Assembly: GCA_022487185.1 (NCBI GenBank) | Contig: JAKVJE010000007.1 | Span: forward strand, 1-41,088 | Direction of reading: 5' to 3' | DNA: 41,088 nucleotides | Source of the DNA: Microbacteriaceae bacterium | GTDB lineage: Bacteria; Actinomycetota; Actinomycetes; Actinomycetales; Microbacteriaceae | Shown: positions 1 through 41,088 of the stretch, one piece after another | Layout: each line of letters starts with the position of its first letter | Position numbering within the stretch: position 1 is the first letter of the stretch | Position numbers and translations under genes: made by a program | Notes under the pieces: model-generated | Told to the model about the DNA's origin: nothing | Database searches by the model: none | Seen by the model: the letters and a program-made list of their open reading frames with translations, nothing else

Positions 1-2
1 TC

Positions 3-438
3 TATATCGCAAATGGTAGGAGGACACGTGGATTCATTTCTAGGGATTCTGTCCATAAAAACAGTAACCAAATTGACTCCTGGAAGCTCTTCGCTCCAAA
101 AGCTTATGGAGCAGGAGACACGACACCTCATGCGATTTTAGGCAAGCCAGTCCTGGCACCCCCTCCATCAGTGTGCACCCAGTCCTATATGTTTTTTTCG
201 GGTACATCTGAGGAGTCAATTAAAAGTATTCGTAGTTACTATGTAACGAAATTTTTTCGTTTTCTCGTATCGCTGAGAAAGATCACGCAAGATGCTCTCC
301 ACTCGACGTACAAATGGGTCCCAATGCAAACCTGGGATCGTAAATGGACCGACGCCGACCTCTACGCGAAGTACCACCTCACCGACGAGGAGATCGCGTT
401 CATCGAGAGCATGATCCGTCCGATGGAGCTTGACGACA

Positions 439-446
<8 letters not shown>
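3..446 (+). CDS. Eco57I-like restriction-modification DNA methylase, C-terminal fragment (5' end outside window)
   Basis: Frame open from base 3 (YIANGRRTRGFISRDS...WKLFAPKAYGAGDTTPHAILGKP...SYYVTKFFRFLVSLRKITQDALHSTYKWVPMQTWDRKWTDADLYAKYHLTDEEIAFIE), which resembles the C-terminus of Eco57I-type methylases; stop at 446. Confidence 0.72.
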
Positions 447-3021
<2,575 letters not shown>

Positions 3022-3035
3022 CTGAACGGTTCTGA

Positions 3036-3864
3036 CCCCGTACCTGGACCGAGCACGCAGTCGCCGAGTTCGGTGAACGGCCGCAGGAGATCCTCAACCA
3101 TCAGATCGCCGAGGCGGCCGATCTCGCGGTAGTGCTCTCCCACGATCGACTGGGGACGCCGACCGGCGAGGCTGGGTCGGGAACGGCTGAGGAGATCACG
3201 ATCCTCGTGGATGCAGGGAAGCCAGTGGCGGTCCTGGTCAACTCGACTCCGCGTCCGCTTCTGAGCGGGGCGGTACTCAACGAGCGCCTGAGACTCGACG
3301 CCTACCTGGACGAGCTGCGCGAATCCGCACCTGCCCTCGGATATGGCAACGACGGACTCTTATCCGGCACCTCTACAACTTCCCCAGCCGAGCGACAGCC
3401 CACCGGCGGCTGAGTCCTCAAAGGGCGCGGCTCCACCGGAGAGGGCGGCTCTTGCTAAAGGAGTCTGCCCGCGCACCGAGGTGCGCGGGAGCGTGAAAAT
3501 CAACCGCAAAGGTCGCGTTCGTACCAGGCGGAACTGGTTCCTCGTGCTCCACAACACCTTGCGAGGGCCGGTCTCCGACGTGGACTTTAAGTTCGTGAAC
3601 TTGCCGCGGGACGCGCTGTTCCGCGTGCAACGTGAAGACGGCCTGCTCGGGACCATCCTGCCCGCTCAGGAAGTACGGTTGCCCCTGCTGCTGGCCATGG
3701 AATCGCCAGACACGGTCGATTACGCGGTCACGTGGACCGACTCCTCGGGGGAACGCCCGGCAGACGAGAGCGACAGTCCGAACTTGATGATGTTTCAAGC
3801 AGCGGCGACTCGAGTTCCGGTTCAACGTATAAACAAGGAGCCCCGCCATGGCGGAGGCTCCTGA
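3036..3864 (+). pseudogene. DUF4062-like protein remnant, 5'-truncated and frameshifted
   Basis: WTEHAVAEFGERPQEILNHQIAEAADLAVVLSHDRLGTPTGEAGSGTAEEI is DUF4062-like but lacks its N-terminus. Similarity moves between frames near 3360-3420 (ORFs 3132-3413 and 3343-3864). Confidence 0.6.
3837..3861 (+). ncRNA. Strong hairpin upstream of Abi gene; candidate Abi-associated structured RNA
   Basis: GGAGCCCCGCCATGGCGGAGGCTCC: 10 bp paired with one mismatch and an ATG triloop, about 55 nt upstream of the Abi start. Confidence 0.35.
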
Positions 3865-3916
3865 AGTAGATGCACCGGTCCATGCCCGGGGCTCGTAGCA
3901 ACAAAGATACGCTTGC

Positions 3917-4648
3917 GTGGCTAGTCAACGCCCCATTGAGACTCTGGCTGGTGCAATGCGCCTGGCTCCGTATCTGAAGGAGGCTGGTGGTGACGACGCC
4001 AAGGCCGCCGATCTGTACTTGTGGGCAGCGGACCTCGCCGGAGCTCTCCACTTCATGATTGCCTTCGCCGAGGTCGCTGTGCGAAACGCACTCGACGTCC
4101 AACTGGCCGAGTGGAACCGGACACAGGTCGGCCAGCGCGGTCGGGACGGGGCGTTACGAGACTGCACTGCACCGTTGCTGTATGAACTGACGAGTCCGAA
4201 GCGACTCAAGTTCGCGCGAGAGAGTGCTGAGAAGGAGGCGCGCCGCCGCCCCAAGGGGCATCCCCGGAGAGGCGTTCCGGTGACGAACGATGACGTGGTC
4301 GCCCAGCTGATGCTCGGAGCGTGGGGCAATCTCGTTGTTCCGGTCAGCGGCTCGTCACGGCGGCAGCAGCGCCTGTGGGTCGAAGGACTGAACGCCGCGT
4401 TCCCAGGAATCGACAGCTCAGATGCCGGGCGGGCCAAGGCGGGACGTCAGTTGGAGCGCATCCGGAAACTGCGAAACCGGGTCGCACATCACGACAGCCT
4501 TCTCGGCGTCGAGATCGACTATCGCCTCAACGACGTGCTGACCGTTCTGCGAGTGATAGACCCTCGATTGCCTGCCCTCGCGCTGGCACGGAGCCGAGTT
4601 CGAGCTGTTGAGAAGGACGACCCGCGCCGGCGGTGGAATGCGAGATGA
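3917..4648 (+). CDS. Abi family protein (Abi_2/HEPN-like)
   Basis: Helical N-terminus ALHFMIAFAEVAVRNALD; C-terminal RKLRNRVAHHDSLL with an Rx4H HEPN-type motif. GTG start. Confidence 0.8.
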   Translation: MASQRPIETLAGAMRLAPYLKEAGGDDAKAADLYLWAADLAGALHFMIAFAEVAVRNALDVQLAEWNRTQVGQRGRDGALRDCTAPLLYELTSPKRLKFARESAEKEARRRPKGHPRRGVPVTNDDVVAQLMLGAWGNLVVPVSGSSRRQQRLWVEGLNAAFPGIDSSDAGRAKAGRQLERIRKLRNRVAHHDSLLGVEIDYRLNDVLTVLRVIDPRLPALALARSRVRAVEKDDPRRRWNAR

Positions 4649-4718
4649 ACCGTCGCTCACATCTGTGCACGCTGCTCACTGACTTTCACAACACGCGGAA
4701 CGTGGTGGAGTTCCGGTT

Positions 4719-4733
4719 TAACGTCTAGCGTTA
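4719..4733. promoter_or_regulatory. Candidate HigBA operator (inverted repeat)
   Basis: TAACG-TCTAG-CGTTA inverted repeat just upstream of a TAGGCT -10-like hexamer (4750-4755). Confidence 0.45.
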
Positions 4734-4761
4734 TTGACGCCTCTCGTTATAGGCTGGTTCC

Positions 4762-5043
4762 GTGATCAGATCGTTCGCCGACCGTGACACCGAGCGGGTG
4801 TGGCGTCGCGAGCCTGCGAAGGGTCTTGATCCGCGCATCCACAAGACAGCGAATCGGAAGTTGCATCTCCTCGATGCTGCGACCTCACTCGACGCTCTGC
4901 GCGTTCCTCCCGGCAACCGGCTGGAGCCGCTCAAGGGCGATCGTGCGGGTCAGCACAGCATCCGGGTCAACGACCAGCGGCAGATCTGCTTTCGATGGAC
5001 CGACGCCGGACCTGAAAACGTCGAGATCGTTGACTACCGCTGA
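4762..5043 (+). CDS. higB: Type II toxin, HigB/RelE-ParE family killer protein
   Basis: MIRSFADRDTERVWRREPAKGLDPRIHKTANRKLHLLDAA...IRVNDQRQICFRWTDAGPENVEIVDYR; adjacent HigA. Confidence 0.92.
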   Translation: MIRSFADRDTERVWRREPAKGLDPRIHKTANRKLHLLDAATSLDALRVPPGNRLEPLKGDRAGQHSIRVNDQRQICFRWTDAGPENVEIVDYR

Positions 5044-5052
5044 GGAGGGATC

Positions 5053-5352
5053 ATGTCTGAGAAGCTCTATCCGCCGATTCACCCGGGTGAGATTCTGATG
5101 GAGGATTTCCTTAAGGGATTCGGTATCACGCAGAACAGGCTTGCGGTGTCCATTGGTGTTCCACCACGGCGGATCAACGAGATCGTGCATGGCAAGCGGG
5201 CCATTACTGCCGATACTGCGCTCCGTCTCGGTCGCTACTTTGGCGTCGATCCGCAGTTCTGGCTGAACCTGCAAAGTCGCTACGAACTTGAAGTTGCGGA
5301 GGACGCGGTGGGAGAGAAGATCGCTCAGATCGACCCGCTTCAGGTGGACTGA
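5053..5352 (+). CDS. higA: HigA-type antitoxin, HTH XRE family
   Basis: PPIHPGEILMEDFLKGFGITQNRLAVSIGVPPRRINEIVHGKRAITADTALRLGRYFG. Confidence 0.95.
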   Translation: MSEKLYPPIHPGEILMEDFLKGFGITQNRLAVSIGVPPRRINEIVHGKRAITADTALRLGRYFGVDPQFWLNLQSRYELEVAEDAVGEKIAQIDPLQVD

Positions 5353-5356
5353 CATC

Positions 5357-5640
5357 GTGGCCGGTGACGGCGTCCGGATGCTTGAGAACTTGACGCCCGA
5401 CGAGCTCTAGCAGCTTTCCCTAACGTCCTGCGTGAGCACGACCCTCGATGGGCGGCCTGGTTCCACAGTCACATCGGGTCGACCGCAGTGCCGGGGGTGC
5501 TGGCGAAACCGACGCCGGACATCCTTCTCGAGGTCCGGGGAGATATGGATGCGAAAGCCACGCGAGAGACTCTCGTGGGTATGGGATGGCTCCACACGTA
5601 TGCCTGCGCGATGAGCCACGCAACTGGCAGCGGCAGGACA
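5357..5640 (+). pseudogene. GrpB family protein remnant (frameshifted, internally deleted)
   Basis: MLENLTPDEL* in one frame, then FPNVLREHDPRWAAWFHSHIGSTAVPGVLAKPTPDILLEV in another; HIGSTAVPG...KPTPDI is the GrpB signature. Confidence 0.65.
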
Positions 5641-5659
5641 CCATCTCCTCATCTCAAAT

Positions 5660-6202
5660 TCTCGAGGACCGGAGACCCTCGCAGAGACGGCTGGGCAGAT
5701 TGGCGGCGACACGGTCCCGGTCACGGCAGCACATGCCGTCGCCGACAGCGAGGTCGTGGTGATTGCGATTCCGTTGTCACATCGCTCGCAGTTGACACAT
5801 CTTCCGTTTCAAAAGGATCAAATCGTCGTTGACGCGATGAACTACTACCCGGATCGGGATGGGCAGATCGCAGAGCTGGATGAGCATCGAACCACCACCA
5901 GCGAGATCACTCGGGCGCTGCTTCCAGAGGTTCGTCTCGTCAAAACCTTTAACTCGATTTATGCGGCGGACGTCGTGAAGTGTGCCCGGCCGTCCGGCGC
6001 CCCCGATCGGAGTGTGTTGCCGCTTGCCGGTGATGACTCGACGGCAAAGTCCGTCGTCGCGGGGCTCATCGATGAGATCGGATATGACCCGCTCGATCTT
6101 GGGGGGCTTGCTGAGGGGTTCCGGTTCCAGAACGGGACGCCTGCGTACTGCGTGCGCGGTTCGGAGGAGGTGCTCCGTCCGTTGCTCGCAGAGGCACATT
6201 GA
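5660..6202 (+). pseudogene. NADPH-dependent F420 reductase-like protein, 5'-truncated remnant
   Basis: In-frame LISNSRGPETLAETAGQIGGDTVPVTAAHAVADSEVVVIAIPLSH...VDAMNYYPDRDG...VKTFNSI; the GxGxxG nucleotide-binding N-terminus is missing. Confidence 0.7.
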
Positions 6203-6295
6203 CGGTTCGGAACAGCATTCAGCCCGCGCGGTGCGTTCAGATCTCCCTGCAGCAGCGTTCGATGGATTCGTGCCATCCGTCCAGGATCGCCGTAT

Positions 6296-6565
6296 TCAAC
6301 GGGGAGTTCGCCAGCGGAGGGCCGCAAGCGGGCAGGCTTGTATCGCCTGATCTGCAAGCTTTTGGTCCTGCTCACGCACGGGGGAGTTATTCCCCCCTGG
6401 CAGGAGCGGGTACCCCCACTCATCGCGACCGATGAGTTCTGGGAAAAGCTCGTGGCAGAGGCCCCGTCCAGCGCACCGCGACCAGTCGACATGCAGCTGC
6501 TGTTCGCTGCCCTGCCGCTCGTGGGGCTCTCGACGGGTGCTGAGCCGTCTCTGATCGTTCCTCAT
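6296..6565 (-). CDS. Small ferredoxin
   Basis: VDWSRCAGRGLCHELFPELIGRDEWGYP...ACPLAALRW Cys pattern; 4-nt ATGA overlap with upstream gene. Confidence 0.75.
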   Translation of the reverse strand: MRNDQRRLSTRREPHERQGSEQQLHVDWSRCAGRGLCHELFPELIGRDEWGYPLLPGGNNSPVREQDQKLADQAIQACPLAALRWRTPR

Positions 6566-7743
6566 CGCAGATCACACCGTCCTCGTCTGTGCTCTTGGAG
6601 ATGATCCCTCCAGATCTCCAGTGCAGAGTGGGCGAGTGCCGCGGCGCTGTCGGGGTGGTGGCATATACCGCGCCCAGTGGTGTTCTGAGCCAGTTCATTG
6701 ACCCGCTCCTCGGCGCGGGAGGTCCCGACCTGAATGAGCGTGTCAAATGATGCAGCCAGCGCCGGCAGACCGTAGAGGCAGGGGCCGCACTGCCGGGCCG
6801 ATTCCTCCGCGAGACGGTGCAACAGGCGGGAGGTCATCCGGAGTGGGCAGTGAACGGCCGAGACGACGTGGATGATCCCCGTGCCGGGCCGTGCCCCGAT
6901 ATTCGCCAGTGCCGCGTCTGTATAGGGGGTGTCCCAGTGGGCTGCACGGACCCAGGATCCCCCGAGGCCTCCCAGAATCGCGGCGGCTGGCAGGCTCGGC
7001 TCCGCGTGGGAGATGAGCTCTCTCAGGCTTACCCCGCTGCGTGCCTCGCGCACTTCCGGGTGGCGGACGTCGCCGGTCACGGAGACCAGACGGATTCCCC
7101 CGGCCCTGTCGTGTCCGAGGCTGCGGAACCAGGCACCGCCGAACCGGGCCACGAGGGCAATTTCGGCGATTGTCTCAACATTCGACAGGAAGATCGGGGT
7201 ACCCGAATTCCCATTGACGGCGAGCGGTGCTGTCCGATCGGACGGGAGTGCAGGGTGCCCGGCGACGAGTGCGGCAACCGCCGAGGCCTCTCCGCCCACG
7301 TATCTTCCGGCCGACGGGAGGATGCGGACGTCCGGCTGCCCGGATCGTGCTGACAGCGCATCCCTGAGGGTGCCGACGTCCCTGGCCGCCGCGACAAGCG
7401 TGAGCTTCTTGGCCTTCAAAATGGTCCTGAGCACTGACAGACCGTCAAGGATGAGATGTGGGGCAAGACGCATCAGGGTGCGGTCTTTGTGACTCCAGGG
7501 CTCACCTTCTGAGGCATTGGCAATGATTTCCGGGCGACGGGGCTGGTCCAGCACTGTCTGAAGCTTGCGCCAGACGGGGAATCCGCCGCCGCCGCGTCCG
7601 GTGAGGCCGGATTGGCGAAGTTCCTCTTTGAGGACCGGAGCGGTCGGGATCCGCAGGGGACCATAGACGGACTCATGAACATGGAGGTCGGAGCCGACAT
7701 GCTGCAGGAGCACGGCTCGTTCCCGATTGGAGTGTTCTGTCAT
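6562..7743 (-). CDS. NADH-quinone oxidoreductase NuoF-like (SLBB / Fe-S binding) protein
   Basis: LRQSGLTGRGGGGFPVWRKLQ...NASEGEPWSHKDRTLM...ESARQCGPCLYGLPAL: NuoF-type FMN and Fe-S motifs. Confidence 0.85.
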   Translation of the reverse strand: MTEHSNRERAVLLQHVGSDLHVHESVYGPLRIPTAPVLKEELRQSGLTGRGGGGFPVWRKLQTVLDQPRRPEIIANASEGEPWSHKDRTLMRLAPHLILDGLSVLRTILKAKKLTLVAAARDVGTLRDALSARSGQPDVRILPSAGRYVGGEASAVAALVAGHPALPSDRTAPLAVNGNSGTPIFLSNVETIAEIALVARFGGAWFRSLGHDRAGGIRLVSVTGDVRHPEVREARSGVSLRELISHAEPSLPAAAILGGLGGSWVRAAHWDTPYTDAALANIGARPGTGIIHVVSAVHCPLRMTSRLLHRLAEESARQCGPCLYGLPALAASFDTLIQVGTSRAEERVNELAQNTTGRGICHHPDSAAALAHSALEIWRDHLQEHRRGRCDLR

Positions 7744-8318
7744 CAGGATCTTCCCTGCCCTTTCCCGAGAGACCGCCGACGTTCTGCAGAACGGTCAGAG
7801 AACTTCGGGGAACATCTCCAGACGATTGCGGTGGCGACGGCGGCAGCCCCGAGCAGCGCCGCGATGAGAAACCACGGCCGTGCCGCATCGGTTCCCGATC
7901 CGATCGAGTGCAGGAGTGCTATCGGCCAGAGAGCGTAGGCCGAGAGATGGATACCGTGGAACACGCGCGGCCCGATCCGGGTTCGGAGCAGTCCGGTGAC
8001 GGTGAGGGCGATGAAGAGGTCGATTGCTGTCGTCCCCAATCCGACCCAGAACGTGTTCCGAGAGGCTTGGAAGGGAACAATGGCATCGATCAGGTGAAGC
8101 TGGGCGTATGGATCGAGCATCAGACTTCCAACGTGGATGGCGACGAATACGGCTGCGGTGAGCGAAGTGGCCCGATGTATCGATTGGATGGCAAAGCGCG
8201 GCAGTCCCATGACCGTCCGTCCGGACCGTGCGAAGATCCCGAGGACGATTGCCATGGTCAGCAGTCCCAGCGAGACCAGCCCGGTGCTGCGGCCGAGCGC
8301 CCAGTAGGCCTCGTTCAT
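7743..8318 (-). CDS. Ferric reductase-like transmembrane protein
   Basis: Multi-TM protein with His in helices (SIHRATSLTAAVFVAIHVGSLM; GIHLSAYALWPIALLHSIGSG). Confidence 0.8.
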   Translation of the reverse strand: MNEAYWALGRSTGLVSLGLLTMAIVLGIFARSGRTVMGLPRFAIQSIHRATSLTAAVFVAIHVGSLMLDPYAQLHLIDAIVPFQASRNTFWVGLGTTAIDLFIALTVTGLLRTRIGPRVFHGIHLSAYALWPIALLHSIGSGTDAARPWFLIAALLGAAAVATAIVWRCSPKFSDRSAERRRSLGKGQGRS

Positions 8319-9277
8319 GCTGTGACCTCCGCGGGGTGTGGCCAGCCGCCGAGCCGCAGAACTTCACCGCTCTGCGCAACGAAGCGTGAGGGGTGGCGTA
8401 GATGCTCGTCATATGCTGCGCCTGAGCCGGAGACGATGGCTGCAGTGGCAGCCGCGTTGGCGGCGAGACAGGATGGTGCGGCCACGGAGACGGTGCGCCA
8501 AATCTCTGTCGCGGGCAGGCCTGTACGCGGATCGAGGATGTGGTGTGCGACTCGCTTCCCGACACGCCACCGGCGGCGGAGGGTGCTGGAGGTGGCGAGG
8601 CCTCCCCGCCCATGCAAGGAGATCCGATCTTCGGGTTCTCCGGGAAGGTCACGGACCAGCACTCGCCATCCACCATCTGGTTCTGATCCAGCGGTGGCGA
8701 TATCGCCACCGAGTTCGACGTATGCCCCAGAATCCGTGTCGTCGACGATGCGACGTGCGATCCAGTCTGCGGTTCCGGCCTTTGCCGTCGCACCCAAGTC
8801 GAGGACAATGCCGTGTGGCTGGCGCAGATGATTCCCCTCAATCTGGATTTGTTTCCACGATGCAGCCGGATGCACCTCGAACACACCGGGGTCGTCGACT
8901 CGGATTTGTGAGAGATCCATCCGATAGCCGCAGGCCGAAAGCTGTTCCCCCATCACCGGTGTCACCTTCCCCTGAGTGTCGGAGGCGACACACAGGGCAT
9001 CGTGCACCAGGCTCGCGCAGAGGCTGCTCACCGTGCTGTCTTCATCGTCGGCGCGGGCGGCCCGCATGAGCTCGGAATTTTCGTCGAAGCGGCTGCAGGC
9101 ACCTGCAACGTCATCCATTCGTCGCATGGTCAGGTCGATACCGTGGTGCAGGGCGTCGGGATCGGTCACGGCAATCATGACGGAGACGGACCAGTCCGAC
9201 CAAGCAGCCCGGGCGGTGCCATCGTCTGGCATGGTGAGATAGGGGATTCGGGGAGCGCGTGTCGTCTGGGAGCTCAT
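8315..9277 (-). CDS. apbE: FAD:protein FMN transferase (ApbE family)
   Basis: ACSRFDENSELMRA...IVLDLGATAKAGTADWIARRI...VELGGDIATAG...HHILDPRTGLPA: ApbE signatures. Confidence 0.92.
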   Translation of the reverse strand: MSSQTTRAPRIPYLTMPDDGTARAAWSDWSVSVMIAVTDPDALHHGIDLTMRRMDDVAGACSRFDENSELMRAARADDEDSTVSSLCASLVHDALCVASDTQGKVTPVMGEQLSACGYRMDLSQIRVDDPGVFEVHPAASWKQIQIEGNHLRQPHGIVLDLGATAKAGTADWIARRIVDDTDSGAYVELGGDIATAGSEPDGGWRVLVRDLPGEPEDRISLHGRGGLATSSTLRRRWRVGKRVAHHILDPRTGLPATEIWRTVSVAAPSCLAANAAATAAIVSGSGAAYDEHLRHPSRFVAQSGEVLRLGGWPHPAEVTA

Positions 9278-9573
9278 GATCCTGACGATTGTCCGGTCGC
9301 TCCAGAGCCCTGTCCGGTATCTGAAGTAACGTACGGATCCTGTGTCGGGGACTGCGTCTGCTCAGACGACTGCGAGTCCTGCGATTTGTCCTGCTGCGAG
9401 CTCGAAGAGTCGTTTGAGGTCGTCTGACTGTTCGTTGAGCTGGTTCCTGCAGTGCTGAGTATCGTTCCAAACGCGGCCAGGGCGAACACGGAGCTACCGC
9501 CGGCGATCAGTGCGGTGGCGACTCGGACGCTGCGGCGCCCCCGTTCTCGAGTGCTCATAAGGCTCCTTGTCAT
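9274..9573 (-). CDS. Small membrane-anchored Ser/Gln/Asp-rich protein
   Basis: One TM segment then a low-complexity tail ending DTGQGSGATGQSSGS; 4-nt overlap with apbE. Confidence 0.65.
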   Translation of the reverse strand: MTRSLMSTRERGRRSVRVATALIAGGSSVFALAAFGTILSTAGTSSTNSQTTSNDSSSSQQDKSQDSQSSEQTQSPTQDPYVTSDTGQGSGATGQSSGS

Positions 9574-9734
9574 TGCGATCTCCGGCTGGGCTCTGGAGGC
9601 GACTCTAGGGCCGGTTCTCTCAGACTCGGCACAGAATGTTCAGCACCTCGCGGATTCTGAGTCGGAGCACATCAGAGATACGGGGAGCTCCCAGAAAGCT
9701 GCAGACGTGCACCCAGAAGGGCAACAATGGGTGT

Positions 9735-11369
9735 ATGACCGCCTTTGTCACAGGTGACCTTGCGCGTGCCCGGTCGCGTTTCTTGCGCACCGGGCGTCCG
9801 GCGCTGGCCGACCCTGGCCGGTCGGTGCCCCGGCCGATTGCCGGATCCTGGCGGCGCTCCGCACAGGCGGGGGTGGATGCGAAGGGCAGTGCCACTCGTC
9901 AGGTGACGGTCACGAGTACCACGCTGCTCGCTCGGTGCGCCCAGATCCCGATGCGGCAGCTGGTGGGACAGCTGGGCAGCCTCGAGGTAGGGGTGGTGCT
10001 GTCGGACGATGAGTCGCATGTGCTGGCCCGTGCAGTCTGCGGGCGCACGGCGGCCACGCTGCTCAACGGGATCGATCTGGCTCCAGGGTTCGATTTCAGC
10101 GAGGGGTTCGTCGGCACGAATGGGGTGGGGACGGTGATCGAGACGCACCGCCCGATCTATGTTGAGGGCCCGGCGCATTTCCAGGAGCGCTTCCTCCGCT
10201 ACGTCTGTGCGGGGGCCCCGATTCTGCACCCGGACACGAAGCAACTGCTGGGCGTGCTCGATCTCACCTGTGACATCCGCGATGCCAGCCCCATGATGCA
10301 GACGGTGGCCCTGCAGGCGGCGCATGCGATCGAGCAGCAGCTGCGTGTGGCGACTGCCCGGCCGGGTGCAGTCCAGCCCGATCGGCGCCCCGGAGGAGGA
10401 CGAGCCTACCCCGTCCCCCTGCGGCAGAGCGTGGAGGAGCCCGCCCCGGATCGGGAACCTCTCCGGCCCTCGATGGGCCCCACCGAGGTCCACCGCGCGC
10501 CCCTCCCCGAGGCGGAGACCCGGCCGGAGTTCGTCGATGGGGTGAGCTTGAGCCGGGGCACCCGGTCGAGCGTGTGGCAGCTGGCTCGCCAGGAGCTGCG
10601 GGGCAGTCTCCGTCGGGACGAGGCGACCCTGCTGCTGGGGGAGATCGGGGTGGGCAAGGTGGCGCTCGTGAATGAGGTGGCGAGTCTGCACCGGCTGCAC
10701 GTGCATGTGCTCACCGCGGACATGATCGCGCAGACGGGCCTCCCGGGCCTGCTCGGCGATCTGGGGGACGAGGATGCGCCTTTGACCGGCGACCCGGTGC
10801 TGGTGCTGCGCAATGTGCACCTGCTCCCGGCGCATTCCTTGAGCGAGCTGCGGCGGTTTTTGCGGGCGCCTCGGGTGCACGGCGCGCCCAGTCGGGTGGT
10901 CCTCACCGCCGAGCGCCTGACGGAGGATGAGGAATCACCCCTGTCTGCCCTGCTCCCGTTCATTGCGCGCACGATCGTGGTCCCGCCGCTGCGCGAGCGC
11001 CGCAGGGATATTCCGGCGATTGCCCAGAGCCTGCTGGACGCCCTGGAGCCGGGGCGGCATCGCGCACTTGCGCCCGAGGTGACCCGGATCCTGGCCGCGG
11101 GGTATTGGCCGGGCAACATCCACCAGCTCTCGGACGCGCTTCGGTTTGCGGCCCGGCACCGCCCGCAGGGAATGATCTCGACCGGAGATCTGCCTCCGCA
11201 TGCCTTCAGCACAGCCCTGCGACCGCTCACCGAGTTGCAGCGTCAGGAGCGCATTTCGATCATTACCACGCTGTACCGCGTGCACAGCAACCGGTCGGCG
11301 GCGGCGCGTGCCCTTGGAATCTCCCGGGCCACGCTGTATCGCCGTCTCCGGGAGTACGGGCTGGACTGA
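9735..11369 (+). CDS. AcoR-like transcriptional regulator (GAF + degenerate AAA+ + Fis-type HTH)
   Basis: RPIAGSWRRSAQAGVD N-terminus; GAF region (GFDFSEGFVGTNGVGTVIETHRPIYVEGPAHF); GEIGVGK; PPLRERRRDIPAIAQ; C-terminal NRSAAARALGISRATLYRRLREYGLD. Confidence 0.88.
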   Translation: MTAFVTGDLARARSRFLRTGRPALADPGRSVPRPIAGSWRRSAQAGVDAKGSATRQVTVTSTTLLARCAQIPMRQLVGQLGSLEVGVVLSDDESHVLARAVCGRTAATLLNGIDLAPGFDFSEGFVGTNGVGTVIETHRPIYVEGPAHFQERFLRYVCAGAPILHPDTKQLLGVLDLTCDIRDASPMMQTVALQAAHAIEQQLRVATARPGAVQPDRRPGGGRAYPVPLRQSVEEPAPDREPLRPSMGPTEVHRAPLPEAETRPEFVDGVSLSRGTRSSVWQLARQELRGSLRRDEATLLLGEIGVGKVALVNEVASLHRLHVHVLTADMIAQTGLPGLLGDLGDEDAPLTGDPVLVLRNVHLLPAHSLSELRRFLRAPRVHGAPSRVVLTAERLTEDEESPLSALLPFIARTIVVPPLRERRRDIPAIAQSLLDALEPGRHRALAPEVTRILAAGYWPGNIHQLSDALRFAARHRPQGMISTGDLPPHAFSTALRPLTELQRQERISIITTLYRVHSNRSAAARALGISRATLYRRLREYGLD

Positions 11370-11373
11370 GTCT

Positions 11374-11398
11374 GTCCTGTCTCAGATTGAGACAGGAC
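11374..11398. promoter_or_regulatory. Perfect 11-bp inverted repeat, candidate operator for the adjacent alcohol dehydrogenase gene
   Basis: GTCCTGTCTCA-GAT-TGAGACAGGAC, between regulator stop and adh start; no U-tract follows. Confidence 0.6.
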
Positions 11399-11510
11399 CC
11401 GGCCAGCCAGCCCTCTGCCGCCCCCTCTCCGCTGTCAGCATGGATGGAGAGGCGATGGCGCCGCACCGTGGTGCACCGCCTAAGACACGAGTGATCTCAA
11501 GGAGGAAATC

Positions 11511-12563
11511 ATGAAAGGTCTTGTCTACGGAGGTCCTGGTATTCGGGAGTGGACGGATGTGCCCGACCCGAAGATTCTGCAGCCGACCGATGTGATTGTG
11601 AAGATGGAGGCAACCACCATCTGCGGGAGCGATCTGCACGTCTTGAAGGGGGATGTCCCCGAGACGCCGGTGGGGACCGTGCTCGGTCATGAGGGCGTCG
11701 GCGTGGTTACCGAGGTGGGGGATGCGGTCACCGCGATCCGGGTCGGCGATCGGCTGCTGCTGAGCTGCATGACCACCTGCGGGCACTGCGTGAACTGTCG
11801 GAAGGGGCTCCTCAGCCATTGCCTGGGTGAGGAGGGGGTGCCGGGCGACGCGTGGGTCTTTGGGCATTATCTCAACGGCACCCAGGCGGAGTACGTACGG
11901 GTTCCCTACGCGGAGACCTCGACCTACAAGATCCCGGAGGGTGTGGAGGACCGCTCGGCGATCCTGCTGAGCGACATCCTGCCGACCGGCTTTGAGATCG
12001 GGGTGCAGAACGGGCAGGTGAAGCCCGGCGACACAGTCGCCGTGATCGGGGCGGGCCCGGTCGGGCTGGCTGCGGTGGCGACCGCCGGGCTGCAGGGGGC
12101 CGCGAAGATCATCTCGGTGGATCTGGATGACAACCGGCTCGCCCGGGCCGAGGAGTTCGGAGCCACAGCCGGGGTCAATTCGGGTGCCGCCGAGTGGCGG
12201 GAGCAGCTCCTGGCCCTCACAGACGGGGAGGGGGTCGACGTCGCCATGGAGGCGGTCGGCATCCCGCCCACGCTGCAGATGGCGACCGAGATTGTGCGCC
12301 CCGGGGGCCATGTGGCCAACGTGGGCGTGCACGGCAAGCCGGTCGAGATCGCGATGGAAAAGCTCTGGACGAAGAACATCACCATCACCATGGGGCTGGT
12401 GAACACGACGTCGCTGGAGATGCTGCTGAATCTGGTTGCCGCCGGAAAACTCGCCGTCGATAGGTTCGTGACCCATGAGTTCGCCTTCGACGAATTCGAG
12501 AAAGCCTATGACGTGTTCGCGAATGCGGCGAAGACGAACGCCCTGAAGGTGCTCATCCACTGA
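11511..12563 (+). CDS. Zinc-dependent alcohol dehydrogenase
   Basis: TICGSDLHVLKGDVPETPVGTVLGHEGVG; structural Zn Cys cluster (CMTTCGHCVNCRKGLLSHC); VAVIGAGPVGLAAV. SD aaggagg before ATG. Confidence 0.93.
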   Translation: MKGLVYGGPGIREWTDVPDPKILQPTDVIVKMEATTICGSDLHVLKGDVPETPVGTVLGHEGVGVVTEVGDAVTAIRVGDRLLLSCMTTCGHCVNCRKGLLSHCLGEEGVPGDAWVFGHYLNGTQAEYVRVPYAETSTYKIPEGVEDRSAILLSDILPTGFEIGVQNGQVKPGDTVAVIGAGPVGLAAVATAGLQGAAKIISVDLDDNRLARAEEFGATAGVNSGAAEWREQLLALTDGEGVDVAMEAVGIPPTLQMATEIVRPGGHVANVGVHGKPVEIAMEKLWTKNITITMGLVNTTSLEMLLNLVAAGKLAVDRFVTHEFAFDEFEKAYDVFANAAKTNALKVLIH

Positions 12564-12578
12564 TCTCACCATCGGCCC

Positions 12579-12632
12579 GGCCCCTGTCTCTGTTGCGGTG
12601 CGCGTGTGTGCGCCACCAACCTGGCAGGGGCC
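12579..12632 (+). terminator. Long hairpin, possible terminator after alcohol dehydrogenase
   Basis: GGCCCCTG (12579-12586) pairs with CAGGGGCC (12625-12632), with an inner GTTG..CAAC/GGTGCGC stem; no U-tract. Confidence 0.4.
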
Positions 12633-12759
12633 ACCGGCCATCGGAGGGCGATAGGTCCGTTATGTTCTGGGGCTGCGTCATTCTGCGGTGGCGCAGCTGA
12701 GAGTTCGTACCATTGCGGAACACACTGCCTACGGTGGGGGGCTGAAGGAAGAAGGCAAC

Positions 12760-13083
12760 ATGAGTGAAAAGAAAATGGTGGTGCTGCATGCGTCACATGC
12801 TCCCGCGGACGTGGCGAGGGCTCTTGATGCCGCACGCGGGCTTGCGAAGGTCCATCCAGATCTTGACATCCATGTAATGGTGAACGGGGATGCCATAGAG
12901 GGGCTGACGAGCGATGCTGCGAAGCAGATCCCTGACGGAGTGCAAGTCCAGGCCTGCAGTATTGGTTTGAGGAATCACGGCGTGGACGCTGCACAGATTT
13001 CGCAGGGGGTCGAGCTGATCCCAGGTGCAGTCACCGCGATCGTGGAGGCAGAGCTCGCTGGTGCTCTGTATATCCGTATTTAG
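12760..13083 (+). CDS. DsrE family protein
   Basis: MSEKKMVVLHASHAPADVARALDAARGLAKVHPDLDIHVMVNGDAIEGL...VQVQACSIGLRNHGVDAAQI. Confidence 0.75.
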   Translation: MSEKKMVVLHASHAPADVARALDAARGLAKVHPDLDIHVMVNGDAIEGLTSDAAKQIPDGVQVQACSIGLRNHGVDAAQISQGVELIPGAVTAIVEAELAGALYIRI

Positions 13084-13095
13084 AGGCAGAGAGGA

Positions 13096-13299
13096 TCACG
13101 GAGTACGTGGTCTCCCCGGCTTCCGTGGCTCGGGGAGGGCCCTGGGGAGGCGTCCGGCATCTCGAAGCGCCTGACGGAGCAGAAAATCGATCTGCCCGTT
13201 GAGGCTTCGAAGATCGTCGGACGCCCACTTGGCGAGTGCCGAGTGGATGGCCGGGTCGAGCCGCAGGAGCAGGGCCTTGCGCTGATGGGGGTCGGTCAT
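13096..13299 (-). CDS. Arc/ribbon-helix-helix-like small DNA-binding protein
   Basis: 67 aa, RKALLLRLDPAIHSALAKWASDDLRSLNGQIDFLLRQALRDAGR. Confidence 0.75.
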   Translation of the reverse strand: MTDPHQRKALLLRLDPAIHSALAKWASDDLRSLNGQIDFLLRQALRDAGRLPRALPEPRKPGRPRTP

Positions 13300-13340
13300 G
13301 CGCGTCCCTCCAACGGGCGGGGGAAGGTGTCGGCCATACC

Positions 13341-14249
13341 TCAGGAGTACAGGCTTCCGGTGTTGACCACCGGGGTGGCGCGGGAGTCTCCGCAGAGAAC
13401 GACGAGCAGGTTGGAGACCATGGTCGCCTTGCGCTCCTCGTCGAGCTGGACGACGTGTTCGTCCTCGAGACGTGACAGGGCGGTCTCGACCATGCTGACG
13501 GCGCCCTCGACGATCCGTTCACGGGCGGCGATGATGGCGCCGGCCTGTTGCCGCTGCAGCATGGCCTGGGCGATCTCGGGGGCGTAGGCGAGGTTGGAGA
13601 TGCGGGCCTCAAGCACATGGATACCGGCGAGTGCCACGCGTTCGGAGACCTCGGCGGCGATTTCTCCCGACACCGCCTCGGTGGAGCCCCGAAGACTGGG
13701 AGCCTGGTCGTCGGCGTTGTCATAGGGGTGCGTGGTGGCGACGTGACGCAGGGCGGATTCGGATTGCACGCTCACGAAGTTCTCGTAGTCCTCGACTGCG
13801 AAGACGGCCTTGGCGGTGTCGGCCACCTGCCACACCACGATGGCGGCGATGTTGATGGGGTTCCCATCGGCATCGTTGACTTTGAGCTCGTTGGTTTCGA
13901 AGTTCCGCACCCGGACGGACACCCGGCGCCGGGAGGTGAGCGGCAGGGTGAGCACGAGACCGGTGCGCCGCACCGTGCCGACATACCGGCCGAAGAATTG
14001 CACCACCTTGGTGGTGCCGGGGGCCACGACGGTGAGGGATGTGCAGGCCAGCACTCCGATGATGAGCAGGAGGGCGCCGGGGAGGCCCAGTACGGGAGCG
14101 GTCTCGGTTGCGAAGAGCAGCAGCACGCCGCCGATCAGTCCGATCAGGGCGACCAGGAGTCCGCCGAATCCGTTGACGCTCCAGGCGGTGCGCTCGCTGA
14201 GGTCGTGCTGCGGAAGAGGCTGGGCCGGCGCCGGGACGGTGGGGGACAT
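13341..14249 (-). CDS. SPFH/Band 7 domain protein
   Basis: GTTKVVQFFGRYVGTVRRTGLVLTLPL...VRVRNFETNELKVNDADGNPINIAAIVVWQVADTAKAVFAVEDYENFV. ATG at 14249 preceded by AAAGGAG. Confidence 0.92.
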   Translation of the reverse strand: MSPTVPAPAQPLPQHDLSERTAWSVNGFGGLLVALIGLIGGVLLLFATETAPVLGLPGALLLIIGVLACTSLTVVAPGTTKVVQFFGRYVGTVRRTGLVLTLPLTSRRRVSVRVRNFETNELKVNDADGNPINIAAIVVWQVADTAKAVFAVEDYENFVSVQSESALRHVATTHPYDNADDQAPSLRGSTEAVSGEIAAEVSERVALAGIHVLEARISNLAYAPEIAQAMLQRQQAGAIIAARERIVEGAVSMVETALSRLEDEHVVQLDEERKATMVSNLLVVLCGDSRATPVVNTGSLYS

Positions 14250-14272
14250 GGGGTCTCCTTTCACAGAAGAGG

Positions 14273-14295
14273 ATATCAATATGATATCAGATATC
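14273..14295. promoter_or_regulatory. Clustered GATATC palindromes upstream of SPFH-RHH
   Basis: gATATCAATATGATATCAGATATC: three ATATC/GATATC half-sites in 24 bp between the upstream stop and the SPFH start. Confidence 0.5.
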
Positions 14296-15339
14296 TGCGG
14301 ATGCGCTCCCGGCCTCGATCGCGACCCCCGCATCCACCTGCCCTGCCGCGGCCGGTGGCTCGGATGACGCCCCCCGACGCGTCCACCACCGCCCGGCGAG
14401 CATGAGCCCGAGCCCGATCGCGGTCCAGATCAGGAGCACACCCAGGGCACTCCACGCTCCGGCGCCGTGGAAGTAGGCGATGGAGCGGGCCGCATCGAGG
14501 TACCGGGAGAAGGGCAGGGCGGCATGGAGCACCTGTGAGAACCCGGGCATCATGTCGGCGCTCATCGGCCCTCCGGAGATCGGGATCTCAAAGATCACGA
14601 TGAACGGCATGATGACGGGCAGGAAGAAATGTTTCAGGAAGGCGGCCGCACCGACTGCGATCCAGGCGATCGTCTGAGTGAGCAGGAACCCCAGCAGAGC
14701 GAGGACAGGCATGTTCGGAATGACCTGCAGAGAGGTACAGAGCACGTAGGTGAATCCGGCGCCGAAGGCACCGTAGAGGGCGATCCAGAAGAATTTTTGT
14801 CGCCAGCTCGTGACCTGGGCGAGCCCCAGGATGGCCGCGGTGATGAGTCCGAGCACCTGGAGGGGCAAGCTGCAGAAGAAGAGCCCGACCCCGGTGAAAT
14901 CCCCGGGTGCGGTGGGCACCACATCCACTGCCTGGACGGGGGTGCCGAGGGCCCGTCCGAACAGGGATTGAAGATACAGCGCCCGGGAGCCGCTGGCGGC
15001 CATCGCCATGAGGAAGCGGGGCTCGGCCGGAGTGCTCACATCGAGGACCCCGGCGAGCTCGTTTCGGGCGATGCGCGCGCGGGCGGCGGTCTCATCGGCT
15101 ACCGGATGGAACTGCACGCCCCGCTCTGCACGGTCGATGGCCCCAGTAGCCTGCCGCACTGCCGTCGGAGTGCCGATGACACCGACCTGTACACCGTTTG
15201 GCCGAGCATGGCCGACATTGATCACAAACATGCAGCTGAATGCGGCGACGAAAAAGAGTGGAAACCAGAACAGACTCAGGAATCGGCGGCTGGGGCGCAA
15301 CGTCGACCAGAAATTCGAGAAGTGAGGCATGAGATGCAC
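14287..15339 (-). CDS. Integral membrane protein, ABC-2/YhgE-Pip-like
   Basis: N-terminal TM + extracytoplasmic domain (VGVIGTPTAVRQATGAIDRAERG) + several C-terminal TM helices. Confidence 0.6.
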   Translation of the reverse strand: MHLMPHFSNFWSTLRPSRRFLSLFWFPLFFVAAFSCMFVINVGHARPNGVQVGVIGTPTAVRQATGAIDRAERGVQFHPVADETAARARIARNELAGVLDVSTPAEPRFLMAMAASGSRALYLQSLFGRALGTPVQAVDVVPTAPGDFTGVGLFFCSLPLQVLGLITAAILGLAQVTSWRQKFFWIALYGAFGAGFTYVLCTSLQVIPNMPVLALLGFLLTQTIAWIAVGAAAFLKHFFLPVIMPFIVIFEIPISGGPMSADMMPGFSQVLHAALPFSRYLDAARSIAYFHGAGAWSALGVLLIWTAIGLGLMLAGRWWTRRGASSEPPAAAGQVDAGVAIEAGSASADI

Positions 15340-15468
15340 ACCGTATCACCGACGTGCCGGATGCGTTCGTTGCATCCTGTTACGTCTCGATTCGGGCGGA
15401 TGCGCACCGCTCGCTACGCTCCCATGTGGTCGCAATGGCCACATGGACTGTGACAGAGAGGACGTGCG

Positions 15469-16545
15469 ATGGCGCGGAAGGTGATGTTCTCGGGGGGAAT
15501 TCCCGCGGCAGATGCCGAGGAGGTCTTCACGCTGCTGGCCGATACGGTCGGGGACCGTGCGGAGAGCTGGCCGGACGGCGAGACCACGCCGGGACGACGG
15601 GGCTGGATCACGGGAGTGAACAACAACGTGCTCGCCCCAGCGCCGTGCTTTGAACCCGACCAGCGGATCCTCAGCCAGCCCCAGGACCACCGGTATCAGC
15701 ACTGGAAGCCGCTGCGCATCCGCCCGGGTGCCGAGCTCGATCTGCGCGGGCGTCTTCCATACGCAGCTGACGCTATCGCCTCGTATGCGGTGTTCACCCG
15801 GCTGCGGGAGGCCGGGCGCATCCCCGAGCGCACTCGGTTCCAGGTGTCGATTCCTGGGGCGCACGATGTCATTTCGATCAGCTTCGCCAACAGCCGCGAC
15901 TGGCCGCGTCTCTTCGTGGCCTGGCAGGAGGCAGTGCAGGAGGAGCTGCGGCGGATTCTTGCCGTCATCCCGGCGGAGGACCTCACTGTCCAGCTCGATT
16001 TCTGCACTGAACTGATCCATATCGGGGGCACCTGGCAGCGCTTGATCGACTGGGTCCCGGACGCCGCTGCCGCGGAGCTCTTCGACACCTACACCTCGCC
16101 CAAGTATCTCAACGGCCACCTCGCTGGGCTTCCCGATGAGGTCCGGGTGGGATTCCATATCTGTTGTGGCACCTCTCCCAGCTATCCGGTGCAGGCGCTG
16201 CCCGATCTCACGCTCCCGGTCGACCTTGCGAATGCCATCGCCCGCGCCACGGATGGCCGGGTGGACTACTACCATCTGCCGGCCATGACCGATTCGGACG
16301 CCGACTACTTCGCCCCGCTGTCATGCCTGGAGGTGGGGGACGCCGACATCTATCTCGGGCTCGAGTGCAACGACGGGCTGGAGGCCATGGAACGGCGCAT
16401 CCGCGCGGCCGGCACCGTTCTCCCCGAGTTCGGCGTCGCCCATTACTGCGGGTATTTCTGGAACGGTCCGGTGATGCGGGGGCTTCTCGAGACACTCGCC
16501 GCCGGTGCCGATGTGGAGGCAGCGGTGTCGCGTAACCATAGTTGA
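15469..16545 (+). CDS. MetE/UROD-like superfamily protein
   Basis: ARFQVSIPGAHDVI...LTVQLDFCTELIHI...VGFHICCGTSPSYP...DIYLGLECNDGLEAMERRI pattern of TIM-barrel cobalamin-independent Met synthase-like proteins. Confidence 0.55.
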   Translation: MARKVMFSGGIPAADAEEVFTLLADTVGDRAESWPDGETTPGRRGWITGVNNNVLAPAPCFEPDQRILSQPQDHRYQHWKPLRIRPGAELDLRGRLPYAADAIASYAVFTRLREAGRIPERTRFQVSIPGAHDVISISFANSRDWPRLFVAWQEAVQEELRRILAVIPAEDLTVQLDFCTELIHIGGTWQRLIDWVPDAAAAELFDTYTSPKYLNGHLAGLPDEVRVGFHICCGTSPSYPVQALPDLTLPVDLANAIARATDGRVDYYHLPAMTDSDADYFAPLSCLEVGDADIYLGLECNDGLEAMERRIRAAGTVLPEFGVAHYCGYFWNGPVMRGLLETLAAGADVEAAVSRNHS

Positions 16546-16558
16546 TTGTGCACAACTA
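16539..16558. promoter_or_regulatory. Candidate OhrR operator
   Basis: TAGTTGATTGTGCACAACTA containing the palindrome TTGTGCACAA; followed by AATTGTGTGCAC, just upstream of the MarR gene. Confidence 0.45.
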
Positions 16559-16580
16559 AATTGTGTGCACTCATTCATGC

Positions 16581-17129
16581 ATGACTTCCGTGGATCGCAT
16601 GATTTGCTTCGCGCTGTACAGCGCGAGCCGGGCGACGCTGCAGGCATATCGGCGTGAGCTCGCCCCATGGGGGCTGACATATCCGCAGTACCTGGTGCTC
16701 GTCGAGCTCTGGGAGACCGAGCCCGCCACGGTGCGCGAGTTGGGGGAGCGGCTGGGCCTCGATTCGGGGACGCTCTCCCCGCTGCTGGGCCGGCTTGAGA
16801 AGGCAGGGCTTCTCCGCCGTACCCGCAGCACGAAGGACGCCCGGTCGGTTCAGATCTCCCTGACTCCGAGGGGGCGCGAGCTGGAGTCCGAGCTGGCGGG
16901 GATGTCCCTGCATCTGGCCCTGTGCGCGGGGATCACCGAGGAGGAGGCGCCCGGGATGCTGCGGCGTCTCCACGAGATCACCCGCCAGCTCGAACGGGAC
17001 CATCCGGCCCGCGCCTCTCGTGTCGGGGAGAGCCCAGAGCCGGCCAGCATTTCCGCTTCGCTTTCTCCAGATGACTCATCGAGCCACCCATCCGCAGATC
17101 ATCGAACAGGAAGGACGAATACCGAATGA
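16581..17129 (+). CDS. ohrR: MarR family regulator (OhrR-like)
   Basis: Reactive Cys context MICFALYSASRATLQAYRRELAPWGLTYPQYLVLVELWE; wHTH; followed by Ohr with 4-nt overlap. GTG at 16563 also possible. Confidence 0.85.
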   Translation: MTSVDRMICFALYSASRATLQAYRRELAPWGLTYPQYLVLVELWETEPATVRELGERLGLDSGTLSPLLGRLEKAGLLRRTRSTKDARSVQISLTPRGRELESELAGMSLHLALCAGITEEEAPGMLRRLHEITRQLERDHPARASRVGESPEPASISASLSPDDSSSHPSADHRTGRTNTE

Positions 17130-17548
17130 AGGCTCTCTACACAATCGAGGCATTGGCGACCGGCGAGGGGCGCAACGGACATGTGGTCTCCTCCGACGGA
17201 CTGCTGGATACAGAGGTGCGTATTCCCGTGGAGCTCGGCGGTGCCGGAGGCGCCCCGAACCCCGAGATGCTGTTCGCTGCCGGCTACGCGGCCTGCTTCA
17301 ACAGTGCCCTGCAGACGGTTGCCCGCACCGAGAAAAGAGCCCTGAAGAGCTCCAACATCGGTGCCCGGGTGTCGATCGGCTCCAACGGGCAGGGAGGATT
17401 CCAGCTGGCAGTCGAACTCGTCGTCGCGATTCCGGGCCTTCCCCACGATCAGGCGGTTCGCCTCGCCGAGGCCGCCCATCAGGTCTGCCCGTACTCCAAT
17501 GCGACCCGGGGCAATATCGAGGTTCAGCTCACCGTCGTCGAGGACTGA
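17126..17548 (+). CDS. ohr: Organic hydroperoxide resistance protein (OsmC/Ohr)
   Basis: ATGEGRNGHVVSSDGLLDTEVRIPVELGG...FAAGYAACFNSALQ...HQVCPYSNATRGNIEV with both catalytic Cys. Confidence 0.95.
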   Translation: MKALYTIEALATGEGRNGHVVSSDGLLDTEVRIPVELGGAGGAPNPEMLFAAGYAACFNSALQTVARTEKRALKSSNIGARVSIGSNGQGGFQLAVELVVAIPGLPHDQAVRLAEAAHQVCPYSNATRGNIEVQLTVVED

Positions 17549-17668
17549 ATCGGCGCTCGGCGGCGGCCGCCCGATCCGCGATGGAGTCGGCGACCTCCGC
17601 CGGCGCGATAGGCTCAGCAGCGATGATCTGCGCGGGGGTCCCCGCGCGGCGACGAAGGGAGCCCGCCG

Positions 17669-18418
17669 ATGGAGTCCGCCGAAGACAGTGCCTACCCGGC
17701 TCAGCTGGTCGCATGGATACTGAACACTCCGGAGGAATCTCCAGCCGTATCCGGGGAGCGCCCCGCGACCGGATCGGGAGAGCTCGCTTCGTTCCGGGCT
17801 CCCGGGCTGGTGGTGTGCCCGGCCGATGACCTCCCCCTGTGTGCTGCCATCTCGGCAGGCTGCCCGGCCGTCACCCTGCTGGGGCTGTCCCCGAGCGCTC
17901 TTGAAAAAGCCGCCGCTGCGATCCCCGGAGCCCGGGCCCAGCTCGGAGCCTGGGAGCGCACGGGGCTCCCCGGCGACTCCGTCTCGATTCTGATCCTCTC
18001 CGAAGCCGCACTCCTGAAGCTCGATCTCGTCCGCCTCTCCGCGGAGTTCCGTCGGATCCTGCGCCCGGAGGGAGCCGTGGTGGTGCTCTCCGAACAACTG
18101 GATGGCGAGGGCTGGGCAGCGACCGTGCGGGAACTACTGGAGCCGCACGGGCGCGAGGCCCCGCTGTTTCCGCCATCCGAGCTGGAGCCTGCCGGGGAGT
18201 GCTCGGTCACCGTCTCTCAGCGGGGATCCCTGCCAGTGCTGCTCGACTTCGCGCGCCGGAGCGGGGGCTATCTCCTCGCCGGTGCCGCGGCACGGCGGGA
18301 ACTGCTCACCCGGGTCCAGGCTCTCCATGAATACGGCAGCCTCGCCGGGGCCGAAGAATTTTCGATGACGACCCGGATCCGGGCCCGGCTTTGGCGCGTT
18401 CCGCGCCCGGTGCAGTGA
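17669..18418 (+). CDS. Putative SAM methyltransferase-like protein (divergent)
   Basis: Weak Rossmann-MT pattern (ILSEAALLKLDLVRLSAEFRRILRPEGAVVVLSEQ). Confidence 0.45.
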   Translation: MESAEDSAYPAQLVAWILNTPEESPAVSGERPATGSGELASFRAPGLVVCPADDLPLCAAISAGCPAVTLLGLSPSALEKAAAAIPGARAQLGAWERTGLPGDSVSILILSEAALLKLDLVRLSAEFRRILRPEGAVVVLSEQLDGEGWAATVRELLEPHGREAPLFPPSELEPAGECSVTVSQRGSLPVLLDFARRSGGYLLAGAAARRELLTRVQALHEYGSLAGAEEFSMTTRIRARLWRVPRPVQ

Positions 18419-18462
18419 GCTCGCAGGTATCCCAGTCCGCACGGAGGCCCCTCCCGAACCGA

Positions 18463-18468
18463 TAGGCT
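18463..18468 (+). promoter_or_regulatory. Candidate -10 element for gcvTHP
   Basis: TAGGCT about 100 bp before gcvT ATG. Confidence 0.35.
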
Positions 18469-18567
18469 TGGGGTGACTTCCGCGACGAGAGGTACCCCGG
18501 TGCGGCCGGGGCGTGGGTCGCGACCTGTGTGCGTCCCCAACGACGTGCCAGAAAGGATGTGGAGACC

Positions 18568-19767
18568 ATGGCGATTGAGGACGTTCTCGACACCCCCCTG
18601 CTGAGCCGGCACCGGTCTGCCGGGGCCCAGTTCACCGAATTCGGCGGCTGGCGCATGCCCCTGCGATATACCTCGGATCTGGCCGAGCATCGAGCCGTGC
18701 GCGAGCGCGCCGGGCTCTTCGACCTCACACACATGGGGGAGGTCCTGATCTCCGGGCGCGACGCTCCGGCGTGGCTCGACCACACGCTCGCCGGCCGCAG
18801 CTCGGACATGTCGCTGGGCAGGGCCCGCTACAACTTGCTGGTGAACGAGGCCGGAGGAATCCTCGACGACCTGATCGTCTACCGGCTGGCCGAGCGCACC
18901 TACCTGCTCATCGTGAATGCCGCGAACCGGCTGGACGATGTGACCGTGCTGCTGCAGCGGCAGAACGGCTGCGAGGTCGAGATCGAGGATGTCAGTGCCA
19001 GCAATGCACTAATTGCCATTCAGGGGCCGCTCGCGGAGTCCATCCTCGCCCCGCTCGTGGAGTGGCGCGGAACCTCTGGATTCGGTGTGCTGTTCCCCGT
19101 GGCGAACGCCTGCGGTGAGGTGTCGGTCCCGGTCGAGGACGAGCCCAGCCTGGCCGAGACTGGGTATTACCGGATCGGCTCCGGCGAGATCCGGACGGGC
19201 ACGGGCAGCGTTTCGGTTCTGATCGCCCGCACCGGGTACACCGGGGAGGACGGGTTCGAGATCCTGGTGCCCGCCGCAGACGCGGTCCCGGTCTGGGACG
19301 CCCTGCTGACCGCGGGAGGGTCCGAGCTCCAACGGTGCGGGTTGGCCGCCCGCGACACGCTTCGTCTTGAGGCCGGAATGCCGCTGTACGGGCACGAACT
19401 GACCACCGAGACCACCCCCTATGACGCGGGGCTCGGCCGGGTCGTCAAGCTCGACAAGCCGGAGGGAATGGTCGGCCAGGAGGCCCTGGAGGCCGCGCAT
19501 GCCGCCGAGGGGACCAGGCCGAAGCTGGTGGGGCTCTCGCTCGAGGGCCGCCGGGCGGCCCGGGCGGGGACCCAGCTGCTGTCTCAGGACGGCAACGTGA
19601 TCGGGCGGGTCACGAGCGGCGTGCTCTCGCCCACACTGGGGCACCCGGTGGCGATGGGGTACGCGGATCCCGCATTCTCGATCGGGGACCAGGTGCAGGC
19701 CGATGTTCGCGGTACGCTTCTTCCAGCGGTCCTCACTGAGGTGCCGTTCTATCACCGTCCCCGGTAG
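18568..19767 (+). CDS. gcvT: Glycine cleavage system aminomethyltransferase T
   Basis: GAQFTEFGGWRMPLRYTSDLAEHRAVRERAGLFDLTHMGE...LEAGMPLYGHEL...GRVTSGVLSPTLG. Confidence 0.96.
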   Translation: MAIEDVLDTPLLSRHRSAGAQFTEFGGWRMPLRYTSDLAEHRAVRERAGLFDLTHMGEVLISGRDAPAWLDHTLAGRSSDMSLGRARYNLLVNEAGGILDDLIVYRLAERTYLLIVNAANRLDDVTVLLQRQNGCEVEIEDVSASNALIAIQGPLAESILAPLVEWRGTSGFGVLFPVANACGEVSVPVEDEPSLAETGYYRIGSGEIRTGTGSVSVLIARTGYTGEDGFEILVPAADAVPVWDALLTAGGSELQRCGLAARDTLRLEAGMPLYGHELTTETTPYDAGLGRVVKLDKPEGMVGQEALEAAHAAEGTRPKLVGLSLEGRRAARAGTQLLSQDGNVIGRVTSGVLSPTLGHPVAMGYADPAFSIGDQVQADVRGTLLPAVLTEVPFYHRPR

Positions 19768-19809
19768 CCGTCGGATGGCTGCCGTCCGAATGTACGAGAA
19801 GGAGCCGTC

Positions 19810-20304
19810 ATGAGTGAATCCGAGGATGTCCGGTACACACGAGACCACGAGTGGATCGGTGGTGACAACCCCGCCTCGGTGGGGATCACGGACTACGCCC
19901 AGCGCCAGCTCGGCGACATCGTGTACGTCGATCTTCCCGCCGAGGGAGACACGGTGAAGGCCGGCGAGGTCCTCGCTGAGGTCGAATCGACCAAGAACGT
20001 CGCACAGATTTTCGCCCCGGTGGCCGGTACGGTCGCCGAGGTCAACAGCACTCTGGAAAACGACCCCGCGGTCATCAACGAGTCGCCGCTCGACGAGGGC
20101 TGGATCGTGCGCCTCACAGTGGCCGAGGGTGAGGATCTGGACGAACTGCTCACCCCGGACGAGTACGAGGAGTTCTGCTCCGGTCTGGGCGAGGGGGAGC
20201 TGGGGACAGACTCCGCTTCGGGAGCGTCCGAGGACCCCGGGTTCCAGGTCGTTGACGCCGAGCAGGACGCTTCCCGGAACGCGGAACCCAAGGGAGACGA
20301 CTGA
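19810..20304 (+). CDS. gcvH: Glycine cleavage system protein H
   Basis: [11 protein letters not shown]...[53 protein letters not shown]-terminal acidic extension. Confidence 0.96.
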
Positions 20305-23177
20305 TGGGGGCGGGGATGCCCACCCGCAGCTCCTTCGCCGACCGCCATATCGGCACGGCTCTGGACGCCGACGCGATCGCCGCCAGACTGGGATATGACT
20401 CCCCGGCCGATCTCGTTCACGCCGCGATGCCGGCCGATATCATCACCGGCACCGACGAGTCACTGCCCGCCCCCCTCGATGAGCAGGGGATGCTGGCGGA
20501 GTTGCGCGAGATCGCTGCCCAGAACCACGTCACGACCAGCCTGATCGGTCAGGGCTGGTACGGCACGATCACCCCGGCGGTGATCCGTCGCAACGTGTTC
20601 GAGAACCCGCGGTGGTACACCGCATACACCCCCTATCAGCCCGAGATCTCTCAGGGGCGGCTCGAGGCGCTGCTCGATTTTCAGACCATGATTGCGAGCC
20701 TGACCGCCCTCGATGTCGCGAATGCCTCGCTGCTCGATGAGGGCACTGCGGTCGCGGAGGCCATGCTCCTGGCGCACCGCGCCTCCAAATCTCGGTCGAA
20801 TGTCTTCGCACTCGACTCCCGCCTCTTCGAGGCCACTGCAGGGGTGGTGCGCACCCGCGCCGCTGGTCTGGGGATTGAACTTCAGTTCTTCGATGTGACT
20901 GATCCGGCCTCGCTTCCCGACTGCTTCGGCGCCGTGGTGCAGTATCCGGGCAGTGACGGGTCACTTCCGGACGTGGCACCCGTGATGGATGCGGTTCATG
21001 CGGCCGGCGGCCTCGGAGTTGTCGCTGCGGACCTGCTGGCGCTCACGCTGCTCCCTGCCCCTGGAGAGCAGGGTGCCGACATCGCGGTGGGGTCTGCACA
21101 GCGCTTCGGGGTCCCCATGGGCTTCGGTGGCCCCTCGGCCGGCTATATGGCCGTCCGCCAGCGCCTGGTGCGGAAGATGCCGGGCCGGCTGGTGGGGGTG
21201 ACCCGGGATGCCTCGGGTGCCCCGGCGCTGCGGCTCACACTGCAGACGCGGGAGCAGCACATCCGCCGGGAGCGCGCGACCTCGAACATCTGCACGGCCC
21301 AGGTCCTGCTGGCCGTGATGTCCGCCATGTACGCGGTGTGGCACGGGCCCGAGGGCCTCCGTGCCATTGCGGCCCGGGTGGCGGGGTTGACCGCCGCGCT
21401 CGCGGATGCGCTGGAGGCCGGTGGGCTGCGGCTGGCCGCCGATCAGTGCTTCGACACGCTCCGGGTCTCGGTGCCCGACGCCGACCGGGTGCTCGAGACG
21501 GCGGCCCGACAGGGCATCGATCTCTGGCGGGTCGATGCCACCACGGTGTCACTCTCCCTCGACGAGACGACGACCCCGGATACGGTTCGGACCGTGGCTT
21601 CCGCATTCGGCGCGGGCGAGCCGAATTTCTCGGACCTCGACGGCCCCGAGGCTCTGCGCCGACTGCCCAGGCTGCGGGATTCTGAGATCCTGCCGGACCC
21701 GGTTTTCCACGAGATTCGCTCGGAAACCCAGATGATGCGCTTCCTGGCGCGGCTGGCCGACCGCGATTACGCCCTTGACCGGGGCATGATCCCGCTCGGG
21801 TCATGCACGATGAAGCTGAACTCGGCGGCCGTGATGGAGGCGGTGAGCTGGCCGGAGTTCGCCGGGCTGCATCCCTACGCCCCCGCGGTCAACACCCGGG
21901 GTTACCGGCGCATCCTCGACGACCTCACGTCCTGGCTGGCGGAGCTGACGGGCTACGATTCGGTATCCCTGCAGCCGAATGCTGGCTCCCAGGGCGAGTA
22001 TGCGGGGCTGTCCGCGATTCGGGGATACCTCGACTCGCGCGGGGAGACCGCCCGCAGGATCTGCCTGATCCCGGAGAGCGCCCACGGCACCAACGCGGCT
22101 AGTGCCGCCATGGCCGGATTCCAGGTCGTGGTGGTCGGATGCGATGCCGAGGGCAGTGTCGACGTGTCCGATCTGCGGGCCAAACTGGCCGAATACGCTG
22201 GCCAGGTGGCGGCTCTGATGGTCACCTACCCATCGACCCACGGGGCCTACGAGGCCCGCATCCGCGAACTCTGCACGCTCGTCCACACCGCCGGCGGGCA
22301 GGTGTACATCGATGGGGCGAACCTGAATGCTCTGCTCGGCTACGCGCGCTTCGGGGATATGGGCGGCGATGTCTCTCACCTGAATCTGCACAAGACTTTC
22401 GCGATTCCGCACGGGGGAGGCGGCCCCGGCGTGGGGCCGGTGGCGGCCAAATCCCATCTGGCGCCATTCCTCCCCGGGCACCCGGTCGTGGGAACACAAT
22501 CGAAGGGTGCGGTTTCCCAGGCCCCGTACGGGTCAGCGGGAGTGCTTCCGATCAGCTGGGCCTACATCCGCATGCTCGGCGTCCCGGGTCTCCGGCGCGC
22601 CACGGAGGCGGCGGTCCTGAACGCGAACTACATCGCCCATGAGCTGCGTGGCAGCTACCCGATCCTGTACACGGGTGCACACGGGCTGGTGGGCCACGAG
22701 TGTATCCTGGATCTCCGGCCGCTCACCGAGCGCACCGGCATCACGATCGACGACGTCGCGAAGCGGCTCAACGACTATGGCTTCCATGCGCCGACGATGA
22801 GTTTCCCGGTGCACGGCACCTTCATGGTGGAGCCTACGGAATCGGAGGACCTGGGCGAGCTCGACCGGTTTATCCGGGCGATGCGCCTGATCCGGAGCGA
22901 GGCGGATGCGGTCGCCGAGGGACGCTGGCCGGCGGATGACAATCCGCTGGTCAACGCGCCGCATACCGCCGCCTCCCTGGTGGGGGAATGGAGCCATCCG
23001 TACTCCCGCGACCTGGCCGTGTATCCCTTCGCCGAGGGCCTGGCGCCGGAGGCGGCGGTGGATGCGGTGCGCGATAAATACTGGACTCCGGTGGGCCGGG
23101 TGGATAACACCTACGGCGACCGGCACATCCAGTGTTCGTGCCCGCCCCCGGAGTTCTTCGAGCGCCCGTTGGCGTGA
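20304..23177 (+). CDS. gcvP: Glycine dehydrogenase (aminomethyl-transferring), P protein
   Basis: 957 aa full length; [63 protein letters not shown]-lysine motif. Confidence 0.97.
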
Positions 23178-23290
23178 CATCCCCCGAATTGTCAGGGGAT
23201 CCTCAGGCGATCCGGGGGCTTGCCCCAGACCGGCTGCAGGGAGGGCTTCTAGGGTAGGGAGATAATCCGCCGAGAAGATCCGAGGATGGC

Positions 23291-24619
23291 ATGAGTTCTG
23301 CGCCCGTAACGGCATCGAGAACGAAGGCGACCCCCATCTGGGGGCGTGTGCGGGGGCGTGTTGTGCTCCTATTGTGCATCATGTACGCAATCGCGTATAT
23401 CGATCGCACGAATATCTCCACTGCCGGCCCCACTATGATGAAGGCCCTCGGGCTGACTTCGGGGGAGTTCGGCATCGCGGTCGCAGCATTTTCCCTCCCG
23501 TATGCTCTGCTGCAGATCTTTGGCGGGAATATCGGGGAGCGCATCGGCCCGCGCAAGGCGCTGTTCTGGATCGGCACACTCTGGGCCCTTGCGACGATTG
23601 CCACCGGGTTCTCGGTGGGGCTGCTCTCTCTGGCCGGGGCTCGACTGCTCCTGGGACTCACGGAGTCTGCCGCGTTCCCGACTGCGACCTCCGCGATGTC
23701 CCGCTGGGTGCCGCCGGACCGGAACGGGTTCGTGCAGGGCATCGTGCACTCGGCGTCCCGGCTGGGCAACGCGGTGGCTCCGATGATTGTGGCCGGGCTG
23801 ATCGCGCTGGGGGATTTGTGGAATGGACCGCTCGCCGGCTGGCAGATCTCGTTCATCCTGGTCGGAATCCTGAGCGCGGTCTGGGCGGTCCTCTGGGTCT
23901 CGCTGTTCCGGGATCGGCCCCGGGAGTACAAGGACATCACCGCGCAGGAGCTTTCGGAGCTGCCCCCGCAGGTGGAGCTGAAAGACCGTCCGCCGGTGCC
24001 TTGGAAGCGGCTCATCCGCACCATCCTTCCCGTGACGTTCGTCGATTTCGGGTATGGCTGGACGCTGTGGGTCTTCTTGACCTGGATCCCGAGTTTCCTG
24101 TCCAACCAGTTCGGCCTGGCGCTGGGGAAGTATGCGTTGTTTACGACGTTCGTGCTGCTGGCCGGGGTGGTGGGCGACACGCTCGGCGGCGTGATGGGTG
24201 ATCGGTTGCTGCGCCGCACCGGAAATCTTCGCTCGGCGCGTCGGACCGTGCTGCTCACGGGACTGCTCGGGTCGCTCGCCTGCCTGGCTCCGCTTCTGTT
24301 CCATCCGAACCTCGTGGCGGCAACCATCACGCTGTCGCTGTCGTTCTTCTTCCTGGAACTGTGCAACGCGACGCTCTGGGCTATCCCCATGGATGTGGCA
24401 CCGGAGTGGGCGGGAACTGCGAGCGGGATGATGAACACCGGGTTCGGTATCGCCGGGATCGTCTCCCCGATCCTCTTCGGCGCCCTGGTGGATGCCACCG
24501 GCTGGCAGTGGCCGTTCGCGGCCTCGATTCTGCTGCTCGCCGCTGCAGCGGTGACGGCTGCAGTGATGAAGCCCACGCGGGTGCTGCCCGAGAAGGAGTT
24601 CCGGGCGGCGGTGCGCTGA
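23291..24619 (+). CDS. MFS transporter (ACS/anion-cation symporter-like)
   Basis: LLCIMYAIAYIDRTNISTAGPTMMKALGLTSGEFGIAVAAFSLPYALLQI. Confidence 0.88.
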   Translation: MSSAPVTASRTKATPIWGRVRGRVVLLLCIMYAIAYIDRTNISTAGPTMMKALGLTSGEFGIAVAAFSLPYALLQIFGGNIGERIGPRKALFWIGTLWALATIATGFSVGLLSLAGARLLLGLTESAAFPTATSAMSRWVPPDRNGFVQGIVHSASRLGNAVAPMIVAGLIALGDLWNGPLAGWQISFILVGILSAVWAVLWVSLFRDRPREYKDITAQELSELPPQVELKDRPPVPWKRLIRTILPVTFVDFGYGWTLWVFLTWIPSFLSNQFGLALGKYALFTTFVLLAGVVGDTLGGVMGDRLLRRTGNLRSARRTVLLTGLLGSLACLAPLLFHPNLVAATITLSLSFFFLELCNATLWAIPMDVAPEWAGTASGMMNTGFGIAGIVSPILFGALVDATGWQWPFAASILLLAAAAVTAAVMKPTRVLPEKEFRAAVR

Positions 24620-24628
24620 GCACAGCAG

Positions 24629-24672
24629 AAAACGGCGGCGAGCAGAATCTTCATCTGCTCGCCGCCGTTTTT
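24629..24672. terminator. Bidirectional intrinsic terminator between convergent genes
   Basis: AACGGCGGCGAGCAGA-atcttca-TCTGCTCGCCGCCGTT perfect 16-bp stem, A-tract left and TTTTT right. Confidence 0.93.
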
Positions 24673-24693
24673 CCTGTCCGGCCCCGGCCCGAG

Positions 24694-25866
24694 CTAGACT
24701 TGCTGTCCGCTGCTCTCCGGGGAGGGCGCCACGGGCCGCCGGCGGCGGCGGCCGGCCAGCGGCAGGCTGAGCGGGGTGCGCCGGGCCACGGCGACGAACC
24801 CGACCGAGACGGCGACAACCACCGCATAGGTGACAATGGTCAGCCACGGGGAGGGGATGAGCTCCGGAACCCAGTCGTGTGATCCCGGGCCAACCGAGAG
24901 CAGGATCCAGAGCACCAGCGGGTGCACCAGGTAGACCCCGAATGAAATATCTGAGGCGAAGGCCACAGTCCGTGCGCTCAGGCTGCCCTCTTGGCGGCGT
25001 TCGGCCCACCAGGAGCCGAATCCTAAGAACCCAAGGGCCACGGCCACTCCCCAGATCACGATGATGGGCTGCAACGGGGTCCCGGATTTGTACAGGCTCA
25101 TGCCGAAGACCCAGTGCTGGATGGCGAACACGCCGAGCGTCAGGGCCCCGGTCCCGGCCACGATCCAGGCGATGGTGCCCCGGTGGGTGGTCACCCAGCC
25201 GAACACTGAGGCGGCATGATCGGCCGTCACCGCTCCGAGCAGGATGACGAAAACATAGCTCAGGAAGACCACCTTTTCAGACCCGGCAATCCAGTGGGGG
25301 ATGTGCCGGCCGTACATGTAATAGGCCATCAGCGAGAGCTGGAACACCGCAGCGCCGGCAAGGAGCAGCAGGTGGTGTCCGCGGGTGCGGCGGATGAGCC
25401 AGAGGATTGTCGGCAGCAGGAGATACACCTGCATGGTCACGAGTAAGAAGTACAGGTGATACCAGGCCTGTCCGGTGACAAGCACCACAAAAAAATAGCC
25501 GATGTTGCCCCACACGGACATGTGCGTGGGGTACCGGATGAGCAGCGCGATGAAGTAGATCACCGACCACACCATGTACGGGACGCCGACGAGGAGGAAT
25601 CGTTTGGGAAGAAATGCTCGCATCGGTCGGGGGCGGTACAGATAGCTGAGGACGAGCACGAACGCCGAGAGGGCGAAGAACACCTCGCGGGTGAAGTGCA
25701 GCAGCCCGAGCAGTGTGTTGAGCGGCAGGTCGGTATCAGAACTGGTGTGACTGGTGACGTGCACGCCGATCATGCAGGCGAAGGTGAGGATGCGAACCAC
25801 ATCCACCGAGTACAGGTGGGGGGCCTTCCCGGTCCCGGGAGCGGGGAATACGGGGGCGGTGGTCAC
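24694..25866 (-). CDS. Acyltransferase family 3 membrane protein
   Basis: YSVDVVRILTFACMIGVHVTSHT...REVFFALSAFVLVLSYLYRPRPMRAFLPKRFLLVGVPYMVWSVIYF; about 10 TM. Confidence 0.88.
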   Translation of the reverse strand: MTTAPVFPAPGTGKAPHLYSVDVVRILTFACMIGVHVTSHTSSDTDLPLNTLLGLLHFTREVFFALSAFVLVLSYLYRPRPMRAFLPKRFLLVGVPYMVWSVIYFIALLIRYPTHMSVWGNIGYFFVVLVTGQAWYHLYFLLVTMQVYLLLPTILWLIRRTRGHHLLLLAGAAVFQLSLMAYYMYGRHIPHWIAGSEKVVFLSYVFVILLGAVTADHAASVFGWVTTHRGTIAWIVAGTGALTLGVFAIQHWVFGMSLYKSGTPLQPIIVIWGVAVALGFLGFGSWWAERRQEGSLSARTVAFASDISFGVYLVHPLVLWILLSVGPGSHDWVPELIPSPWLTIVTYAVVVAVSVGFVAVARRTPLSLPLAGRRRRRPVAPSPESSGQQV

Positions 25867-27374
25867 GCGCTCGCCGCCAGGTGCCGCACCTGTGCGCGAC
25901 GGATTTTGCCGGTGGCTGCCCGGGGGAGATCCTCCACGATATCGATGTGGACGGGCCGCTTGTACTTGGGGAGATGGGTCTCGCAGCGCTGCGTGAGGTC
26001 GGCGGCGAGCGCGTCGGCGGGCTGCGTGAGGTCGGCTGGAATCACGTACGCGGTGGGCACCTGGTGCAGGACTGGGTCGGGGCGCCCCACGACGACCGCT
26101 TCGCGGATGCGGGGGTCCTCGAGCAGGATCTCCTCGATATCGGCCGGGTAGACCATCTCTCCTCCTTGGTTGATGACGTCGTCAGAGCGCCCGACCAGGT
26201 ACACGTATCCGTCGGCGTCGAGCTTTCCGAGATCGCCGGTGCGGAGCCATCCATCGGGATCGAATCGGTCGGCGGCGCGCCCCCCATAATACGAGTGGAT
26301 GACACCGCGCCCCCGGATCCAGATGTCCCCGATCGTTCCGGTCGGGGCTGGGCCGGCATCGGTGCGGATCTGCAGCTCGCATCCCACGGGCTTCCCGACG
26401 GACCCCTCCCTGATCGGCTCTCCGAGTGGGGTGGCAGTGATCTGGCTGGCCCCTTCGGTCATGCCGTAGCTCACGACGAGCGGAACCCCGGCGAGCTGGT
26501 GTCGGACGGCCTCGGGCAGCGGGGCGGAGGCCGACCGGATGAACCGCACCCGACTGGGGACGCGGAGGGGGCCGGTGTGGGCGAGCACCGCGAGGATGGC
26601 CGGTACGGCGTTGATCCAGGTGATGTCGCGCTGTTCGATCAGATCCCAGAATCCGGTCGCGTGGAACCGCCGATCGAGGACGAGGGTCGAACCCGCCACC
26701 AACGTGGCGAGCAGTCCGACAACTTCAGCATTCACATGGAACAGCGGGAGCGGATTGAACCCGCGGTCGTCGGGGGTGAGCCGGTTGTGCTCGGCGACCT
26801 CGTGCGCGACGGTGAGGAGCTGATCGGCACTGAGCGGCACGCCTTTGGGGGTTCCGGTTGACCCGGAGGTGAACAGGAGGGCCGCCCCTCCTGGACGCGC
26901 TCCGGCACTGGCCGCGGACGTCCGGTGGAGAACTGTCTGATCGAGTTCTGCCGCGTCGTTGGTGTCCAGGGGGAGCAGCTCCGTGCCGGAGAGCTGCCGG
27001 TCCTGGGGGTGATCGCTCACCACCACGGTGGGCTCCCCCTCGACCAGCGTGAGGATTCTGCTGAGCCCCGCAGCGTCGAGCGCAGGATCGGCCGGGATGG
27101 CATGGTAGCCGCCGGCGATGGCGCTCAGATAGACCCTGGCGAAGCCGATCGGGTCGGCGATGTCGACGACTACGACGCCGTGCTCCCCCAGAAGGGCCGT
27201 GAACCGGGGAATCCACCGGTGCAGCTCGGCGAACAGCTGCCCGTAGGTGAGGCCGGCGTCGCTGCGGGCGTCTTCAAGGTAGTGCGCGGATGGGGTTGCG
27301 GCTCGGGCCTCGATGAGGGCGCCGAGCCCCGGCATCGGGTATTCGGGCTGAAGGGAATATGCAGTGGTGTCCAT
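25863..27374 (-). CDS. AMP-dependent synthetase/acyl-CoA ligase (ANL superfamily)
   Basis: LLFTSGSTGTPKGVPLS; VSYGMTEGASQ; GWLRTGDLGKLDADGYVYLVGRSDDVINQGGEMVYPADIE; RAATGKIRR. 4-nt overlap with acyltransferase. Confidence 0.92.
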   Translation of the reverse strand: MDTTAYSLQPEYPMPGLGALIEARAATPSAHYLEDARSDAGLTYGQLFAELHRWIPRFTALLGEHGVVVVDIADPIGFARVYLSAIAGGYHAIPADPALDAAGLSRILTLVEGEPTVVVSDHPQDRQLSGTELLPLDTNDAAELDQTVLHRTSAASAGARPGGAALLFTSGSTGTPKGVPLSADQLLTVAHEVAEHNRLTPDDRGFNPLPLFHVNAEVVGLLATLVAGSTLVLDRRFHATGFWDLIEQRDITWINAVPAILAVLAHTGPLRVPSRVRFIRSASAPLPEAVRHQLAGVPLVVSYGMTEGASQITATPLGEPIREGSVGKPVGCELQIRTDAGPAPTGTIGDIWIRGRGVIHSYYGGRAADRFDPDGWLRTGDLGKLDADGYVYLVGRSDDVINQGGEMVYPADIEEILLEDPRIREAVVVGRPDPVLHQVPTAYVIPADLTQPADALAADLTQRCETHLPKYKRPVHIDIVEDLPRAATGKIRRAQVRHLAASA

Positions 27375-27442
27375 ACCGAAAATGTACTGAACGTACCCTG
27401 CACCCGGAGGGATACCGGTTGTGTGCTGGCTGTGAATAGCGC

Positions 27443-28516
27443 TCAGAGGGTCTGCTCCAGCATCCAGCGCCAGGTCCGTTGCAGCTTCGGGGTGCCCGAG
27501 TGCGTGAGCGGCGTGGCATCGGTTGCCGTGCGATCGTGGGCCTGGTGGGGGTCGCCGAGGTGAAGGGTGGTGACGAGCCGATGCGAGCCGGTGGGGGTGC
27601 GCGCCGTGTGTGTGGCGCCGAGCCGGTTGAGCCCCAGATGCGGCCAGGAGCGCACAATGCGATCGGCGTAGATGTCGTTGGTGCTGTCAAGGGCATACAT
27701 GTCCCGGGCCGGGGTCTTCCCGGGGTGTTCCATCCACGACGCGACAACGTCGTCGTAGGTCTCGACGGGGGAGGAGAACATGAGCACGCCGCGAACCCGA
27801 TGCGAGTGAGAGATGAATGCCGATTCCCCGCCGCCTTGGGAATGGCCGGCCAGGACGATGTGCCCCCAGCGGATCGTGGTGCCGTGGAAATAGTTCGCCC
27901 AGCCTCCGTTCGGGTCCTTGGCTTTGAGCACGCGGAGGGCGAGCAGCAGCCGGTGCCGAATCGAGTTGGCGGCATTGACCCGGCTGAAGCGGCCGGGGTC
28001 CTGCCCGGTGAATCGGTTGCGCTGCAGCCGGGTGTAGCAGTCGGCGACGGATCGGCAGGTGCGGGTGACCGAGGCCCCGAGGTTCCAGTAGTCCAGTCCG
28101 AGCACGCTGTAGCCGAGCCGTACCGCCACGGTGAGGATCCTGCGGTAGTCCTGGGGGATCGCGCCGGTGGCGGGGAGGAAGAGCAGGAGCGGTGCCCCGG
28201 CCCTGCCCGCATGCGCGATATCGGGCGCATTGGGGTGCAGCAGCCCCGCCTCGGACGACAGCCGGAAGGTGCGGAATCGCACGGTGCCCGGAAGATGGCG
28301 GATGCGCCGGAGACGGCGTGGATTTCTGGGCGGCTGGCCGGGAGCGTCGGCCGCAGGGGTGCTGGTTCCCTGCCGGGCGGGGGCCGCCTGAGCTGTTGGG
28401 GTCGGCGTCGCGGTGAGCGTGGACAGCAGGACCGCGATCGCACAGAGGATCGGGAGGAGAGGAGATCGTCGCCCGGATCGGCGACCGGCACGCGGCCCGG
28501 CGCCCAGAGAATGCAT
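27443..28516 (-). CDS. Secreted alpha/beta hydrolase
   Basis: N-terminal signal-like segment; nucleophile elbow VLAGHSQGGGESAF. Confidence 0.75.
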   Translation of the reverse strand: MHSLGAGPRAGRRSGRRSPLLPILCAIAVLLSTLTATPTPTAQAAPARQGTSTPAADAPGQPPRNPRRLRRIRHLPGTVRFRTFRLSSEAGLLHPNAPDIAHAGRAGAPLLLFLPATGAIPQDYRRILTVAVRLGYSVLGLDYWNLGASVTRTCRSVADCYTRLQRNRFTGQDPGRFSRVNAANSIRHRLLLALRVLKAKDPNGGWANYFHGTTIRWGHIVLAGHSQGGGESAFISHSHRVRGVLMFSSPVETYDDVVASWMEHPGKTPARDMYALDSTNDIYADRIVRSWPHLGLNRLGATHTARTPTGSHRLVTTLHLGDPHQAHDRTATDATPLTHSGTPKLQRTWRWMLEQTL

Positions 28517-28592
28517 CCGGACATGCTACCGGGTCTCTGTGAACCGGACCGTGACGTTTGCTGAATCTTCCGTGTACATGGAGTACATGGCG

Positions 28593-28624
28593 AACGCCCG
28601 CCGAATTCTCATTCGACGGGCGTT
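28593..28624 (-). terminator. Hairpin terminator for the MHS-type transporter gene
   Basis: AACGCCCGCCGAA-ttctca-TTCGACGGGCGTT, one mismatch; directly 3' of the minus-strand CDS. Confidence 0.7.
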
Positions 28625-28640
28625 TCGAGGGGGACGAGGA

Positions 28641-30092
28641 TCAGGCTTCGTCCAGGTTGTAGATGTCGGAGTTCTTGGTCTCCTTGGTGAGCAGCAGGGC
28701 CACCAGGGTGATCAGCGACATGGCCACGAGGTACATGCCCACCCAGACGGTGCTGCCGTTGCCCAGACCCCACAGCCACACGGCGATGAGCGGGGCGATG
28801 GCGGCACCGAGGATGGAACTGATGTTGTAGGCGAAGGCCGAGCCGGTGTACCGGGTGTTCGTGGGGAACATCTCGGGCAGGAGTGCACCCATCGGGCCGA
28901 AGGTGAAGCCCATGAGGGTGAAGCCGATGACCAGGAAGGCCATGGTCATGGCGCCGCTGAACTTCGGGTCACCGCTCTGGTTCAGGAACAGCGGGAAGGC
29001 GCATCCGAAGGCGATGATGGCGACGGTGGTCCAGAGCACCAGCCACTTGCGACCGATCTTGTCAGCCAGCGGGCCGCTGATGAGCGTGAAGACACCGAAG
29101 AAAACGATGCTGACGCACATGAGCAGCACGAAGTCGGTGTACTTGAAGCCGAGGCCGGGCACGAAGGTGGAGGCGTCGAATGCCTTTCCGGCCTTCGCCG
29201 CTGAGGCGGCTGCATCCTTGGCGCTTGCTGCGGTGGTGCCGTAGGTCAGGGAGAATGTGGTCATCAGGTAGAAGAGCACGTAGGTGGCGAGCATCGCGAA
29301 GGTACCGAGGATGAGCTCGCGCCAGTTCTTGTGGAAGGCCTCGGCCAGTGGCATGCGCTTGACGGCGCCGTGAGCCTTGGCAGCCCGGAAGCTGTTGGAC
29401 TCGACCAGGTGCATCCGAACCCACAGTCCGATGATGACCATCACCGCGCTGAACAGGAAGGGGATGCGCCAGCCGTAGGCGAGGAACTCGGCGGAACGGG
29501 CGGTGGCGTCCTCATGGTTGGGAAGCAGGAAGTTGATGGCCAGGAACAGGCCGTTTGCGATGATGAAGCCGATGGGGGCACCGACCTGGGGGAAGGTGCC
29601 GAACCAGGCCCGCTTGCCCTTCGGTGCGTTCTCCGTGGCCACCAGTGCGGCGCCGGACCACTCACCACCGAGGGCGAACCCCTGGCAGAGACGCAGCAGG
29701 AGCAGCAGCACGGGGGCGAGCATCCCGACCACCTGGTAGGTGGGGAGCAGACCGATGAGGAAGGTCGCGATCCCCATGGTGAGCAGGCTGGCGATCAGTG
29801 TGGTCTTGCGACCGTGCTTGTCCCCCATGTGGCCGAAGAGCATGGCGCCGAAGGGACGGGCCAGCATGGCTGCGCCGAAGGTGGCGAAGGAGGCCACCAT
29901 CGCGGTGCGCGGGTCGGCAGCGGGGAAGAAGAGCGCCGGGAACACGAGCACCGCGGCCGTGGCATACACATAAAAGTCGTAGAACTCAATTGTGGTGCCG
30001 ATCAAGCTGGCCAGCACCACCCGGCTGGTTGGGTTCGCGGGTTTGGACATCTCGACGGATGTTGGGTTTGGAGCGGCAAGTGTCGCAGACAT
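28641..30092 (-). CDS. MFS transporter, metabolite:H+ symporter (MHS) family
   Basis: VVLASLIGTTIEFYDFYVYATAAVLVFPALFFP...GAMLFGHMGDKHGRKTTL...RLCQGFALGGEWSGAALVATENAPKGKRAWFG. Confidence 0.92.
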   Translation of the reverse strand: MSATLAAPNPTSVEMSKPANPTSRVVLASLIGTTIEFYDFYVYATAAVLVFPALFFPAADPRTAMVASFATFGAAMLARPFGAMLFGHMGDKHGRKTTLIASLLTMGIATFLIGLLPTYQVVGMLAPVLLLLLRLCQGFALGGEWSGAALVATENAPKGKRAWFGTFPQVGAPIGFIIANGLFLAINFLLPNHEDATARSAEFLAYGWRIPFLFSAVMVIIGLWVRMHLVESNSFRAAKAHGAVKRMPLAEAFHKNWRELILGTFAMLATYVLFYLMTTFSLTYGTTAASAKDAAASAAKAGKAFDASTFVPGLGFKYTDFVLLMCVSIVFFGVFTLISGPLADKIGRKWLVLWTTVAIIAFGCAFPLFLNQSGDPKFSGAMTMAFLVIGFTLMGFTFGPMGALLPEMFPTNTRYTGSAFAYNISSILGAAIAPLIAVWLWGLGNGSTVWVGMYLVAMSLITLVALLLTKETKNSDIYNLDEA

Positions 30093-30318
30093 GATGAATC
30101 TCCGATGTGAACAGGATGATCTGAAGTGATGAGATCGGCCGAACGCGTGGTCGGCAGGCACCGGAACAATCGAGGGTGGTGATCATTCCCTTGGGTGCGG
30201 GAGAAGCAGTGCGCACTTGTGATGCGACGTGCATACAGCGTAGCGATGTTTCGCTGAGGTTTCAAGGGGATGTTTGCTCCCTGTGAGCTGGGTGCGGTCC
30301 TGGAGCCGTTTCGGCGGT

Positions 30319-30348
30319 TTGCGGCGCTCGCCCGGAGGGTGCTACGGT
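30319..30348 (+). promoter_or_regulatory. Candidate promoter for leu leader/leuBCD
   Basis: TTGCGG, 18 nt, TACGGT, upstream of the leader ORF. Confidence 0.35.
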
Positions 30349-30378
30349 GAGCGAACACCCGATACGAGGAGTACACAG

Positions 30379-30453
30379 ATGGCGCAGCACATGACCGGAC
30401 GCCCGGCGTCCGCTGCTGCCCGCTTCTCCGGCACCGTCCTACTAGTGCGCTAG
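30379..30453 (+). CDS. leuL: Leucine leader peptide MAQHMTGRPASAAARFSGTVLLVR
   Basis: 24-codon ORF with GAGGAG SD 7 nt upstream; tandem rare CTA CTA Leu codons flanked by Val near its end; lies inside the attenuator. Confidence 0.8.
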   Translation: MAQHMTGRPASAAARFSGTVLLVR

Positions 30454-30544
30454 TAGGACTCCTTTCGAGTCCTTCCTGAATGGGGACTCGATCGGCGGCA
30501 ACACCCCATTCGCCCACCGGCATGGGGTGTTTTTTGTTGCCGCC
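30436..30544 (+). promoter_or_regulatory. Transcription attenuator of leuBCD
   Basis: Stem 30436-30445/30450-30459 (perfect 10 bp); 30455-30461/30467-30473; 30467-30472/30484-30489; antiterminator GAATGGGG 30478-30485 / CCCCATTC 30504-30511; terminator AACACCCCAT 30500-30509 / ATGGGGTGTT 30522-30531. Confidence 0.82.
30500..30535 (+). terminator. Attenuator intrinsic terminator
   Basis: AACACCCCAT...ATGGGGTGTTTTTT. Confidence 0.85.
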
Positions 30545-30561
30545 GAAGAAAGGAATCGGCG

Positions 30562-31641
30562 GTGTCTACACGGATCGTCACACTTCCCGGAGACGGGATC
30601 GGGCCAGAGATTATGGAGGCGGGCCTCCGAGTACTCGCGGCCGCGGCCCAGCAGGGCGGGTTCGAGTACTCAGCGGATGAGCATCCGTTCGGGGGCGCTG
30701 GCATCGACGCGTGCGGGTCCCCGTACCCTGAGGCGACTCGCGTCGCCGTCCATGAGGCGGATGCGGTGCTCCTGGCGGCCATCGGGGGTCCCGCCTGGGA
30801 CGATGCCCCCGATCGCCCTGAGGCGGGCCTGCTGCGCATGCGCCAAGATCTGGGGTTGTTCGCGAATCTCCGCCCCACGAGGGTGACCGCGGCCCGGGCG
30901 GGGCGGAGCCCGCTGCGGCCCGAGATCGTGGCCGGGGCGGATTTCGTGATCGTGCGGGAGCTCACCGGCGGGATCTATTTCGGGCAGCCGCGCCGCCTGG
31001 GCGACGATGAGGCCTTCGACACGATGCGCTACCGCCGCGACGAGATTGAGCGGATTGCCCGGGTGGCCTTCGAGACGGCCCGGACCCGCCGAGGCCGGGT
31101 CACCCTGGTCGACAAGGCCAACGTACTGGCCAGCAGCAAGCTGTGGCGGCGAGTCGTCGGCGAGGTGGCCGTGGAGTACCCCGACGTGCATCAGGACGCC
31201 ATGTATGTGGATGCGGCCGCCATGAAGCTGGTCTCCGACCCCCGCCGCTTCGATGTGATCCTCACCGAGAACCTGTTCGGCGACATCCTGAGCGATGAGG
31301 CGGCCGAGATCACCGGGTCCCTGGGGACCATCCCCTCGCAGAGCCGGGGGGCATCGGGGCCGGCGGTGTACGAGCCCATCCACGGATCTGCCCCGGACAT
31401 CGCGGGTCAGGGCATCGCCGACCCGATCTCGATGATCGCTTCCGTCTCGCTCATGTTGCGCGGGAGCGTCGGCCGGGCCGATGTGGCCGACCGGATCGAC
31501 GCGGCCGTCGACGCGGCCGTGTCCGCAGGGGAGATCACCCCGGATTTGGGCGGGACCGCGACCACGACCGAGGCGACTGACGCCATCATCCGCCATCTCA
31601 GCACCGAGTTCTCGAAGGGAGCCCACGATGACCAGCACTGA
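30562..31641 (+). CDS. leuB: 3-isopropylmalate dehydrogenase
   Basis: [21 protein letters not shown]...[13 protein letters not shown]...[20 protein letters not shown]...[26 protein letters not shown] start. Confidence 0.93.
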
Positions 31642-33094
31642 ACACCGTATCCACCCCGCACAGGCTGCGCCCACGGCCGATCCGGACCGGGGGCGCACCC
31701 TCTTCGACCGCCTGTGGGCCGAACATGTCGTGGCCGGGGAGCCGGGGGAGCCGCAGCTGCTCTACGTCGACCTGCATCTGGTGCACGAGGTGACCAGTCC
31801 GCAGGCCTTCCAGGGGCTGCGGGATGCCGGGCGCCGCGTGCGCCGCCCGGACCGGACCTTCGCGACGATGGACCACAATGTACCCACGGATGGCGCAGAG
31901 GAGATCTCCGACCCGATCGCGCGGCTGCAGATCGAGACGCTGCGTCGCAACACCGAGGAATTCGGCATCCGCCTGGCGGGGATGGGGGACGAGCGCCAGG
32001 GCATCGTGCACGTGATCGGGCCCCAGCTGGGACTCACCCAGCCGGGCATGGTGATCGTCTGCGGCGACTCGCACACGGCCACCCACGGGGCGTTCGGGTC
32101 GATCGCCTTCGGCATCGGCACCAGCGAGGTGGAGCACGTCCTCGCCACCCAGACGGTGTGGCAGATGAAGCCGCGTACCCTGGGCGTGCACGTCCACGGC
32201 ATCCTCTCCGAGGGGGTGACGGCAAAGGATGTGATACTCGCCATCATCGCGCGGGAGGGGACCTCCTTCGGCACCGGCTGCGCGGTCGAGTTCTTCGGTG
32301 ACGTCATCCGGGCGCTGCCGATGGAGGAGCGGATGACCATCTGCAACATGGCCATCGAGGGCGGCGCCAAGATGGGGCTCATCGCCCCGGACGAGACCAC
32401 CTTCGCCTACGTCGCCGGGCGCGAATATGCCCCGGAGGACATGGAGGCCGCCGTCTCGCACTGGCGCACCCTCTCGACTGACAGTCCGGAGGCCTTCGAC
32501 CGGGTCATCGACTTCGATGTGACCGGCCTCGCCCCGATGGTCACCTGGGGCACCAACCCGGGCATGGCCGTGCAGGTGGGGGAGGAGATGCCCGACCCGA
32601 CCGGCCCGGATGACGCCGAGGCCTACGCCTACACGGGTCTGCACCCGGGGATGCGTCCCGAGGAGATCCCCATCACCTACGCGTTCTTCGGATCGTGTAC
32701 GAACGGCCGGCTCTCCGACCTGGAGGCCGCCGCGGCCGTGCTGCGCGGGCAGCATGTGGCCCGGGGAGTCACCGCGTTGGTGGTTCCCGGCTCCCGTCAG
32801 GTGAAACGCGCCGCGGAGGCGGCCGGCCTGGATGCCGTCTTCCGGGAGGCCGGCTGCGAGTGGCGCGATCCGGGCTGCTCGGCGTGCCTGGGGATGAACG
32901 CCGATCAGATTCCGGCCGGTGAGCACTGCGCATCCACCTCGAACCGCAATTTCAAGGGCCGGCAGGGTGTCGGCTCCCGCACACACCTGGCGAGTCCGGC
33001 GATGGTCGCCGCCGCTGCGGTGCACGGCCACTTCATCGATATCCGCCCGACGGCTCAGAACTTCGGGGCCGTTTCTCCTCAGGAGGCCCGCTGA
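31628..33094 (+). CDS. leuC: 3-isopropylmalate dehydratase large subunit
   Basis: [12 protein letters not shown]...[22 protein letters not shown]...[33 protein letters not shown]...[31 protein letters not shown]. Confidence 0.97.
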
Positions 33095-33684
33095 TGCAGC
33101 CCATCTCAGTCATTTCCGGCACGAGCGCCCCGCTCATGCGCGACAACATCGATACCGACCAGATCATCCCGAAGCAGTTCCTGAAGCGGATCGGCAAGAC
33201 CGGCTACGGTGCCGACCTGTTCCACGACTGGCGGGGGGACCCTGAGTTCGTGCTCAACCGTCCGGAGCGGCAGGGGGCGAAGATTCTCGTCGCCGGCGAG
33301 AACTTCGGGTGTGGCTCCTCCCGGGAGCATGCAGTCTGGGCCCTGCACGACTTCGGGTTCGAGGCGGTGATCGCCGGAGGATTCAGCGACATCTTTGCGA
33401 TGAACTGTCTCAAGAACGGGGTGCTCGCAGTGACCTTGCCCCGTGCCGAGCGGGAGGCCCTCGCCGAGCTGCCCGCGGATGCCCAGATCACCATCGATCT
33501 GTCGGCCCAGCGGGTCTCATCCGCTGCCGGTGAGGCGGGCTTCGAGATAGAGCCGATCTGGAAGCAGCGCCTCCTGGAAGGGCTGGACGATATTGCGGCC
33601 ACGCTGCGCATGGAGGAGCGAATCACCAAGTATGAGTCCCGTATGCCCGTGTACCGGACCCACCGCGAGGGGGTGGGAGCATGA
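33094..33684 (+). CDS. leuD: 3-isopropylmalate dehydratase small subunit
   Basis: RDNIDTDQIIPKQFLKRIGKTGYGADLFHDWR...GENFGCGSSREHAVWAL. Confidence 0.97.
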   Translation: MQPISVISGTSAPLMRDNIDTDQIIPKQFLKRIGKTGYGADLFHDWRGDPEFVLNRPERQGAKILVAGENFGCGSSREHAVWALHDFGFEAVIAGGFSDIFAMNCLKNGVLAVTLPRAEREALAELPADAQITIDLSAQRVSSAAGEAGFEIEPIWKQRLLEGLDDIAATLRMEERITKYESRMPVYRTHREGVGA

Positions 33685-34991
33685 CCGCCATCGCAGCGGC
33701 GCCGTCGGCGGCGGGCAGGCACCTGATCGGGCGGCTGGATCGCACTCGGGAGACGCCGATGTTCTTCAAGGTCTTCGCCCTGGTCTCCGCCGGCATGATG
33801 CTGGATGCGATCGACGTGTATATGGCCAGTGCGGTGGCGAGCGCCTCCCTGAAGAGTGGCTGGTCCACGCTGGCACAGAACTCCTGGTTCCTGTCTGCGG
33901 GCTTCGCGGGGCTGTTTGCGGGGTCGCTGCTCGCCGGATTCATCGGAGATCTGTGGGGGCGCCGGGCCGCGTATCAGGTGAATCTGCTTCTGTTCGGCGG
34001 GTTCACCCTGCTGGGGGCGTTCGCCCCGAACATGACGGTGCTGGCCCTGCTGCGCTTCGGCGCGGGGGTGGGGCTGGGAGCTGAGATCGTCACCGGCTAT
34101 TCGATGGTGAACGAGTTTGCCCCGGTGCGCCGCCGGGGGCGCTGGTGCGCTCTTACTTCAGTGATCGCAAACTGCGGGGCCCCCATTGCGCTGCTGCTGT
34201 GCAGTGCGATCATCCCCCGCTACGGATGGCGGGTGATGTTCATCGGTGTGGGTATTCTGGCGGCCCTGCTTTGGGTGCTCCGACGGGATATCCCGGAGTC
34301 CCCTCGCTGGCAGATCGTGCACGGCCAGGAGGAACGGGCCGCCGCGACGATTGCGCTGCTGGAGCAGAACGGAACGGATCCTGAACCGGAGCGGGTTCCG
34401 CGGGCCGCATCCACCTCCCGGTCGTTCCTGATCGGGCTGATGGTGGCGACGGTGGCAGTTTCGGCGACGATCGTGTGCCAGTACACCTTCACCTCGTGGG
34501 TGCCGACCCTGCTGGTGAAGCGGGGCATCGATATCAGCGGTTCGCTGTGGCTGAGCACGCTCATGATGCTGGGAGCCCCGGTGGGGTGCATCCTGGGCGC
34601 GGTGCTGGTGGATCGCATCGGCCGGCGCCGCACCATCGTCCCGGCCTTCGTCCTGACCGCGGTGTTCGGGGTGCTCTACGCGCTCCAGGCCTCCCAGCTG
34701 GGTGCGGTGCTGGTGGGGTTCTGCCTGACCACCTGCTTCTATGTGTTGATGGCGAGCGTGGTGGCGGTGTACGCGGCGGAGTTGTTCCCCACCGGCGTGC
34801 GCTTCCGCGGTGTGGGGGTGGCCAATGCGGTGGCGAAGCTGCTGACGGTCGTGATGCCGCTGGTGGTGGCCTGGGCGCTCACGGTGTCGGGCCCCTGGGT
34901 GGTGTTCGCCGGCATCAGCGTCATCGCCCTCGTCGCGGGGGCAGTGGTGTGGATCTGGGGCCCCGAGACGAGCCGCAGATCCCTCGGATGA
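33681..34991 (+). CDS. MFS transporter (AAHS/sugar-transporter-like)
   Basis: AGMMLDAIDVYMASAVASASLKSGWST...GFIGDLWGRRAAYQVNLLLFGGFTLLGAF; 4-nt overlap with leuD. Confidence 0.9.
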   Translation: MTAIAAAPSAAGRHLIGRLDRTRETPMFFKVFALVSAGMMLDAIDVYMASAVASASLKSGWSTLAQNSWFLSAGFAGLFAGSLLAGFIGDLWGRRAAYQVNLLLFGGFTLLGAFAPNMTVLALLRFGAGVGLGAEIVTGYSMVNEFAPVRRRGRWCALTSVIANCGAPIALLLCSAIIPRYGWRVMFIGVGILAALLWVLRRDIPESPRWQIVHGQEERAAATIALLEQNGTDPEPERVPRAASTSRSFLIGLMVATVAVSATIVCQYTFTSWVPTLLVKRGIDISGSLWLSTLMMLGAPVGCILGAVLVDRIGRRRTIVPAFVLTAVFGVLYALQASQLGAVLVGFCLTTCFYVLMASVVAVYAAELFPTGVRFRGVGVANAVAKLLTVVMPLVVAWALTVSGPWVVFAGISVIALVAGAVVWIWGPETSRRSLG

Positions 34992-35004
34992 GAACCGGTG
35001 CGGA

Positions 35005-35367
35005 TTAGGGCATCGCGACGGCGATGACCACGTCGAGCAGAGTGAGTGCCCCGATGGCGGCGAAGGCGCCGGTCGGGGCACTCTTCTCGCGGCGGTAGCG
35101 GAGGATGAGCCCGAAGGCGATCAGCAGGACGACGGTCTTGATCACGTATTTGGTGATGGCGAGGCCCCCGGCGATATGGCCGGTGACCGCACCCAAGACG
35201 AAGAGGACGATGCCGGAGACGGCCATGGTCAGCGCGCCGTGCAGCATGGCGGCGTTGACCGCTGCATGACCGGTGCGCATCCCGTGCATCTGGGTCATGA
35301 ACCCTCCCAGCAGTGAGGCGAGCCCGATGAAGTGCAGGATCAGGAAGATGTCGAACAGGATGGTCAT
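35005..35367 (-). CDS. Small integral membrane protein
   Basis: 120 aa, four predicted TM segments; directly downstream of ribH. Confidence 0.7.
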   Translation of the reverse strand: MTILFDIFLILHFIGLASLLGGFMTQMHGMRTGHAAVNAAMLHGALTMAVSGIVLFVLGAVTGHIAGGLAITKYVIKTVVLLIAFGLILRYRREKSAPTGAFAAIGALTLLDVVIAVAMP

Positions 35368-35371
35368 GAGT

Positions 35372-35857
35372 TCAGCCTAGGGAGGGGCCGGCGGCAATGG
35401 TCTGCAACGCGCGGGTGCAGGAGAGGGCCGCCCAGGCGGCTTCGGCGCCCTTGTCTTCGACGGACCCGGGCAGGCCGGCCCGGTCGAGGGCCTGCTGCTC
35501 GGTGTCACAGGTGAGCAGCCCGAATCCGACGGCCTTGCCCGTGTCGAGTGCGACCCGGGTGAGCCCCTGGCTGGTGGCGCTGCACACGTAGTCGAAGTGC
35601 GGGGTGCCCCCGCGGATGACCACTCCCAGCGCCACGACCGCGTCGGCCCCGGCCCTGAGCGCAGCCTGGGCGGCGACGGGGAGCTCGAAGCTGCCCGGGA
35701 CGCGGACCAGTGTGCTGGCGGCCCCGGAGGCGTCGAGGGCGTGACGGGCACCGGCGATGAGCCCGTCCATGACGACCTGGTGCCATTGGGAGGCGACGAC
35801 GACGACGGTGAGCCCGCTGCCGTCTGCGGTGATCTCGGGTATTCCTGCTGCGCTCAT
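35372..35857 (-). CDS. ribH: 6,7-dimethyl-8-ribityllumazine synthase
   Basis: VVVVASQWHQVVMDGLIAGARHAL...RVPGSFELPVAAQAAL...VALGVVIRGGTPHFDYVC. Confidence 0.96.
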   Translation of the reverse strand: MSAAGIPEITADGSGLTVVVVASQWHQVVMDGLIAGARHALDASGAASTLVRVPGSFELPVAAQAALRAGADAVVALGVVIRGGTPHFDYVCSATSQGLTRVALDTGKAVGFGLLTCDTEQQALDRAGLPGSVEDKGAEAAWAALSCTRALQTIAAGPSLG

Positions 35858-35939
35858 GCTGTGTTCCTCGTGTTCTGGGTCTCGTCTGCGTGCCGGGGCG
35901 GCTGCCGGGCGGATGCCTGCGCCGGGCCCCGCATCGGGG

Positions 35940-37202
35940 TCAGAGGTCCTGCGGCAGCAGGTGGCCCATCCGATCCCGCTTGGTCTCGAGATAGTGCTGG
36001 TTCACGGCGTTGGTGCCCACGACGAGCGGCACCTGCTCGGTGACGGTGATGCCGTGCGCCTCGAGCGCCCGGGTCTTGTCGGGGTTGTTGCTGAGCAGGC
36101 GGATGCGCTCCATCCCGAGGTCGTGCAGGATGGCCGCCGCGGAACCGTATTCGCGTTCGTCGCTCTGGTGTCCGAGGGCGAGGTTGGCGTCGACGGTGTC
36201 GAGACCCCCGTCCTGCAGCTTGTAGGCCCGCAGCTTGTCGAGCAGGCCGATGCCACGGCCCTCATGCCCGCGCAGGTAGATGACGGCGCCGCCCTCACGG
36301 GCGATGCGCTCCAGGGAGGCCTGCAGCTGGGGGCCGCACTCGCAGCGCAGCGAGCCGAAAGCCTCGCCGGTGAGGCACTCGGAGTGCACGCGCACCAGGG
36401 GCACCCCCTCGACGGAGTGCTTGGAGACGAGGGCCACGTGCTCGGCGCCGGTCCGGCCGTCGTGGTATCCGCGCACGAGGAAGTCTCCGTGCGAGGTGGG
36501 GAGTTCCGCCTCCACGTCGAAGGACACCCGGTTGGCCTCCGGGTCGCTGTCGGGGGTGCCCTGCTCGGGGTGCTCGCGCCGCCACTGGGCGATCTGGGCG
36601 ACCGTGATGACGGCGAGTCCCTCGGTCTCCCCGATCTTGACCAGGTCGGGGTAGCGCACCATGGTGCCGTCGTCGTGCACCATCTCGGCGAGGCATCCCA
36701 CCGGGTACAGCCCGGCCAGGCGCATCAGATCGACCGCGGCCTCGGTGTGCCCGCCGCGCTCCAGCACCCCGCCCTCGCGGGCGCGGAGCGGCAGCACGTG
36801 CCCAGGGCGGATGACGCTCTCGAAGGTCGCCTCGGGGCTCGCCAGCACGTTGATGGTGTGGGCCCGCTCGGCGGCACTGATCCCGGTGGAGCGACGGTCG
36901 GTGGCATCCACCGAGATGGTGTAGGCAGTCTGGTTGGGATCCTGGCTGTGCATGGTCATGAAGGGCAGGCGCAGCCGGTCCGCGAGGCTGCCGGGCATGG
37001 GCGCGCACAGGTAGCCGCTGGTGTGACGCACCATCCAGGCGATCCATTCGGGGCCGGCGAGGGCCGCCGAGATGATGGCGTCCCCCTCGTTCTCGCGGTC
37101 CTCGTTGTCGGCGACGAGCACGGGTTTGCCGGCGCGCAGTGCGGCGAGGGCGGCGGGGATGTCGGTCTTCCCGGTCTGGGGTGCTGGGGTGTTCTCGGTC
37201 AT
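35940..37202 (-). CDS. ribBA: Bifunctional DHBP synthase / GTP cyclohydrolase II
   Basis: VLVADNEDRENEGDAIISA (RibB) and VRVHSECLTGEAFGSLRCECGPQLQ...LRGHEGRGIGLLDKLRAYKLQD (RibA). Confidence 0.96.
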   Translation of the reverse strand: MTENTPAPQTGKTDIPAALAALRAGKPVLVADNEDRENEGDAIISAALAGPEWIAWMVRHTSGYLCAPMPGSLADRLRLPFMTMHSQDPNQTAYTISVDATDRRSTGISAAERAHTINVLASPEATFESVIRPGHVLPLRAREGGVLERGGHTEAAVDLMRLAGLYPVGCLAEMVHDDGTMVRYPDLVKIGETEGLAVITVAQIAQWRREHPEQGTPDSDPEANRVSFDVEAELPTSHGDFLVRGYHDGRTGAEHVALVSKHSVEGVPLVRVHSECLTGEAFGSLRCECGPQLQASLERIAREGGAVIYLRGHEGRGIGLLDKLRAYKLQDGGLDTVDANLALGHQSDEREYGSAAAILHDLGMERIRLLSNNPDKTRALEAHGITVTEQVPLVVGTNAVNQHYLETKRDRMGHLLPQDL

Positions 37203-37203
37203 G

Positions 37204-37845
37204 TCAGTGCTCTTTCTGTTCGGCCCGCGCGGGCAGGTCGGCGCCCTGCTGGAGGAGTCGGCGCACGTGCCGGGCCAGCACGTCGCTTTCGAGGTTGACA
37301 CGGTCGCCCGGGGTCCGGGTGCCGAGCACGGTGTGGGTGAGGGTTTCGGGGATCAGCGAGACCTCGAACCAGTCGTCGCCGACGGCCGAGACGGTGAGCG
37401 AGACCCCATCGACGGCGATGGATCCCTTGAACGCGACCAGGTCCGCGATGTCGGCCGGCAGGTCGATGCGCAGGACGGTCCACTGCGCGTGGGGGGTGCT
37501 GGAGCGGATGGCGGCGGTGGCGTCGACGTGCCCCTGCACGATGTGGCCGCCGAGCCGGTCGGAGGGGCGCAGCGCCGCCTCCAGGTCGAGCGGGTCTCCG
37601 GGGGCCAGCGTCCCGAGGGTGGTGCGGGCGAGGGTCTCGCCCATCACATCGGCGCAGAATTCCCCGGCGCTAAGCAGCGCGTCAGCCGGGGGCAGCGCGG
37701 TGAGGCACACCCCGTTGACGCTCACCGAATCGCCCTGCCGGGCGTCGGCGCAGATGGCGGGTGCGGCGACCCGGATCCGGGCCGCATCCCCCACTGGGGT
37801 GAGCGAGACCAGCCGGCCCCGCTCCTGAATAATGCCGGTGAACAT
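37204..37845 (-). CDS. ribE: Riboflavin synthase alpha chain
   Basis: MFTGIIQERGRLVSL...GDSVSVNGVCLTAL...HIVQGHVDATA...GSIAVDGVSLTVSAV. Confidence 0.96.
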   Translation of the reverse strand: MFTGIIQERGRLVSLTPVGDAARIRVAAPAICADARQGDSVSVNGVCLTALPPADALLSAGEFCADVMGETLARTTLGTLAPGDPLDLEAALRPSDRLGGHIVQGHVDATAAIRSSTPHAQWTVLRIDLPADIADLVAFKGSIAVDGVSLTVSAVGDDWFEVSLIPETLTHTVLGTRTPGDRVNLESDVLARHVRRLLQQGADLPARAEQKEH

Positions 37846-38891
37846 CAGTGCGTCTCCTGTTCGGTGGATGCGGCCCCGTCCCCGATCAGCGCCCGCACCA
37901 AGAGGTCGGTGCCGAGCCGCTCGACGGCGTCGATGGTGAGGTGCTGAGCATCGGCGAGGGTGGCAATCCCGAGGTCACCGATGGCGGGCCGGCCCTCTCC
38001 GAGGAGGAGGGGGGCGAGGTAGAGGTCGAGCTCGTCGGCGAGCCCGGCGGTGAGGAACGCGGCCGCGAGGGTGGGGCCGCCCTCGACGAGGACCCGCCGC
38101 ATGCCCTGCTGGTACAGCGTTCGGAGGACGGCCGCGGGGGCGTGGCCGGCCCTGCAGCGAAGCGGGATGGGGTGGCGGCGCACGCGTGCATCCGCGGGGA
38201 TGGGCCGGTCGCCGAGCACGATGGGTGCCGGCTGGTGGAGGGCGAGGCCCCCGTCGGGGGTGCGTGCGGTGAGGGAGGGGTCGTCGGCGAGGACGGTGCC
38301 GGTGCCGACCAGGATGGCGTCGACGCCGGCGCGCACCAGGTGGGCGTGGGCTCGGGCCTGGGGACCGGTGATCCACTGGCTGGTGCCGTCGGCCGCGGCG
38401 GCCCGGCCGTCGAGAGTGGAGGCGGTTTTGACGATGACGTAGGGGCGTTCGTGCCGGGCGGCGAGGAGCCAGGGGCGCAGCAGGCGCTCTCCGGCGTCTT
38501 GGAGCAGCCCGCCCTGCACGTGCAGCCCGGCGCGCTCAAGCTCGGCGCCGCCGCCTCCGGCCTGGGGTGTGGGGTCGGGCACACTGTAGTAGACCTCGCG
38601 GATGCCGGCTGTGATGAGTGCCTGCGTGCAGGGGCCTGTGTGCCCGTAGTGGCGGCAGGGCTCAAGAGTGACGATGGCGGTCGCGCCGTGCAGGCGTTCC
38701 GCGGGGGCGGAGCGGAGTGCTTCGATCTCGGCGTGCGGGGTACCGGTGCCGTGGTGGTAGCCGGCACCGATCTGGGTGCCATCGGGAGCGAGGATCACGC
38801 AGCCGACCTGCGGGTTGCCGCCGTAGGTGGGGCTGTGGGTGGCGAGCGTGAGGGCGCGCCGCATGGCGGCCTCGACGATGTCTGCTCGCAT
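37845..38891 (-). CDS. ribD: Bifunctional riboflavin deaminase/reductase
   Basis: NPQVGCVILAPDGTQIGAGYHHGTGTPHAEIEAL...TLEPCRHYGHTGPC...VKTASTLDGRAAAADGTSQWITG. Confidence 0.95.
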   Translation of the reverse strand: MRADIVEAAMRRALTLATHSPTYGGNPQVGCVILAPDGTQIGAGYHHGTGTPHAEIEALRSAPAERLHGATAIVTLEPCRHYGHTGPCTQALITAGIREVYYSVPDPTPQAGGGGAELERAGLHVQGGLLQDAGERLLRPWLLAARHERPYVIVKTASTLDGRAAAADGTSQWITGPQARAHAHLVRAGVDAILVGTGTVLADDPSLTARTPDGGLALHQPAPIVLGDRPIPADARVRRHPIPLRCRAGHAPAAVLRTLYQQGMRRVLVEGGPTLAAAFLTAGLADELDLYLAPLLLGEGRPAIGDLGIATLADAQHLTIDAVERLGTDLLVRALIGDGAASTEQETH

Positions 38892-38938
38892 GTTCCCTCC
38901 TCCGTGCACGGGGAGGGGGCTCGCGGGCGCGAGCCTGA

Positions 38939-39059
38939 TCGTGTTGCTTCCATCCGGACTTTGACCGTCGGTTCTGGAGTTTCACCAGATCAGCCACCCT
39001 GGTGGGTGGGTCGCGGACTGTGACCGCCGGCTCGGATTTTCACCGACCCCGTAACACGA
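38939..39059 (-). ncRNA. FMN riboswitch (RFN element)
   Basis: Minus strand TCGTGTTACGGGGTCGGTGAAAATCCGAGCCGGCGGTCACAGTCCGCGACCC...CTGGTGAAACTCCAGAACCGACGGTCAAAGTCCGGATGGAAGCAACACGA; P1 TCGTGTT/AACACGA. Confidence 0.97.
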
Positions 39060-39300
39060 ATACTTCCCTCAGTATAGGCACGCGGTGCGGCCTCGGTGTT
39101 CTCGGTGAGCGGACGCGGTATCCGCGGCTGTTGCGGCCGCCCGCGCCAGCAGCTCCGGGGGATGCGGGGGCGCTGCCGGAGCGGTGGATGCGGTTGCGAC
39201 GGCTGCGCGCGCCTCCTGTGGAGAACCTCTCGCCCGGGCCCGGACCGGGGTTCAATATCGGCACATTCCGTGTCCGACACATCCGCTTCCGGGAGGGGCC

Positions 39301-40899
39301 ATGCCTTTGGTTTCCGTTCGTTTTCGTCGCAGCGCGGCACTCGGCGTGAGTGCCGCGTTGCTGCTGTTCCTGGGGCTCTGGGCGGTGGTTCCGCCCGAAT
39401 CCTCTGTAGCCGACGCATCCGCAGCCGAGCCCGAGGCCTCCTTTGGGTCGATTGAGCCCGACCGGCTGGGGTCGCTCACAGTGCACAAACATGAGTGGCA
39501 GCCGGGGGAGCCCGTGGTCGCTTCGATCGACGGGTCGGTGCCGATCCCCTCCGCTCCGGTTCCGGGGGTGCAGTTCACGGTCTGGCGTATGACCGATGTG
39601 TCGCTGACGGAACCGAGCGGATGGGCGTCCCTGCCGGCGACCCCTCCGGCCGAGGTATGTGCGGGGCCTGCCCCGGCCTGGGACTCCCACACCTTCGGGC
39701 CGGGGCAGCTCGCGGTGACGGATGCGCAGGGGGTGGCGGCATTCGGCGTCGGGGAGGGCGAGGGCCTTCCGGTTGGGGCCTACCTGGTGTGCGAGACGGG
39801 TGTCTCCGGTCCGTCGAATCGTGCGGTGATCGATCGGGTGGCCCCGTTCGTGGCGACGCTCCCGGCGGTCGACCCGGTGTCGGGAGGGTGGCGCTACGCG
39901 GTGCACGCCTATCCCAAGAACGCGGTTTCGACGATCACGAAGCGGGTCGCCTCCCAGGAGCAGCTGGGGCTCGGGGCGATGATCAGATTCCCGGTCACGG
40001 TGGATGTCCCGGTGCTGGGACCGGACACGAGCTTCCGCTTCTTCGCGGTGAGGGATGCGATGCCGGGCTTCTCAGAGGTTGGCGTGCAGTCGGTCCGGGT
40101 CGGGGAGCAGACGGTGGGCGAAGATCTGTACCGGGTCACGGTGGGGCAGGGCAACGCGGTGATGGTCTCGTTCACAGCACAGGGGCTGTCCTGGCTGGCC
40201 TCCGGAGACCGGCCGGGCGCCCGGTTCACGGTGGTCTTCCAGGGGAGACTGACGTCGGTCGGGTCCGGGGTCGCGATGAACCAGGCCGAGGTGCTGATCG
40301 ACACGCTTCCGGGCCAGACTCCGCCCGATCTGCCGGAGCCCGAGGGGCCGGGGGTCCCATCCAACGGCGTCGAGACCGCCTGGGGTGAGCTGGTACTGAA
40401 GAAGGTCGATGCCCAGGAGTCGTCGGCCGGGCTCTCCGGCGCCGAATTCCAGGTCTACGCGGCGGCCACTCCCTACCCCCAGGACGGGGTGTGCCGGGAT
40501 GTCCCCACGGGTGACCCGATCGAGGTGGGCGCAGGGACCCAACGTACCTCCGTATTCCGTTCGGATGCGAGCGGGCGGGTCCAGATCGCCGGACTGTTCG
40601 TGGCGGATGCCGTGGTCACCGAGGAGCGCCCAACCTCCCGGTGCTATGTGGTCAAGGAGATCCGGGCCCCGGCCGGTTTCCAGGTCCCGGCCGCCGCCTA
40701 TACCGGGGTGAAGGTGCGCCCTGGCCCGATGGCGGAGGCTGCTGTGACGATTCCGAACAGCAGACTGCTGGTGGCGGGGCTTCCTCTGACCGGGGCGACC
40801 GGACGGGTGTTGCTGCTGCTGGGCGGTGCGGGGCTGCTGCTGGTGGGAGCGGGGGCATGGATGGTGTCCCGACGCCGAGGCGTCCACCGCGACCGGTAG
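39301..40899 (+). CDS. SpaA-type sortase-assembled pilin/LPXTG surface protein with CnaB domains
   Basis: Signal peptide; pilin-type motif RYAVHAYPKN; E-box CYVVKEIRAPAGF; C-terminal LPLTG, TM, RRRGVHRDR. Confidence 0.92.
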   Translation: MPLVSVRFRRSAALGVSAALLLFLGLWAVVPPESSVADASAAEPEASFGSIEPDRLGSLTVHKHEWQPGEPVVASIDGSVPIPSAPVPGVQFTVWRMTDVSLTEPSGWASLPATPPAEVCAGPAPAWDSHTFGPGQLAVTDAQGVAAFGVGEGEGLPVGAYLVCETGVSGPSNRAVIDRVAPFVATLPAVDPVSGGWRYAVHAYPKNAVSTITKRVASQEQLGLGAMIRFPVTVDVPVLGPDTSFRFFAVRDAMPGFSEVGVQSVRVGEQTVGEDLYRVTVGQGNAVMVSFTAQGLSWLASGDRPGARFTVVFQGRLTSVGSGVAMNQAEVLIDTLPGQTPPDLPEPEGPGVPSNGVETAWGELVLKKVDAQESSAGLSGAEFQVYAAATPYPQDGVCRDVPTGDPIEVGAGTQRTSVFRSDASGRVQIAGLFVADAVVTEERPTSRCYVVKEIRAPAGFQVPAAAYTGVKVRPGPMAEAAVTIPNSRLLVAGLPLTGATGRVLLLLGGAGLLLVGAGAWMVSRRRGVHRDR

Positions 40900-40905
40900 G
40901 GAATC

Positions 40906-41088
40906 GTGGTGGCCGTGCGGGGATGTGAGCCCGGACACTCCGTTCCCGGGCTGCGCGTGGCCGCGGTGTGGACCGTCTGGGTCGGCATCCTGGTTCTCCT
41001 CCTCCCCTCTGCCGCTGACTGGTGGTGGCAGCGGGGGCAGCGAACCTCGGGGCCGGCCGCCGGGGCAGCTCCCTCCCAGGGCGTGGGA
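40906..41088 (+). CDS. Class C sortase, N-terminal fragment (runs off window)
   Basis: VVAVRGCEPGHSVPGLRVAAVWTVWVGILVLLLPSAADWWWQRGQ: sortase C-like TM + LxPSAADW, immediately after a pilin. Confidence 0.65.
   Translation, partial: MVAVRGCEPGHSVPGLRVAAVWTVWVGILVLLLPSAADWWWQRGQRTSGPAAGAAPSQGVG

Follow-up and report, generated by a model that had tools for sequence, protein, structure and literature searches.

A putative leucine attenuator upstream of leuBCD in an actinobacterium, very probably homologous to a family of Lactobacillaceae leaders

Introduction

The attenuator of the his operon is built of six RNA segments, A to F, which pair either as A:B/C:D/E:F or as B:C/D:E. In the leu leader of Salmonella, CUA codons act as the control codons (PMC1183508). 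Ribosome-mediated attenuators with experimental support have also been described for ilvD, both in Listeria (Rli60; PMC5864092) and in Staphylococcus aureus (PMC5794164). In Actinobacteria, an element termed LEU is found before leuA; it forms a pseudoknot whose base stem joins Leu codons to the leuA Shine-Dalgarno (SD) sequence, and it lacks a terminator (PMC1262725). Whether attenuators are transferred between phyla or originate anew has been raised and left open (PMC2965389).

Here, we analyze a locus upstream of leuBCD in a Microbacteriaceae bacterium. The window, i.e. the whole stretch of DNA considered (41,088 nt), is an entire contig of a 1.29-Mb, 65-contig, 84% complete genome. We conclude that the locus is very probably a ribosome-mediated, leucine-sensing attenuator of leuBCD and an adjoining MFS gene, homologous to a family in Lactobacillaceae and most likely acquired with the operon from there.

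Results

Leader ORF and control codons

The original prediction called for a 24-amino-acid leader with tandem CTA CTA codons, and such an ORF is indeed present. It runs from an ATG at 30379 to a TAG ending at 30453 (+ strand), encodes MAQHMTGRPASAAARFSGTVLLVR, and is preceded by an SD-like GAGGAG (30366-30371, +) positioned 7 nt before the ATG. Directly after the stop lies another in-frame TAG (30454-30456). The peptide ends in VLLVR, with its two Leu codons (CTA CTA, 30439-30444, +) two codons before the stop and flanked by GTC and GTG. CTA is a rare codon in this organism, accounting for 1/299 Leu codons in eight genes of the window and 43/3465 in eight stretches elsewhere in the genome (0.3-1.2% across both counts). 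Given this rarity, chance is a poor explanation for CTA CTA in an ORF of just 24 codons. At the level of sequence, then, the locus contains a short ORF, a predicted ribosome-binding site and tandem codons for the product of the operon.

Alternative pairings and terminator

Six segments were delineated in the leader RNA (all + strand). Segment A (GTCCTACTAG, 30436-30445) pairs with nucleotides 30450-30459 of segment B (CTAGTAGGACTC, 30450-30461), giving exactly the predicted 10-bp hairpin (-14.5 kcal/mol). The AGGACTC of B (30455-30461) can also pair with segment C (TCGAGTCCT, 30465-30473), for which segment D (GAATGGGGACTCGA, 30478-30491) is the other possible partner. D contains both GGACTCGA, complementary to C, and GAATGGGG (30478-30485), complementary to the CCCCATTC (30504-30511) of segment E (AACACCCCATTC, 30500-30511). 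E is thus the 3' arm of an antiterminator as well as the 5' arm of a terminator, the 3' arm of which is segment F (ATGGGGTGTT, 30522-30531), with a U6 tract at 30530-30535. Each short element named in the original prediction was found precisely where expected: GGACTC at 30456-30461 and 30484-30489, GAGTCC at 30467-30472, and the complementary pair in D and E. Two details required revision. The pairings proposed for GAGTCC exist but are longer than claimed, with 7 bp in B:C and 8 bp in C:D (TCGAGTCC/GGACTCGA); and there is a U-tract terminator, the stem proper of which is 30500-30509/30522-30531.

This intrinsic terminator (10 bp, -13.4 kcal/mol, U6) lies between the leader and the first structural gene, 26 nt before the GTG of leuB. 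A simple consensus scan missed it because the scan limited loops to 8. A perfect 9-bp inverted repeat, GGCGGCAAC/GTTGCCGCC (30494-30502/30536-30544), encloses the terminator and its U-tract, and could form in readthrough RNA beside the leuB SD.

The region 30379-30544 is more stably folded than its shuffles (MFE z-score of -6.4). Moreover, a chain of three overlapping 7-bp stems was recovered in 0/5000 dinucleotide shuffles of the region, and across both strands of the 41-kb window it appears only in tiles over the leader locus.

Dependence of folding on ribosome position

Constrained partition functions were calculated with masking of all RNA as far as the edge of the ribosome, which was set at +15 relative to the P site. 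With either the first or second CTA in the A site and the RNA end at 30516-30524, pairing probabilities are 0.86-0.98 for B:C and 0.84-0.996 for D:E. When the ribosome has advanced by one more codon, has reached the stop, or is missing altogether, C:D is at least 0.96 and D:E at most 0.002; GTG in the A site likewise gives C:D. One caveat here is that, with the upstream RNA free to fold, D:E reaches only 0.09-0.47 in the stalled state, and is near zero in the other states. When the upstream RNA is masked, C:D is more stable than B:C until E appears, and once F has been made, E:F wins at equilibrium in all ribosome states. These observations imply that the decision must be kinetic. In silico, then, constrained folding and the covariation of homologs (below) point to an exclusive antiterminator dependent on ribosome position, and the stalling logic originally put forward is borne out, with a sharp switch between the second CTA and later positions.

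The mechanism envisaged is of a known kind, ribosome-mediated attenuation. Pairings A:B/C:D/E:F would correspond to termination and B:C/D:E to antitermination, as seen in silico. In the presence of charged tRNA-Leu, the ribosome would pass CTA CTA to the stop and cover B, allowing C:D and E:F to form and RNA polymerase to halt at the U-tract. In leucine shortage, a ribosome stalled on a CTA would open A:B and leave B free; B would then take C, D would capture E ahead of the synthesis of F, and transcription would continue into the operon. Were the leader untranslated, A:B would protect B, and termination would be the default.

The downstream operon and its ancestry

The first gene of the operon, leuB (30562-31641, +), encodes a Lactobacillaceae-like 3-isopropylmalate dehydrogenase (TIGR00169) and has a GTG start codon with an SD sequence, AAGGA, at 30550-30554. 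It is followed by leuC (31625-33094, +; start about 31625-31690), leuD (33094-33684, +) and an MFS transporter gene (33681-34991, +), the ATG of which overlaps the leuD stop. On the other side, the leader adjoins a divergent gene for an MHS-type metabolite/H+ symporter (28641-30095, -).

We compared LeuB across 400 genomes of the family and found a protein this similar (E 1e-90) in just one, the window's own, and in none of the 399 others. The usual LeuB of the family is 34-46% identical to that of the window. The best relatives (56-64% identity) come from Lactobacillaceae, where the loci have leuB-leuC-leuD in the same order as the window and many carry the same MFS gene (56-70% identity). 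In a LeuB tree, the window protein is sister to the Lactobacillaceae branch with an SH-aLRT of 95, in a tree made by a quick method and with a long end branch (0.42) for the window. The leuBCD-MFS operon is, judging from these comparisons, foreign to its actinobacterial family, and this distribution is what suggests both the donor lineage and which way the transfer went. In Lactobacillaceae, homologs of the MFS gene are found after leuD or (L123, L132) directly behind the same attenuator, and the protein encoded at 33681-34991 is probably a leucine-pathway transporter.

Neither LeuA_dimer (PF08502) nor HMGL-like (PF00682) matches were found in the genome, though ilvB, leuB, leuC and leuD are present. 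The genome may have truly lost leuA, or the gene may simply be missing from the assembly (84% complete). Inspection by eye of the region preceding ilvB in this genome revealed no leader carrying tandem codons for branched-chain amino acids.

A family of related leaders in Lactobacillaceae

At the gathering score, Rfam (including Leu_leader and T-box) gave only one match in the whole window, an FMN riboswitch located elsewhere (RF00050, 94.7 bits, 38938-39060, -). At E<=1 there was no relevant match at the locus, and for the homologs, too, neither cut-off gave a described Rfam family.

Upstream of leuB (L033, L040-L043) or, at most other loci, leuA, Lactobacillaceae have a short ORF that ends in Leu codons at the stop. 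The ORF is followed, in order, by AGGACTC, GAGTCCT, AATGGGGCT(C/T), C(A)CCCCATT and a U-tract terminator. Homologs linked to leuB are L033, L040-L043, L105, L107, L110, L114, L118, L127 and L128. The original prediction held placement before leuB to be noteworthy; the placement is real but not unusual among Lactobacillaceae attenuators. Across the Lactobacillaceae homologs, the leader ORF, Leu codons and both folds are kept, with covariation, the opposite of the outcome named originally as a refutation. Other genes behind the homologs are leuA and MFS genes (L123, L132), with ABC binding proteins for weaker matches (names assigned by sequence reading).

Because MAFFT misaligned segment B (short loop) when the window was included, we built a covariance model from 17 Lactobacillaceae homologs with the window left out. 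Against the 41-kb window, the model gave a sole match, at 30439-30537, which is weak (20.0 bits; E 0.011, or E 0.33 genome-wide). Among Lactobacillaceae, the element was detected in 68/331 genomes (E<=1e-5), often twice. Weaker matches (E<=1e-3) were obtained in 121/400 Lactobacillales, and those leaders examined resemble ilv leaders. In 385 other Actinomycetes, the model found nothing convincing; two matches score 19.8 and 18.1 bits, about the same as the window itself, and no score in this search, that of the window included, rises above chance level.

A more direct comparison used 30 distinct segment sets from real homologs, each scored against the 300 nt before leuB. The median was 4 mismatches. 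For the best set (L130), there was 1 mismatch in 33 positions (32/33), compared to 6 mismatches (27) for the best of 1000 shuffles, each scored over all sets. Segments B, C, D and E are thus present in the window in the order of the family, and the element lies directly upstream of leuB, one of the gene contexts (leuA, leuB or a leucine-linked MFS) in which family members occur.

The leader peptide is less conserved. In Lactobacillaceae, 55/62 counted leaders end in ALLL, with the last three codons mostly CTA and TTA. The window leader does not have three Leu codons abutting the stop, nor do 7/62 of the leaders end in ALLL; L132, before an MFS gene, ends in VLLV, akin to the VLLVR of the window. 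On account of this leader end, we class the window element as a homolog that has diverged, and not as a typical family member. The geometry is nonetheless similar. In homologs, no gap separates the final Leu codon from the stop, and the stop in turn mostly precedes AGGA by 3 nt. This places the ends of Leu codons one and two (out of three) at 12 and 9 nt before B, compared to 13 and 10 nt for the CTA codons of the window. These distances indicate that the stall sites have been kept within 1 nt despite the different peptide.

The A:B hairpin has no equivalent of this size in the family, as complementarity at the corresponding position never exceeds 5 bases in any homolog. By this comparison, A:B looks like a local addition of the actinobacterium. 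Without a ribosome, most homologs pair B with C; some of those in Liquorilactobacillus instead pair B upstream, the probable partner being GGAGTCCTC in the SD region of the leader. Segment B (AGGACTC) of L044-L046 and L048 has its complement, GGAGTCCTC, in the leader SD region, and the leader's own ribosome-binding site may, from this complementarity, act as the protector.

Among the weaker matches, L145-L162 are attenuator-like; the Lactobacillaceae genes behind them encode LivJ-like and other ABC binding proteins, and a wider leucine attenuation regulon, absent from Rfam, is possible. L143 and L149 have leaders ending in AVILI before a gene for an ABC amino-acid binding protein, and such leaders may, going by their codons, sense Ile/Val besides Leu. 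We also considered a T-box remnant from Lactobacillaceae and rejected it: none was found upstream of leuB or leuA in the five loci scanned, and the T-box of L032 lies downstream, at 6113.

Covariation in both folds

To 74 distinct homologs, aligned to a model holding only B:C and E:F, we applied pairing tests for each of the two exclusive folds. For B:C plus D:E, 96.9% of cells are paired, compared to 29-52% in slid controls, and 10 pairs show two-sided changes. For C:D plus E:F, the corresponding values are 94.3%, 28-48% and 12 pairs. By stem, two-sided changes occur in 4/10 pairs of B:C, 6/8 of D:E, 3/7 of C:D and 9/10 of E:F. As D:E and C:D are absent from the model, their covariation cannot be attributed to fitting; the homologs are related, and hence the cells are not independent events. 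Where column 81 (C) has A in place of G, columns 33 (B) and 117 (D) both have U in place of C. Such a three-way change is what the exchange model demands. Covariation across homologous leaders, one of the checks suggested originally, is therefore evident in both exclusive folds, three-way changes included.

Discussion

These data argue for a ribosome-mediated leucine attenuator related to those of Lactobacillaceae. Most likely, attenuator and operon entered the actinobacterium together, and there, as the comparison with homologs suggests, the leader peptide was rewritten and the 10-bp protector hairpin arose. The homology to Lactobacillaceae leaders, their joint occurrence with leuBCD-MFS, and the role of A:B as protector of B are all points that the original prediction missed.

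An attenuator that works as described could have arisen independently in the actinobacterium, with the shared segments being convergent or forced by pairing. Attenuators are short and re-evolve easily, as has been discussed (PMC2965389), the covariance-model match is weak, and the leader peptide, loops and A:B hairpin are unlike those of homologs. Pairing, however, demands only complementarity, not identical letters, and a single mismatch in 33 ordered segment bases separates the window from a real homolog, when shuffles do no better than 6. The same operon lies downstream with the same gene order, and its LeuB groups with Lactobacillaceae, all of which makes separate origin very improbable. 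We regard it as even less probable that the contig is mis-binned, such that the window lies outside the actinobacterial genome and no transfer into the family took place. The genome is indeed a draft of 65 contigs, but the GC content and tetranucleotide profile of the window agree with the other contigs (r 0.89-0.96 to its own genome's contigs, compared to r <=0.86 for ten other genomes). Moreover, window GC is 0.65-0.69 versus 0.3-0.5 for homolog leaders in Lactobacillaceae, such that some high-GC host would be required in any case.

Homology granted, the leader might still be a relic, with the operon transcribed mainly by default, the leader insensitive to leucine, or the terminator merely setting a constant level. 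The greater stability of C:D than B:C in the window, and the loss of the B:C extensions seen in homologs, fit such a scenario. We consider it quite unlikely, as no pairing contains a mismatch in this GC-rich genome, rare CTA codons have been kept against a strong codon bias, the ORF is intact and has an SD, and the stall geometry, with Leu codons 9-13 nt ahead of B, is within 1 nt of that in homologs. Also conceivable is a different signal: valine as well as leucine, given the V-L-L-V of the leader with GTC and GTG beside the CTA codons, or a bound protein, as in an actinobacterial LEU-type element of the sort known before leuA (PMC1262725). Yet, under constrained folding, no position other than the two CTA codons yields the antiterminator, and C:D forms when GTG occupies the A site; and a terminator is present, and the Leu codons do not pair with the leuB SD, unlike in the LEU element. 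The chance that another signal is sensed strikes us as slim indeed.

Our preferred reading, an attenuator acquired along with its operon, is of interest as sequence-level evidence for cross-phylum transfer of an attenuator, from a family of low-GC Bacillota to a high-GC actinobacterium. Ribosome-dependent attenuators are short, evolve fast, and are tuned to the translation and transcription of their host. The letters of the switch have nevertheless stayed almost unchanged in a genome of 65-68% GC, before the same operon, even as the peptide changed and a protector hairpin was gained. The locus thus offers a natural experiment in what an attenuator needs to retain after moving to another host. 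For Rfam, the Lactobacillales family is a candidate entry; it also ties an uncharacterized MFS transporter to leucine metabolism. A further idea, which we think rather unlikely, is that leuBCD-MFS, in a genome that shows ilvB but neither leuA nor an HMGL-domain synthase, is a scavenging module, in which the MFS protein would import 2-isopropylmalate (or a related substrate of leuBCD) from other microbes and the attenuator would adjust how much leucine is made from it. If so, the cassette and its RNA switch would form a self-regulated unit able to cross phyla.

How does the locus compare with the systems described? Like the window locus, the LEU element is actinobacterial and places a small ORF containing Leu codons ahead of a leucine gene. 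Identity with it was rejected: the Leu codons of the window pair with a segment after the stop, a terminator is present, and the gene is leuB. The enterobacterial leu/his attenuators share the six-segment logic and, in Salmonella leu, the CUA codons, but the operon there is leuABCD and the window locus has no Rfam match. Compared by description rather than alignment, the ilvD attenuators of Listeria and S. aureus similarly have a short leader rich in branched-chain codons, alternative hairpins and a terminator before the operon; they differ in using Ile and Leu codons and in the gene, ilvD. For the Lactobacillaceae leuA/leuB element, we found no description in the literature searched, which covered few subscription journals, and we do not claim that it is undescribed. 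Compared with these Lactobacillaceae attenuators, the window leader ends in VLLVR rather than ALLL, has an extra A:B hairpin over its Leu codons, resides in a GC-rich host, and forms B:C without the GACA/TGTC and AAC/GTT extensions. What the two have in common is a short leader with Leu codons towards its end, the ordered series AGGACTC, CGAGTCCT, GAATGGGG, C(A)CCCCATTC and a U-tract terminator, and the same operon downstream.
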